The translations under genes were made by a program, and so were the position numbers. A DNA stretch of 64,000 bases from Methylophaga sp. GTDB lineage: Bacteria; Pseudomonadota; Gammaproteobacteria; Nitrosococcales; Methylophagaceae. The stretch lies in NCBI GenBank assembly GCA_026988435.1, contig JALSLH010000087.1:1-64000 (forward strand), written 5' to 3'. Positions within the stretch are counted from its first letter, which is position 1, and each line of letters begins with the position of its first letter. A model generated the notes under the pieces. The model had not been told where the DNA came from. It saw only the letters and a list, made by a program, of their open reading frames with translations, and searched no databases. Below are positions 1 through 64,000 of the stretch, piece by piece.

Positions 1-389
1 CGTGGGAATTTATCGATTGAGGTTACGTTTAGCTGGTGATCTTCTGCGGCGATTAATTCACGTAGGTTTTCTACTTCGTTGGGTAGAACTGGGCCGGCTG
101 ATGTCCATGCCACATTGGCTAACAAACCGAATACGCCATCAAGGTTAATTTCATTTGGTTTTACGGCACATTCTGATAATAGGTGTAGTCTCAAATACGC
201 TTCTTCAGCAGAGATCGGTGCATCATCAATTGAGGCAATTTCTACTTCGACAAAATCACTTTTAATGATGCCTACTTTTTGTGCCAAACAGCTACGTGCA
301 ATTTCTTTGTTTGAACGAGGAAACCATACATCAATGGTTGCGCCTGATTTGCTGTCGATATAGCGGTGTCCGATTCGTTTAATTGTCAT
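1..389 (-). CDS. dapD: 2,3,4,5-tetrahydropyridine-2,6-dicarboxylate N-succinyltransferase (N-terminal part; cut by window edge)
   Basis: DapD makes N-succinyl-2-amino-6-ketopimelate in the succinylase branch of lysine and diaminopimelate synthesis in the cytoplasm. The leftward reading frame begins at an ATG (387-389) and stays open to the window edge, giving about 129 residues. The stretch EEAYLRLHLLSECAVKP followed by NLDGVFGLLANVAWTS matches my memory of the long Pseudomonas/actinobacterial type of DapD (about 340 residues), which differs from the short E. coli form. The catalytic left-handed beta-helix lies outside the window. The gene starts 22 bp after pckG ends, so it may share that transcript. 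Family assignment is fairly sure; the start is the only ATG at the head of the conserved region. Confidence 0.8.
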   Translation of the reverse strand, partial: MTIKRIGHRYIDSKSGATIDVWFPRSNKEIARSCLAQKVGIIKSDFVEVEIASIDDAPISAEEAYLRLHLLSECAVKPNEINLDGVFGLLANVAWTSAGPVLPNEVENLRELIAAEDHQLNVTSIDKFP

Positions 390-411
390 GTTTTGTCTCA
401 AATAGTTAAAG

Positions 412-2208
412 TTATTGTTTCGATGCTAGTAAACGGCTGCGTAGCTCATTCACTTGTGCCGTTAGTTCTGCTGGCAAATGGTCGCCAAATGTTGTGTAAT
501 AGTCTTCGATGCCTGCTAATTCAGCCAACCAACCATCTGTGTCAACATGCATTAGGTTGACGCTATCTTGTTCTGATAGATCTAGGCTACTAAAATCGAT
601 GCCATTCGTTGCTGGCATATTACCAATCGCGGTTTCAACTGCATCGGCTGTACCGTTACAGCGTTCGAAGATCCATTTTAATACTCGGCTATTTTCGCCA
701 AAGCCCGGCCATATAAACTTACCTGCTTCATTTTTTCGAAACCAATTGACGTAATAAATCTTTGGCATTTTGGCATTTTCTTTTTCGCCCATTTTTAGCC
801 AATGGCCCCAATAATCGGCCATATTATAACCACAGAATGGTAACATTGCCATTGGGTCACGGCGGAGCTTTCCTATTTCACCAAACGCAGCGGCGGTCAT
901 TTCTGACGCGATAATGGTGCCGAAAAATGTGCCATGATTCCAATCTCTCGCTTCGGTGACCAGCGGCACAATTGAAGCACGACGACCGCCCATCAAAATA
1001 GCACTGATCGGCACACCTTTAGGATCATTCCACTCATCGGCGATAACGGGACATTGAGCAGCATGCGCCGTGAAACGTGAGTTAGGGTGAGCCGCCAGCG
1101 TGTCAGCAACCCAGTCGTTACCTTTCCAATCAGTTAGATTTGCAGGTGGTTGTTCAGTCATACCTTCCCACCAGACATCGCCATCATCTGTCAGTGCAAC
1201 ATTGGTAAAAATAGTATTCTCTTGCATTGATAACATAGCATTGGCATTCGATTCCATGCTCGTTCCCGGTGCGACGCCAAAGAAACCTGCTTCTGGATTA
1301 ATAGCATAGAGTTGGCCATCTTCGCCAAACTTCATCCAGCAAATATCATCGCCTATTGTTTCGACTTTCCATCCGGGAATAGTCGGCGTTAGCATGGCTA
1401 AATTAGTTTTGCCACAGGCACTTGGAAACGCACCGGCAATATACTGAACTTCACCTTCAGGATTGGTGAGCTTAAGAATAAGCATATGTTCAGCCAGCCA
1501 ACCTTCGTCACGCGCCATGCTTGATGCAATGCGCAGAGCAAAACATTTTTTACCTAGCAATGCATTGCCGCCATAACCCGAACCAAAAGACCAAATCTCA
1601 CGCGTTTCAGGATAATGCACAATATATCGATTGTCTGGATTACAGGGCCACGGCGCATCTTTCTCACCCGATGTTAATGGCACACCGACTGAGTGCAAAC
1701 AAGGCACAAAGTCGCCCTCACTACCCAACACATCTAATACTGCCTGACCCACGCGAGCCATAATATGCATATTGGTGACGACATAAGGAGAATCCGTTAA
1801 TTCGACGCCTATTTGAGCAATATCTGAACCTATTGGCCCCATGCTGAAAGGAATCACATACAGTGTTCGCCCTTTCATACAACCTGAGAATAAGCCATTT
1901 AGTGTTTGATGCATTTCTGCAGGTTCGGCCCAGTTATTAGTCGGGCCGGCATCTTGTTCTTTTTCTGAGCAGATAAATGTGCGTTCTTCTACACGTGCAA
2001 CATCGGCGGGAATAGAGCGAACCAGATAACTATTAGGTCTCTTTTGTTCATTTAATTTAATTGCCGTACCACTATTAAGCATCAGCTCCCACATTGCATC
2101 CCATTCTGCATCCGTGCCATCACACCAAACAACACTATCAGGTTGACAGAGAACGACCATTTCATCGACCCAGTTCAGCAGTTTTGTGTTGCGTGAGGAG
2201 GAGCTCAT
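412..2208 (-). CDS. pckG: Phosphoenolpyruvate carboxykinase (GTP)
   Basis: It interconverts oxaloacetate plus GTP with phosphoenolpyruvate, CO2 and GDP, a gluconeogenic or anaplerotic step. The 598-residue length fits the GTP-type family (about 600). The P-loop-like [13 protein letters not shown] carries the reactive Cys typical of GTP-type enzymes. IGDDICWMK (metal and nucleotide site), [11 protein letters not shown] and WNHGTFFG are also present. ATP-type PckA, more usual in Gammaproteobacteria, has a different signature (GTGKTTLS). It lies 38 bp downstream of ruvA and 22 bp upstream of dapD, all leftward. In an organism that assimilates C1 units it may link C3 and C4 pools; that role is inferred. 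Confidence 0.95.
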
Positions 2209-2246
2209 TCTCTGCCCTTTATTGAATTTTTATATTCCACAGCCTT

Positions 2247-2840
2247 TTAATTCCTTTGCAAGGCTAATTTAATAACTTGCTCAGTGTTTAAACCGTCTGT
2301 GTCTAAACTACGAATCATCTTCTCAGCTTCTGCTGGTTTATAACCTAATGATACTAATGCTTCGGCCGCTTCATCTTTGGCACCAGCCAGCTTAGCTGCC
2401 GCCGATACAACAGGTTTTAGCCCCATTGCACCGCTGATATCTTTTAGGCGATCTCGCATTTCAATAATGAGTCGTTCGGCTGTTTTTTTGCCTACACCAG
2501 GCAGACGAGTGAGGCTCGCGGCATCACCCTCTTGCACACTGCGAGCAAAGTCATCAACATCACTTCCAGACAATATAGTGAGCGCTAACTTTGCTCCGAC
2601 ACCATTTACTTTCAACAAACTTCGAAAGAGCAAACGCTCACGTATCGTGGAAAAAGCGTAGAGTAACTGTGCGTCTTCTCGCACGATTAGGTGGGTGAAA
2701 AGCGAGACCTCTTCATTAATCGCGGGCAGATGAATAAAGGTCGACATCGGGGCCGAAACTTCATAACCTACACCTTGTACATCAATCACCAATTCTGGCG
2801 CTTGTTTTTCTAGAATAATGCCGCGTAATCGTCCTATCAT
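2247..2840 (-). CDS. ruvA: Holliday junction branch-migration protein RuvA
   Basis: RuvA binds four-way junctions and loads the RuvB motor on them. The 197 residues cover all three domains. These are an N-terminal OB fold (MIGRLRGIILEK, then VIDVQGVGYEV), a middle helix-hairpin-helix domain (LLKVNGVGAKLALTILS and LTRLPGVGKKTAERLI) and a short C-terminal domain (EALVSLGYKPAEAEKMI) that contacts RuvB. It starts 25 bp after ruvC ends, so the two are probably co-transcribed. The usual next gene, ruvB, is absent: pckG follows instead. Confidence 0.96.
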   Translation of the reverse strand: MIGRLRGIILEKQAPELVIDVQGVGYEVSAPMSTFIHLPAINEEVSLFTHLIVREDAQLLYAFSTIRERLLFRSLLKVNGVGAKLALTILSGSDVDDFARSVQEGDAASLTRLPGVGKKTAERLIIEMRDRLKDISGAMGLKPVVSAAAKLAGAKDEAAEALVSLGYKPAEAEKMIRSLDTDGLNTEQVIKLALQRN

Positions 2841-2865
2841 CGAGTTACCTTTATCAGTTTTTCAC

Positions 2866-3405
2866 TCATCGTCCGTAGCGTCCGCTTCGTCTTGATGTTC
2901 GCATGCCTGCTGGTAACTTGCTATTTATCTTGCCATCTATCGGAGCATGGTTAGCATGTGTCATGGCGCAGGCTAATGCATCAGCCGCATCTTCGTCTGG
3001 CGCATCTGATAAAGACAATATAACCGACATCATATATTGCACTTGTTCTTTTTTAGCGTGACCATTGCCGACCACCGCTTTTTTTATTTGGGTGGCGGTA
3101 TATTCATGCACTTTTAGGTTTTGACTTACACCAGCACAAATAGCAGCGCCCCGCGCTTGGCCTAGCTTTAATGCCGAATCAGGGTTTTTATGTAAAAACA
3201 CTTTTTCAATGGCCATCATATCGGGTTCATAACGCTCGATAATGTCAGTCAATCCTTCAAAAATTTGCTTAAGCCTGTTGGGAAAATCACCATCCCCCAC
3301 CATCAAGCGGCCATTGATCACGTGTTTTATTTTTTGGCCTTCAAGCTCAATAATACCAAAGCCTGTTTTTCGTGAACCCGGATCTACACCTAAAATACGC
3401 GTCAT
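2866..3405 (-). CDS. ruvC: Holliday junction resolvase RuvC
   Basis: RuvC is the endonuclease that cuts Holliday junctions symmetrically, working with RuvAB. The 179-residue protein has the RNase H-like core with the acidic catalytic set: Asp in RILGVDPGSRKTGFG, Glu in MMAIEKVFLHKNP, and the C-terminal pair in DEDAADALACAMTH. The tail after about residue 155 is basic (RTSRRSGRYGR). It lies upstream of ruvA in the usual order. The conserved neighbour yebC is further upstream but separated by about 300 bp holding a repeat element, so ruvCA may have its own promoter here. Confidence 0.96.
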   Translation of the reverse strand: MTRILGVDPGSRKTGFGIIELEGQKIKHVINGRLMVGDGDFPNRLKQIFEGLTDIIERYEPDMMAIEKVFLHKNPDSALKLGQARGAAICAGVSQNLKVHEYTATQIKKAVVGNGHAKKEQVQYMMSVILSLSDAPDEDAADALACAMTHANHAPIDGKINSKLPAGMRTSRRSGRYGR

Positions 3406-3426
3406 ATTAAATACCCGCTATGCTCT

Positions 3427-3692
3427 TATACCCGTGACCATTCAATCTGCAGAATTCAGCAGGAGAAGAAGCCATACTATTCTAGGCATAAAGTCGCAGA
3501 ATTAGTCATTCTAATTTAAGACTTTATAACGACGAAGAGTGTGGCTTATTCTCTTGCCCTGTGGGAGATTACCACAAACGCCAGCGCCGCGTTACAATGT
3601 TTGGCAAGGACCAGTCATTGCCTTCACATTGCGCCTTGCTCTGACGCTTGTGCTAATCTCTGAAGTCTACAGATTGAATGGTCACGGGTATA
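3427..3692. repeat. 266-bp inverted-repeat element, copy A (MITE-like)
   Basis: It fills most of the 305-bp gap between yebC and ruvC. Its ends are inverted repeats beginning TATACCCGTGACCATTCAAT, and the terminal pairing extends over about 23 bp exactly and further imperfectly. A second copy of exactly the same length lies at 44462-44727 in the opposite orientation; I count about 14 mismatches by hand (about 95% identity). TA at both outer edges would fit a TA target duplication of IS630/Tc1-type transposition. Open frames inside it do not look like genes. No transposase is visible, so it is probably non-autonomous. Confidence 0.9.
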
Positions 3693-3710
3693 GGCTTTGC
3701 ACAATTAAAT

Positions 3711-4466
3711 TTACTCGCCGCCAGCCAGCTGTTCCATGATTTCATCTGAGAAATCTGCATTTGAATAAACCGCTTGCACATCGTCTAAATCTTCAAAAGC
3801 ATTAATCATTGCCATCGCTTTTTCAGCGTCGTTAAGCGCTAAGGCAATGGTGGTTTCTGGGTGCATGGTTATTTCTGCTGAGACCGACTCAAATTTGGCT
3901 TCATCGAGTGCATCTTTCACCGCAGCATAATCTTGTTGCAAAGTGAACACGTCGATTGAACCATCGTCATTAGTAACAATATCTTCTGCACCTGATTCTA
4001 ATGCCACTTCCATTACGGCATCTTCATCGGTACCAGCGGCATAACTAATAATGCCGCGCTTATTAAACAGGTAAGCAACCGAACCATCGGTGCCCATATT
4101 GCCACCACGTTTAGTGAATACATTGCGGACTTCGGCCACTGTGCGGTTTTTATTATCGGTTAAACAGTCTAATAAAATAGCAATGCCACTTGGGCCATAA
4201 CCTTCATAAACGATTTCAACATAACTGACACCTTCAAGCTCACCTGCACCACGCTTGGTTGCACGCTCAATTACATCCCGTGTCATATTACCGCTTAGCG
4301 CTTTATCAATCGCCGCACGAAGACGTGGATTATTAGCTACATCACTACCGCCTTCTTTTGCTGCAACACTGATTTCACGTATAAATTTAGTGAATAATTT
4401 GCCGCGCTTGGCATCTTGTGCGCCTTTGCGATGCTGGATATTTGCCCATTTACTATGACCTGCCAT
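3711..4466 (-). CDS. yebC: YebC/PmpR family protein
   Basis: YebC-family proteins are known as transcriptional regulators (PmpR in Pseudomonas), and some members help ribosomes through difficult proline stretches. The 251-residue protein is full length. It opens with the family hallmark MAGHSKWANIQHRKGAQD, continues with DAKRGKLFTKFIREI, and has GGNMGTDGSVAYLF in the middle. The neighbourhood upstream of ruvC is the classical one. Which of the two roles applies here cannot be told from sequence. Confidence 0.93.
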   Translation of the reverse strand: MAGHSKWANIQHRKGAQDAKRGKLFTKFIREISVAAKEGGSDVANNPRLRAAIDKALSGNMTRDVIERATKRGAGELEGVSYVEIVYEGYGPSGIAILLDCLTDNKNRTVAEVRNVFTKRGGNMGTDGSVAYLFNKRGIISYAAGTDEDAVMEVALESGAEDIVTNDDGSIDVFTLQQDYAAVKDALDEAKFESVSAEITMHPETTIALALNDAEKAMAMINAFEDLDDVQAVYSNADFSDEIMEQLAGGE

Positions 4467-4507
4467 TGCTAACTTACCTCTTCTTTATTCTGTTTTTCTT
4501 CGCTGTA

Positions 4508-4939
4508 TCAAAAGCCAGTAACGTAAATTTTATATGAATCATGTTCAATAACTGGATCATTAGAGCAGCCACCGCCACATGATATCTCAAAGTTACGTGT
4601 TGCATCTGCAGTAAGGCTTCCATTAATGTATTCTTCACATTGTTTTACAAACACACCCTTCTGATACAAATCTACCATTATTGTAATACTGCTATTGGCT
4701 TGTTCACCCGTGTTTTTAACAGCACCTAATATTATTAATTTTCCGTTACGTTCCAACTCTCGATGCTCGACTATCTCGATAGTTCCTAATTCTGACTCAG
4801 GCATGGAAAACTCAGAATAGGATTCTTCCATAGATTTTTGCGCCTGTATGGTCATGACATAAGTCGCAACACCTAAAACAAGGGATAATCCAATACCAAA
4901 CAAAAAACCATGAGCTATTTTCTCAAAAACAGATTTCAT
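4508..4939 (-). CDS. Small membrane-anchored protein with FxLYD-like domain
   Basis: I do not recognise a named gene. The 143 residues begin with a positively charged start and one membrane segment (about residues 10-31, GFLFGIGLSLVLGVATYVM). An extracytoplasmic beta-rich domain follows, with the pattern GTIEIVEHRELERNGKL, then GAVKNTGEQANSS and VDLYQKG. This resembles the FxLYD/DUF3426 class, which is found on membrane-anchored proteins. Three Cys residues (QCEEY and SCGGGCSND) could form a disulfide. It lies 16 bp after ilvE and 41 bp before yebC, so it is likely part of the same leftward transcript. Confidence 0.7.
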   Translation of the reverse strand: MKSVFEKIAHGFLFGIGLSLVLGVATYVMTIQAQKSMEESYSEFSMPESELGTIEIVEHRELERNGKLIILGAVKNTGEQANSSITIMVDLYQKGVFVKQCEEYINGSLTADATRNFEISCGGGCSNDPVIEHDSYKIYVTGF

Positions 4940-4955
4940 TTATGAACCCCAAGGC

Positions 4956-5888
4956 TTAAACGTGTGAGTTCCAGTTTTTATAAACATCACTGCGCCCATA
5001 AACTTGATCGAAATACATCGCCTGTAATTGCTCGGTAATCGGGCCACGGCCACCATTGCCAATGGTGCGGTTATCTAATTCACGGATAGGCGTTACTTCT
5101 GCCGCGGTGCCGGTGAAGAAGGCTTCATCAGCAATATATACTTCATCACGGGTAATTTGTTTTTCAACAATTTCTAGGCCGATATCTTCCGCCAGCGTCA
5201 TAATGGTTGCTCGGGTAATACCTTCTAATGCCGATGTTAATGTCGGTGTATACAACACGCCATCACGGATCATAAAGAAGTTCTCGCCGCTACCTTCGGC
5301 AACAAAACCGGTTGCATCTAATAAGAGTGCTTCATCATAACCGCAGTTAATCGCTTCTTGTAACGCTAACATTGAGTTCATGTAATTGCCGTTCGCCTTA
5401 GCTTTGCACATGGCAATATTGACATGGTGACGTGTGAATGAAGATGTTTTTATGCGAATGCCTTTTTCCATATTTTCAGCACCGAGATATGAACCCCATT
5501 CCCATGCGGCAACCATAACGTGTGTTTTTAGATTGTCGGCACGAATACCCATGCCTTCACTGCCGTAAAAACACATCGGGCGAAGATAAGCAGATTCAAG
5601 ATTGTTTTCACGTACTACCGCTTTTTGCGCTTCGTTTAAAACCTCTTTATCAAACGGCATGCCCATGCCTAATATTTTGGCACTGCGAAATAAACGATCA
5701 GTATGTTCTTGCAAACGGAAAATAGCAGGACCTTGGCTCGTATTATAAGCGCGCACGCCTTCAAACACGCCCATTCCGTAATGTAGGGTATGTGTTAATA
5801 CGTGTATTTTAGCTTCGCGCCACGGCACCATCTCGCCATCCAGCCAAATTACGCCGTCTCTATCAGCCATTGTTGTTGGTGTAACCAT
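4956..5888 (-). CDS. ilvE: Branched-chain amino acid aminotransferase
   Basis: It is a PLP enzyme of fold type IV that performs the last step in leucine, isoleucine and valine synthesis. The 310 residues include WLDGEMVPWREAKIHVLTH near the N terminus, the lysine region CKAKANGNYMNSMLA, GYDEALLLDATGFVAEG and the phosphate-binding EVTPIREL near the end. The stop lies 16 bp from the small membrane protein gene. The start is 39 bp after glnE, a neighbour pair also seen in Pseudomonas. ilvD, another gene of the pathway, is at 26-28 kb. Confidence 0.95.
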   Translation of the reverse strand: MVTPTTMADRDGVIWLDGEMVPWREAKIHVLTHTLHYGMGVFEGVRAYNTSQGPAIFRLQEHTDRLFRSAKILGMGMPFDKEVLNEAQKAVVRENNLESAYLRPMCFYGSEGMGIRADNLKTHVMVAAWEWGSYLGAENMEKGIRIKTSSFTRHHVNIAMCKAKANGNYMNSMLALQEAINCGYDEALLLDATGFVAEGSGENFFMIRDGVLYTPTLTSALEGITRATIMTLAEDIGLEIVEKQITRDEVYIADEAFFTGTAAEVTPIRELDNRTIGNGGRGPITEQLQAMYFDQVYGRSDVYKNWNSHV

Positions 5889-5927
5889 AATCTTCTTCTC
5901 TAAATATTCTTTATTAATATAAAATTT

Positions 5928-8735
5928 TTAACTTAACCAGCGTTGCCAAACAGCTTGTACTAGCGCAGGATAATCGCCCGCATCATCAATCGATACCACT
6001 GCCGGCATTTCCTGCAGCACACAGTGATTCGCCAAGCCACGATAAAATCGATAGGCATCTGCCAGCATATTGCTGTCATCTTTACTTAGCTTATCCGTAA
6101 CACTAAGCGCATCTAAAATCCTGATATTATCAGTGTATTCTAGCAGTTTCGGTTTATTCTCAGACCATGCTAATACGGCAAATTGCACCATAAACTCAAT
6201 ATCGGTGATACCACCTTTACCTTGTTTAAGATCAAATAGCTGTTGGGTGCTTTTGTCTAAATTCTCACGCATTTTAGCACGCATCTCACTTACTTCTATT
6301 GCAAGTTTGTTTTGATCGCGTTGCTTAGTCAGAATTTGCTGGCGAATATCAACAATTTTCTGCGCTAAATTAACATCTCCGGCCACACATCTGGCTCGCA
6401 CTAAGGCTTGGTGCTCCCATGTCCACGCATCGGTATTTTGATATTCAGCAAAACCCGATACAGCGGTCACTAATAGCCCCGATGCGCCGTTTGGTCGAAG
6501 TCGCATATCCACTTCATATAATATTCCACCTGCGGTGACTGTGTTCATAAAGTGAATCATTCTTTGTGCAAGGCGCGTGTAGAACATCGAAGCATCTATC
6601 GGTTTTTCACCGTCAGTTTCTCCTTTGTTTGTGGCATCATCAAAGAGCAATACTAAATCCAAATCTGAGCCGTAACCTAGTTCTAGCCCACCTAGCTTGC
6701 CATATGCGAAAACGGTGAAGCCACACTGGCTTAAATCATCCGTTTGAGTACAAGGTGGATAACCATGTCGAGTAACAAGGTGCTGCCAAGCTAACTGCAT
6801 TACTTTATCTAACTGCAACTCTGCCAATTCTGTCAGCTGATCGCCCACTCGCATCAATGGCAATACATCCGTAATATCCGCCGCCGCAACATGTAACGAT
6901 GTTATTTGCTTAAACTCACGTAGCAAAACCATTTGCTGTTCTAAATCAGTTTTATCTACCGATGCGATACATTTTTCTAGCGCCGCTTTTTGCTGTGCTC
7001 GATCAGGAACATCGTATAGCGTTCTTGGATCCAGTAACTCATCCAATAGAACAGGATGTTGTGTCAGCTGATGACTAATCCATGGGCTAGCCGCACACAG
7101 TTTAACTAGCTGCGAAAGTGCCATCGGGTTTTCAACTAACAGTGACATGTAAGCAGATCGACGCATAATCGCGTCTAATAGCACCAATATTCGTGACAGA
7201 CAATCATCCGCATTAACAGTGTTAGCGGCAGCTTGCACTAATAATGGTAATAGTTTTTCTAGGCGTCCGCGTTCCGTATCTGCCAAATTTCGGCAATTAT
7301 GGGATCCAAGTAAGTTGTTTAGTCGTTCTAAACTTATCGCTGGTTCTGCATAGCCTAAGGCTTGAAGATACTGCAGTTTTTCTTCGTCTTCAGCCTCGAG
7401 TAATGACACACGATCACTCGGAGCATCATCTGCTTGCGGCGCGGTTAATATTTGCTCAAAATACGTTTGAACCTGTTGGCGATGTTCTGCTAAAACATCA
7501 GAAAATGTCTGCCAGTCAGGAAATCCCATTAAACTTGCTAAACGGATCCGTGCATCATCCTCTTTTGGCAAACAATGCGTTTGCTGATCGGCCCATGCTT
7601 GAATGCGATGTTCAGTGCGACGAAGAAAATTATAGGCAGACTTTAGCTCCTTAACAGCATAATCTGTTAACAAATTACGTTCAGCCAATAAATCTAAAAT
7701 TGTCAAAATGGGGCGTTGCTGTAATGGTTTGTCTCGACCACCATAAATAAGTTGGAACACTTGACCTATAAACTCAATTTCACGAATGCCGCCACTGCCT
7801 AGTTTAATATTGTCTTCCAATCCTTTGCGGTGAAGTTGGCCAGCAATCATACTTTTCATTTCGCGCAAGGAATCAAATACACCGTAGTCTAAATAGCGGC
7901 GATAAACAAAAGGGTGGAGTAAATCCATAATGGCTTTTTTGCCTAATTCTGTGCCAGTGATCGCTCGCGCCTTGATCATGGCATAACGTTCCCATTCGCG
8001 ACCTTGTGTTTGATAATAATCTTCCATCGCATCAAAGCTGGCGGCTAATGCACCACTGTCACCAAAAGGACGTAGGCGCATATCAACTCGGAATACAAAG
8101 CCATCAGCCGTATTATTGTCGAGTGATTGAATCAGCTTTCGGCCTAATCGGGTGAAATATTCCTCATTTGATAATGATTTACGACCACCACGTGTTTCGC
8201 CATTTTCTGGATAGGTAAAAATCAAATCAATATCAGATGATAGATTCAACTCACCGGCACCTAGTTTTCCCATCCCTAAAACAATCAATTGTTGCTCCGC
8301 TCCCTCTGAATCACAAGGTGTGCCCAGATCGTTACATTGCCATTGATGTAAAAGATTTAGAGATTGTTGAATACAAGCATCAGCCATCGCTGATAGATCA
8401 CGCACTGTTTCAGCTAAATCAGCCCAGCCTGCCAAGTCACGCCAGATAATACGTACCATTTCACGTTGGCGAAAATGGCGTAGTTTTTGGTGTAATGCGG
8501 CCTCATCCTCACTGTTTTCAAGTGTGGCCGATAAGCGTTGTTGATAGTTTTGAGCATCATAAACAATTAAAATATCACCAGATAAAATAAGCTCTTGGGC
8601 ACGCTCAGTATGACGCTCACCCCACTGCGCCAGATATTCACTACCAGACAAAACCTGTTTTGCAGTTTCAAATAACGTATTGCTTGAGGGGATTAGACCT
8701 TGCCATTTTTCAGAAAAAAGACCTTCTTCCACCAT
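5928..8735 (-). CDS. glnE: Bifunctional glutamine synthetase adenylyltransferase/deadenylase
   Basis: GlnE attaches AMP to, or removes it from, glutamine synthetase in response to PII proteins. The 935 residues hold two nucleotidyltransferase domains. The N-terminal one has NLSSDIDLIFTYPE (deadenylase half) and the C-terminal one has YGSDLDLVLLFDD (adenylylating half). Each is followed by its metal-binding partner motif (FRVDMRLRPFGDSGAL and YEVDMRLRPNGASGLL). Length is close to the usual 940-990. It is the first gene of the leftward block, and a good sigma-70 promoter precedes it. Confidence 0.96.
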   Translation of the reverse strand: MVEEGLFSEKWQGLIPSSNTLFETAKQVLSGSEYLAQWGERHTERAQELILSGDILIVYDAQNYQQRLSATLENSEDEAALHQKLRHFRQREMVRIIWRDLAGWADLAETVRDLSAMADACIQQSLNLLHQWQCNDLGTPCDSEGAEQQLIVLGMGKLGAGELNLSSDIDLIFTYPENGETRGGRKSLSNEEYFTRLGRKLIQSLDNNTADGFVFRVDMRLRPFGDSGALAASFDAMEDYYQTQGREWERYAMIKARAITGTELGKKAIMDLLHPFVYRRYLDYGVFDSLREMKSMIAGQLHRKGLEDNIKLGSGGIREIEFIGQVFQLIYGGRDKPLQQRPILTILDLLAERNLLTDYAVKELKSAYNFLRRTEHRIQAWADQQTHCLPKEDDARIRLASLMGFPDWQTFSDVLAEHRQQVQTYFEQILTAPQADDAPSDRVSLLEAEDEEKLQYLQALGYAEPAISLERLNNLLGSHNCRNLADTERGRLEKLLPLLVQAAANTVNADDCLSRILVLLDAIMRRSAYMSLLVENPMALSQLVKLCAASPWISHQLTQHPVLLDELLDPRTLYDVPDRAQQKAALEKCIASVDKTDLEQQMVLLREFKQITSLHVAAADITDVLPLMRVGDQLTELAELQLDKVMQLAWQHLVTRHGYPPCTQTDDLSQCGFTVFAYGKLGGLELGYGSDLDLVLLFDDATNKGETDGEKPIDASMFYTRLAQRMIHFMNTVTAGGILYEVDMRLRPNGASGLLVTAVSGFAEYQNTDAWTWEHQALVRARCVAGDVNLAQKIVDIRQQILTKQRDQNKLAIEVSEMRAKMRENLDKSTQQLFDLKQGKGGITDIEFMVQFAVLAWSENKPKLLEYTDNIRILDALSVTDKLSKDDSNMLADAYRFYRGLANHCVLQEMPAVVSIDDAGDYPALVQAVWQRWLS

Positions 8736-8769
8736 AATATTTGCTCAAAAATAACAGTTATAATGTACT

Positions 8770-8798
8770 TTTATAACTTAAGTCCTTATAGTTATCAA
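8770..8798 (-). promoter_or_regulatory. Predicted sigma-70 promoter for glnE
   Basis: On the minus strand there is a -35 TTGATA (8793-8798), a 17-bp spacer and a -10 TATAAA (8770-8775), about 35 bp upstream of the glnE start. Both hexamers are close to consensus with ideal spacing. The call rests on the sequence pattern only. Confidence 0.6.
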
Positions 8799-8807
8799 GG
8801 AACCTTT

Positions 8808-8841
8808 TTGTCTGAATTTATGTCTCAAAACATGCAGACAA
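8808..8841. promoter_or_regulatory. Inverted repeat upstream of the envelope cluster
   Basis: TTGTCTG (8808-8814) pairs with CAGACAA (8835-8841), and inside it ATGT (8820-8823) pairs with ACAT (8830-8833). It lies 47 bp before the first start codon of the 8.9-17.4 kb gene run, in the divergent region shared with glnE. It could be an operator or an mRNA leader hairpin. No clear rightward -35/-10 pair was found next to it. Confidence 0.35.
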
Positions 8842-8887
8842 GCTTATTTATCGTCGGTCACTAGACATATCAAATATATTTGAGAGG

Positions 8888-9493
8888 ATGAATAAAATCA
8901 ATTACAGCAACCTAACATATAGAGGAATGCGGCTCATAAGCATGCTTATATGTATTGTTCCGGGTGTTTCTGTAGCTGAAACTTTGGGGACGACTATTGA
9001 TTGCTCTAAAGTAGAAATTCATTACACCAATAATCCTGAGTGGACCCATAGCGAAAGAATTGAGGCAATGGATAAAGCTTTTTTCGAATCGCTAGATCGT
9101 TTTGAGCTATGCAACTTATCCAATCAAACCAGTGCATCGTCCTCCTCTGCAAGTGGCGCAGGACAAGCCTCAGATAGTAACGGTGGTGCAGGAGAAGGTT
9201 CTGTCGCAAGTTCAACGATGACAGGGACAGAAGAAGAAGCAGACAACATTGCTGGTGAACCTGCATCCTCAGATGACTCAAGCGCCTCAGAAACCACCTC
9301 TCAAGAATCTACACAAGAGACTGCAGGCAGTACCAACAGTAACGGCGGTAAACCTGAAGACATTCCTAGCGCAGATAACGATGATGTGATCGCAGCACAA
9401 ATTCGGCGCGCTGCTGAAATTGAACAAGATCCTGTTAAAAAAGAAAGATTATGGGATGAATACCGAAAATATAAAGGACTTCCTAGCCAATGA
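8888..9493 (+). CDS. Exported Ser/Gly/Glu-rich protein of unknown function
   Basis: I do not recognise a family. The 201 residues begin with a signal peptide (core SMLICIVPGVSVA, probable cut before ETLG). A short folded part with two Cys (TIDCSKVE and FELCNLS) follows, which could form a disulfide. Residues about 80-160 are low-complexity Ser, Gly, Glu and Thr. A charged helix (IRRAAEIEQDPVKKERLW) ends the protein. A purine-rich sequence sits directly against the ATG; an alternative ATG at 8927 would give a shorter signal peptide. Its stop overlaps the start of the next gene, so it is the first cistron of the envelope cluster. Confidence 0.7.
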   Translation: MNKINYSNLTYRGMRLISMLICIVPGVSVAETLGTTIDCSKVEIHYTNNPEWTHSERIEAMDKAFFESLDRFELCNLSNQTSASSSSASGAGQASDSNGGAGEGSVASSTMTGTEEEADNIAGEPASSDDSSASETTSQESTQETAGSTNSNGGKPEDIPSADNDDVIAAQIRRAAEIEQDPVKKERLWDEYRKYKGLPSQ

Positions 9494-10734
9494 TGATGAA
9501 TAATAAATATCACACCGCAAAAAAAATAATGGTCTATGTGATCGTTTTTTCACATTTCCTTGTGGGCTGTGCAACAACAGGTGGTCAAAATGGCACAATC
9601 AAGGTCGGTCCAAAATCATCCTCATCCTATAATGAAGATGTGAGCAAAGTCATCTCTACCGCACCGAAGCTAGATGTTATTATCCCCGTTTTCGATCCCG
9701 GCCTATCTGAAGAGGCCGAAAACTATGAAAAAGATGGCATCTGGCCTGAATTACGCCGAGCAGAAGCTAATCGTTTCGCATACAAATTAAAACAAGCACT
9801 AGATGATAGTAAGGCTTTTGGTGCTGTGCGTGTTACGCCTGACGAGACGGCATCCGGCGATTTATATGTGCTCGGTAAAATTGAAGAATCGGATGGTCAA
9901 GATGTGAAATTTAGGCTAAATGTTGTCGATATTAGCGGCAAAAAATGGCTCAATAGTAGTTTTAGTCATGAAGTAGAGGCTTCTTTTTACAAAAACACTA
10001 GGAATGCTGGCGGCGATGCCTATGACCCTGTTTTTGAAAAGGCTGCTGAAGGCATTATAAAGGCATTGCAAAGACGAAGTGCTTCAGAATTGGATGATTT
10101 AAAATACATTGCTAATCTTCAATTTGGTGCCAGTTTTAATGATGCCGCTTTTGCAGAGTATGTGGATACCAAAGGGAAATATACTAAATTAATCAGCAAG
10201 CCTAGCGATAATGATCCTCTTTTTGAACGCGTGATGGCTATTCGCGTCCGTGAACAATTATTCGTAGATAACCTTCAGCAAACATATGTCGCTTTTTCAC
10301 AAAATATGAATGATAGTTACCTAGCTTGGCAAGAAGCCAGTTTTACTGAAAAACAATTACGTAAAGAGGCTCAAAAGAAAGGTATCTACAAAACGGTTGG
10401 CGGTTTGTTACTTATTGCATTAGCCATCGCCGCCGCATCATCTGGTGATAGCAAGAACTCCAATGTCTTAGGTGATACCGCTGCTGTTGCAGGGGGAATT
10501 GGTGGTGCAATCTTGATCGCCGATGGTTTTAAGTCTAGAGAAGAAGCTAAATTTCATCAAGAAGCTCTGAACGAGTTAGGTGAATCAATCAACCTCGAAA
10601 TGTCACCTCAAGTCATCTCTTATGAAGATGAAAGTGTCAAGCTAACAGGTAATATACAACAGCAATTTGAGCAATGGAGAGCGTTCCTGCAGCGTATTTA
10701 TGAGCAAGAATCTACCCCTAATGTTGAGCTCTAA
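9490..10734 (+). CDS. Outer-membrane-type lipoprotein of the envelope cluster
   Basis: The 414-residue protein has a lipoprotein signal peptide with the lipobox LVGC at Cys27 and Ala at +2, which favours sorting to the outer membrane. The domain after it (VIIPVFDPGLSEEAENYEK, then RAEANRFAYKLKQALDDS, then FGAVRVTPDE) resembles periplasmic proteins that assemble a response from many subunits, but I cannot name it. Around residues 300-345 lies a Gly/Ala-rich hydrophobic stretch (GLLLIALAIAAASSGD, then GGIGGAILIADG) that could be glycine-zipper-like. The start overlaps the stop of the previous gene within ATGATGATG, so translation is probably coupled. Confidence 0.75.
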   Translation: MMMNNKYHTAKKIMVYVIVFSHFLVGCATTGGQNGTIKVGPKSSSSYNEDVSKVISTAPKLDVIIPVFDPGLSEEAENYEKDGIWPELRRAEANRFAYKLKQALDDSKAFGAVRVTPDETASGDLYVLGKIEESDGQDVKFRLNVVDISGKKWLNSSFSHEVEASFYKNTRNAGGDAYDPVFEKAAEGIIKALQRRSASELDDLKYIANLQFGASFNDAAFAEYVDTKGKYTKLISKPSDNDPLFERVMAIRVREQLFVDNLQQTYVAFSQNMNDSYLAWQEASFTEKQLRKEAQKKGIYKTVGGLLLIALAIAAASSGDSKNSNVLGDTAAVAGGIGGAILIADGFKSREEAKFHQEALNELGESINLEMSPQVISYEDESVKLTGNIQQQFEQWRAFLQRIYEQESTPNVEL

Positions 10735-10740
10735 TGCCTC

Positions 10741-12186
10741 GTGAAATTTGAACAGAAGATATTAGAAGCCAAGGAAAAACGCCACAGCCAGTTTGTTAAA
10801 GTAGCAATGGGGCTGATTATTATTTCGCTACTCTGTGCATTGGTTATTATTCTTTTATCTTACAAGCCTTCTAAAAAAGACAGCGTCGAGATGGTGGAAG
10901 CGGTGGACGATAGACCGTTACCGACCAAGCCCGCATCATTGCCAGAAATTCCTGATGAAGAGCTACGTCAAATATATATTAAAGCACTAGCTAATTACGA
11001 AAACAGCCTCAAAGCTGAGCTTGCTAAGATTGATTTAATTAAGTGGAATAAAGCGCGGTCTGAAGAGCTTGCATCCATAAAAGATAAGGCACTTGCAGAA
11101 TTTACAGCCACTGATTATGCCGGCGCTATCAGCTTTATGGAGGGCTTGACTCAACTTTCCCAAACCACCATAGCTGAGAGCCAGCAACAATTTAAACAAG
11201 CGCTATCAAATGCACAGAACTCATATCTCGCCGATCAGTATGATGATGCCAAATTTCAGATAAACCAAGCACTCATGCTTGATAAAACAGCTACTGAAGC
11301 GGCTGATTTATCCACTAAAATTGATAAACTGCCTGAAATAATAGAGCAGCTAGAGAAAATTAATACCGCTAAGGTTGAAAATAAACTTGATAGCGAATTA
11401 CAGCTTATTAAGCAGCTACTTAAGCTTGCTCCCGACCGAACAGATGCAATCAAACGAAAGCAAGTGTTAATTAACGCCATTAGCCAAAGAAACTTCAACC
11501 GTTATATTAGCCAATCCTATTCCGCGCTCAAGAAAGAAGATACACGAACAGCAAGGCAAAAAATCAGTGCTGCCAAAAAGATATTTCCCAAGCGTCAAGA
11601 AGTAGCTAATGCAACGCTCGCATTGCAAGAACTTGAGAAAACACAACGCTATAAAATGCACTCAGAAAATGCACAAAAAGCAATAGCATCAGATAACTGG
11701 TCTGTAGCAAAAAAACAGTTAGAGCTCGCCTTGCACGAGCAAGCTAATGATAAAGCCAGTCAACAATCATTGGCACAAGCAACAGCAATTATCGCCGCGA
11801 ATAGTGAATTTGAACAACACATTAAAAATCCTTATCGTTTATCTAATAAAACCCTTGCCTCAAAATTAAAAAACAAACTAGATAACACCGCTGCACTCGC
11901 TAAGCTCAGTCCATCACTGAACAAAAATAGAGATAGCTTATCTCATCTTATTCAAGAGATGGGCAAAGAAATTATTGTAGAAATCTCTTCCGATAAGCTG
12001 ACAAATATTATCGTCAGGGGAGTTGGAATTGTAGGTAAAACGCAATCAAAAACCATTAAATTACTGCCTGGCGAATATAGCTTTGAAGGAAAGCGCAAAG
12101 GCTTCAAATCTAAATTGATTAACGTTCTTATCCCCTATGATAAGCCCAATTTTCATATAAAAATTCAGTGTGATGAACCCATTTAA
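10741..12186 (+). CDS. Single-span membrane protein with helical repeats and a C-terminal PEGA-like domain
   Basis: The 481-residue product starts at a GTG six bases after the previous stop. A short cytoplasmic tail (FEQKILEAKEKRHSQF) is followed by one membrane helix (about residues 20-41) and a long, lysine-rich, mostly alpha-helical periplasmic region that may contain TPR-like repeats. The last 75 residues form a beta-rich unit (VEISSDKLTNIIVRGV, then LLPGEYSFEGKRKGFKS) of the PEGA type, a surface and periplasmic interaction domain. The tail and membrane helix resemble those of the next gene product. The function is unknown; a scaffold role is inferred. Confidence 0.75.
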   Translation: MKFEQKILEAKEKRHSQFVKVAMGLIIISLLCALVIILLSYKPSKKDSVEMVEAVDDRPLPTKPASLPEIPDEELRQIYIKALANYENSLKAELAKIDLIKWNKARSEELASIKDKALAEFTATDYAGAISFMEGLTQLSQTTIAESQQQFKQALSNAQNSYLADQYDDAKFQINQALMLDKTATEAADLSTKIDKLPEIIEQLEKINTAKVENKLDSELQLIKQLLKLAPDRTDAIKRKQVLINAISQRNFNRYISQSYSALKKEDTRTARQKISAAKKIFPKRQEVANATLALQELEKTQRYKMHSENAQKAIASDNWSVAKKQLELALHEQANDKASQQSLAQATAIIAANSEFEQHIKNPYRLSNKTLASKLKNKLDNTAALAKLSPSLNKNRDSLSHLIQEMGKEIIVEISSDKLTNIIVRGVGIVGKTQSKTIKLLPGEYSFEGKRKGFKSKLINVLIPYDKPNFHIKIQCDEPI

Positions 12187-14179
12187 TCAACAATTGCTCG
12201 AAGCAAAAAAGCAGCACCGCCAGCGTTATCTCAAAATAATGGCATTCTTTATTATCGGTGCATTAATTGTTCTTTTGGCTATCTTCGCTTCACGAGGCAC
12301 GCGCATTGAAGTCCACCCTGACGATGCCGCAGAGTTAGCCTCCGTACGGCTAGAGCAAGGTGCCGCTATTGTTTTGGGAGGAACGCTCTACTCACTATCA
12401 AAAAGGCCGACTATCAAGGTGTCTGCCGAGGGTTTTAAGCCTACAATACACAAATTGAACCCGCGTGATTTTGGCAAGGTGGTTTCTGTAACCCTAGAGC
12501 CGCTCCCTGCAAAAATAATACTCAGCACAAATATTAATGATGATAAAACTAGCTGGCTAATCGATGATAATGTTATCGATATTGCAGCCACGTTGGAACA
12601 CGAGCTCGATGCAGGGGAGTATAAATTAACCATTTTCCACCCCCACTACCAAGATGCTTCCGTAGCGTTATCACTGGCTAGAGACGAAGTTTTCAAGCTC
12701 CTTGTTCCACTCAGTCCTCTTGATGGTTCACTTTCCATAAAAACTAAGCCTAGTGGCGCTCACATCACCATAGATGATGTAGATAAAGGCATTTCTCCTA
12801 TTGATATCGCCATAAAAGGTGGTATTCACAATGTGGTCATTACGCTCAATAATCACCAAACAATCAATGATTCTATTGAAATAAACCGCACAACATCTGC
12901 TGTTATGCGTGATTATAATCTGGCTATAAAAAAGGCGGCTATTTCTGTTTCATTGAAGCCTCAGGGCGGGCGTTTGGTTCTAGATAATACCGTTATCAAT
13001 AATCCTCATAATATCCCCATCACAAAAGAGATAAAACATAACTTATCTTATTCAAAACAAGGTTACTTCACTCAAAATCAGACCTTTACCCTTCACAGCG
13101 ATGAAAAAGTAAAGATGGCATTTGAGTTGAAAAAAGAAATGGGGCAAGTTGAAATAATATCCACTCCAGAATCATCTGTTGAGCTCAATGGCAAACTTAT
13201 TGGCAACACGCCTATGCAACTATCTTTACAAGCTGTTTCTCAAAAGATCACGCTACATAAACAAGGATTTCGTAGTATCACAAAATTAATAACACCCAGT
13301 GCTGCGACGCTAAAAAAAATCAATGTGTCATTACTAAGTGAAAAAAATGCACGACTCAATGAAGCACCCAAATTTTATACGCATAAAGCCGGTGGACAAT
13401 TAAAACTATTTATACCTAATGATACATTCACCATGGGCGCAAGCCGTAGCGATCGAGGGCAACGTGCAAATGAATTTTTACAAAAAGTAAAACTCACCAA
13501 AGCTTTTTATGCCGGCATCACTGAAGTCACTAACGAACAATATCGCCAATATAATAAAAGTATAAAGGGTGCATCAAAAGAACCCGTAGTCTCTATTTCA
13601 TGGATTGAGGCGGCAGGATTTTGCAACTGGCTCAGTCGATTAGAAGGACTAAAACCTGCCTATCAGATTAGTGGGCAACAACTTACTGGTGTGACTCCTC
13701 AGAGTGATGGCTATCGCCTATTAACAGAAGCTGAATGGGAATGGTTGGCTCGAAAGGCAGGGAAATCAAAACAAACTACCTTCGTTTGGGGAAATGAATA
13801 TATTATTCCTAAAGATGCGGTGAACATTGCTGATGAATCATCGAACGGATCAGTGAAAATATTTGTTTCAAAATATAACGATGGCTTTCAAAAGCTTGCC
13901 CCGGTGAAAAGTTTTACTCAAGAAAAATCAGGGCTTTATGATCAAGGTGGCAATGCAAGCGAGTGGACACATGATAGCTATTCGATCATGCCGCCTAAAT
14001 CAGGTAAAGTATTCATTGATCCGTTTGATCTAACTACGAGCAATTCACATGTAGTCAAAGGGGCAAATTGGCGCTCTGGATCAGTCACTGAACTCCGACC
14101 CTCGTTCAAAGAAGGTTTGAGCAATTTACGTGACGACCTTGGCTTTAGAATTGGACGATATGTGTATGGAGGAAATTAA
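12173..14179 (+). CDS. Membrane-anchored multi-PEGA protein with C-terminal SUMF1/FGE-like domain
   Basis: The 668 residues begin with a tail like that of the previous protein (FNQQLLEAKKQHRQRYLK) and one membrane helix (about 20-40). Three or four PEGA-type beta units follow (for example IKTKPSGAHITIDDVDKG and ISTPESSVELNGKLIGNTP). From about residue 400 there is a formylglycine-generating-enzyme-like domain: FTMGASRSDRG, EVTNEQYRQYN, YRLLTEAEWEWLARKAG, GLYDQGGNASEWTHD, LGFRIGRYV. The Cys pair that real FGE uses for catalysis is not present, so a binding rather than sulfatase-activating role is likelier. I chose the ATG at 12173 over the GTG at 12170. The gene overlaps the previous one by 14 bp. 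Confidence 0.85.
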   Translation: MNPFNQQLLEAKKQHRQRYLKIMAFFIIGALIVLLAIFASRGTRIEVHPDDAAELASVRLEQGAAIVLGGTLYSLSKRPTIKVSAEGFKPTIHKLNPRDFGKVVSVTLEPLPAKIILSTNINDDKTSWLIDDNVIDIAATLEHELDAGEYKLTIFHPHYQDASVALSLARDEVFKLLVPLSPLDGSLSIKTKPSGAHITIDDVDKGISPIDIAIKGGIHNVVITLNNHQTINDSIEINRTTSAVMRDYNLAIKKAAISVSLKPQGGRLVLDNTVINNPHNIPITKEIKHNLSYSKQGYFTQNQTFTLHSDEKVKMAFELKKEMGQVEIISTPESSVELNGKLIGNTPMQLSLQAVSQKITLHKQGFRSITKLITPSAATLKKINVSLLSEKNARLNEAPKFYTHKAGGQLKLFIPNDTFTMGASRSDRGQRANEFLQKVKLTKAFYAGITEVTNEQYRQYNKSIKGASKEPVVSISWIEAAGFCNWLSRLEGLKPAYQISGQQLTGVTPQSDGYRLLTEAEWEWLARKAGKSKQTTFVWGNEYIIPKDAVNIADESSNGSVKIFVSKYNDGFQKLAPVKSFTQEKSGLYDQGGNASEWTHDSYSIMPPKSGKVFIDPFDLTTSNSHVVKGANWRSGSVTELRPSFKEGLSNLRDDLGFRIGRYVYGGN

Positions 14180-14181
14180 AT

Positions 14182-14334
14182 ATGAAATTATTCATTAGCA
14201 ACTATAAAAAGATAATCATCACAAGTTTATTTATTGTGGCCTTAATCATTGTGTCATCGCTGGTGCATGATGCCTATGCAGCCAAAAAGACAATAAGCCT
14301 TAATTCTCCTGTTTCCTTCCCTGTCGATATATAA
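14182..14334 (+). CDS. 50-residue exported or membrane peptide in the envelope cluster
   Basis: This short frame begins 2 bp after the preceding stop, with a good ribosome site (GGAGG at 14168-14172) ahead of ATG 14182. It encodes a basic start (KLFISNYKK), a hydrophobic segment (IIITSLFIVALIIVSSLV) and a possible signal peptidase site after DAYA, leaving a mature peptide of about 17 residues (AKKTISLNSPVSFPVDI). It ends 14 bp before the channel gene. The tight fit between two genes of the same direction supports it being translated. The function is unknown; it could be a small accessory subunit or a membrane peptide that is not cleaved. Confidence 0.6.
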   Translation: MKLFISNYKKIIITSLFIVALIIVSSLVHDAYAAKKTISLNSPVSFPVDI

Positions 14335-14348
14335 GCGAGCCTATTGCT

Positions 14349-15095
14349 ATGATGAAAAGTTTTATCGCACTCATTATCTCCATCATCTTTGTGCATATGA
14401 TTTATATTGGCTATGTTCGGCCTGAAGCCAATGCCTTTATTGAAGCCGCTCAAGAGCAAGGGCTGACATCTCCCAGAGAAGTCGTGGTTATCTTGAAGGA
14501 TTATGAACAAGAAATCTGTTTTATCTTAATGCTTTGGGGCTGTTTTTTAATTTCAACTAATTACCGCAAAATCTTAAAAACTAAATATCTGTTTTCCGTT
14601 GATCTATTAGAGCATGAAGATCAGGATAATTTTGATGTAGATAGCATTATCGAAAGATTAGATAAGCAAATACCTGAAGACTGCATGTCTTCACCCCTTG
14701 TCCAAACTCTGCGGTCATCATTATGGCGTTATACTTCGACCAAAAATGTGCAAAATCTATCTGATGCCATTGATAGCAACCTTGAATCCTTAGCCGTAAG
14801 ACAAGATTCCGAAAACACCATGATCCGCTATTTGATCTGGGCAATACCTTCTATTGGTTTTATAGGAACAGTACGTGGGATCGGCCAAGCATTATCACAG
14901 GCAGATCAAGCTTTGGCGGGGGATATTGCAGGTATGACAGATAGCCTTGGTGTTGCATTTAACTCAACACTTGTTGCCCTACTCATCAGCATTTTTTTGA
15001 TGTTTCTTTTCCATCAATTACAACGGCTACAAGACAGTCAAATACTGGATACACAAGAATATTGTGAAAAGTATTTGCTCAGTCGAATAAAGTAG
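14349..15095 (+). CDS. MotA/TolQ/ExbB-family proton-channel protein
   Basis: Proteins of this family form pentameric inner-membrane channels that, with an ExbD/TolR/MotB partner, turn proton flow into movement. The 248 residues contain four predicted helices: about 5-24, 52-70, 155-176 and 195-220. The diagnostic motif PSIGFIGTVRGIGQAL lies in the third and FNSTLVALLISIFLMF in the fourth. The cytoplasmic loop between helices two and three is about 85 residues, which is TolQ/ExbB-like. The next two genes encode proteins with a single stator-like helix, the expected partners. No flagellar, Tol or TonB genes are nearby, so it serves some other machine. Confidence 0.88.
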   Translation: MMKSFIALIISIIFVHMIYIGYVRPEANAFIEAAQEQGLTSPREVVVILKDYEQEICFILMLWGCFLISTNYRKILKTKYLFSVDLLEHEDQDNFDVDSIIERLDKQIPEDCMSSPLVQTLRSSLWRYTSTKNVQNLSDAIDSNLESLAVRQDSENTMIRYLIWAIPSIGFIGTVRGIGQALSQADQALAGDIAGMTDSLGVAFNSTLVALLISIFLMFLFHQLQRLQDSQILDTQEYCEKYLLSRIK

Positions 15096-15105
15096 CCTTA
15101 CCAGC

Positions 15106-16167
15106 TTGATTAAGCGCAAACAATCAGAAGGCTTTAACCTCGCTTTTCTCGATATTATGTCGTGCGGTCTAGGTGCGATAATTCTTGTTTTTATGCTGGT
15201 GAAGCACAATGTAGCCGATTCCTCCATCGAGCTTGATAATCTCAAAAATGATATTCAGCAACTTGAAGAGAAGAAAAAGGTAGCACAACAGACATTACAA
15301 AATATCACTTCACAACTTGCTGAAAACACCCTAGAAGAAAGTGTGGCCAGAGAAGAGCTCAAAGCAAAAAAATCTATTTTAAGCCAAACAAGTGCCGATG
15401 TTGAATCAGCCTCTCAAGAATTAGAATTACTTAAAGAAAACATTAAAACGATAAAAGTATTAAAAAAAGCTGACTTAATCGAAACAAAGCCTGCTCAAGA
15501 AGAGCATTATCTACTTGGCCTCAAAGTCGAAGGAGCCAAAATTGCCATTTTAGTAGACAGTAGCGCGTCAATGACAAATGAAAAACTCATCGACATTATC
15601 AAAACTAAAGGTGGAACAAGCAAAGAAAAACAACACGCTAGAAAATGGATCCGTACTCAAAAAGTCGTTCAATGGTTGCTTGCTCGTTTGCCTAAAAACA
15701 GTGATGTAATTGTTGTAGCATTCAATGAAAAAGCAATTATTTTAGGCCCTAAGAGTTGGGCTAAAGCAAGTGGCTCATCAACTATTAACGCCATTTTGTC
15801 TGATCTGAACAAGTTAGTCCCTGAAGGTGCGACTAATTTGCAACAAGGGCTTCAAACCATCAATAAATTTTCACCTTCCAATTTGTATATCATCACTGAC
15901 GGTCTCCCGACCAAGGGAGAATCTCGATATAAAAGCCTTAATCCCTTTGCTAGTTGCAGCTCATTATCGGGCAAATCAAATATCATTTCAGGTGAATGTC
16001 GAGTCAAACTATTCAAACAGACCATTAAAGAAAGTGCTAAAAGTAATGTTCAAGTCAATGTGATTTTATTGCCACTTGAAGGCGATCCCGATGCGGCAAA
16101 TCAATACTGGAGCTGGACAGCCGCAACAGGCGGATTAGTGCTCAGCCCTGCAGGTAATTGGCCATGA
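15106..16167 (+). CDS. ExbD/MotB-like helix fused to periplasmic von Willebrand A domain (VWA protein 1)
   Basis: The 353-residue protein has one N-terminal membrane helix, NLAFLDIMSCGLGAIILV, with an acidic residue (Asp16) at its start, as in the proton-carrying helix of ExbD. A coiled coil follows (about 40-120), then a VWA domain with a complete metal site (MIDAS): DSSAS at 151-155, Thr243 in EGATNLQQG and Asp265 in YIITDG. VWA domains bind protein partners through a metal ion. The start is a TTG at 15106, 10 bp after the channel gene; no ATG upstream keeps the helix. It is probably the stator partner of the channel protein; that pairing is inferred. Confidence 0.82.
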   Translation: MIKRKQSEGFNLAFLDIMSCGLGAIILVFMLVKHNVADSSIELDNLKNDIQQLEEKKKVAQQTLQNITSQLAENTLEESVAREELKAKKSILSQTSADVESASQELELLKENIKTIKVLKKADLIETKPAQEEHYLLGLKVEGAKIAILVDSSASMTNEKLIDIIKTKGGTSKEKQHARKWIRTQKVVQWLLARLPKNSDVIVVAFNEKAIILGPKSWAKASGSSTINAILSDLNKLVPEGATNLQQGLQTINKFSPSNLYIITDGLPTKGESRYKSLNPFASCSSLSGKSNIISGECRVKLFKQTIKESAKSNVQVNVILLPLEGDPDAANQYWSWTAATGGLVLSPAGNWP

Positions 16168-17114
16168 AATTACGTAAAAAAGAATTTGATGTTTTTAATC
16201 TGTCCTTTTTAGATGTTATCTCTTGCGGCTTTGGTGCGGTTATCATTCTGGTGCTCATATCAAAAACACATGATGATGTATCAATTATAGGCAAAGGCGA
16301 AGTGGAAAGCTTATTAACCACCGTCATCAGCCTTGAAAATGATATTTTAGATCTAACACAAACCGTCAACAGCCAGTTATCTGCAAATAATCAATCAGCA
16401 ATTGAGAAAAAACGCTTAGCCGCCGTTACTCTTGAAATGGAGAATAAAATACAACAACAGAAAACAACGCAATCATCGTTATCAGAGTCTGTGCAAGGCC
16501 TATCATTAGTGCAAACGACATTAAAACAGGCTTCCATCCCCACAAAAAAACCGACCAATGCCATTCGAGATAAAGAGGTAGGCGGTATTCCCGTTGATAG
16601 TGATTATGTTATTTTTATTGTTGATACATCAGGCAGTATGAAACAGATCTGGAATCGTGTTTCAGCAGAAATAATAAATGTGTTAAATATTCACCCTAAG
16701 GTAAAAGGTTTTCAGATTCTCAATGATATGGGGGCACCCATCATATCGGGTTATGCTGGCAAATGGATCCCCGACACCCCAAAAAGAAGAAGCAGTGTTA
16801 TCAAACTATTTAGTAGCTGGGGAGCAGTGTCAAACAGTAGCCCGATTGAAGGCATTCAAGTCGCATTATTAAAATATGCAAAACCCAATATTACAACGTC
16901 CATCTATGTGTTTGGTGACGATTATACCGGCGCATCTTATGACCCAGTTATTAGACAAATTACTAAGAAAAATTTATTAGCCAGCTCAGGGAAAAGACTT
17001 GCCAGAATCCACGGTATTGGTTTTATCTCTTCTGGAACAACAAATAGATATAGCATATTAATGCGTGAACTAACCAAACAAAATGGTGGGGCTTTTCTTG
17101 CATTGCCACTCTAA
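16164..17114 (+). CDS. ExbD/MotB-like helix fused to periplasmic von Willebrand A domain (VWA protein 2)
   Basis: This is a paralogue of the preceding protein in layout: 316 residues with N-terminal helix NLSFLDVISCGFGAVIILVL and Asp17 in the same place, a coiled coil (about 45-120) and a VWA domain. The metal site has DTSGS at 154-158, a Ser in SNSSPIEG in place of Thr, and an Asp in YVFGDDYTG, so it is probably functional. I chose the ATG at 16164, which overlaps the preceding stop as ATGA, rather than a TTG two codons earlier. Two different VWA stator proteins beside one channel gene suggests a heteromeric stator, as with ExbD dimers. Confidence 0.82.
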   Translation: MKLRKKEFDVFNLSFLDVISCGFGAVIILVLISKTHDDVSIIGKGEVESLLTTVISLENDILDLTQTVNSQLSANNQSAIEKKRLAAVTLEMENKIQQQKTTQSSLSESVQGLSLVQTTLKQASIPTKKPTNAIRDKEVGGIPVDSDYVIFIVDTSGSMKQIWNRVSAEIINVLNIHPKVKGFQILNDMGAPIISGYAGKWIPDTPKRRSSVIKLFSSWGAVSNSSPIEGIQVALLKYAKPNITTSIYVFGDDYTGASYDPVIRQITKKNLLASSGKRLARIHGIGFISSGTTNRYSILMRELTKQNGGAFLALPL

Positions 17115-17215
17115 TACTAAATTTAATATTTGCAGTTAAACTGGCATATTGATATCGTTCCTTCAACCTAGAGGACTGGGTTCTAATAATAATTCAAAAT
17201 AAATGGAGAGTTGTC

Positions 17216-17410
17216 ATGTTGAAAATCATCGGTATCGTATTAATGGCTTTTGGTGCTACGGACTTAATTGGTAGTTATGCCGGTTTTGATTTATGGGGAA
17301 CATTGGGAATACAGCTTCCTGATGCTATATGGAAATATTCATCTTATATTGAATTAGGTTTAGGTTATGTCCTAATGAAATTGGGCGGATCTAGTGACGA
17401 TGATGAATAA
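17216..17410 (+). CDS. Small membrane protein, 64 residues
   Basis: The family is not recognised. It is preceded by a clear ribosome site (GGAGAG, 17203-17208). It has two hydrophobic segments (IIGIVLMAFGATDLIGSY and YIELGLGYVLMKLGG) and an acidic end (SSDDDE). It lies 101 bp after the second VWA gene and just before a strong terminator, so it may be the last gene of the same transcript. Similar short two-helix proteins occur widely as unnamed genes. The reading frame is supported by start context and composition only. Confidence 0.5.
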   Translation: MLKIIGIVLMAFGATDLIGSYAGFDLWGTLGIQLPDAIWKYSSYIELGLGYVLMKLGGSSDDDE

Positions 17411-17468
17411 CTGTCCAACTTAAATATTCAAATCAGCTTTCATAAGCGGAAGCTAATTTCAGAAAATA

Positions 17469-17504
17469 AAAAGCCCCGCTCAAATTAATGAGCGGGGCTT
17501 TTTT
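17469..17504 (+). terminator. Rho-independent terminator
   Basis: The stem AAAAGCCCCGCTCA (17469-17482) pairs with TGAGCGGGGCTTTT (from 17489) around a six-base loop and runs into six T residues. It closes the rightward run that begins at 8888. The A-tract on the left lets it work on the opposite strand too. Confidence 0.9.
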
Positions 17505-17539
17505 ATAATAGATTAAAATCGAAATTTTTATCGTAAAGC

Positions 17540-17659
17540 AAAAAGCTAGGATTTTTTCGTGAGGTCAAGGCAGATTCGCACGGAAAACCGGAGTGTACAT
17601 CAGTACATGAGGATTTGAGTACGAATCTAACGTCGAGATCGCGGAAAAAGACAGCTTTT
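17540..17659. repeat. Structured palindromic repeat downstream of groEL
   Basis: It is an imperfect palindrome of about 120 bp directly against the groEL stop codon. Its core has TTCGCACGGAAAA (17575-17587), a central hairpin TGTAC-ATCA-GTACA (17594-17607) and ATTTGAGTACGAA (17613-17625). A related unit lies at 19334-19467 with the same core at identical spacing. It may be a mobile intergenic repeat or an RNA structure at the end of the groEL message. Confidence 0.7.
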
Positions 17660-19303
<1,644 letters not shown>

Positions 19304-19333
19304 TTATTCCTCTTTAATATAATTATTTAAAAT

Positions 19334-19467
19334 AACGTCTCAACGTGTTTAGATTTTTCTCAGAACAAGGCTTTTTCGCACGGAAAATGTGAGCATATTG
19401 AAATATGTAATCATTTGAGTACGAAAATAACGCTGTGCTGGGAAAAAGATGAATACGTTGTGGCGTT
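19334..19467. repeat. Structured palindromic repeat between groES and groEL
   Basis: It is an imperfect palindrome of about 134 bp. The ends AACGTCTCAACGTGTTTAGA and, read on the other strand, AACGCCACAACGTATTCATC pair over most of 30 bases. The core repeats that of 17540-17659: TTCGCACGGAAAA (19375-19387), central hairpin CATAT-TGAA-ATATG (19394-19407) and ATTTGAGTACGAA (19413-19425). It lies inside the groESL transcript, so it will appear as an RNA structure in the message. Confidence 0.72.
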
Positions 19468-19469
19468 AT

Positions 19470-19760
19470 TTAGGCTTCGATAACGGCAACGATGTCGTCT
19501 TCACGCATCACCAATAATTCTTCACCATCAACTTTAATTTCTGTTCCAGCATATTTACCAAATAGAACTTGGTCACCCACGCTTACATCTAAAGCGTGAA
19601 CACTACCAGAATCGGTAATTTTTCCTTTACCTGCCGCAATGATTTCACCACGAACTGGTTTTTCAGCTGCATTATCAGGGATAACGATCCCACCAGCACT
19701 CATTGTTTCTTCTTCCATGCGACGAACGATCACACGGTCATGTAGGGGACGAATATTCAT
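19470..19760 (-). CDS. groS: Co-chaperonin GroES
   Basis: GroES caps the GroEL ring. With the ATG at 19760 the protein has 96 residues, the family length. It begins [14 protein letters not shown], has the mobile loop [20 protein letters not shown], and ends [12 protein letters not shown]. An AAGGA ribosome site lies 7-8 bases ahead of this ATG. A TTG five codons earlier keeps the frame but is not supported. It is the first gene of groESL, with fxsA upstream. Confidence 0.97.
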
Positions 19761-19803
19761 CAATATTTCCTTCAAAAATGTCTAAAAAAGTTTCACCCCA
19801 AGA

Positions 19804-19834
19804 TACATGGGGCATAAAAAATATACTTCAAGGG
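19804..19834 (-). promoter_or_regulatory. Heat-shock (sigma-32) promoter for groESL
   Basis: The minus strand reads CCCTTGAAG (-35, 19826-19834), a 13-bp spacer, then CCCCATGTA (-10, 19804-19812). Both boxes match the RpoH consensus (CTTGAAA / CCCCATnT) almost fully and the spacing is in range. It is about 44 bp upstream of the groES start and just past the fxsA stop. Confidence 0.88.
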
Positions 19835-19845
19835 CTAACGAAAAT

Positions 19846-20289
19846 TTATTTCAAACGCGGCTCATCATTATCAACAACCTCACCTTCAATTATTGTTGGA
19901 TCAGAATCACGTCGGCCATTATGACTACCCTGTACAAAAGTCGCATTTTGCAATTTGCGCCCAATGAGCCAACGTCGTACGGGGGGAATTAATAACAGAA
20001 AACCAAATGCATCCGTGAAGAACCCTGGGGTTAATAACAACACTCCGCTAAGGGCCAAGGCAAAGCCTTCCATCATCTCCATTGCAGGCAAGGTACCTTT
20101 TAATAAATTAGATTGCGCTCTTAATAATGTTGACGCACCTTGTATACGTAATAATCCAGCACCTATCACTGCCGTAGATACAACAGCAAAAATAGTCCAG
20201 CCTGCACCAATCACATCACCCACTTTAATTAAAAAGTAGATCTCAACTAATGGCACTAATAAAAATAATATAAATAAAAATCTAAACAT
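19846..20289 (-). CDS. fxsA: FxsA family membrane protein
   Basis: FxsA is a small inner-membrane protein; in E. coli its overproduction relieves exclusion of phage T7 by the F plasmid. The 147 residues show the family pattern: FLFILFLLVPLVEIYFLI at the start, GAGWTIFAVVSTAVIGAGLL, and the loop LSGVLLLTPGFFTDAFG followed by LLIPPVRRWL. The cytoplasmic C-terminal tail is charged. It sits just upstream of groES and may add read-through into the operon. The cellular role is not well known. Confidence 0.92.
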   Translation of the reverse strand: MFRFLFILFLLVPLVEIYFLIKVGDVIGAGWTIFAVVSTAVIGAGLLRIQGASTLLRAQSNLLKGTLPAMEMMEGFALALSGVLLLTPGFFTDAFGFLLLIPPVRRWLIGRKLQNATFVQGSHNGRRDSDPTIIEGEVVDNDEPRLK

Positions 20290-20421
20290 CCATTTGTCCG
20301 TTTAATCGTTATGTTCATTTATATATTGAGGCATACAATCTATATTTCAAGCCCCCTATCAACTCTTCTTTGTTGCTAAATAACAACAAAATAGTTCACT
20401 ACTATAGAAACTGTATCTTTT

Positions 20422-20436
20422 ATTACAAACTGTAAT
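20422..20436. promoter_or_regulatory. Perfect inverted repeat upstream of porin gene
   Basis: ATTACA-AAC-TGTAAT (20422-20436) is a 6-3-6 perfect inverted repeat, 94 bp before the porin start, in the 240-bp gap between fxsA and the porin gene. It has the size of a dimeric regulator site. No matching known box was recognised. Confidence 0.35.
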
Positions 20437-20529
20437 CATATTGAAATATTTAATCGTTAATGTGTGCGAACTCGGAGTTTATTTCCGAACAGATTTTATT
20501 ATTTTTTAATTATTAATGAGGATAGTCCT

Positions 20530-21879
20530 TTGAAACTTAAACTCTCAACACTACTAATTGCTGGTGCACTATTTGGTGCAGTAGCAGCGCCTGCACAAGC
20601 CAACAACGATGCAATGATTGACCTTTTAAAAGTCTTACGTGACCAAGGCACTATCACTGCGGCAAACTATGACTTACTAGTCAATGCTGCTAAGGCTGAT
20701 TCTGAAGCGGCTGATGCCGTCAATGCAGATATTAAAGAGGTGGCTAAATCAATACCAAAAATCACAACAAAAGGTAAAATTAAAATTGAAAGCGCTGATG
20801 GCAATTGGTCTTTCCAACCTATCGGTCGTGTTATGTGGGATGCTGTAACTGTTGATTCTGATGATAGTCCTAATGCAGAATTTAAAGGCACAGAGTTACG
20901 TCGTGCACGTTTAGGTTTTGAAGGTAAAGTCTATGATTGGGGCTATAAATTTGAAGGTGATTTTGCTAAAGGTAATACGTCTATCAAAGATGCCTTTGTA
21001 AGTTATGGCACTAAATTTGGCGACACTAAATTCAAAACAAAAATCGGCCAATCTCAAATTGCTTTTGGCTTTAATACAGCAGCAAGCAGTAAATACATGT
21101 CATTTATTGATCGTCCATGGTATGCAGATAGTGCATTATCGCCAGCACGTGAAAGCGGTGTTGCAGCCAAATTATCTGGCCATAGTTGGTCACTTGCTTC
21201 ATCAGTTACTATCGGTGAATTCGGTGGTGGCGTAACGGAAGATAATGTTGATGGAACAACTTACGCTTTACGCGGTACATTTTTACCTTATAACGCGGAT
21301 AAAACGCATTTAGTCCAAGTTGGTGCCGGTTATAGAGGTGTCAGTAGCAACAAAAATGGTTTTGGCTATTCGCAACATTTAACTGCCCACAAAGATCATA
21401 ATAAAATCAAATTAAGCAACGGTATTGCTGCAGCTGATTTCGATGGAATAGATACATATGAATTGGATGCTGTAGGTATTTTTGGTCCATTCCATGCCCT
21501 AGCTGAATACAATAACTTTTCTGCAAAAAGCACTTTAGCTAATAATGATGTGGATATTGATTCATATTCTGTAGAGATTGGTTATTTCTTAACTGGCGAA
21601 TCAATGAAACTAAAACACGGTTTTTGGGATGGTATTACGCCTAAATCACCTGCTGGTGCATGGCAAATTGCCACACGCTTTGAAAGCATGAATATTGATG
21701 ACAGCGTTGCTGGTGATGATGAAGCTGATAAATGGACTATTGGTCTGAATTACTATGCTAATAAAAATATTCGTTTTATGCTTGATTACGACACAATCAC
21801 AAACTGGGAGCAAAATGGTTCAAGTGTAAACGGTGCAGAACCATCTTCTATCAAGTTCCGTGCACAAGCTAAATGGTAA
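20530..21879 (+). CDS. Phosphate-selective porin of the OprP/OprO family
   Basis: It is an outer-membrane 16-strand beta-barrel porin; members known in Pseudomonas favour phosphate or polyphosphate. I chose the TTG at 20530, which follows a GAGG site by about 8 bases and gives a clean signal peptide (LLIAGALFGAVAAPAQA) and 449 residues. The mature part starts with the short helical segment typical of OprP (MIDLLKVLRDQGTITAANYD). Barrel signatures follow (ELRRARLGFEGKVYDWGYKF, GQSQIAFGFN) and the last strand ends IKFRAQAKW. A frame extends upstream to 20464 but would ruin the signal peptide. The real substrate cannot be told. Confidence 0.88.
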   Translation: MKLKLSTLLIAGALFGAVAAPAQANNDAMIDLLKVLRDQGTITAANYDLLVNAAKADSEAADAVNADIKEVAKSIPKITTKGKIKIESADGNWSFQPIGRVMWDAVTVDSDDSPNAEFKGTELRRARLGFEGKVYDWGYKFEGDFAKGNTSIKDAFVSYGTKFGDTKFKTKIGQSQIAFGFNTAASSKYMSFIDRPWYADSALSPARESGVAAKLSGHSWSLASSVTIGEFGGGVTEDNVDGTTYALRGTFLPYNADKTHLVQVGAGYRGVSSNKNGFGYSQHLTAHKDHNKIKLSNGIAAADFDGIDTYELDAVGIFGPFHALAEYNNFSAKSTLANNDVDIDSYSVEIGYFLTGESMKLKHGFWDGITPKSPAGAWQIATRFESMNIDDSVAGDDEADKWTIGLNYYANKNIRFMLDYDTITNWEQNGSSVNGAEPSSIKFRAQAKW

Positions 21880-21903
21880 AAACGTAAGCTCCTCGTAGTA
21901 TTT

Positions 21904-21932
21904 AAGCCCTGCCTTTTGGCGGGGCTTTTTTT
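21904..21932 (+). terminator. Rho-independent terminator after the porin gene
   Basis: AAGCCCTGCC (21904-21913), a four-T loop, GGCGGGGCTT (21918-21927), then a run of T. It includes a G-T wobble pair but has a strong GC stem. Confidence 0.88.
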
Positions 21933-22013
21933 ATTTATCTGTATTTATTCACAGCCATTGTTCCTTTAATAATTTTGAACTACTTAACATTTTTATTTAG
22001 AAAGTAAGATTTA

Positions 22014-22727
22014 ATGCTGGTAAAATACTTGCTTCAAATCTACTGCTACGGAAAACACTACGTGAAACTACTTTTTTCAGCTTTATTTATCACTCTCCAA
22101 TTATTTGCATCTACTTCTAGTTTTGCCGCAACACGCTATGTTTCTGAAGAGCTTGAAATTACTATGCGAACGGGACAAGGCGTTAAGTTTGGTATTAGCC
22201 GAATGCTAACCAGTGGCACTAAATTATCAGTCATCGAAAATAACAAATCTAGTGGTTACTCTAAGGTAAGAACGGAAGGTGGCAAGGTAGGTTGGGTATT
22301 AACGCGCTACTTAAGCAATGAGCCTAGCTCACGTAATCGCGCCATAGCAAGTGCACAGAAAGTAGCTAACCTAGAACTTGAAATTGCAAAATATAAAGAA
22401 GAACTCCAATCACTATCAACACAAAATTCAAGTTCAGGTGCAGAGAATTTATCGCTAAAAGAAACCTCTCAGCGTTTGAGTAAAGAACTTGATAACCTGC
22501 GTAGAACCGCATCAAGCGCTGTTGCATTAGATAATGAGAATCGTCAATTAAAAGAAAAGTTGCAGCAAATCAATAATGACATGCAGGCAATTGTTATTGA
22601 AAATAGCGCTTTGAAAGGCAGTGATTCTAAACGTTGGTTTTTAATCGGTGCGGCGGTGCTCTTTGGAGGCTTGCTATTAGGATTAATTATTCCTCGTTTA
22701 CGGTTCCGTAAAAAAGAAAGCTGGTAG
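22014..22727 (+). CDS. SH3-domain membrane protein (YgiM/TIGR04211 type)
   Basis: Proteins of this layout have a signal peptide, a bacterial SH3 domain, a coiled coil and a C-terminal membrane anchor; they face the periplasm and probably bind the cell wall. Here the signal region is KLLFSALFITLQLFASTSSFA, and the SH3 domain runs from about 40 to 103 (YVSEELEITMRTGQG, then GGKVGWVLTRYLS). The coiled coil follows to about 200, then a helix (FLIGAAVLFGGLLLGLII) and a basic tail (RLRFRKKESW). A GTG at 22062 would give a shorter, more normal signal peptide and may be the real start. It is a single gene. Confidence 0.82.
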   Translation: MLVKYLLQIYCYGKHYVKLLFSALFITLQLFASTSSFAATRYVSEELEITMRTGQGVKFGISRMLTSGTKLSVIENNKSSGYSKVRTEGGKVGWVLTRYLSNEPSSRNRAIASAQKVANLELEIAKYKEELQSLSTQNSSSGAENLSLKETSQRLSKELDNLRRTASSAVALDNENRQLKEKLQQINNDMQAIVIENSALKGSDSKRWFLIGAAVLFGGLLLGLIIPRLRFRKKESW

Positions 22728-22816
22728 GCTGTAAGCTGGGCGACGCAGGTAATCCTACAACAGTTAAACAATATCCATGAAAACTGCATGACGCCATGGG
22801 ATATTCTATTGGACCT

Positions 22817-25800
22817 TTACAGCTTTCTCTCTAGAATATCTTTCACTTCTTCAAAAGATTTTGTAAATCGCTTGAGCCCTTTTTTCACGGCATCAGTACC
22901 TTCTAATTGATGTTTTTCAAAAAGATCTCTCGCTATTTGATGCATTCGGTCATGCGATCTTTGTAACTGCTCAATCCATCTACTATCAAAGACATGGTCT
23001 TTGCGCAAACGTTCAATCCAGATCCCTAAATGACACCGATTTAAATAGGAGCTTAATTTTTTATTCTCCGATTTCAATACTTTATTGATCTTGTTGAACC
23101 AATGCTCAGTCGTCAATTTAAGTAAGGTTATTTTTTCTTCTTGTAATGTAAGCTGACTACCACCATATGCAATCCAGCGTAAATTAGGTGTGTAACTTTC
23201 AATCCAAGGTACTATATCCTCAGCAGGAAGCGGCCAAGCGATTCCCTCACCTTGCGCACTCTCACAGCCCATAATCAGCAGCATTATCCCTACCGCTTCA
23301 TTTTCAACCCCTTCCGCAATTACATTTCGGTTAAAAGCTTGTGCTAAGCCAATAACACCTTCAATAATACTGTAATCACTTGGGTCGTCCAATAAATCTC
23401 GCACAAAAGTTTGATCTATTTTTATCGTATTGGCTGACAAGTTTCTGATATGCGTTAATGAGGAATAACCTGTCCCAAAATCATCTAATGCTACATCAAC
23501 TCCTAAGACATTTTGGCAGGTTTTAATAATTTTACTAATAGCACTCACATCTTTTAAAACACTGCTTTCTAATATTTCTAATTGCAGGTCATACGAATCA
23601 ATAGTCGGATGCAGTTCTAACGCATTATTCACCTGATCAAAAAAAGTGGGTGAAAGTAAGTGGTGAGATGAAATATTAACACTCACTTGAAGATGTATGC
23701 CTTGTTTCTGCCATAGATCAAGCTGATCTAAAGCCCTATTGAGGATCCATTCTCCTAACTCTATCTCTAAGTCTGTTCCTTCAAGGCTAGGTAAAAAATC
23801 TAAGGGTGGTACAAGTCCTTTTTCAGGGTGATTCCAACGTACTAATGCTTCAACACCTAATATTTTACCCGTCTTCATATTTACTTTTGGCTGGAAATAT
23901 AAACACATTTCATTACTTGCTAATGCATGACGAATTTCATCTAATTGATGATGTTTTTGGATAATTTGAAGGTCATCTAATGCATTAAACAAATGAAAAC
24001 GATTTCGGCCTTCCAACTTAGCCTGATACATTGCTTGATCAGCATGTCTCACTAATGTATCCCTATTTTCATCATCAATCGGATAAAGTGTTACTCCAGT
24101 TGAGGCTGTAATTTTATAGGGATGACCATTAATGATATAAGGTCTAGCAAGCGTATGATGGAGACGTTCTAATAATTGCTCACAATGCGAAAATGACTCA
24201 ATATCACCCAGTAATATTGTAAATTCATCTCCGCCTTGACGAGAAACAGTATCCTCCACTCTTATACTGGAACTAATTCGTTCTGCCACCTCAATTAATA
24301 ATTTATCCCCCACCTCATGGCCATAATTATCATTAATCGGTTTGAAGCTATCTAAATCAAGAAAACAAACAGCCAATAGCGTCTTATTACGATTACTGTG
24401 TGCAATTGCTTGAGCAAACCGGTCAGCAAACAATGTTCGGTTCGGTAATTTAGTTAGTACATCAAAATGTGCCATTTGCTCTAATGCACTTTGCTGGTGT
24501 TTGCTTTTGGTAATATCTGAAAACAAAGAAACATAGTGGGTAGTATGATCGCCATCTTTCAATGCCGAAATCGTAATCATTTCTGCGAATAGTTCACCAT
24601 TTTTTTTCCGATTCCAAATCTCTCCTTGCCAATGTCCATTATCAATAATCGACTTCCACATCTCAGCATAAAATTCAGCATCATGTTTGCCTGAACTCAG
24701 TATATTAGGATTATTCCCAATCGCTTCTTCACGGCTATAGCCTGTTATAGCACTAAAGGTAGGGTTAACATCAACAATGGTTCCTTTAGTATCAGTAATA
24801 ACGATTCCTTCATGCGCATCACTAAATACTTTCGCCAAAAGATATTGTTCGGATTGGGCTTGTTTACGCTCTGAAATATCTCGAATAAAGGCGTTAAATT
24901 CATAACTTCCTTTGATTTTTATAGCCGATACTGTCAATTCAATTGGAAACTCATGGCCATCGAAATGTAAGGCTTCTATTTCAACGACTTTATTGAGTAT
25001 AGTTGCTTCTCTTGTTTTAAGAAAATGAGCTAGCCCCTTACGGTGTGCACCTCGATATCGTTCAGGTATGATTAACTTATGGATAAATCGCCCTTTTGCA
25101 TCACTGGCAGGCCAGCCAAACATCTCCTCTGCCCGCACGCTCCAGCTAATGATTTCACCTCTTGTATTACACCTAATTAAGGCATCAAATGCCGAGTCAA
25201 TTATGGCGTGAATTCTAGCTCTATCCTCTTTTTCTTGCTCAACCAACCGATCTAACTTTGCTATTGCCTGCTTATATCGTAATAAATGAGGAATTAAAAT
25301 GGCCAGCATTATAATCATAAATGTCATAACGCTTACCATAATAGTAAGTGTGTCTGAATCTATCCCTTTTACAATTCCACTTGTTTCCATAGGAGAAAAG
25401 TCAACTGCTAACATGGCCGTATAATGCATACTTGACGTTGCAAGCCCCATTACAACCGCGCTCAATATCTGTGCTTTACTAATAAACTGATATTGTTGTT
25501 GATTTGTTGCTTGATGTTTTATTCTCAGCGCAATTGTTGCAATCACTACTGCTTCAATAAGAGACAAATAAAATAGAAATGGATCATGGTACATAGTTGC
25601 ATCCATTCTCATCGCAGCCATGCCAAGGTGATGCATCCCCCCTATTCCCGCACCTAATAACAAACCATCTCGTAGCAAATTGATTCGTGTATAACTTGGT
25701 TTTGCCATCATCCACAACACCACAACGGAAGCGGCAATGGCGGGGATGACAGAAATAAGCGTTATCGTGACATCATAAACCACGGGAATAGGTAAACTGA

Positions 25801-26038
25801 GTGCTAGCATGCCAATAAAATGCATAGCCCAAATACCGAAGCCCATTGTCACTGCACCAAAAAACGTCCATATAATTTTGTATGATTTGCGTGATGCCGC
25901 ATAAATCCGCTCTGCCACGCCAAATGCGGTAAATGATGAAACTATCGCAATTAAAACAGACAAAATAACTAATGGAACACTATATGTTTGCTCCAATACA
26001 ATATCTGGTAAAAAATGCTGGTGGTTCATAAAAAGCAT
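22817..26038 (-). CDS. MHYT-PAS-PAS-GGDEF-EAL-CZB c-di-GMP signalling protein
   Basis: This 1073-residue protein should make and/or break cyclic di-GMP. The N-terminal 230 residues are a seven-helix MHYT sensor with all three motifs (MHFIGM, MHHLGM, MHYTAM), thought to bind copper and sense gases. Two PAS domains follow (about 265-395 and 400-515). A GGDEF domain has intact GGDEF at about 602-606, and an EAL domain has EALVRW near 730 and DDFGTGYSSL. The last 100 residues form a CZB zinc-binding domain: the EHWF, CHLGIW and HDRMH sites supply His and Cys ligands. It ends 19 bp downstream of ilvD. The RBS GAGGGAA supports the start. Confidence 0.93.
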   Translation of the reverse strand: MLFMNHQHFLPDIVLEQTYSVPLVILSVLIAIVSSFTAFGVAERIYAASRKSYKIIWTFFGAVTMGFGIWAMHFIGMLALSLPIPVVYDVTITLISVIPAIAASVVVLWMMAKPSYTRINLLRDGLLLGAGIGGMHHLGMAAMRMDATMYHDPFLFYLSLIEAVVIATIALRIKHQATNQQQYQFISKAQILSAVVMGLATSSMHYTAMLAVDFSPMETSGIVKGIDSDTLTIMVSVMTFMIIMLAILIPHLLRYKQAIAKLDRLVEQEKEDRARIHAIIDSAFDALIRCNTRGEIISWSVRAEEMFGWPASDAKGRFIHKLIIPERYRGAHRKGLAHFLKTREATILNKVVEIEALHFDGHEFPIELTVSAIKIKGSYEFNAFIRDISERKQAQSEQYLLAKVFSDAHEGIVITDTKGTIVDVNPTFSAITGYSREEAIGNNPNILSSGKHDAEFYAEMWKSIIDNGHWQGEIWNRKKNGELFAEMITISALKDGDHTTHYVSLFSDITKSKHQQSALEQMAHFDVLTKLPNRTLFADRFAQAIAHSNRNKTLLAVCFLDLDSFKPINDNYGHEVGDKLLIEVAERISSSIRVEDTVSRQGGDEFTILLGDIESFSHCEQLLERLHHTLARPYIINGHPYKITASTGVTLYPIDDENRDTLVRHADQAMYQAKLEGRNRFHLFNALDDLQIIQKHHQLDEIRHALASNEMCLYFQPKVNMKTGKILGVEALVRWNHPEKGLVPPLDFLPSLEGTDLEIELGEWILNRALDQLDLWQKQGIHLQVSVNISSHHLLSPTFFDQVNNALELHPTIDSYDLQLEILESSVLKDVSAISKIIKTCQNVLGVDVALDDFGTGYSSLTHIRNLSANTIKIDQTFVRDLLDDPSDYSIIEGVIGLAQAFNRNVIAEGVENEAVGIMLLIMGCESAQGEGIAWPLPAEDIVPWIESYTPNLRWIAYGGSQLTLQEEKITLLKLTTEHWFNKINKVLKSENKKLSSYLNRCHLGIWIERLRKDHVFDSRWIEQLQRSHDRMHQIARDLFEKHQLEGTDAVKKGLKRFTKSFEEVKDILERKL

Positions 26039-26057
26039 TGTGTTCCCTCTATCGCAT

Positions 26058-27908
26058 TTATCGTTTCAGTTGTTCGAGATCCCTTACCGCCCCTTTTGAA
26101 GCAGATGTGGTTAATGCCGCATAAGCTTGTAAAGCAAGGCTCACTTCTCGCTCTCGGTTCACAGGTTGCCATGCTGAGTCACCTTTTGCTTCCATCGTCT
26201 CGCGACGTTTTGCTAAGACTTCGTCACTAAGATCAACCTTAATGATTCTATTTGGAATATCAATTATTATTGTGTCGCCTTCTTCAACTAAGCCAATATT
26301 ACCACCTTCTGCCGCTTCTGGAGATGCATGACCTATAGATAGACCTGATGTCCCACCTGAGAACCTGCCATCTGTTAATAAAGCACAGGCTTTGCCTAGA
26401 CCTTTTGATTTTAAATAACTGGTTGGATACAACATTTCTTGCATACCAGGACCACCTTTCGGCCCTTCGTAACGGATCAGCACCACATCCCCCGCAACAA
26501 TTTGCTCCGTTAAAATAGCCGTCACCGCATGATCTTGTGATTCAAAAATTCGTGCAGGGCCGGAGAAGGTTAAATTTGAATCATCCACCCCTGCCGTTTT
26601 AACAATACAGCCTTCAAGAGCGATATTGCCAAATAGCACAGCTAAACCACCATCTTGGCTATAGGCATGTTCTATATCACGAATACAACCCGCTTCACGA
26701 TCTACATCTAAACTCGGCCAACGTGTACTTTGACTAAAAGCTACTTGGGTTGGAATGCCTGCTGGCCCAGCTGAAAAACGCAACTTCGCCGCTTCACTAT
26801 TGCCACGTACAATATCCCATTCTGCTAAAGCATCGGCCAAACTTGCACTATGAACAGTAGGTAGTTCTGTATGCAATAAGTCACCTGCCGCCAGTTCTGC
26901 CAAAATGCTAAACACGCCACCAGCACGATGTACATCTTCCATATGATATTCAGGCGTTGCCGGTGCAACTTTACATAAGTTCGGAATTTTGCGAGACATG
27001 CGATCAATATCATCCATGGTGAAATCAACCTGACCTTCATGTGCTGCGGCCAATAAATGTAATACCGTATTGGTTGAACCACCCATGGCAATATCTAATG
27101 CCGTTGCATTTTCAAATGCTGCTTTGCTGGCAATTGAACGGGGTAATGCAGACTCATCATCTTGTTCATAATAACGCTTAGCAAGATCTACAATCGTGCG
27201 GCCTGCTTCTAAAAATAACTCTTTACGATCGGCATGTGTTGCTAATAATGAGCCATTACCAGGAAGCGATAAACCTAATGCTTCTGTTAAACAATTCATT
27301 GAATTTGCAGTGAACATACCTGAGCAAGAACCACAGGTTGGACAGGCGCTACGCTCAACCTGCGCCACATCTTCATCACTTACATGCTCATCAGCCGCTT
27401 GCACCATGGCATCCACTAGATCTAATTTAACGTCTTTACCCGCTAATCTAGTTTTGCCAGCTTCCATGGGGCCACCAGAAACAAAGATCACCGGAATATT
27501 TAAGCGCAACGCTGCCATTAACATTCCCGGCGTAATTTTGTCACAGTTAGAAATACACACAATGGCATCCGCACAATGTGCATTGACCATATATTCAACA
27601 GAATCGGCAATAATATCGCGCGATGGCAAACTGTATAGCATCCCACCATGGCCCATCGCGATACCATCATCGACCGCAATAGTATTAAATTCTTTTGCCA
27701 CACCGCCTGCTTTCTCTATTTCACGCGCAACGAGTTGCCCCATGTCTTTTAAATGAACATGGCCTGGAACAAACTGTGTAAACGAGTTGGCAATAGCAAT
27801 GATGGGCTTGTTGAAATCATCATCTTTCATACCTGTTGCACGCCAAAGGGCACGTGCACCCGCCATATTTCGGCCTGCGGTTGAAGTTTTTGATCGATAT
27901 ATTGGCAT
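26058..27908 (-). CDS. ilvD: Dihydroxy-acid dehydratase
   Basis: It is an iron-sulfur enzyme that dehydrates dihydroxy-acids in valine, isoleucine and leucine synthesis. The 616-residue length is standard for the long form. Cluster-ligand motifs are present ([13 protein letters not shown] and [17 protein letters not shown]), as are GGSTNTVLH and the C-terminal [15 protein letters not shown]. It starts 82 bp from the divergent argA, and the c-di-GMP gene follows closely on the same strand. ilvE, from the same pathway, is about 20 kb away. Confidence 0.97.
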
Positions 27909-27990
27909 GGTTGTCTCCGGATAAATCTGTCTATTGGCTTGTGGCTGATATAATAGGTGATAATTTTAGCATAGGAAAAGCATTGCAACG

Positions 27991-29289
27991 ATGGCATCGA
28001 CTACGTTCACAACCGATATTAAAACCACCACCGATTGGTTTCGCTCGGCTGCGCCTTATATTCATGCGCATCGTGGTGCTACATTTGTTATTGCCATTGA
28101 TGGTAACACCATTGCAACACCAAGATTTTCTACCTTAATTCATGATGTTGCCCTACTTAATAGTTTGGGAATAAAGCTTGTCGTCACCTTCGGCGCACGG
28201 CCACAAATTGCTAGCGCCTGTCAAGCCGCGGGAATTTCCGCGCAATACCATCAAGATCTACGCGTAACTGACGATGACAGCCTCACTATTGCGATCAATA
28301 TTATCGGTACGTTAAAAACCCGTATCCAAGCGCAATTTTCCTTTGGTCTACCTAATACTCCAATGAGTGATGCCAAAATCCGTTGCACCAGTGGTAACTT
28401 TATTACCGCACAACCAATGGGTGTAAAAGATGGCATTGATTTCCAACATACCGGCAAAGTACGTAAAGTAGATATTGAAGGCATTCAAGCACAATTGCAA
28501 CAAGAAAACATCGTACTATTAGGCCCCTTAGGTTATTCCTCCACAGGAGAGGTGTTTAACCTCTCATCCGAAGCCATTGCTACCGAAGTTGCAATTAAGA
28601 TGAGGGCAGATAAACTTATTTTTATCGGTGATATGGTGGCCGACTTGCCACGTGAATTAACTTTATCGCAAGCCCAAAAAACACTTGAACAAAATAGTAA
28701 CCACCAGCTTCTATCTGCCACATCCGCCTGTTCTGCAGGCGTTCCTCGTGTTCATTTGCTTGATCACAAACTTGATGGCGCGCTTTTACAAGAATTATTT
28801 AGCCACGATGGCGTGGGCACGCTGATTTCAAAAAATCCTTTTGAAAATACGCGTCCCGCATCCGTAAATGATGTCGGCGGTATCTTAGAATTAATCGCAC
28901 CACTTGAAGCTAACGGCACATTGGTAGCACGCTCGCGTGATCGACTAGAAACTGAAGTTGCGTTTTTCACCGTTATGGAACGTGATAACAGTATTATTGC
29001 TTGTGCTGCCTTATATCAATATCCCGATAGTGATACCGCAGAGTTTGCTTGTCTTGCTGTTGATCCTGACTATCGTGGCGCAGGCCGAGGTGAATATTTA
29101 TTTAATCTCCTCGAAAATCAAGCGCGGGAAGCTGGGCTAAGTAATCTTTGCGTGCTCACCACCCAAACAGCGCATTGGTTTTTAGAGCACGGCTTTCAAT
29201 CTGCTGAAATTACCGATCTGCCAATGGCAAGACAGAATTTATATAATAATCAACGTAATGCTAAAGTTTTCATTAAAACCTTAGACTAA
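27991..29289 (+). CDS. argA: Amino-acid N-acetyltransferase (N-acetylglutamate synthase)
   Basis: It makes N-acetylglutamate, the first step of arginine synthesis. The 432-residue protein has the classical two-part form: an N-terminal amino-acid-kinase-like domain that senses arginine (about 20-285; [16 protein letters not shown] and [15 protein letters not shown]), and a C-terminal GNAT acetyltransferase domain (about 290-432) with the acetyl-CoA loop [16 protein letters not shown]. It runs divergently from ilvD. Its last bases overlap rppH tail to tail by 4 bp. Confidence 0.95.
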
Positions 29290-29801
29290 GCCTGTTCTTT
29301 TTTCTGATTATCAATACGTTTTTTATAATCAGGAAAAAGTAATGGCGCAAGTTCATGTAATGCTTTTTCATAAACGCGCCGTTTAAAAAACACAATTTCT
29401 TTTGCGGGAGCCCAATAATCAACCCAACGCCAATCATCAAACTCAGGTTTGTCATAGCCGTCGAGCTTTACATCGGCCTCGTTACCAATAAAACGTAATA
29501 AAAACCAGCGCTGCTTTTGGCCTATACACATTGGTTTATTACCTTGGCGTAAATAACGTTTAGGCAGTCTATAGCGCAACCAGCCGCTGGTCACACCAAT
29601 TACTTCAACATGCTCAGGAGCCAAACCCACTTCTTCCATTAGCTCGCGATAAACTGCCTGCTCCGGTGATTCTTCAGGTTTTATGCCGCCCTGTGGGAAT
29701 TGCCACGAGTCATGTTGCGCACGTTGCGCCCAAAGCACCTGATTTTGTTGGTTACAGAGAATAATCCCCACATTAGGTCGAAACCCATCTTTATCAATCA
29801 C
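29286..29801 (-). CDS. rppH: RNA pyrophosphohydrolase
   Basis: RppH removes pyrophosphate from the 5' end of mRNA and so starts its decay. The 171 residues match the family: it opens with [17 protein letters not shown], and [13 protein letters not shown] leads into a complete Nudix box ([17 protein letters not shown] and MEEVGL). [13 protein letters not shown] is near the end. It is convergent with argA and 142 bp from the divergent HAD gene. Confidence 0.95.
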
Positions 29802-29889
29802 AGCCCTTAGTCTCTCGTTAGAAAAAGCATTTCCCTAACGTCATAATTTTTCAATACCCACTAGATTAGACAATGCACTCGCAGTATGC

Positions 29890-29909
29890 AATCCATTTTG
29901 GATTATAAT
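29890..29909 (+). promoter_or_regulatory. Inverted repeat abutting a TATAAT box
   Basis: AATCCA-TTT-TGGATT (29890-29904) is a perfect 6-3-6 inverted repeat that runs straight into TATAAT (29904-29909), 35 bp ahead of the HAD gene. No good -35 is visible 17 bp upstream, so it may be an activated or repressed promoter. The call rests on pattern only. Confidence 0.35.
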
Positions 29910-29943
29910 TAGATTTATTTTACTTATCAGACACATAAATTCT

Positions 29944-30597
29944 ATGGCTTTAGCAATTTTTGATTTAGACAACACTTTGCTCGGCGGCGATAGTGATTAT
30001 TTATGGGGTGAATTTTTAGTTGAGCAACAAATTGTTGACGGCAAGGCTTATCAACAAGCCAATCAGGATTTTTATGATCAATATCTCGCCGGCACAATGG
30101 ATATTTTCGAATTTCTTGCCTTTCAACTAAAACCACTCGCTGATAACTCAATCGCTGATTTATTTGCATGGCGCGAGCAATATCTGAAAGAAAAAATAGA
30201 GCCCATTATTTTAGACGCTGGCCGAAAATTGATAGCCCATCATCAAGATAGGGGCGACACAACACTTATTATTACAGCAACGAATAGTTTTATTACGATG
30301 CCCATTGCTGAAAGCCTCGGTATCAATAATTTAATTGCCACTGAACCTGAAATGGTTGATGGCATTTATACAGGCAAGGTTAGCGGAGCGCCATCATATC
30401 AATATGGCAAAGTAGAACGCTTAGAGTTATGGTTATATGAGCAGCAACTATCGTTAGTTGGTAGTTATTTTTATAGTGATTCTCATAATGACTTACCCCT
30501 GTTAAAGCTTGTTGAAAATCCTGTGGCTGTCGATCCTGATCCTAAATTGCTGGCTATTGCCAAACAACAAGGTTGGCAAGTTATCACTTTAAGATAG
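29944..30597 (+). CDS. HAD-IB family phosphatase (SerB/CicA-like)
   Basis: It is a 217-residue haloacid-dehalogenase-type phosphatase. The nucleophile motif FDLDNTLL is at residues 6-13, the Thr motif is in TTLIITATNS, and the metal motif is SDSHNDLPLL. The helical cap (about 15-85) places it in the IB subgroup with phosphoserine phosphatase-like enzymes. The subgroup includes histidinol-phosphatase and CicA-type proteins, so the substrate is open. It stands alone between rppH and gatB, 60 bp from the latter. Confidence 0.8.
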   Translation: MALAIFDLDNTLLGGDSDYLWGEFLVEQQIVDGKAYQQANQDFYDQYLAGTMDIFEFLAFQLKPLADNSIADLFAWREQYLKEKIEPIILDAGRKLIAHHQDRGDTTLIITATNSFITMPIAESLGINNLIATEPEMVDGIYTGKVSGAPSYQYGKVERLELWLYEQQLSLVGSYFYSDSHNDLPLLKLVENPVAVDPDPKLLAIAKQQGWQVITLR

Positions 30598-30657
30598 AGC
30601 CTCCATCTAATAATTGATACAATTCCTTGTTTACACATTAAAGAATGAGCAAGCAAT

Positions 30658-32100
30658 ATGGAATGGGAAGTTGTTATTGGGTTAGAAATTCACGCCCAAC
30701 TCGCCACCAAAACTAAAATTTTCTCTAGCGCATCCACCGCGTATGGTGCGCAGCCTAATACACAAGCCTGTGCAGTAGATTTAGGTTTACCTGGAGTTTT
30801 GCCCGTGCTCAACCAAGAAGCCGTAAAAATGGCTGTTAAGTTTGGTTTAGCTATCGGCGCTGAAATGGCTGAGCGTTCCGTCTTTGCTCGCAAAAACTAT
30901 TTTTATCCTGACTTACCAAAAGGCTACCAAATAAGCCAAATGGAATTGCCCATTGTCGGCAAAGGCGAATTAACCATTGAACTTGAAGATGGTTCAGAGC
31001 GCATCATTGGTGTCACCCGCGCGCACTTAGAAGAAGATGCCGGTAAATCAATTCATGGCCATACTCAAGGGCAAACGGGCGTGGATCTTAATCGTGCCGG
31101 AACGCCATTATTAGAAATAGTGTCAGAACCTGATATGCGCAGCGCAAAAGAAGCTGTTGCCTATATGAAAAAGATTCACACGCTTGTGCAATATCTTGAG
31201 ATTTGCGATGGCAATATGCAAGAAGGCTCTTTCCGCTGTGACTCTAATGTATCGGTTCGCCCTAAAGGACAAAAAGAACTCGGTACCCGTGCAGAGCTTA
31301 AAAACATCAATTCATTCCGCAATGTTGAACGCGCAATAAATGTGGAAATTGAACGCCAAATTGAATTAATTGAAGATGGCGGCATGGTTGTGCAAGAAAC
31401 ACGCTTATATGATGCTGAAAAAAATGAAACCCGCTCAATGCGAAGCAAAGAAGAAGCGAATGACTACCGCTACTTTCCTGATCCCGACTTATTGCCTGTC
31501 GTCCTTGAACAAGAAATGATCGATGAAATGCGAGCAAGCTTACCAGAGTTGCCCGATGCAAAACGTGACCGTTTTGTTTCGGAATTAGATTTGTCTCGAT
31601 ATGATGCGTCTGTTTTAACCAGCAGTCGTGAACTGGCCAACTATTTTGAGTCTGTTTTAGCGGCATCAAACAATAACGATCCTAAACTTTGCGCCAACTG
31701 GATCATTACACAATTATCCGGTGCATTAAATAAAACAAGTTTAGAAATTGATGATTCACCGATCAGCGCAAAACAACTAGCCGGTTTATTGATTCGCATC
31801 AGTGATAATACAATTTCAGGCAAAATTGCCAAACAAATATTCGATGTTTTATGGAATGGCGAAGGTGATGATGCTGATAGTATTATTGAAGAACAAGGCT
31901 TGAAACAGGTGACTGATTCCGGCGCCATTGAAGCCATTGTTGATGAAGTGATTGCTAATAATGCTGATCAAGCTACGCAATATCGTGCGGGCAAAGAACA
32001 ATTACTAGGCTTCTTTGTAGGCCAAGTAATGAAAGCCTCAAAGGGCAAAGCCAACCCTGCACAAGTCAATGAAATTTTAAAAGCCAAACTAGCAGGCTAA
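30658..32100 (+). CDS. gatB: Aspartyl/glutamyl-tRNA amidotransferase subunit B
   Basis: GatB is the kinase and tRNA-binding subunit of GatCAB, which turns Asp-tRNA(Asn) or Glu-tRNA(Gln) into the amide forms. The 480-residue protein is full length: it begins [20 protein letters not shown], with [26 protein letters not shown] and [12 protein letters not shown]-like [18 protein letters not shown]. The C-terminal YqeY-like tail binds tRNA. The usual partners gatC and gatA are not in this window. It ends in a terminator. Confidence 0.96.
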
Positions 32101-32124
32101 ATCATTCATTAATATTACGCCTAT

Positions 32125-32163
32125 AAAAAAGGCTGTGTCCATTACTGAGCACAGCCTTTTTTT
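32125..32163. terminator. Bidirectional terminator between gatB and the DUF1097 gene
   Basis: A run of A precedes GGCTGTG (32131-32137), which pairs with CACAGCC (32150-32156) and runs into seven or more T. The A and T flanks let it serve both convergent genes. Confidence 0.88.
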
Positions 32164-32178
32164 ATCTAGATCTAGTGT

Positions 32179-32661
32179 TTAGCTACCAGATATCATCGCA
32201 GATAGTTTACCTGATACCAAACCAAATACCGCACCCACGATAATTGATAAAGAAATCACAACAACAGGGTTCGCTGTTGATAACGCAGTAACGCTACCGC
32301 CACCTGTTAATGCAAGCGCTGCTGTTAAAGCAAAACCATATACCGCTGCAGGAATTGTTGAAAATGCAGGAATCGATGCCAACATTACCAATACAAAGAC
32401 CATGATACCTACTGCAACAGGTGCCGCTAAGCCACCTAGTGGTAAAACACCTGCTAGCAACAATGCAACTCCAGCTAATACCGCGCCTAAAATACCGCAA
32501 ATAATTGTGCTACGTAATGCAGCTGCATCGCCGCCACTGTGGAAGAAAGCACCCCACGCAACAAAAATACCCCAGATAACAACTAGACCAGATAATGGAC
32601 CAAATGCAAGCCATGTTGCAAGACCACCTAAACCACCAATACTTAACGCTAATGGAAACAT
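32179..32661 (-). CDS. DUF1097 family membrane protein
   Basis: The 160-residue, almost wholly hydrophobic protein has about five or six membrane segments (such as GLGGLATWLAFGPLSGLVVI and AVLAGVALLLAGVLPLGG). The composition and WGIFVAWGAFFHSGGDA motif recall DUF1097 proteins, whose function is unknown. It stands alone, convergent with gatB. An unusually long 421-bp gap lies upstream. Confidence 0.75.
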   Translation of the reverse strand: MFPLALSIGGLGGLATWLAFGPLSGLVVIWGIFVAWGAFFHSGGDAAALRSTIICGILGAVLAGVALLLAGVLPLGGLAAPVAVGIMVFVLVMLASIPAFSTIPAAVYGFALTAALALTGGGSVTALSTANPVVVISLSIIVGAVFGLVSGKLSAMISGS

Positions 32662-33082
32662 AATTCTCTCTCTCTTTTAATATTAAAATAAATAATTTAT
32701 AGGCAAACTCTTCACGGTTTTTTTGCCCCAGAATATTCAAAACTACTCTTTTGAGAACCAAGTCACAAACTCAGACCCAGGAGCTAATGAAACATATTAT
32801 TATTTGTTTTTCAAGTTTATTATTTACCTAAGACGCCACGTTAAATCGGGTAAATTTACCCGCATCCCGCCGTAGTTCTGCTTTTACTCGTTATTTTTAG
32901 CCTACTCGTTCTAGCAGGGTGCATACCCCTAGAATTAGGGTAAAACTATAAATAATGTAATTTTATCCCCAAAAATTATAACTACTACTCTTTTACTTTT
33001 AAATTGGGCTTCCCATAATGCAAAAGATTGGGTTAGTATCACTTTATCGTTTAACCCTATTAATCATTAGGCAACATTTATT
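32662..33082. other. 421-bp divergent intergenic region, AT-rich
   Basis: I see no convincing gene here. It must hold the divergent promoters of the DUF1097 and FIST genes. Notable are a 16-bp perfect palindrome (32847-32862), an imperfect ACCC...GGGT inverted repeat near 32925-32943, and the string CTACTCTTTT occurring twice (near 32742 and 32984). Confidence 0.5.
32847..32862. promoter_or_regulatory. 16-bp perfect palindrome CGGGTAAATTTACCCG
   Basis: CGGGTAAA and TTTACCCG form an uninterrupted self-complementary site in the middle of the divergent region, the form expected for a dimeric DNA-binding protein. The regulator is not known. Confidence 0.4.
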
Positions 33083-34231
33083 ATGAAGTTTCAGCAAGAA
33101 CATTTACCTGCTAAATCATCACTCAGTAAACTACCTTCAAAATCACCGTTACCTGATGCTAACTGGGTGCTTGTCTTCACTTCTTCTAGCCGACTAAAAG
33201 AACGGGGGTTTACTAAAACACTACAAAAACGCTATCCAAATGCTGAAATAATTGGTTGCAGCACATCTGGGGAAATAAATTCTGAGGGTGCGCACGATGA
33301 TAGTGTGCAAATTACAGCCATGCTCTGGGAGCGAAGCACGCTAAAATTTCTTGCAAAGCCCATTAATACGATGGCGCAGTCACATGCTTTAGGCGCCCAA
33401 ATTGCTAGTGAGCTACAACAACCCGACTTGAAAGGCGTATTTCTTTTGAGTGATGGTTTAAACATTAATGGTTCGGAGCTGGTTGAAGGTGTTCAAGAAG
33501 TTTTATCAGATATTCCTATTACCGGTGGCCTAGCAGGTGACGGCACAGATTTTAAACAAACATTATTACTCCATAATGACCAAGTACACGACCGCATTGT
33601 TATTGCCGTCGGTATTTATGGTGAGCATGCAATTGTCACTAGTGGTGAAGACGGCGGCTGGAAACCTTATGGCCCGCCACGAAAAGTGACCCGCTCAATA
33701 AAAAATGTTGTTTATGAGCTTGATAATAAACCTGCTTTGCCCCTATACAAAATGTATATTGGTCAACATTATGCCAAGGGTTTACCCGCTTCAGGTTTAG
33801 ATTTCCCTTTTGCCATTATGGCTGAGGATAAAAGCATTACAGTAATAAGAACTGTCGCGGCAGTAAATGAAAGTGATAATAGTATGTCATTTTTTGGTAA
33901 TGTTAATGAAGGTTCAACTATCCGATTTCTTAGGTCAGATCATGACAGGCTTGTTAATGCCGCCAGTGATGCAGCAAGCCAAGTGCTCAATAAAGGTATC
34001 AATCTGAACGATAAGGCACTGGCAATTTGCGTAAGCTGTGTGGGCAGAAAACTGGTTATGAAAGAACAACTTTCTGATGAAGTCTTTGCTGTGCAACGTC
34101 TGCTAGGCGTTCAAACAGGTATCACTGGTTTTTATTCTTATGGTGAGATTTGCTCCGGTGATGATGATGGTCACAGCGCATTACATAACCAAACAATGAC
34201 AATAGCCTATTTAAGCGAACATATGACTTAA
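33083..34231 (+). CDS. FIST domain sensory protein
   Basis: FIST proteins are soluble input modules thought to bind small molecules such as amino acids. The 382 residues cover FIST_N (about 30-205; PNAEIIGCSTSGEI, then GVFLLSDGLNINGSELVEGV, then ITGGLAGDGTDF) and FIST_C (about 215-370; GFYSYGEICSGDDDGHSALHNQTMT, here shown in parts). No output domain is fused, so it probably acts with a separate partner. Pil-Chp chemosensory genes lie nearby, which is suggestive only. Confidence 0.88.
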   Translation: MKFQQEHLPAKSSLSKLPSKSPLPDANWVLVFTSSSRLKERGFTKTLQKRYPNAEIIGCSTSGEINSEGAHDDSVQITAMLWERSTLKFLAKPINTMAQSHALGAQIASELQQPDLKGVFLLSDGLNINGSELVEGVQEVLSDIPITGGLAGDGTDFKQTLLLHNDQVHDRIVIAVGIYGEHAIVTSGEDGGWKPYGPPRKVTRSIKNVVYELDNKPALPLYKMYIGQHYAKGLPASGLDFPFAIMAEDKSITVIRTVAAVNESDNSMSFFGNVNEGSTIRFLRSDHDRLVNAASDAASQVLNKGINLNDKALAICVSCVGRKLVMKEQLSDEVFAVQRLLGVQTGITGFYSYGEICSGDDDGHSALHNQTMTIAYLSEHMT

Positions 34232-34255
34232 GTTTGACCGCAATTTATAACTCAT

Positions 34256-34287
34256 AAAAAAGGCTGGTTTTTATCAGCCTTTTTTTG
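34256..34287. terminator. Bidirectional terminator between FIST gene and gshA
   Basis: AGGCTG (34261-34266) pairs with CAGCCT (34275-34280), flanked by A and T runs that extend the stem. It is convergent with gshA, which ends at 34292. Confidence 0.82.
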
Positions 34288-34291
34288 TTTT

Positions 34292-35578
34292 TTACACCTG
34301 ATCGGTAGCCAACTCTCTTGCAGCAGCCAATAGAGCTAATCTTGCAATAACACCATAAGCATAAAAACGATTCGGCTCCGTGTCTGGCATGCCTTGTTTA
34401 TCCGGCGTATTACATGGCTGAGAAAAAGCAAGTGGCTCAAAATGCATCCCTGGCGCATTTAAGTTTTCATTCACGCCTCGACTTGTATGAACGCGATAAA
34501 ATCCCCCCACCACAAAATGATCCATCATATAAACAACAGGCTCAGCCACAGCTTGCTCTTCACCCAGCGTTTCAAAGGTGTAAACACCTTCTTGTATCAG
34601 CACATTATCAACCACCAACCCTTCTTTAGCTGAGGCCATTTTTGAGCGTTGTTTACGATTTAAGCTCATCACATCATCCGCACTTTTTACCGTCATTATG
34701 CCCATGCCATAAGTGCCTGAATCAGCTTTCACAATCACAAAAGGCTCTTTCTCAATGCCATATTCATCATATTTTTTCTGTATCGATACCAGCATACTGG
34801 CAACATTACTTGCTAAACATTCACTACCGTTTTTATCCATAAAATCAACCTCACCACATTGCAGTGATAGCGGTGAAACAAGCCAAGGGTCAATATCGAT
34901 TTGTTGTGCAAATTCTTCAGCCACTTCTTGATAATGCGTAAAATGATCCGATTTCTTCCTATCTGACCACCCTGCCACTAAAGGCGGTGTAAGCTCCTGT
35001 TCCAAGCCTTCTAAAATGGCGGGGCGCCCGCCCGATAAATCATTATTTAATAGTACTAAACAGGGTGAAAAATCGCTGACTGAAATCCTATCTCCACTTC
35101 TCGTTAACGGCTCTAAACGGCACGCTTTTCCAGAAGGGAGTTCAATCACTAATGGTGTAGTTATATCATCCCGCAAGCTACCGATTCGAGCTTCTAGTCC
35201 CGCCTGTTCAAAAATTTGTCGCAGCGTTTCTAGGCTTTCTAAATAGAATAAGTTCCGCGTATGATTTTCAGCCACAATAAGTACTTTTTTTGCCCGCGGG
35301 CAAACACGTTCAACCGCAGACTGGACTGCTTGAATACATAGCGGCATAAAATCAGGATTAAGATTGTTAAAACCTGCTGGGAACAAATTTGTATCCACTG
35401 GCGCCAGTTTGAACCCTGCATTACGTAAATCTACTGAAGCATAAAACGGTGCCGGAGTTGCTAACCATTGCTCCCTTAACCATGCTTCCACCTGCATCTG
35501 CTGTTTCAGTAAATGGGCTTCAAGTCGCAATAATGGGCCTTTTAAGGCTGTTGTTAAATGCGGAACACCAGAAATCAT
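34292..35578 (-). CDS. gshA: Glutamate-cysteine ligase, proteobacterial (ferrooxidans) type
   Basis: It makes gamma-glutamylcysteine, the first step of glutathione synthesis. The sequence matches my memory of the distinct GshA family first seen in Acidithiobacillus (TIGR02049), not the E. coli one: FYASVDLRNAGFKLAPVDT, NLFPAGFNNLNPDF, VIVKADSGTYGMGIMTV. Glutathione is used in formaldehyde handling, fitting a methylotroph. I chose the ATG at 35578 (428 residues) because a GGA site lies about 8 bases ahead; the frame extends four codons to a TTG. It is divergent from pilG. Confidence 0.9.
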   Translation of the reverse strand: MISGVPHLTTALKGPLLRLEAHLLKQQMQVEAWLREQWLATPAPFYASVDLRNAGFKLAPVDTNLFPAGFNNLNPDFMPLCIQAVQSAVERVCPRAKKVLIVAENHTRNLFYLESLETLRQIFEQAGLEARIGSLRDDITTPLVIELPSGKACRLEPLTRSGDRISVSDFSPCLVLLNNDLSGGRPAILEGLEQELTPPLVAGWSDRKKSDHFTHYQEVAEEFAQQIDIDPWLVSPLSLQCGEVDFMDKNGSECLASNVASMLVSIQKKYDEYGIEKEPFVIVKADSGTYGMGIMTVKSADDVMSLNRKQRSKMASAKEGLVVDNVLIQEGVYTFETLGEEQAVAEPVVYMMDHFVVGGFYRVHTSRGVNENLNAPGMHFEPLAFSQPCNTPDKQGMPDTEPNRFYAYGVIARLALLAAARELATDQV

Positions 35579-35613
35579 ATTGTTTTCCAACCTACATAAT
35601 ATAGTGAATAAAA

Positions 35614-35670
35614 AGCAGCGAATACACGATATATCACCACATTTCGTGGTTTCCCTTGCCCATCGCTGCT
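35614..35670. promoter_or_regulatory. Nested hairpin in the gshA leader region
   Basis: AGCAGCGA (35614-35621) pairs with TCGCTGCT (35663-35670), and inside it ACCAC (35636-35640) pairs with GTGGT (35646-35650). Read leftward, the outer stem runs into TTTTTATT, as in a terminator, 36 bp before gshA. It might act as an attenuator or leader structure. Confidence 0.4.
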
Positions 35671-35800
35671 ATTACTTATTTTTCTTTTCGTGACTAAAGT
35701 ATAACTTTTCTTGTGTTGTTACTAGCTTGATAGTAAAAAATGGGGTATCTTCGCAGTTGAAGTTCTTGTTAAACAACAATCGATAAGGTAATGTTTTAGC

Positions 35801-36193
35801 GTGAGTAACGAACAAAATGAATTTTCTGGTCTGAAGGTAATGATCATTGACGATAGTAAAACTATTCGTCGTACAGCGGAAACCCTACTTAAAAAAGCAG
35901 GATGCGATGTGATCAATGCCGAAAATGGTTTTGAAGCGCTCCCTATCATTAGCGCCAATCACCCTGATATTATTTTTGTTGATATTATGATGCCTAGACT
36001 TGATGGCTATCAAACTTGCGCATTAATTAAAAATAATCCTCGCTTTCAAGCAACACCCGTTATTATGCTTTCAAGCAAAGATGGTCTGTTCGATCGTGCT
36101 AAAGGACGTGTTGTGGGTGCCGAACAATATATAACAAAGCCGTTTACGCGTGATGACCTCCTTGGTGCCATCCGTACATACCGGCTGACATAA
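35801..36193 (+). CDS. pilG: Twitching-motility response regulator PilG
   Basis: It is a single-domain CheY-like receiver that in Pseudomonas promotes type IV pilus extension through the Chp system. The 130 residues begin at a GTG. The acidic pocket is IIDDSK (Asp17, Asp18), the phosphorylation site is Asp61 in IIFVDIMMPRLDGY, and Lys113 is in YITKPF. It is the first gene of pilG-pilH-pilI-pilJ-chpA-chpC, all rightward and closely spaced, with gshA divergent. Confidence 0.92.
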   Translation: MSNEQNEFSGLKVMIIDDSKTIRRTAETLLKKAGCDVINAENGFEALPIISANHPDIIFVDIMMPRLDGYQTCALIKNNPRFQATPVIMLSSKDGLFDRAKGRVVGAEQYITKPFTRDDLLGAIRTYRLT

Positions 36194-36214
36194 TTATTAG
36201 AGAGTTGAACTAAA

Positions 36215-36592
36215 ATGGCCTTAATTCTCATCGCAGATGATTCACAAACTGAAATTTATGTTCTTAAGAAAATTTTAGAGAAACATAATCACCAAATAAT
36301 AACCGCTGAAGATGGTCTTCAAGCAATTGAAGTCGCACAAAATGAGAACCCTGATCTCATTATCATGGATGTGGTTATGCCGAATTTGAATGGCTTTCAA
36401 GCCACTCGACGGTTAAGCAAAGCAGCTGAAACAGCTCATATCCCAATTATTATCGTTTCATCTAAAAATCAAGAAACAGATAAATTATGGGGAATGAGGC
36501 AAGGTGCAAAAGGGTATTTAGGTAAACCCGTCGCAGAAGTCGATCTTATTGTCGCTATTGATGCTCTGCTTAATGCAGAAGAAGAATCATGA
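36215..36592 (+). CDS. pilH: Twitching-motility response regulator PilH
   Basis: This is the second CheY-like receiver of the Pil-Chp pathway; in Pseudomonas it acts mainly on retraction or as a phosphate sink. The 125 residues have the acidic pocket ADDS (Asp8, Asp9), phospho-acceptor Asp52 in LIIMDVVMPNLNGFQ, Ser82 and Lys104 in YLGKPV. It lies 21 bp after pilG and overlaps the pilI start by 4 bp (ATGA). Confidence 0.92.
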   Translation: MALILIADDSQTEIYVLKKILEKHNHQIITAEDGLQAIEVAQNENPDLIIMDVVMPNLNGFQATRRLSKAAETAHIPIIIVSSKNQETDKLWGMRQGAKGYLGKPVAEVDLIVAIDALLNAEEES

Positions 36593-37143
36593 GTAGCATT
36601 CATTCTCCAGCAGAAATAATTTCGCTCCTTCGTGATATTCAACAACGCAGTCAGCAGAGTGCCATTCGGCTTGCAGATGAAGATAACTCGCTAGGTGTCT
36701 GGACTGCCATCGGTTTTCGGATTGATGATAATAACTATCTAATGCCATTAAGTGAAACACGTGAAGTTTTCCCCGTTCCCACTCAAATTAGCCCTGTGCC
36801 ACGCTCTGAGCCTTGGGTGTTTGGTATTGCAAACCTTCGTGGGGAACTACTACCTTTATTTGACCTTAAATATTTTCTTTATGGTCAAAAAACAAAATTG
36901 AGTAAACAAAGCCGTATTATTGTTAATAATCACTCAACACTCTATTCGGGATTACTTATTGATGAAGTGTTTGGATTGAAACATTTTCAGCATGAACCCG
37001 AATACAGCACATCATCCACAGAGGAAGACAGCGCCATTAAATCGTATCTTCATGGAAGCATAACCCAAGCAGACACTCGTTGGGATGTATTTAGTTTTAA
37101 CAAACTCACTGCCGATCAGCGTTTTTTAAATGTTGCTCCGTAA
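36589..37143 (+). CDS. pilI: CheW-like adaptor PilI
   Basis: It links the receptor PilJ to the kinase ChpA. The 184 residues hold one CheW fold: WTAIGFRIDDNNYLMPLSE, PVPRSEPWVFGIANLRGELL, LFDLKYFL, and GLLIDEVFGLKHF. It starts inside the pilH stop (ATGA), so translation is coupled. The position between pilH and the receptor gene is the usual one. Confidence 0.92.
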   Translation: MSSIHSPAEIISLLRDIQQRSQQSAIRLADEDNSLGVWTAIGFRIDDNNYLMPLSETREVFPVPTQISPVPRSEPWVFGIANLRGELLPLFDLKYFLYGQKTKLSKQSRIIVNNHSTLYSGLLIDEVFGLKHFQHEPEYSTSSTEEDSAIKSYLHGSITQADTRWDVFSFNKLTADQRFLNVAP

Positions 37144-37164
37144 TTTGATTTTAGGAAATTTATT

Positions 37165-38427
37165 ATGAACCCAAGTAACTCTTTTTTATCCGTTTTAGTA
37201 TCAAAAAAGAATCTACCCTTATTTATTATCACCCTACTTTTTGCTACCGTAACACTCATAGGCATAGGGCTACTTGCTACGGGTTTCTACCAACAATATT
37301 ACGATAATCCAATACATATAGGAATAGCAACGGCTATCGGTTTGCTCCTTACCTTTATCCTATCTTTGCGACTAGCCTACGGTCCATTTCAAGAGCTCAG
37401 CACGTCATTAGTCACGATGGAAGAACAAAATCGCCATAACCAAGATGCGATTTTACAGTTACTTGATGAAATGGGAGATCTTGCCGACGGTGACTTGACC
37501 GTATCTGCAACCGTAACCGAAGATATTACAGGAGCCATTGCCGATTCCATAAACTACACTATTGACGCACTTCGTGACCTAGTTGAAAACATCAACTCAA
37601 CAACGGTACACGTAGCCTCAGCGGCACAAGAAACACAAGCCACGGCAATACATTTAACAGATGCGAGTGAACATCAAGCTCAACAAATTACAGAGGTATC
37701 AACGGCCATTACAGAAATGGCGGGATCGATTGAACAAGTATCTCAAAATGCGGGGCAATCATCAGAGGTAGCGAAACAATCAGTGCAACTTGCTGCTGAA
37801 GGTAATGATGCTGTAAAAGATGCGATTACTGGTATGGACACCATCCGTGAACATATCCAAGAAACATCAAAACGGATTAAACGACTTGGGGAAAGCTCGC
37901 AGGAAATCGGAGATATCGTAGAACTTATCAACGATATCGCAGAGCAAACCAATATCCTTTCACTTAATGCTGCGATCCAAGCGACCATGGCAGGTGAAGC
38001 CGGTCGTGGTTTTGCGGTGGTAGCCGATGAGGTTCAACGACTAGCGGAGCGTTCGGGTAACGCGACCAAACAAATTGATGCCTTAGTGCGTACAATCCAA
38101 AGTGATACTAATGAAGCGATCAGCTCCATGGAGAAAAGTACTGCCGGGGTAGTATCGGGAGCAAAATTAACACAAGATGCAGGGGCTGCCCTTGTCCAAA
38201 TTGAAACAGTATCAAATCAATTAGCGAGCCTGATTGATAACATCTCCGACGCGGCAAAACAACAAGCACACGCGGCGGTAAGTACATCAAATAGCATGAA
38301 TGTAATTCAAGAAATCACCATGCAAACATCGACAGGTACCAATGAGAGCGCTGCTTCTATCGGTCGTTTACTCGATCTTACTAATGATCTTCGTAAATCA
38401 GTATCTGGTTTTACATTACCATCATAA
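37165..38427 (+). CDS. pilJ: Short methyl-accepting receptor PilJ
   Basis: It is the chemoreceptor of the Pil-Chp system. At 420 residues it is much shorter than Pseudomonas PilJ (about 680). Two membrane helices lie close together (about 17-41 and 46-68) with only a few residues between, so the periplasmic sensor domain is missing. A HAMP-like linker is followed by an intact signalling hairpin with tip [20 protein letters not shown] and [19 protein letters not shown]. Signal input must come from the membrane, the cytoplasm or another protein. There is no C-terminal methyltransferase-docking pentapeptide. Confidence 0.88.
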
Positions 38428-38503
38428 GAATAAGGAATTTAAGTGAAATATATTTTATTTCGTTGCCTACGCCTTAGACTTAATCACTGTTCGGGGGTAA
38501 GCA

Positions 38504-43987
<5,484 letters not shown>

Positions 43988-44004
43988 ATTAGGAACATCA
44001 TAAA

Positions 44005-44454
44005 ATGTCCGAGCAATCTACTGACTTCATCCCATGCATGCTTATACCGCTGCAGCAACACTATTTGCTGTTGCCCAATACAACGTTAGCCGAAGTTATC
44101 CCGATGCCGGATCTTGATGAAGTCAGTGACAAACCTCAATATTGGGTCGGCCAGTGTGATTGGCACACATGGCAAATTCCGGTGATTGATCTTGAAGGAC
44201 TTGTTCAAAATAATCCTTCCAATACTGCCGATGCTAATAAACTTTGCGTAATTCGAGGCATCAATGAATCAAGTAGTGTAAGCGTATATGGCATTCCATG
44301 TTACGGCGTACCACAACTGATTCATTTAACTGAATCTGCACTTAAACCTATCGACGATACAGACGACTCAGATTATTTACACAGCCAAATTCAAATCGGT
44401 AATAATATTGCCTATATTCCTAACTTAGATAATATAGAAGCGGCACTCAATTAA
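44005..44454 (+). CDS. chpC: CheW-like protein ChpC
   Basis: This 149-residue protein has a CheW-type fold: CMLIPLQQHYLLLPNTTLAEVIP at the start, WVGQCDWHTWQIPVIDLEGL in the middle. Its place directly after chpA matches ChpC, a second adaptor known from Pseudomonas. It is 17 bp downstream of chpA and is probably the last gene of the operon. The chpB methylesterase that lies between them in Pseudomonas is missing. Confidence 0.82.
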   Translation: MSEQSTDFIPCMLIPLQQHYLLLPNTTLAEVIPMPDLDEVSDKPQYWVGQCDWHTWQIPVIDLEGLVQNNPSNTADANKLCVIRGINESSSVSVYGIPCYGVPQLIHLTESALKPIDDTDDSDYLHSQIQIGNNIAYIPNLDNIEAALN

Positions 44455-44461
44455 CGACTAA

Positions 44462-44727
44462 TATACCCGTGACCATTCAATCTGTAGATTTCAGAGTTTA
44501 GCACAAGCGTCAGAGCAAGGCGCAATGTGAAGGCAATGACGAGTCCTTGTCAAGCATTGCAACGTAGCACTGGCGTTTGTGCTAATCTCCCACAGGGCAA
44601 GAGAATAAGCCACACTCTTCGTCGTTTTAAAGCCTTAAATTAGAATGACTAATTCTGCGACTTTATGCCTAGAATAGTATGGCTTCTTCTCATGCTGAAT
44701 TCTGCAGATTGAATGGTCACGGGTATA
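44462..44727. repeat. 266-bp inverted-repeat element, copy B (MITE-like)
   Basis: It is the same element as 3427-3692, in opposite orientation and the same length. It begins TATACCCGTGACCATTCAAT and ends with its complement. It occupies most of the 317-bp gap between chpC and slt, starting 7 bp after the chpC stop. TA at both borders fits a TA target site. Inside, the two halves each form their own imperfect hairpin. It contains no gene. Confidence 0.9.
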
Positions 44728-44771
44728 TAGTGTAAGATCTCGCTACTCTTAAATTCTACAACAGATACATT

Positions 44772-46715
44772 ATGACCCCACTAAAATGGATAGTTTGGAG
44801 TAGCCTCTATCTAATCACTCTAAACCCTGCAATTACTTTCGCAACCAGTAATACTGCCACAATAGCAAAGCAGCGCGCAATATTTCAACAAGCAAAAAAA
44901 GCATTGGAAACCAACCGTGTATCGCGTTTTCAATCACTGCAAACACAATTAAATGATTACCCTCTGCAACCCTATTTAGAATATTTGTATCTTCGCCATC
45001 GCTTAAGCCAAACAAAGAATACAACTATTATTCAGTTTCTAAATCAAAACCAAGATACTTTTTATGCGCAGCGGCTTCGCAGTGCCTGGTTAGATCGACT
45101 AGCTAAAACAAAGCAATGGCAACTATTTCTCGATGTTTATCGTGCGCCTCAGTCAGTATCAAGACAATGTCTCCGCCTGCAAGCACTTATTGCAACGCAT
45201 CAACGCGAACAAGCGCTAAAAGACACGCCTGAATTATGGCTATCGTCCAGTTCTTTACCTTCATCTTGCGATAGTGCATTCAAACTCTGGCAAGATAAAG
45301 GCCTGCTTACGGATGAATTACGTCGTCAGCGGATCCACCTTGCTCTATCAAAAAACCAATATTCATTGGCGCTCTACTTAGCAAAATCACTGCCTGATGC
45401 AACTCAAGTAAAATCTGAGATTTCATCTTGGCAAAAAATGCATAATGACCCTCTAACGTCATTGCGAGCATTACCATCGTCAGGCCCCAGCCTTCTAAGC
45501 CAAGATACAGCCATGTCTCGTGACATTATTCAGCATGGCATTGCCCGACTTGCTCGAAAATCCACAAGCCAGGCCTATAAAGCTTGGCAACGTATTGCGC
45601 CTGCTTATAGCTTCACTGAACATGAAAACAACCTTATTCAAAGCGCTATTGGCAAGCGAGCAGCATTAAGCCGAGAAGATAGAACATTAGAATTTTATGG
45701 TGATGCTCCTGCCCAGCCATGGCGTGTTCGTGCCGCACTATGGCAACAAGATTGGCAAGGGGTGCAACGCGCAATTTCCAGTTTAAATTATGATGACAAA
45801 CAATCTACCCGCTGGCAATATTGGTTAGGACGTAGTCAAGAAGAATTAGGTGAAAAATCCGCCGCAGATTCAACCTACCAAGGTATTATTATGCAACGTG
45901 ATTATTATTCTTTTCTTGCAGCAGATAAACTAAACCTAAACTATCAAATGAACCACAACCCTATTGTATCAACAGAATCAGGGCTCGATATTATTTCCCA
46001 ACAGCCTGAAATTCTCCGACTTAAAGAATTTTACGCACTTAATATGGGTCTTGAGGCACGTAGACAAGCATACAAGCTTAAACAAACCCGTACACCTCGA
46101 GAACTACAACTCATTTCGATATTAACGCATCGATGGAACTGGCATAACCAAACTATCGCCTTATTGGGAAAAGCAAAATATTGGGATGCCTTAGATTTAC
46201 GCTTTCCTGTTGTTTATAAATCCGCAGTGTTAAAAGAAGGCAGAAATAATAATATCGATCCAGCATGGTTATTAGGTGTTATTCGCCAAGAAAGTGCTTT
46301 TAATGAACGCGCACGCTCCCGAGTTGGCGCTTCAGGTCTAATGCAACTTATGCCAAAAACAGCTACCCTAATCGCTAAGCTAATCAAGCAGCCTTTAAAG
46401 CGACAGTCTGAGCTTTTAAACTCAAATCGAAATATCCAGCTGGGCAGCGCATACTTAACTAAAATGTATAATGAAAACCAACACAATCCCGTACTAGCTA
46501 CAGCCTCATACAATGCGGGGCCGCACCGTGTTAAAAAATGGTTACCCAAAAAACAACTGGCTGCCGACATCTGGATTGAGAATATTCCATTTAATGAAAC
46601 TCGAAAATACACCAGTAATGTACTTAGTTATGCAGCTGTTTTTGAATATCAGCTCAAACGTCCCATCACACCGTTGCATAAGCGCATGCCAGCAATAAAG
46701 CCTAAAAATCCTTAA
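44772..46715 (+). CDS. slt: Soluble lytic murein transglycosylase
   Basis: It is a periplasmic enzyme that cuts the glycan chains of peptidoglycan, leaving anhydromuramic ends. The 647-residue protein has a signal peptide (WSSLYLITLNPAITFA), the large superhelical U-shaped domain of Slt70, and a C-terminal goose-lysozyme-like domain. The latter holds the catalytic Glu in GVIRQESAFNERARS, then GASGLMQLMPKTA and YNAGPHRVKKWLP. It is 18 bp upstream of cca. Confidence 0.94.
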   Translation: MTPLKWIVWSSLYLITLNPAITFATSNTATIAKQRAIFQQAKKALETNRVSRFQSLQTQLNDYPLQPYLEYLYLRHRLSQTKNTTIIQFLNQNQDTFYAQRLRSAWLDRLAKTKQWQLFLDVYRAPQSVSRQCLRLQALIATHQREQALKDTPELWLSSSSLPSSCDSAFKLWQDKGLLTDELRRQRIHLALSKNQYSLALYLAKSLPDATQVKSEISSWQKMHNDPLTSLRALPSSGPSLLSQDTAMSRDIIQHGIARLARKSTSQAYKAWQRIAPAYSFTEHENNLIQSAIGKRAALSREDRTLEFYGDAPAQPWRVRAALWQQDWQGVQRAISSLNYDDKQSTRWQYWLGRSQEELGEKSAADSTYQGIIMQRDYYSFLAADKLNLNYQMNHNPIVSTESGLDIISQQPEILRLKEFYALNMGLEARRQAYKLKQTRTPRELQLISILTHRWNWHNQTIALLGKAKYWDALDLRFPVVYKSAVLKEGRNNNIDPAWLLGVIRQESAFNERARSRVGASGLMQLMPKTATLIAKLIKQPLKRQSELLNSNRNIQLGSAYLTKMYNENQHNPVLATASYNAGPHRVKKWLPKKQLAADIWIENIPFNETRKYTSNVLSYAAVFEYQLKRPITPLHKRMPAIKPKNP

Positions 46716-46733
46716 GGAGACTCTGAATAAGAC

Positions 46734-47948
46734 ATGAAAACCTATCTCGTCGGCGGCGGAGTTCGCGATCACTTGCTTGGCTTAGCGATTAAAGACCGAG
46801 ACTGGGTTGTGGTTGGCAGCTCACCTAAAGAAATGCTGGCGCAAGGCTACCAGCCGGTGGGCAAAGACTTCCCCGTATTCCTACATCCTAAAACACATGA
46901 AGAATATGCCCTCGCCCGTACTGAACGTAAATCAGGAAAGGGCTATAAAGGTTTCACCGTTTATGCTGCGCCCGATGTAACCTTAGAACAAGATCTCGAA
47001 CGCCGCGATCTCACTATCAATGCAATAGCCCAAGCCGAAGATGGTACCTTGATCGATCCCTTTAATGGGCAACAAGATCTCAAAGATAAAATTCTACGGC
47101 ATGTTTCTCCCGCATTTATTGAAGATCCCGTTCGCGTATTACGCATTGCCCGTTTTGCCGCTCGATTCGGCTTCACCATTGCTGATGAAACCAAACAACT
47201 TATCCAACAAATGGTGGCAAACAAAGAACTAACTCATCTCGTTCCAGAACGCGTGTGGCAAGAACTAAGCAAAGCATTAGCCACTGAACAGCCTTCACTA
47301 TTTTTTATGGCCCTTCGAGATGCAGGTGCATTAAAGACATTATTCCCTGATATTGATCGTCTTTTTGGTGTACCCCAAATGAAAAAATGGCATCCTGAAG
47401 TTGATACGGGCATTCATGTCATGATGGTAATAGATCAAGCTGCAAAACTGAGTGACAATATTACTGTCCGCTTTGCCGCACTATGCCATGACCTCGGAAA
47501 AGGCACGACTCCAATTGACATCCTACCCCACCATTACGGCCATGAAGAGCGCAGTATCAAGCTCACTAAGGCTCTATGCCAACGGCTTCGTGTGCCAAAA
47601 GACATTGAATCCTTGGCTTTAAGCGTCGCAGAATATCACACCCACGTGCATCGTCTTTTTGAAATGAAACCAAAGACAATATTAAAGGTTATTGAAGCAC
47701 TTGATTCCTTCCGTAGACCAGAACGCTTTGAGCAGTACTTGCTCAGCTCAGAAGCCGACAGTCGAGGACGTACAGGTTATGAAGACTTGCCTGTGCCTAC
47801 TATTGCTGCATTCAAACAATGCTTTGAAGCAGCAAGACTTGTCACCACAAAACAATTTATCGACCAAGGATTACAAGGAATAGCCATCGCAGAAGCGTTA
47901 CGTAAGTCACGTATTGAAGCAATTAAACAGTTAATGCCGCTAAACTGA
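46734..47948 (+). CDS. cca: CCA-adding tRNA nucleotidyltransferase (with HD domain)
   Basis: It adds or repairs the CCA end of tRNAs. The 404-residue protein is the long E. coli-like kind: a class II nucleotidyltransferase head (YLVGGGVRDHLLGL, DRDWVVVGSS, ERRDLTINAIA) and a C-terminal HD domain (ALCHDLGKGTTP and HHYGHEERS) linked to phosphatase and phosphodiesterase activity in related enzymes. It follows slt by 18 bp and is probably co-transcribed. Confidence 0.96.
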   Translation: MKTYLVGGGVRDHLLGLAIKDRDWVVVGSSPKEMLAQGYQPVGKDFPVFLHPKTHEEYALARTERKSGKGYKGFTVYAAPDVTLEQDLERRDLTINAIAQAEDGTLIDPFNGQQDLKDKILRHVSPAFIEDPVRVLRIARFAARFGFTIADETKQLIQQMVANKELTHLVPERVWQELSKALATEQPSLFFMALRDAGALKTLFPDIDRLFGVPQMKKWHPEVDTGIHVMMVIDQAAKLSDNITVRFAALCHDLGKGTTPIDILPHHYGHEERSIKLTKALCQRLRVPKDIESLALSVAEYHTHVHRLFEMKPKTILKVIEALDSFRRPERFEQYLLSSEADSRGRTGYEDLPVPTIAAFKQCFEAARLVTTKQFIDQGLQGIAIAEALRKSRIEAIKQLMPLN

Positions 47949-48030
47949 CTAAATACCCACTAAAAATGGTGTATTAACAAATAACTACTTAACGTATAAT
48001 CGGCCCAGAACCTACTTCTAAGGATTAAAA

Positions 48031-49002
48031 ATGAGTGAGTCAATTTCTGCTAACTGGACAAGTGTTAATGCTGCATGCCAACCTTTAGTCGACAGCCTAG
48101 TTGAAAATGCACAAGCATTACAACTTGAAATCAGCACATTAAGTAATGGCACACGTATTATTGATGCAGGTATCAAATGCACCGGCGGTCTAGAGGCCGG
48201 TCGCCTAATCGGTGAAATATGCATGGGCGGCTTAGGCACGGCAACCCTAGGTACTAATAGTGGCTTTGACAACTGGCCTTGGTCAGTCAATGTTCACGCT
48301 AAAACCCCCGTATTAAGCTGTCTCGGTAGCCAATATGCTGGCTGGAGCTTATCACACGAAAAATTCTTCGCACTCGGCAGCGGCCCAGGTCGCGCATTAG
48401 CGGGCAAAGAAGAAGTGTTAAAAGAATTTGGCTATAAAGACGAAGCAGACAAAACCGTTATCGTATTAGAAACCGATAAATTCCCACCGATTGAAGTTGC
48501 AGAAAAAGTAGCTAAAGACTGTGATATCAATGCAAAAAACTTAACGTTCATCTTGACACCAACATCAAGTCTAGCTGGCGTAATGCAAATTGCCATTCGC
48601 GTATTAGAAGTGGCAATGCACAAAGCACATACCCTGCACTTTCCTATGGATAAAATCATTGACGGTTTTGGTGTAACCCCAGTTTCACCGCCAGGTGGTG
48701 ACTTTATGACCGGTATGGGTCGCACAAATGACGCTATTCTTTATGGCGGCATGGTCCATCTATTTGTTGATGCCACTGATGATGAAGCACAAGACTTAGC
48801 TGAAAAACTACCCAGCAACACATCTTCTGATTACGGTCGCCCTTTCGGTGAGATATTTAAATCGTATGATTTCGACTTTTTCAAGGTTGACCCAATGTTA
48901 TTTAGCCCAGCTAAAGTGACAGTGACCAATGCTAATACGGGTAAGAGCTTTACTGCTGGCGAATTAAATAAAAAATTATTGACTACTTCGTTTGAGCTTT
49001 AG
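48031..49002 (+). CDS. mch: Methenyl-tetrahydromethanopterin cyclohydrolase
   Basis: It converts methenyl-H4MPT to formyl-H4MPT in the H4MPT-linked formaldehyde oxidation route of methylotrophs and in methanogens. The 323-residue length is typical. Conserved stretches: [59 protein letters not shown] and [13 protein letters not shown]. An AAGGA site precedes the ATG. In other methylotrophs mch is usually followed directly by more cofactor genes; here a defence insert lies between. Confidence 0.97.
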
Positions 49003-49055
49003 AGTATTCTTTATCTGCTATAACCCCGTCATATCTTATCTGTTCTAAACTCGTC

Positions 49056-49080
49056 ATCCCCGAGATCTTTTATCGGGGAT
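49056..49080. repeat. Short hairpin (ATCCCCGA / TCGGGGAT)
   Basis: An 8-bp perfect stem around a nine-base loop lies 54 bp after mch, within TCGTCATCCCCGAG. Similar GTCATCCCCG hairpins occur as scattered repeats in many bacterial genomes. It has no T run, so it is not a clear terminator. Confidence 0.6.
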
Positions 49081-49177
49081 CTGATGTAATAACGCTAATT
49101 TTTAAGTGGCTTGTCATTGACAAAATACACCACCCATCTGATAATCCACATATAACAAATATATTTAGAGGGTAGCA

Positions 49178-49402
49178 ATGGCACAATTACATTTTTACAT
49201 ACCCGATGCAATTGCTGAGAAAATTAAGCTAAAAGCAGACCATGCCCACTTATCGGTGTCAAAATACCTAGCCGAACTTGCCAAAAGAGAAGTCGAATCA
49301 CAGTGGCCAGAACACTATTTTGAGACCTTTGGTGCATGGCAAGGCGAAGCACTCGCTCGCCCTGATCAACAAGATATTGAGCAACGAGCACACTTTGACT
49401 AA
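49178..49402 (+). CDS. vapB: VapB-like antitoxin
   Basis: It is the antitoxin half of a toxin-antitoxin pair. The 74 residues begin with a short strand and ribbon-helix-helix-like part (AQLHFYIPDAIAEKIKLKA, then LSVSKYLAELAKREV), which would bind the promoter DNA. The acidic, aromatic tail (WPEHYFETFGAWQGEAL) probably wraps the toxin. Its stop shares one base with the toxin start (TAATG), which couples translation. Confidence 0.82.
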   Translation: MAQLHFYIPDAIAEKIKLKADHAHLSVSKYLAELAKREVESQWPEHYFETFGAWQGEALARPDQQDIEQRAHFD

Positions 49403-49800
49403 TGTATCTACTTGATACCAATATTTGCATTTATCTGCTAAATAATCGTCATTCTCATATAGAACAACGCCTGCGAGATATCGCGCCAGCCGATATTGCA
49501 TTGTGTAGCATTGTTAAAGCAGAATTACTGTTCGGCGCACGACATAGCCAAAAAGTCGAAGCAAATTTACAACTACTTAAGCAATTCTTTGCACCACTCA
49601 ATAGTCTAGCCTTTGATGATCGCTGTGCTGAAGAATATGGTGTGATCCGCGCTGATCTCAGCACCCAAGGCAAACTGATCGGCCCCAACGACCTATTAAT
49701 CGCCGCCATAGCTAAGGCACACGATGCGGTGTTAGTCACACATAATACCAACGAATTTTCTCGTATTACGGGATTGCGGTTAGAGGATTGGCAAGTATGA
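49402..49800 (+). CDS. vapC: VapC-like PIN-domain toxin
   Basis: It is a ribonuclease toxin of the PIN family, which cuts tRNA or rRNA in known cases. The 132 residues show the acidic site: Asp5 in LLDTNICIYLL, Glu41 in KAELLFGAR, Asp97 in IGPNDLLIAA, and THNTNEF near the end. The start overlaps vapB. It is 40 bp before the McrB-like gene, so the two systems may have arrived together. Confidence 0.92.
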   Translation: MYLLDTNICIYLLNNRHSHIEQRLRDIAPADIALCSIVKAELLFGARHSQKVEANLQLLKQFFAPLNSLAFDDRCAEEYGVIRADLSTQGKLIGPNDLLIAAIAKAHDAVLVTHNTNEFSRITGLRLEDWQV

Positions 49801-49840
49801 ATTTCTCACGTTAAAGCGCTGAAAGAACAAAGGAAGAAAA

Positions 49841-51625
49841 ATGGTAGAATTAAGTCAAATACTAGAAGAAATTTCCAATAACTGGACCAGCGCTGTTACT
49901 GAGTCGTTTAGTAATCATCTTATTGCCCAAAAAATTCGTAAAGAACTCCCCAATATAATAAAAAACATAGTTGCAAATCAATTTCCAACTCTTGAAATCA
50001 AGTCAAGTGCTGGAGCAGGTAACTGGGCAAATGTACCATGGCTATCAATACTTGACCCCAAAATAACTGACACAACCCAAGAAGGTATTTATCCTGTATA
50101 TCTTTTTAAAGCAGACGGAACAGGAGTATATTTATCTTTAAACCAAGGAACTACAAACCCTGCAAATTTATTAGGCAAGAACGAGGCAGAGAAGCAGGCA
50201 CTTGAAACTTCCCAGTTCATACTGGAATCAATTGATGGTTTAAAAGACTGGGGGGACACATCTATTGACCTTGCCGCTAGCACACCTCTTGGGAAGTCAT
50301 ATGAACGATCAAATATCATAGCTAAATATTATGCTGCGACCTCAATCCCAGATGACCAACAGTTGCAAAAAGACTTATTATCATTGCTCGAGTTTTATTC
50401 TCAAATACGGGAATTAAATATCCCAAAGGAAGATGTAGTGAAAAAAAACAAGCTAAAATCTACTTCACTCCCCAAACCCTTCATCCTACTCTCCGGTATT
50501 TCAGGCACAGGCAAAACCCGCTTTGTAAAACAACAAGCCTTATGCCTTAGAGATGATGGCTCAAACTATCAATTAGTGCCGGTTCGCCCAGATTGGCATG
50601 AACCCTCTGATCTATTAGGTTATATCTCTCGATTAGGCAATAATGGCGCTATTTATATTGTCACTGATTTTTTGCGATTTCTGGTTGCAGCATGGCAAGA
50701 GATGGTTGAAAGTGTTGATGAGAATGAAATTATATTTAACGATAATACGATTCCTTATTGGTTATGTTTAGATGAAATGAATCTTGCTCCCGTGGAGCAA
50801 TATTTTGCTGATTATTTATCGGTGATTGAAACGCGTGAGTGGGATGACAATGGTCAATATCGTTGTGAGCCATTACTTAATGCCAGTATTTTTACACAAG
50901 TTGATGATCCAGCTCTATTAAGAACCAGTCTGAACCTTGATGGCGATGACAATGATGATTTATGGGCTTATTTTTTAAAAAATGGTATCAGTATTCCCCC
51001 CAATTTAATTGTTGCAGGCACGGTGAATATGGATGAAACCACTCATGGCTTTTCTCGCAAGGTGATTGACCGTGCTTTTACGCTGGATTTTGGTGAGTTT
51101 TTCCCCAATGATTATCAAGCCTATTTTGAACCCAGAACACAGGCTAAAACGCTCAGTTACGCTACACTTTCTCGTGTTGATGAAGCTGAACTTGCTAATT
51201 ATGATGGCAAGGGCACAAAAAGCATTGCCTTTTTAGAGGCGATTAATTCAGTGTTAAACGCCACCCCATTTGAGCTGGCATATCGTGCCTTAAATGAATT
51301 ATTAATTGCTGTGGTCTGCTTTGAGCCGAGTGATGACATTGCTTTGCAGGCAGTGTGGGATGACTTTTTAATGACCAAGGTATTGCCCCGTATTGAGGGT
51401 GACGCTGAAAAACTGCATGATGATGGTGAGACCAGTTTGCTACGCCAGTTAGAAATCGTGCTTGAAGCACAGTTAAGTGAGATTTGGAGTGCAAAGACGC
51501 GACCGGATTTATTAAGAGAAGCCATTGATGGCAGCAAGTTAACCATTACTTGCCGTTCTAAAAAGAAAGTCAACTGGATGCAGCAACGCTTAACTGATAA
51601 TAGCTTTACCTCATTTTGGCCTTAA
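49841..51625 (+). CDS. McrB-type AAA+ GTPase with MrcB_N (DUF3578) DNA-recognition domain
   Basis: It is the motor and recognition subunit of a modification-dependent (type IV-like) restriction system. Residues about 1-195 resemble MrcB_N/DUF3578 (GAGNWANVPWLSILDP and GIYPVYLFKADGTGVYLSLN), thought to bind modified DNA. The AAA+ core has Walker A GISGTGKT (219-226), Walker B LCLDEMN (Asp311, Glu312) and the McrB-family loop GTVNMDETTHGFS (Asn396-Met-Asp-Glu) with an Arg after it. The nuclease partner starts 11 bp downstream. The target modification is unknown. Confidence 0.88.
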   Translation: MVELSQILEEISNNWTSAVTESFSNHLIAQKIRKELPNIIKNIVANQFPTLEIKSSAGAGNWANVPWLSILDPKITDTTQEGIYPVYLFKADGTGVYLSLNQGTTNPANLLGKNEAEKQALETSQFILESIDGLKDWGDTSIDLAASTPLGKSYERSNIIAKYYAATSIPDDQQLQKDLLSLLEFYSQIRELNIPKEDVVKKNKLKSTSLPKPFILLSGISGTGKTRFVKQQALCLRDDGSNYQLVPVRPDWHEPSDLLGYISRLGNNGAIYIVTDFLRFLVAAWQEMVESVDENEIIFNDNTIPYWLCLDEMNLAPVEQYFADYLSVIETREWDDNGQYRCEPLLNASIFTQVDDPALLRTSLNLDGDDNDDLWAYFLKNGISIPPNLIVAGTVNMDETTHGFSRKVIDRAFTLDFGEFFPNDYQAYFEPRTQAKTLSYATLSRVDEAELANYDGKGTKSIAFLEAINSVLNATPFELAYRALNELLIAVVCFEPSDDIALQAVWDDFLMTKVLPRIEGDAEKLHDDGETSLLRQLEIVLEAQLSEIWSAKTRPDLLREAIDGSKLTITCRSKKKVNWMQQRLTDNSFTSFWP

Positions 51626-51636
51626 TTTAACGCGTC

Positions 51637-53949
51637 ATGCCTGAACTCTTAACCCTTGAATCAGCCGATTGGCGACTTGTTGTTTGGAGCAAGGATATTG
51701 CCCCTGCCCAAGAGAAATTAACAAGAACCTTGCACGCACGGGAGAAGACGGTTCCTGCTACACGCTTACGTTTTGCCCCCCCTTTATATTTAAGAGATCT
51801 TAAAAGCCAAGAGAGTGAGTTTACTCCGACTATAGAACCACTGTTTTTTGAAAATAAACTGTATGAGTTTGATTTTCAGTTTCTCCATGAGGTAGAAAAA
51901 CCTATTATTAAGCATCGCGTAGCATTAGTTGAAGACGCTTTTCATTGCTCAGGCAAGTCATTACGGGGCAGTATCAATTTTGGCAATGATGTGGGTTGGT
52001 TTAAATTAGTATTAAACTACCAATTAAACGGCACAAACATCACGCAAGCGATTTCATTTGAAGTATTTCCCACTAAAATGGATCTTGAAACGGATCTTGC
52101 TACTATTCAGCAAGCCATCGATCAGCAATATCCCCTGTTACGCTTTTCTTTCGCCCAAAAAACCGAACAAGAACTCGCACAATCTCGCAAGCTGCATGAG
52201 CGCTTCCCACTATTATGGCTGGCACAATTTGAACGCTTGCGCATTGAGTTAGAAAAAGGCATTAAATTAATTGTGCATGCGCCTCATGCTCGTTTATTGC
52301 CTCAAACACGAACGCTACGGGCGGAACAGTTAAAAGGGCGACTTTCTCCTAGGCTGGAACAGCGCGTAAAATCTGATCTGATCCACAATAATACACAGCA
52401 ACACTATAAAATAGGCAGCCATCAATTATCGCTTAACACACCTGAAAATCGTTTTGTTAAAATGGTATTAACCCGCTGTGTACGTGAGATTTCTGCGTTT
52501 ATTGTGCATTTAAAAGATCAAGATACGGGGGATGAAGGGGGGCGGTTATCAGCGACCTTTTTTGAACAACTAAATCATTGGAAAAAACCCTTAGAAAACT
52601 ATTTAGCTCGACCCTTTTTTAAAGAGATCGGGGCTTATGATGGCGCTAATAATGAATCATTAGTGTTACACCATAAAGCAGGTTATGCGCCTGTTTATCG
52701 CATCTGGCAACAATTAAAGCTTTATTTAGATGTATTTGGGCACCATGCCAGCATTTCGATGAAGTCTATTGCTGAGCTTTATGAAGTATGGTGTGTTTTA
52801 GAAATGCGTAGGCTATTAATTGATGAGCTAGGATTTACTGAAACACTATCACGCAAAGCGGCATTAGATAAAAAAGGAATAGAACGCACGTTAAAAAGAG
52901 GCATGGGTGTTGCCTTTAATTTAGAGCGCGATAAAATCAAAATCCGTTTAGCGCATGAACCGTTATTTAAGCGATCAAAGGCTCCTAAACCCGGTCATAT
53001 TTATTCATGGATCACACGCCAAAAACCCGATATTTTATTAGAGGCTGAATTTAAAGGCGGTGAAAAATTACATTGGATCTTTGATGCCAAATATCGAATA
53101 GAGACAGGTGATGAAGATATTGATTACGCACCTGATGATGCCATTAATCAGATGCATCGGTATCGTGATGCATTAATCCATATTCATCAAGCGGATGATG
53201 GCGAACAGGAAAAAACACGCCCTATTTTTGGTGCCTTTGTATTATATCCCGGTTGGTTTGAAGATAATCAAACTGAAAATCCCTATCAACAAGCGATTAA
53301 AGAAGTGGGGATTGGCGCCTTTCCTTTATTACCTAATTCAAAGAATCCGTGGTTGCGAGACTTTTTAGTTGAACAGTTTGGGCTATTCAATGATAAAGCT
53401 GTCGAATACAAACGCCATTCGCCTGATCATTTTTATGTGCAAGAAGCAGCTCGAATACCCTACACGGGCATGAAACTATCCCGATTCCAAAACTTAGTAT
53501 TAACCATTGCTTTAGGTGGCAATAGAAACAAAGCATATCTTGATAAATTTAGGAATGGCTCCGCAGAATGGTATCATCTTCCAGAATCAACAACGGCATT
53601 GAAAAAAGTAGAGCGTAACGTTATACGCGAACTTAAATTATGTGCTTTTGTCGTTCGCTCTGCTGATAATTCTCAGCGGAAAATTGAATATCGCTATGAA
53701 ATACTGTCTGTTCGCTTGCTTAAACGTAAAAACATCACGCAAGAGCAGTCTGGCGCAAAAGTAGAACAGGACAAAATGGAGAAGCTATATTGGTTATTTG
53801 AACTAGGCGCTTCAACTAAATTAAACCTGTCTATTGACGTCTCAGGCTCTCGTGACTTTAAGTTTAGACTTACCTCTCTAATAGATTTAGAAACAGCAAC
53901 AGATTGGAACAAACTACCCAATCATTATAATTTTTTACAAAGAGCATAA
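51637..53949 (+). CDS. McrC-like DUF2357 protein with PD-(D/E)XK nuclease motif
   Basis: It is a 770-residue partner of the McrB-like GTPase. The long N-terminal part matches DUF2357 as I recall it. The nuclease motif is in the second half: KPDILLEAEF (Asp465) and WIFDAKYRI (Asp483-Ala-Lys485), the PD-(D/E)XK arrangement of McrC and related restriction nucleases. After about residue 600 there is a beta-rich extra domain, unassigned. It follows its partner by 11 bp. It should cut foreign DNA when the GTPase motor meets the right mark; that is inferred from the family. Confidence 0.83.
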   Translation: MPELLTLESADWRLVVWSKDIAPAQEKLTRTLHAREKTVPATRLRFAPPLYLRDLKSQESEFTPTIEPLFFENKLYEFDFQFLHEVEKPIIKHRVALVEDAFHCSGKSLRGSINFGNDVGWFKLVLNYQLNGTNITQAISFEVFPTKMDLETDLATIQQAIDQQYPLLRFSFAQKTEQELAQSRKLHERFPLLWLAQFERLRIELEKGIKLIVHAPHARLLPQTRTLRAEQLKGRLSPRLEQRVKSDLIHNNTQQHYKIGSHQLSLNTPENRFVKMVLTRCVREISAFIVHLKDQDTGDEGGRLSATFFEQLNHWKKPLENYLARPFFKEIGAYDGANNESLVLHHKAGYAPVYRIWQQLKLYLDVFGHHASISMKSIAELYEVWCVLEMRRLLIDELGFTETLSRKAALDKKGIERTLKRGMGVAFNLERDKIKIRLAHEPLFKRSKAPKPGHIYSWITRQKPDILLEAEFKGGEKLHWIFDAKYRIETGDEDIDYAPDDAINQMHRYRDALIHIHQADDGEQEKTRPIFGAFVLYPGWFEDNQTENPYQQAIKEVGIGAFPLLPNSKNPWLRDFLVEQFGLFNDKAVEYKRHSPDHFYVQEAARIPYTGMKLSRFQNLVLTIALGGNRNKAYLDKFRNGSAEWYHLPESTTALKKVERNVIRELKLCAFVVRSADNSQRKIEYRYEILSVRLLKRKNITQEQSGAKVEQDKMEKLYWLFELGASTKLNLSIDVSGSRDFKFRLTSLIDLETATDWNKLPNHYNFLQRA

Positions 53950-53952
53950 CCT

Positions 53953-54864
53953 GTGACTTCGCCTAAAATAGTAATCTTCAACGATACCCACGGCTGGCAT
54001 AGCAAACAGTTAGTGTCTGCTTTACGTTTACTCGGTATCACAGCAGTATTAACTGATTTAGCTGACTGTACAATTGACCTAGACTCACCCACTGGAATGA
54101 TTATTCCGAGCTTTGAAAATCAACTGCCTGATGCCGCTATGGTGCGTGGTATAGCTCCCGGTAGCCTAGAACAAATCACTCTGCGAATGGATATATTACA
54201 TACCTTAGCTGAGCTCAATGTGCCCGTATTCAATCCTGCCAGTGCGATTGAGCATACTGTCGATAAAGCCCGCACATCACTTCGGCTTCATCTTGCAGGT
54301 TTGAATACCCCAAAAACATGGGCGTGCGAAAATCCAAAGCTTGCGAGAGAGATTGCCACTACACAATTTGAGAAAGGAATAACGCTGGTTATTAAACCTT
54401 TATTTGGCTGTATGGGTAAAGGCATTGAGAAAATTTCTACACTTGATCAGTTTGATCAAATCAAAGCTGTTGGTGATGCCTTTTATATGCAGCAATATAT
54501 TGAGCCTTTTGAACCAGATCACTGGCAAGATTGGCGTTTGATGGTGATTGATAATCAAGTCTGTGCCGCTATGTCACGCCATTCACAACATTGGATCACC
54601 AATTTTGCTCAAGGTGCTGAATGTTTTGCCACCACCGTCACTCCTGAAATGGAACAACTCGCTATTCAAGCGACACAAGCGGTGCAAGCTGATTATGCGG
54701 GCGTTGATTTAATCCGCCAGCTAGATGGCAGTTATACCGTGTTAGAGGTGAATAGCGTACCCGCATGGAAGGGTTTATACCAAGCAACAGGCATTAATGC
54801 CGCCACCTATCTAGCGCAAGCATTATCTAAGCGTATTGCTACACCACGCACAATGACATGTTAA
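53953..54864 (+). CDS. RimK-like ATP-grasp ligase of the C1 cofactor cluster
   Basis: It is an ATP-grasp enzyme that joins an amino acid (often glutamate) to a carboxylate. The 303-residue protein starts at a GTG. The nucleotide-binding part has LVIKPLFGCMGKGIEKI, and the metal site lies in DYAGVDLIRQLDGSYTVLEVN. It is similar to MptN, which adds glutamate to tetrahydromethanopterin, and to RimK-like genes in methylotroph H4MPT clusters. It overlaps the next gene by 7 bp. It might elongate the glutamate tail of methylofuran or act on the pterin cofactor; this is not determined. Confidence 0.82.
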   Translation: MTSPKIVIFNDTHGWHSKQLVSALRLLGITAVLTDLADCTIDLDSPTGMIIPSFENQLPDAAMVRGIAPGSLEQITLRMDILHTLAELNVPVFNPASAIEHTVDKARTSLRLHLAGLNTPKTWACENPKLAREIATTQFEKGITLVIKPLFGCMGKGIEKISTLDQFDQIKAVGDAFYMQQYIEPFEPDHWQDWRLMVIDNQVCAAMSRHSQHWITNFAQGAECFATTVTPEMEQLAIQATQAVQADYAGVDLIRQLDGSYTVLEVNSVPAWKGLYQATGINAATYLAQALSKRIATPRTMTC

Positions 54865-55706
54865 CAGCAAAGCAAATTCAAGAATGCGTATTCTGGGCAT
54901 GCGAACAAGAGGTTTCAGCACCCAAACCCGGTAACGTGAATAGCTTTAGCGGTAACCACGAAATGAGCGTTGCAGATTTTATAAAAAGCGCATACGCTAT
55001 CGCCCCGATTATGGCTCAAGCAGATCTATCCGTTGGTGAGCTTATTTTACAATCTATTCGCGCAACCCGTGATGTTGTGCGCTGTAACACTAACCTCGGC
55101 ATCGTTTTATTATTTGCACCACTTTGCAAAGCCATGCACCAATGCCGAACATTTGAGCAGCTTCCAATTGCCCTAGAAAAGGTATTAGATAATCTCACCA
55201 TTGATGATGCTGAAAAATGCTATCAAGCCATTCGCTTAGCAGAAGCGGGCGGCATGGGAGAAGTCGAAAGTCATGATATAAATGAACAGCCCACTATCAC
55301 GCTAAAACAAGCAATGAAAGCCGCTGAAAAGCGTGACACGATCGCCAGACAATACATAAATAATTATGATGCAATATGGTGCATCGGCTTGCCCAATTTG
55401 ACAAAATCAATAAATTGTGGGGAAACGGTTGAATGGGCAACTACTTTCGCGTATCTTATTATGCTATCCGAGATTCCTGACACGCTGATCTCCCGTAAAA
55501 AAGGACTGGCAGTTTCAGAGAAAGTATCGACTAGCGCTCATTCTTTAATTAAAAAAATTAAAGAAAACAATAATTTGAGCGATAGCAAGAATGAAGTTAT
55601 TACATGGGATAACGAACTAAAGAAAGAAAAACTAAACCCGGGGACAACTGCAGATCTGACCGCAGCCACCTTGTTAGTTTATAAATTTCAACAAACGTTA
55701 TCTTAA
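54858..55706 (+). CDS. CitG/MdcB-like triphosphoribosyl-dephospho-CoA synthase homologue
   Basis: The 282 residues match the CitG family (PF01874 as I recall): SAPKPGNVNSFSGNHEMS near the start, then NTNLGIVLLFAPL, RLAEAGGMGEVESHDI and TPGTTADLTAA-like NPGTTADLTAATLL at the end. Classical members make the citrate/malonate lyase prosthetic group from ATP and dephospho-CoA. No such lyase is here, and homologues sit in methylotroph H4MPT clusters, so a role in the cofactor pathway is likelier. The exact step is unknown. Confidence 0.8.
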   Translation: MLTAKQIQECVFWACEQEVSAPKPGNVNSFSGNHEMSVADFIKSAYAIAPIMAQADLSVGELILQSIRATRDVVRCNTNLGIVLLFAPLCKAMHQCRTFEQLPIALEKVLDNLTIDDAEKCYQAIRLAEAGGMGEVESHDINEQPTITLKQAMKAAEKRDTIARQYINNYDAIWCIGLPNLTKSINCGETVEWATTFAYLIMLSEIPDTLISRKKGLAVSEKVSTSAHSLIKKIKENNNLSDSKNEVITWDNELKKEKLNPGTTADLTAATLLVYKFQQTLS

Positions 55707-55856
55707 ACAGAATTTTAGCGCCCTAATGTGGATTGCCGCAAAATGCGCTGAGCAGGTCATACGTTCCTTGAATACGTATACGCTCTTTTTGAATCGTTTC
55801 AAAGAGAGGAAAATTTAAGCTTTTTAATTATAATTTATGGAACAGGAAATAATATT

Positions 55857-56375
55857 ATGGCAGTTATCGATCGCGTATTAGTAGGTGAATCTTTAGTAAT
55901 TGAAGATGGTGACCTAGACAACGTTGCTCACATTGATTTACTTATGGGCCCTCGTGGTAGCGCAGCAGAAGATGCATTTTGTCGCACTATGACAGACCAA
56001 AAAGCAGGCGTAAACGGTTTATTAGCCGTTGTTGCACCTAACTTAATGGTTAAACCAGCGACAGTAATGTTTAACAAAGTTACTATCAAAAATATGAAGC
56101 AAGCGGTTCAAATGTTTGGCCCGGCACAACGTGGTGTGGCTATGGCTGTTGCTGAATGTGTTGAAGATGGCACAATTCCAATGGCTGAAGCTGATGATTG
56201 CTTCATCTGTGTTGGTGTTTTCATCTCTCCAACTGCGGACAGCGATCAAAAAATCCAAGACTGGAACTACCGTGCAGTTAAAGAATCAATCAAACGTGCT
56301 GTTGCTCGTGAGCCAAAAGCGGCTGACGTTGTAGCACAATACAAAGCTAGTGAGCATCCATTTGCTGCAAACTAA
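55857..56375 (+). CDS. fae: Formaldehyde-activating enzyme
   Basis: Fae condenses formaldehyde with tetrahydromethanopterin to methylene-H4MPT, the entry to the oxidation route. The 172 residues match the family throughout: [19 protein letters not shown] (with the conserved His), [20 protein letters not shown] and [20 protein letters not shown]; the C terminus is HPFAAN. A 150-bp gap upstream and a strong terminator downstream suggest its own transcript, fitting the high level Fae needs. Confidence 0.98.
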
Positions 56376-56401
56376 GCTTTAAACGTTTAATGTAAAACAT
56401 T

Positions 56402-56439
56402 AAAAGCCGCTCTTTCATCACGAAAGAGCGGCTTTTTTT
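56402..56439. terminator. Rho-independent terminator after fae
   Basis: GCCGCTCTTTC (56406-56416) pairs perfectly with GAAAGAGCGGC (56422-56432) around ATCAC and runs into seven T. An A run on the other side allows it to stop the convergent hisA-like gene too. Confidence 0.93.
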
Positions 56440-56441
56440 AT

Positions 56442-57134
56442 TTATGCCGACCTCAGATCACTTTTAGTAATCGAGCCATCATGTAGCGCACTTGCCAGTA
56501 AGGCATATTCTATCCCACGCTCTTCTAGATTGACTAAATCCTGACTATTTCTTATTCCGCCGGCAGCAATTAACTGGCGATGCAATGCCCTCTGCTTAAG
56601 ATCTAATACCTGATCCAAGTTAGGGCCCACTTTCTCACCGACACTATCCAGATCCATAATAATTACTCGCTCCGTCCATCGCTCAGACTGCGTTAACAAT
56701 TGAGGCAATCCTACAAAAGAACCATTTTTGAAATCTAATGACAGTACACTGATAGTTCTAACCTTATCATTAAGTAACCACTCACTATCAATTAGTGTTT
56801 CACTCCCTATAACAGGGCTGACAGTCGGGTAATCACTAAATTGTTGCCAGCATTGCTTTGTTCTAATACCGGCATCTATCCAGAAATTCACTTGGGGAAA
56901 ACGTTGACTCATCTCTTTATAGAAAGCGTGATTTCTAACTTGATTATCTATCGCATCCAAATCCGCAATATAGATTTTTGTAAACGGATACCAATTAAGC
57001 AGATCCTTAATCACTTGCAGTGGCTCAAAACTATTTGTTATTTTTGATTGTAGAAGCGGATATTGCTCACGGTCTCCCCCGCTTGCCCTCACAACCATTC
57101 CCCCCATAATATCAATGACAGGTATAATTTCCAT
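56442..57134 (-). CDS. HisA/HisF-related TIM-barrel protein of the C1 cofactor cluster
   Basis: The 230-residue protein resembles the histidine enzyme HisA (IIPVIDIMGGMVVRASGG at the start, IYIADLDAID, AAGGIRNSQDL near the end). It differs in the phosphate-binding loops, and no his genes are around. Relatives of this hisA/hisF-like branch occur in methanogens and in methylotrophs with H4MPT. A step in methanofuran or methanopterin synthesis is likely but unproved. It runs convergent with fae and divergent from mfnD, with which it shares a 29-bp start region. Confidence 0.8.
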   Translation of the reverse strand: MEIIPVIDIMGGMVVRASGGDREQYPLLQSKITNSFEPLQVIKDLLNWYPFTKIYIADLDAIDNQVRNHAFYKEMSQRFPQVNFWIDAGIRTKQCWQQFSDYPTVSPVIGSETLIDSEWLLNDKVRTISVLSLDFKNGSFVGLPQLLTQSERWTERVIIMDLDSVGEKVGPNLDQVLDLKQRALHRQLIAAGGIRNSQDLVNLEERGIEYALLASALHDGSITKSDLRSA

Positions 57135-57163
57135 TTAAATAAACCTCGGTTAATTCCAGTTAA

Positions 57164-58177
57164 ATGAAATTATTTGTTTATGAACACATCACCAGCGGTG
57201 CACTCATTGGTGAGTCACTGCCTGCTAGTTTAGCGCATGAAGGCAATAATATGCTGGTCGCATTGATAAATGATCTATTTCAATTGCCTAATATTCAATT
57301 AATTATTCTACGTGATGCCCGTCTTATTCCGCTAGCTGATATTATCAATTATCATCAGTGCTACACTATCCAGACCGCCGAAGAATTTGATCGCTATTAT
57401 GCTCTTGCATTAAACAATGCTGATGCCATACTACCTATCGCTCCCGAAACTAACAACACTCTTAGCATGATCCAGCAATCAGTACTAGATAACAATAAAC
57501 CGCTTTTAGCCTGCCTGCCCGAGACATCTGAATTATGTAGTGATAAATATCGTTGTTACCAACATTTATCCTTACATAATATCGCCACACCACAAACCTG
57601 CCTTGCTAGCAAATGGTCACAGCAGCTTATGTCGTCCACAACAGCTTATATTATCAAACCCCGTGATGGTGCCGGCTGTGTTGATACCTTATATTTTCCT
57701 TATGCCAGTGACTTAGAGATGTGGCTAGCTGAGCAATCAGCAGCTCTTGATACTATGATTATCCAACCTTATATAGAGGGTCATCATCTTAGTCTGAACT
57801 TATTATGTTCCAATGATGATTGCATGGTGCTTGCGATTAACGAACAACACATCAAAAAAAAGGATAATCAGCTCTTCTTTTCTGGCTCCACTGTAAATGG
57901 TGTAGATGAGAGCCTTTTAAATTTTGCTGATGCTTCAGACATTGCCAAGCAAGTTTATCAAGCGGTTCCAGGCCTGTGGGGGTTTATAGGTATTGACCTT
58001 ATTATCACCGAAGATGCTATCCTTATTGTCGATATTAATCCACGGCTCACTAGCTCATATGTTGGCTTAGCTAATTCATTAACACACAACCCCGTAGAAC
58101 TTTTATTTTCAATGATTGAACACAATAAACTACCTTTAACCACACCACTACAACATCACCCAGTTGGTGTACGATGA
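57164..58177 (+). CDS. mfnD: ATP-grasp ligase, MfnD-like (tyramine-glutamate ligase)
   Basis: MfnD in methanogens joins glutamate to tyramine, making gamma-glutamyltyramine for methanofuran. The 337 residues start KLFVYEHITSGALIGESLP. The ATP-grasp core has YIIKPRDGAGCVDTLYF and the metal site GFIGIDLIITEDAILIVDIN, followed by PRLTSSYVGLANS. The assignment rests on the fold together with the presence of mfnF, mfnE and mfnA homologues in the same run. It overlaps the mfnF start by 4 bp (ATGA). Confidence 0.8.
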   Translation: MKLFVYEHITSGALIGESLPASLAHEGNNMLVALINDLFQLPNIQLIILRDARLIPLADIINYHQCYTIQTAEEFDRYYALALNNADAILPIAPETNNTLSMIQQSVLDNNKPLLACLPETSELCSDKYRCYQHLSLHNIATPQTCLASKWSQQLMSSTTAYIIKPRDGAGCVDTLYFPYASDLEMWLAEQSAALDTMIIQPYIEGHHLSLNLLCSNDDCMVLAINEQHIKKKDNQLFFSGSTVNGVDESLLNFADASDIAKQVYQAVPGLWGFIGIDLIITEDAILIVDINPRLTSSYVGLANSLTHNPVELLFSMIEHNKLPLTTPLQHHPVGVR

Positions 58178-59202
58178 TGATTAGTGGCTGGGATATTGGT
58201 GGTGCTCATCTTAAAGTGGCTCGTTGTGATGACAGGGGCAATAATTTTGAGATTATTCAACTTCCATGCCCACTGTGGCGAGGTATTGAATATTTAGAGA
58301 GCGCAATTGAAGCTGTTTTATCCAAGTTTAATAGTCAGCACGACCTTACAGCAATCACAATGACCGGCGAGCTAGTCGATATTTTTACAGATCGACAAAC
58401 GGGTGTAGCCGAAATTCTAAACTGTGTTGCTAAATACATAAAACCTGAAAATATGCATGTTTATGGTGCACAGGCAGGCTGGCTTGATATTAAACAAGCA
58501 AAGCAACAATGGGAAATGGTCGCATCACGTAATTGGCAAGCCAGCGCCAGTATTGCAGCATCGCACCAATATAATGGTATTTTCATTGATATTGGCAGCA
58601 CAACATGTGACATTATTACCCTGATAAAGGGTAAAGAAGCCCCCCGTGGCTTTAGTGATTTGGGGAGACAAGCTAGTCGAGAATTACTTTATACTGGTGC
58701 GATTAGAACGCCCCTTATTTCACTTTGCCAATCTGCACCATTTAAAGGTGAATTAGTAAGTTTAGCAGCAGAAGTCTTTGCCACTACCGGCGACTGCTGG
58801 GTATTGTTAGATCAGCTATATCCAAAATCAATACAAGATAGTAGCGCCGATAATAAACCTTGGGATCCGCAATATTGTGCTAATAGAATAGCCCATTTAT
58901 TAGGAACCGATGCCATTCAAACGCAATTACTACCATGGCAACAACTCGCACAATGGTTTGCTCAACAACAATGTCATCTTATTATTAATGCTATTCTTCA
59001 TGTTGCTTCATCACACACACTCCCCGCTGATACACCTATCATTGGAGCTGGGATAGGACGTTTTATTGCCAAAATGTGTGCACAACAACTTAATCGCCCT
59101 TATCAAAACTATCATGATCTCATTGCTATTCCATCTGCCAAAGCATCAGATCATGCGCCTGCAGTTGCAGTTGCACTTTTAGCGCAACAACAGTTGGCGT
59201 AA
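58174..59202 (+). CDS. mfnF: MfnF-like hydantoinase/oxoprolinase-fold protein (H4MPT-linked C1 pathway protein)
   Basis: MfnF couples the activated furan ring to gamma-glutamyltyramine in methanofuran synthesis in methanogens. The 342 residues have the sugar kinase/Hsp70-like fold: ISGWDIGGAHLKVARCDD at the start, GIFIDIGSTTCDIITLI in the middle, and DTPIIGAGIGRFIAK near the end. It starts inside the mfnD stop codon. The match to methylotroph proteins labelled H4MPT-linked C1 transfer protein is from memory. Confidence 0.82.
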   Translation: MMISGWDIGGAHLKVARCDDRGNNFEIIQLPCPLWRGIEYLESAIEAVLSKFNSQHDLTAITMTGELVDIFTDRQTGVAEILNCVAKYIKPENMHVYGAQAGWLDIKQAKQQWEMVASRNWQASASIAASHQYNGIFIDIGSTTCDIITLIKGKEAPRGFSDLGRQASRELLYTGAIRTPLISLCQSAPFKGELVSLAAEVFATTGDCWVLLDQLYPKSIQDSSADNKPWDPQYCANRIAHLLGTDAIQTQLLPWQQLAQWFAQQQCHLIINAILHVASSHTLPADTPIIGAGIGRFIAKMCAQQLNRPYQNYHDLIAIPSAKASDHAPAVAVALLAQQQLA

Positions 59203-59211
59203 AATAGCATT

Positions 59212-60600
59212 ATGACGCTACCACCACTTTGTACTGAATTAGCCTATCATGCTGATAGTGAAATCTACTTTGAAGCTATCCGTGCAAAACAATGGCCTAT
59301 TTTTCTTGATAGCAATAATAAAAAGCACATTGATGCCCGCTTTGATATTCAAACTGCCGACCCGTTTATTACTTTAATGACATTAGGCGACAATACCCTG
59401 ATTACTTATGATTCAGGTGAGACCGAGCTTTCAAGTGATGATCCCTTTCATTTATTACATGATATTCTGCAACAATATCAGCCCCTGAAGAAATCAGACT
59501 TACCTTTTTGCGGTGGTGCCTTAGGGTACTTTGCTTATGATTTAGGCCGCCGCTTGGAAGCATTGCCTGAACTCGCTCAAGATGCTGGGCATATACCGAG
59601 CATGGCAGTTGGAATATATGATTGGGCAATAGTAAGCGATCACAAACTTAAAAAATGTTGGCTGGTCAGCTATGGGTTCAACCCTAATACGTATTCTATT
59701 TGGGATAAATTAGTCGCCAGATGTCAACACGCTACATTGCCTAAAAAACAAACAGAATTTCAAGTCACTAGCCCTTTACGCCATAATTTTGATCGCCCAC
59801 ACTATCAGCAAGCATTTGATAAAATTCAGCATTACATCCGCGAAGGTGATTGTTATCAAGTCAATCTAGCCAAACGTTTTGAGGTAGATGCGCAAGGCGA
59901 TCCTTGGCGTGCTTATCAGCTGCTACGAAAACAGAACGCAGCACCTTTTTCGGCCTATTTCTCAACACCTCATGTTACGGTGCTGAGCTCATCGCCCGAA
60001 CGCCTACTGAAAGTTAATGATAATCACGTTGAAACTAAGCCCATTAAAGGTACTCGTCCACGTGATTTAGACGATCCTAAACGTGATAAAGCGCTTGCTG
60101 ATGAATTACAATCCAGCTTGAAAGACCGTGCCGAAAACCTAATGATTGTAGATTTGTTACGCAATGATTTAGGCAAAGTATGTGAGCCTGGATCAATAAA
60201 AGTACTCAAACCTTTTGAGCTAGAATCATTTGCCACAGTCCACCATTTGGTCAGCACCATCACCGGCACCTTAGCCGAAGGGCATGATGCCGTTTCATTG
60301 TTGCGAGCCTGCTTTCCGGGTGGTTCTATAACAGGCGCACCCAAACTACGTGCGATGGAAATTATTGAGGAGCTTGAACCTCATCAACGCGGCATTTATT
60401 GTGGCAGTATTGCCTATATCGGTTTTGATGGAAAAATGGATAGTAATATTACTATTCGCACCCTAGTCTACAGCCAAAACCGACTACGTTTTTGGGCAGG
60501 CGGTGGTATCGTTGCCGATTCAGAAGCAGATGCGGAATATCAAGAGATTGATGATAAAGCCGCTGCTATACTTAAAATTATCAAACAGCTTTCACAATGA
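59212..60600 (+). CDS. pabB: Aminodeoxychorismate synthase component I
   Basis: PabB makes 4-amino-4-deoxychorismate, precursor of p-aminobenzoate, which feeds folate and the arylamine part of methanopterin. The 462-residue protein has the chorismate-enzyme core with KPIKGTRPRD; Lys279 in PIKGT is the mark of PabB, whereas anthranilate synthase has PIAGT there. GGSITGAPKLRAMEIIEELE and RAENLMIVDLLRNDLG are also intact. It overlaps mfnE by 4 bp (ATGA). Its place among the cofactor genes suggests a dedicated supply for the pterin. Confidence 0.95.
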   Translation: MTLPPLCTELAYHADSEIYFEAIRAKQWPIFLDSNNKKHIDARFDIQTADPFITLMTLGDNTLITYDSGETELSSDDPFHLLHDILQQYQPLKKSDLPFCGGALGYFAYDLGRRLEALPELAQDAGHIPSMAVGIYDWAIVSDHKLKKCWLVSYGFNPNTYSIWDKLVARCQHATLPKKQTEFQVTSPLRHNFDRPHYQQAFDKIQHYIREGDCYQVNLAKRFEVDAQGDPWRAYQLLRKQNAAPFSAYFSTPHVTVLSSSPERLLKVNDNHVETKPIKGTRPRDLDDPKRDKALADELQSSLKDRAENLMIVDLLRNDLGKVCEPGSIKVLKPFELESFATVHHLVSTITGTLAEGHDAVSLLRACFPGGSITGAPKLRAMEIIEELEPHQRGIYCGSIAYIGFDGKMDSNITIRTLVYSQNRLRFWAGGGIVADSEADAEYQEIDDKAAAILKIIKQLSQ

Positions 60601-61178
60601 TCGTCGTCAAATTAGGCGGCAGTTTATTTGGCACTCCAGAGCTACAATCATGGATGAAAGTATTGGCTGACTATTCTAAGCAAGTTCCTATCGTTATTGT
60701 TCCTGGTGGTGGTCCTTTTGCAGATCAGGTGCGTGCAGCTGATTCTCATTACAAGTTAAGCAATAAAGCCGCCCACCATATGGCAATCTTGGCCATGAAA
60801 CAATTTGGTTTGTTATTGGCAGAGTTAGCAGCTAGCGCTCACATAATACATTCCCTTAGCCACGTTAGATCACCCTTTTCTATCTGGCTACCCGATGATA
60901 ATCTTCTCCAACAAGCGGAGTTAGATCACAGCTGGTCAGTAACTTCAGACAGCATTGCACTTTGGTTAGCTTCCAGGCTCTCTGCCCAGTATCTAATACT
61001 GATTAAACGCACTCATGCGAATACAACATCTATTGCGACATTAATACAAGAACAGACGCTTGATGCCTCTTTTTCAGCTATATTTACTAGCAATAAAACC
61101 GATACAAAAATACTTCATTATCAAGATTTTGAGCGTTTTGGAGCTTTCTCTCAACAAGAAAGTTTATCTTTAATATGA
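60597..61178 (+). CDS. mfnE: MfnE-like amino-acid-kinase-fold protein
   Basis: MfnE phosphorylates the furan intermediate to its diphosphate before coupling by MfnF in methanogens. The 193-residue protein has a short amino-acid kinase fold: MIVVKLGGSLFGTPEL and VPIVIVPGGGPFADQVRAA. The C-terminal part is shorter than in aspartate kinases and has no ACT domain. It overlaps pabB and mfnA by 4 bp each, so the three are translated together. Confidence 0.8.
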   Translation: MIVVKLGGSLFGTPELQSWMKVLADYSKQVPIVIVPGGGPFADQVRAADSHYKLSNKAAHHMAILAMKQFGLLLAELAASAHIIHSLSHVRSPFSIWLPDDNLLQQAELDHSWSVTSDSIALWLASRLSAQYLILIKRTHANTTSIATLIQEQTLDASFSAIFTSNKTDTKILHYQDFERFGAFSQQESLSLI

Positions 61179-62320
61179 ATCCGCTTTCCTCCTTACTCGA
61201 ATCACTGCTTAAACGGAATAGGACAGAATATTCTGAAGATGTGCGGAAATTAATTAACAGCTTAATCAATGAAGGCGATTTACACCATGGTGAGTCATGG
61301 GCGGCACATATGACACCATCACTTGAGTCCCCTGCATTATTAGGGCAGTTATTGTCAGGGCTACATAACGGCAACCTGCTTTCACCTGAGCTCTATCCAC
61401 AATTAGTCAAAATTGAAAAACAACTTATTGATTGGTTCTGTCGGTTATTTGAGCACAATCATGCTCATTTCACCCATGGCAGCACTTATGCCAACCTAGA
61501 AGCGCTATGGCAAGCTAGAGAGCTTTCACAGGCTGACTCAACGATTGTGTATGCCTCACAAGATGCACACTACTCGGTAGCCAAGGCTTGCCATATTTTA
61601 GGATTACAATTTAAAAGCATTGCCACTAATGAACGCGGAGAAATATCAATTGAAGCATTGCGGCAAGCTTGCCAGCAACAAAGTCCGCTTGCCATCATTG
61701 CTACTGCTGGTACGTCTTCATGTGGTGCTATTGATGCTATTTCATCATGTGTTGCACTGGCCGAACAATTTTCTTGTTGGTGTCATATTGATGCTGCCTG
61801 GGGCGGCGCACTAATGCTAACAGCCAAATCATATTTACTTGATGGTTTGAAAGAAGCGGATTCCATCAGCTTTGACCCTCACAAAGCGCTGGCCCAGCCT
61901 CGCCCCTGTGGCGTGTTACTTTATCAGCAACCATTAAAGTCCATTTCTGATATTGATTATTTAGCACAAGCGCCCAAGCAAACATTATTAGGCTCCCATG
62001 GAGGGGAGATTTTCCTACCACTTTGGTTTAGCTTACTTTTATCTGGTGAACAGAAATTGGCTCAACAAATCAATCATCGTTTATTGCAAGCCAAGCAATT
62101 TTATTCAACGCTTAAAAGCCAGACAGACTGGTGGTTATTATCATCGCCAACAGGGATAGTTTGCTTCCGTCCAGCCAGCCATTACGATTTATCGCCCCTT
62201 ATCGAGCAAGGCATCTTCTCAACAGTAACAATCAATGATCAATTAAGCTACCGTGCCGTGTTTGCCAGCGATAAAACTCAGGCAAAGGCCCTTTTAGCTG
62301 CACTTGAGATCTATTTCTGA
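61175..62320 (+). CDS. mfnA: PLP-dependent decarboxylase, MfnA-like (tyrosine/aspartate decarboxylase family)
   Basis: MfnA decarboxylates tyrosine to tyramine for methanofuran. The 381-residue group II decarboxylase has the PLP lysine in SISFDPHKALAQ, HIDAAWGGALML (the Asp that holds the ring nitrogen), and IIATAGTSSCGAID. Some family members act on aspartate or glutamate, but cluster context favours tyrosine. The start overlaps mfnE by 4 bp. The end overlaps damX tail to tail by 10 bp, with no terminator between. Confidence 0.82.
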   Translation: MNPLSSLLESLLKRNRTEYSEDVRKLINSLINEGDLHHGESWAAHMTPSLESPALLGQLLSGLHNGNLLSPELYPQLVKIEKQLIDWFCRLFEHNHAHFTHGSTYANLEALWQARELSQADSTIVYASQDAHYSVAKACHILGLQFKSIATNERGEISIEALRQACQQQSPLAIIATAGTSSCGAIDAISSCVALAEQFSCWCHIDAAWGGALMLTAKSYLLDGLKEADSISFDPHKALAQPRPCGVLLYQQPLKSISDIDYLAQAPKQTLLGSHGGEIFLPLWFSLLLSGEQKLAQQINHRLLQAKQFYSTLKSQTDWWLLSSPTGIVCFRPASHYDLSPLIEQGIFSTVTINDQLSYRAVFASDKTQAKALLAALEIYF

Positions 62321-63780
62321 ATTTGTTGCTGAACGCTATCAAATCGACGTAACCACTTTGGCAATCCCCTAAGCTTTTCTGGCCAAGCATCACTGGCTTG
62401 CAATGCCTGATCTTTACTTTCAAATACGCCATATATTAAGGCATACCAAGTCTGACCATTACGCATACTCTGAAAAATTGCCACATCGCCAGATACCCCA
62501 TATTTCTCAATGAAATCGACTACCTTTTTTTCATCCCATGAGCCCATTAGTTGAAACGTATAATAATTGCCATTTTGTCGTAAAGTCCATTCTTGTGAAT
62601 TAACTTCTGCCTCAGTAGCAGGAGACTCAATGATAGTAGTTACTTTTTCAGAAATGTTCTCACTCTCTACTGAAGTGCTTTGTTCCGACTCGAATGGAGC
62701 TTCCTCTTTAGGTTCTGGAGTAGGAAGTTCAGCAATTAAAGCTTCAAGTTCTGCTCTCTCTTGCTCCTCAGCAGTTAGACCTGAATTTTCTTCATCAATA
62801 GTTTCCATTTCTGTAGGTTCGGAATCGGCAACAACCATTGCAATGGGTGCTTCTGGCACTAATTCAGACAATTGGTCTAATACCACTTCATCTTCGACAG
62901 GAGAGAATAAACTATTAATTTTATCCTGAAAAACTAATAATAATATTACTACGATAGTTAATATGCCAAGACCTAGCCATTTAAAAACACCGGCTAAATT
63001 TATAGTTTTAGAAGCTGATACAGGCTTAATCCCCAATAATTGCTGATGTGCTAATTGATTAATTAATTCAGGTTTACCCGCAGATTTTTTAAAAATTTGT
63101 TTCAATACTTTGGGCTTAAAAGGGAGTTTGCCTTGATGGCCGGCAACAGCTAATCTATGTGTTAGATATGCACTAAGTTCTGTTTCTGCAAAAACAGGTA
63201 AATCAATACGTTGAATACGTCCATGAATCGTATTGAGTTCTGGCATCGCATTTTCTGCTGTTAAAACGCCTCCCAGTAAAAATTGATCATTTCCTCGCCA
63301 AGAGAGCCAATCCAATATTGTGGCAAGGCTACTCTCCGACAACTGATCAGCATCATCAATCAATAGTAAGGGTTTAATGCTCAAATTTTGCAAACTGAAA
63401 CACCGTTGTTGTAACAATTCTAGATGCTCCGGGCTTAACCGAATGTCATTATCATCGACGCCAAATGCGCGTAAACAGTGTACAGTTAGCTCCTCAGAGC
63501 TTGCCGATGATGTCGCATCAATACGGCAAATTCGAACATCCTCGCTCATAAGCTGTTGTAATTGTGTTAGCAAAGCACTTTTACCAACGCCTTTTTCCGC
63601 AAATATTAATGCAACTTTGTCGCTTGCCCTAATTAAATGCTGCAGCAAATTAAGGCGCTGTTCTATTTGATCGCTTTTGAAAAAGAATGTTGAATCATCA
63701 AGCTGATTAAAGGGCGCTGTAGTTAATGCTAACGGTATTAGATAGCTAGGCTCGGCTGAGGATGTAACAAATTCATTCAT
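62311..63780 (-). CDS. damX: DamX-like AAA ATPase with SPOR domain
   Basis: DamX-type proteins are division-related inner-membrane proteins whose SPOR domain binds denuded peptidoglycan at the septum. The 489 residues hold an N-terminal ATPase part with Walker A EKGVGKSALLTQL and Walker B LLLIDDADQL, and one membrane helix near 270-290 (LGLGILTIVVILLLVFQD). A long acidic linker follows, then a C-terminal SPOR domain (about 405-485; YTFQLMGSWDEKKVVDFIEK). E. coli DamX has no intact ATPase, whereas here the motifs look complete. It follows aroB, the classical place. Confidence 0.88.
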   Translation of the reverse strand: MNEFVTSSAEPSYLIPLALTTAPFNQLDDSTFFFKSDQIEQRLNLLQHLIRASDKVALIFAEKGVGKSALLTQLQQLMSEDVRICRIDATSSASSEELTVHCLRAFGVDDNDIRLSPEHLELLQQRCFSLQNLSIKPLLLIDDADQLSESSLATILDWLSWRGNDQFLLGGVLTAENAMPELNTIHGRIQRIDLPVFAETELSAYLTHRLAVAGHQGKLPFKPKVLKQIFKKSAGKPELINQLAHQQLLGIKPVSASKTINLAGVFKWLGLGILTIVVILLLVFQDKINSLFSPVEDEVVLDQLSELVPEAPIAMVVADSEPTEMETIDEENSGLTAEEQERAELEALIAELPTPEPKEEAPFESEQSTSVESENISEKVTTIIESPATEAEVNSQEWTLRQNGNYYTFQLMGSWDEKKVVDFIEKYGVSGDVAIFQSMRNGQTWYALIYGVFESKDQALQASDAWPEKLRGLPKWLRRFDSVQQQIQK

Positions 63781-63853
63781 TTAATGATCCCTGCTGTTAC
63801 AGCAAAAAAAGCGATACTGTCTCCATTATTACATCATTTCTTCAGTATAAATG

Positions 63854-64000
63854 CTAGGTCAATAATGCTGCTAATTTATCAGGGGAGTAATCATCACTTA
63901 TTATTGCTTGACCAATGGCTTTCAATAAAATTAATCTAATCTTACCGTTTTGTACTTTTTTATCCACAGACATTAAGTTCATAAATTGTTCAGAGCTCAA
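63854..64000 (-). CDS. aroB: 3-dehydroquinate synthase (C-terminal end; cut by window edge)
   Basis: The last 48 residues of AroB (shikimate pathway) are visible: EQFMNLMSVDKKVQNGKI, then LILLKAIGQAIISDDY and the end DKLAALLT. The stretch MxVDKKVxxGKxR is typical of the AroB C terminus. It is 73 bp upstream of damX on the same strand, the conserved aroB-damX order. Confidence 0.85.
   Translation of the reverse strand: MSSEQFMNLMSVDKKVQNGKIRLILLKAIGQAIISDDYSPDKLAALLT

Follow-up and report, generated by a model that had tools for sequence, protein, structure and literature searches.

Organization of the locus

The window, a stretch of 64,000 nucleotides from Methylophaga sp. (contig JALSLH010000087.1), was checked for open reading frames, and the eight rightward genes claimed in an earlier note are all present at their positions, mostly overlapping or 6-10 bp apart. 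Seven of them, A to G, are tightly packed and, together with H, are bracketed by glnE and groEL. All lie on the + strand: gene A (8888-9493) encodes an exported protein of 201 aa, gene B (9490-10734) a lipoprotein, genes C (10741-12186) and D (12170-14179) proteins with one membrane helix each, gene E (14349-15095) a channel subunit of the MotA/TolQ/ExbB family, and genes F (VWA1, 15106-16167) and G (VWA2, 16158-17114, start probably the ATG at 16164) two proteins combining an ExbD-like helix with a VWA domain, F having a coiled coil in addition. Gene H (17216-17410) encodes a small membrane protein of 64 aa. As had been proposed, the run is closed by a terminator, a stem-loop at 17468-17503 with 15 pairs (8 G-C) and T tracts, which is common to the convergent groEL gene. 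In Pfam searches with the window proteins, D matched both PEGA, with four repeats, and FGE-sulfatase; E matched MotA_ExbB and F matched VWA_2, the VWA match of G being weak.

The list of eight genes was nevertheless incomplete, as a conserved gene for a 50-aa peptide, called s here (14182-14334, + strand), had been overlooked in the gap between D and E. On the other hand, H, the small membrane protein, occurs in the window alone among the 84 sequences analysed, the other 83 lacking a relative; it was consequently ruled out as a member and lies outside the conserved unit.

Conservation of the unit and its second form

With E as query, 75 loci were recovered from 84,980 species genomes. The 84 sequences analysed include seven regions that repeat named loci, and so correspond to 77 distinct loci. 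Relatives of A were present in 63 of these 84 sequences, of B in 71, C in 75, D in 80, E in 84, F in 78 and G in 77, the absences falling mostly at contig ends. The gene order A-B-C-D-(s)-E-F-G is kept in most of the 77 distinct loci with very similar spacing, and the unit occurs in Gamma-, Beta-, Alpha- and Zetaproteobacteria, Thermodesulfobacteriota, Nitrospinota and Binatota. The flanking genes, of ordinary content, differ between loci except among close relatives, and no recurrent extra gene was found at loci of this first form. The same gene order in dozens of genomes rules out chance and answers the question, raised earlier, of whether the genes co-occur as a unit in other genomes: A to G and s are one conserved gene unit.

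A second form, A-B-C-D-s-E-[x]-F-G, is found at many gammaproteobacterial loci, where x is a protein of about 430 aa with an FHA domain detected in some members only. This form is often preceded by a TPR protein and followed by two lipoproteins and an M48-type peptidase, the last three of these names being given by eye from the sequence. The mature part of s is longer there and acidic, with an unchanged F-P-x-D-I tail. At two loci (L156 and L163), E has been relocated behind G.

A conserved peptide gene between D and E

The gap between D and E is constant across loci and is occupied by s, for which a ribosome site (GGAGG) lies at the end of D. The window peptide has a signal peptide with an A-Y-A cleavage consensus and a predicted mature 17-mer, AKKTISLNSPVSFPVDI. 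The pattern F-P-x-D-I-stop was found beside E in 75 of the 76 loci having both E and upstream sequence, the sole exception (L113) being cut by a contig end, and a six-frame search of the full 1.22 Mb gave only 12 more occurrences. All 75 tails have the same F, P, D and I residues, a count to be read knowing that the search pattern partly required them. The proline codon of the tail, on the other hand, is CCG in 31 sequences, CCT in 19, CCC in 13 and CCA in 12; the codons vary and the amino acids do not, so that it is the protein that is under selection. In 66 of the 75 peptides, a signal-peptidase consensus (A-x-A or V-x-A) comes after a hydrophobic core, and the predicted mature form has 17 residues in most of them. 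Judging from these sequence features, s probably encodes a secreted peptide of about 17 residues with a fixed tail.

Channel subunit and VWA proteins

The assignment of E to the MotA/TolQ/ExbB channels was borne out by Pfam, PF01618 (MotA_ExbB) being detected in 37/37 members, and the pore threonines at transmembrane positions are invariant (T174 in 75/75, T207 in 74/74). In both F and G, an aspartate within the membrane helix is invariant (Asp16, 58/58, and Asp19, 68/68, respectively). The MIDAS of F is complete (D151, S153, S155, T243, D265), and that of G consists of D156, S158, S160, S227 and D254, all positions being kept in the relatives of each protein. Although the VWA domain of G is weak in the window protein alone, VWA_2 was detected in 27/46 of its relatives. 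No ExbD domain was found by Pfam in the eight cluster proteins, and the view that F and G carry VWA domains in place of a peptidoglycan- or TonB-binding part is upheld.

The helices of F and G are mutually related (hhalign, 99.4%) and resemble those of ExbD/TolR in an N-L-x-x-[FL]-[LI]-D-like motif. Comparison of the F/G helix with ExbD helices by hhalign gave no significant match over 35 columns, a length of low power; neither HMM nor hhalign reached significance, and the likeness is retained as a motif resemblance. Searches of solved structures by sequence gave no significant match for E and G, and mainly coiled-coil matches for F. The same genome has separate ExbD/TolR genes of its own on contigs C21 and C24; the cluster is therefore an additional motor.

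Periplasmic and outer-membrane proteins

Protein A has a signal peptide, a small Cys-containing N-terminal part, a low-complexity linker and a conserved C-terminal motif (PxDIPxAxND...QIRxAAxxExDPxxKxxLWxEYRxYxG), and no database family matches it. The presence of a lipoprotein in the cluster was confirmed for B, whose lipobox is L-V-G-C27 with Cys27 in 58/58; the alanine at +2 predicts location in the outer membrane. In its AlphaFold2 model (mean pLDDT 75.6), residues ~58-200 adopt a fold of the FlgT/PelC/CsgG/TolB-D1 type, followed by a helical part. VIA-align gave Z scores of 11.3 for FlgT, 11.2 for PelC, 10 for CsgG and 9 for TolB; overall, the fold matches (Z 8.7-11.3, about 105-133 aligned residues, rmsd 2.1-4.2) speak for fold only and not for function. 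By sequence, B had no significant match among solved structures.

Two PEGA anchors had been expected in C and D. The four Pfam repeats of D agree with this expectation, whereas C has no Pfam PEGA match and its relatives match TPR (TPR_2 in 31/52). The AlphaFold2 model of C (mean pLDDT 92.5) displays one membrane helix, a long TPR superhelix and a C-terminal beta domain of the transthyretin/PEGA type. The Foldseek matches, to TPR proteins and carboxypeptidase beta domains, all had E-values of 0.001 or more, and the TPR/beta reading therefore rests on the model and on the Pfam matches of the relatives.

The earlier description of D, correct as to PEGA, had missed the FGE-sulfatase domain formed by the C-terminal ~260 residues (Pfam E 2.4e-31). 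PDB profile matches were to FGE and PorK, and PvdO is also related to this domain. The best NCBIfam match was GldK (2.3e-25); at 89.7 bits, far below the family cut-off of 350, D was rejected as a PorK/GldK proper. No conserved cysteine is found at positions 628-651, only Cys485 being common, and D was likewise rejected as an active formylglycine-generating enzyme because the two active-site cysteines are absent.

Distribution and horizontal transfer

Using G as a marker, the cluster was detected in 32/369 sampled Gammaproteobacteria genomes and in 13/74 genomes of a Mariprofundaceae-type family; a strong E match was present in 4/28 other genomes of the same genus. Among these congeners, one (G027) has an empty site, with glnE and groEL about 150 bp apart (locus L171), in another (G018) the cluster sits where it does in the window, and in a third (G008) it lies on a different contig (C56), an unrelated ORF separating groEL and glnE. 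In the E+F+G tree, Thermodesulfobacteriota fall with Nitrosomonadaceae and one gammaproteobacterium, and Nitrospina is nested inside sponge-associated gammaproteobacteria, with cross-phylum E identities of 76-85%. Bin contamination can mimic single cross-phylum cases; the pattern is nonetheless recurrent. Taken together, the patchiness within genera, the empty site and the phylum-crossing tree show that the cluster is a horizontally moving module, shared between distant bacteria as one block.

Phage collections gave no match to the cluster, plasmids one weak match and IMG/VR one contig carrying only an E relative, with no G match. With essentially nothing in phage and viral collections, an origin from phage, plasmid or virus was rejected. 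Since strains in culture (Methylophaga, Magnetovibrio, Mariprofundus) also carry the cluster, its deletion is feasible.

Proposed function and alternative explanations

The reading favoured here, with a probability a little above one half (about 0.55), is that the operon encodes a trans-envelope force machine driven by the proton motive force. Five copies of E would form a TolQ-like ring, and one F with one G, or pairs of each, would constitute an axle with a proton-accepting aspartate in each membrane helix, driven, possibly in rotation, by proton flow through E. The periplasmic heads of this axle would be two different metal-binding VWA domains instead of peptidoglycan-binding or TonB-like parts, and they may grip, pull or turn partners, the candidates being D through its FGE-like dock, C and s, perhaps through a metal-to-Asp contact. 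The dock would be anchored to the inner membrane, with the PEGA repeats as its extension, and force would be handed on to the outer-membrane lipoprotein B and the exported protein A. B, whose fold is that of ring-forming secretion proteins and flagellar H-ring proteins, may itself form a ring. The most likely task of such a machine would be to energise export, assembly or anchoring of some presumptive cargo at the outer membrane.

In favour of a motor, MotA_ExbB is present in all members of E, and the threonines, membrane aspartates and MIDAS residues are invariant; AF3 modelling of a similar TolQ and vWA pair is also described in a published study (PMC12204202). The proposal that D serves as a dock agrees with its FGE domain devoid of active-site cysteines, as in the PorK hub (PMC12421860), and an independent precedent for partnership between a VWA domain and a lipoprotein is given by PpkA, whose periplasmic VWA domain acts with TagR and the outer-membrane lipoprotein TagQ (PMC3224232, PMC6657622). 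Against a motor, the hhalign comparison of the F/G helix with ExbD was not significant, the fold of B also occurs in many unrelated lipoproteins that form no ring, the neighbourhood genes of the loci analysed name no cargo, and the VWA domains could have a static or sensory role instead of carrying force. A bolder version, which we consider doubtful, is that the two VWA heads grip the acidic F-P-x-D-I tail of the secreted micropeptide s via their metal sites; this would be an integrin-like metal-Asp clutch from the inner-membrane motor to the outer membrane, and a new class of proton-driven machine with a rotating or pulling axle.

The force machine could take the more specific form of a dedicated secretion or surface-assembly device, in which B makes a ring or gate in the outer membrane that the motor, with the help of C and D, would open or load for A or s as exported cargo. 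The fold that B has in common with PelC, CsgG and FlgT, the resemblance of the FGE-like domain of D to PorK of the type IX secretion ring, and the export signals of A and s, with conserved C-terminal ends as are frequent in secretion signals, are consistent with such a device. However, no conserved beta-barrel translocon was seen in or beside the operon at the loci analysed, and a single short peptide would be an unusual sole cargo for a machine of eight proteins; we regard this form as possible, if on the unlikely side. A contact or envelope-stress sensor would be less probable still. In it, the VWA and FGE domains would detect a ligand, perhaps s or a change at the outer membrane, and the TolQ-like channel would be a gated switch, with parts comparable to those of the type VI secretion sensor TagQ-TagR-PpkA. 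The co-occurrence of VWA, FGE-family domain and outer-membrane lipoprotein in the cluster fits this idea, as do the VWA nature of the PpkA sensor domain, which acts with TagR/TagQ (PMC3224232, PMC6657622), and the second-form protein with FHA, a typical signalling domain, but the operon has no conserved kinase, phosphatase or regulator, and every residue of a working motor's proton path is invariant across E, F and G.

A defence role had also been suggested, and a Zorya-like anti-phage system, in which the proton motor reports envelope perturbation, would be in keeping with a patchy, horizontally moving block. Weak, partial PADLOC matches of E to ZorA and of F to ZorB (E-values 2e-4 and 2.8e-4) point the same way. 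Against it, A to D and H gave no PADLOC match, and no ZorC/ZorD or ZorE effector was found in the unit. Moreover, no nuclease or helicase effector is part of the unit, the peptidoglycan-binding part of ZorB was not seen, and the outer-membrane lipoprotein and the exported parts set the unit apart from Zorya. The suggestion that defence genes might lie near homologues found no backing either, with only single scattered matches among 89 neighbouring proteins. These weak and scattered matches, along with the essentially empty phage and viral collections, leave defence without support; it was rejected, and a Zorya-like function is judged highly improbable.

Comparison with known systems

Only a handful of proton-driven motors of the envelope have been described (Mot, Ton, Tol, Agl, Gld/Por and Zor), and each was central to understanding how work is done at an outer membrane without an energy source of its own. 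The earlier view that the cluster matches neither flagellar Mot, Tol-Pal, Exb-TonB nor ZorAB holds, as none of these systems fits. It is like Tol-Pal in its TolQ-like subunit and in the TolB-D1-type fold of B, but it lacks a TolR (ExbD) domain, TolA, Pal (OmpA domain) and the TolB propeller, and a separate Tol-Pal operon is present in the same genus. Unlike flagellar MotB-type partners of MotA, F and G end in VWA with no OmpA-like peptidoglycan-binding domain, and the eight proteins have no match to ExbD or to the TonB C-terminal domain of Exb-TonB. With ZorAB the cluster shares a MotA-family channel and a single-helix partner; it differs in having no ZorC/ZorD effectors, in VWA replacing the peptidoglycan-binding part and in its weak profile similarity. 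TagQRST-PpkA likewise joins an outer-membrane lipoprotein and a periplasmic VWA domain with a periplasmic partner, and TagR has an FGE-type domain, but kinase, ABC transporter and type VI genes are all missing from the present cluster, and its VWA domains sit on the motor axle.

With type IX secretion and gliding (PorKN-PorLM, GldKLMN), the cluster has in common a proton-driven motor and a non-catalytic FGE-fold protein, PorK being a docking hub without catalytic cysteines in a proton-driven secretion machine (PMC12421860). It differs in that D, with its PEGA repeats, has an inner-membrane anchor and is not a lipoprotein, the axle consists of VWA proteins and not GldM, the channel is MotA_ExbB, Sov and PorN are missing, and the cluster is found outside Bacteroidota.

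In its motor core, the cluster matches the TPH-vWA/TolQ-like motor family of a 2025 study (PMC12204202; Mol Biol Evol, msaf138), which describes a TolQ-like channel with a heterologous vWA pair carrying an ExbD-like helix, an absence of tolR/exbD, an axle modelled in the pentamer by AF3 and no function. In agreement with that family, which is from Proteobacteria, E is a channel adjoining vWA genes (PF01618 in E and 37/37 relatives), F and G are a heterologous vWA pair with transmembrane Asp helices (58/58 and 68/68), and the present cluster has no tolR/exbD. Consequently, the motor core is not wholly new and the novelty claimed for the machine does not extend to it. The text of that study mentions no PEGA, FGE/sulfatase or small-peptide partner, all of which are present here, and no earlier paper was found joining FGE, PEGA, VWA and a proton channel; the wider eight-part list, including the tiny secreted peptide, looks new. 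For the motor core predicted in 2025, all the parts can now be listed and tested: D as FGE-like dock in the inner membrane, C as TPR scaffold, the outer-membrane lipoprotein B with a fold frequent in ring formers, the exported A, and the tiny s, which has an invariant tail and is so short that gene annotation can miss it. To that core, the present analysis adds the complete set of eight parts, the distribution of the unit and a second form.

Variant forms of the cluster and its genomic surroundings

A second architecture of the cluster was observed at loci L148, L152, L153, L157-L163, L104-L109 and L038, where an additional protein of about 430 residues, carrying an FHA domain in some cases, is encoded between the TolQ-like channel E and the VWA protein F, and where further TPR, lipoprotein and M48-peptidase-like genes surround the cluster.

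Departures of other kinds were noted at individual loci. At L087 (7882-16602), D, s and E lie on one strand and A, B, C, F and G on the opposite one, the set being complete despite this rearrangement. At one Mariprofundus locus (L090) a PIN/VapC-like toxin ORF is inserted in the D-E gap, with s and E uninterrupted. The lipoprotein gene B and/or the PEGA/FGE-like gene D is broken into two or three ORFs in Spongiihabitans (L099) and Magnetovibrio (L072), representing either assembly frameshifts or decaying copies.

The IMG/VR 'viral' contig L164 encodes a relative of E with 40% identity, and none of the other cluster genes was detected on this contig, which is perhaps bacterial and wrongly labelled.

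Past groEL in the window, a large MHYT-PAS-GGDEF-EAL-like signalling protein (22817-26038, reverse strand), recognized by eye, has no relation to the cluster. At the groEL-glnE junction of the congeneric genome G008, a 300-aa ORF of unknown family (L168:2711-3613) occupies the place held by the cluster in the window, hinting that this junction is an exchange site.
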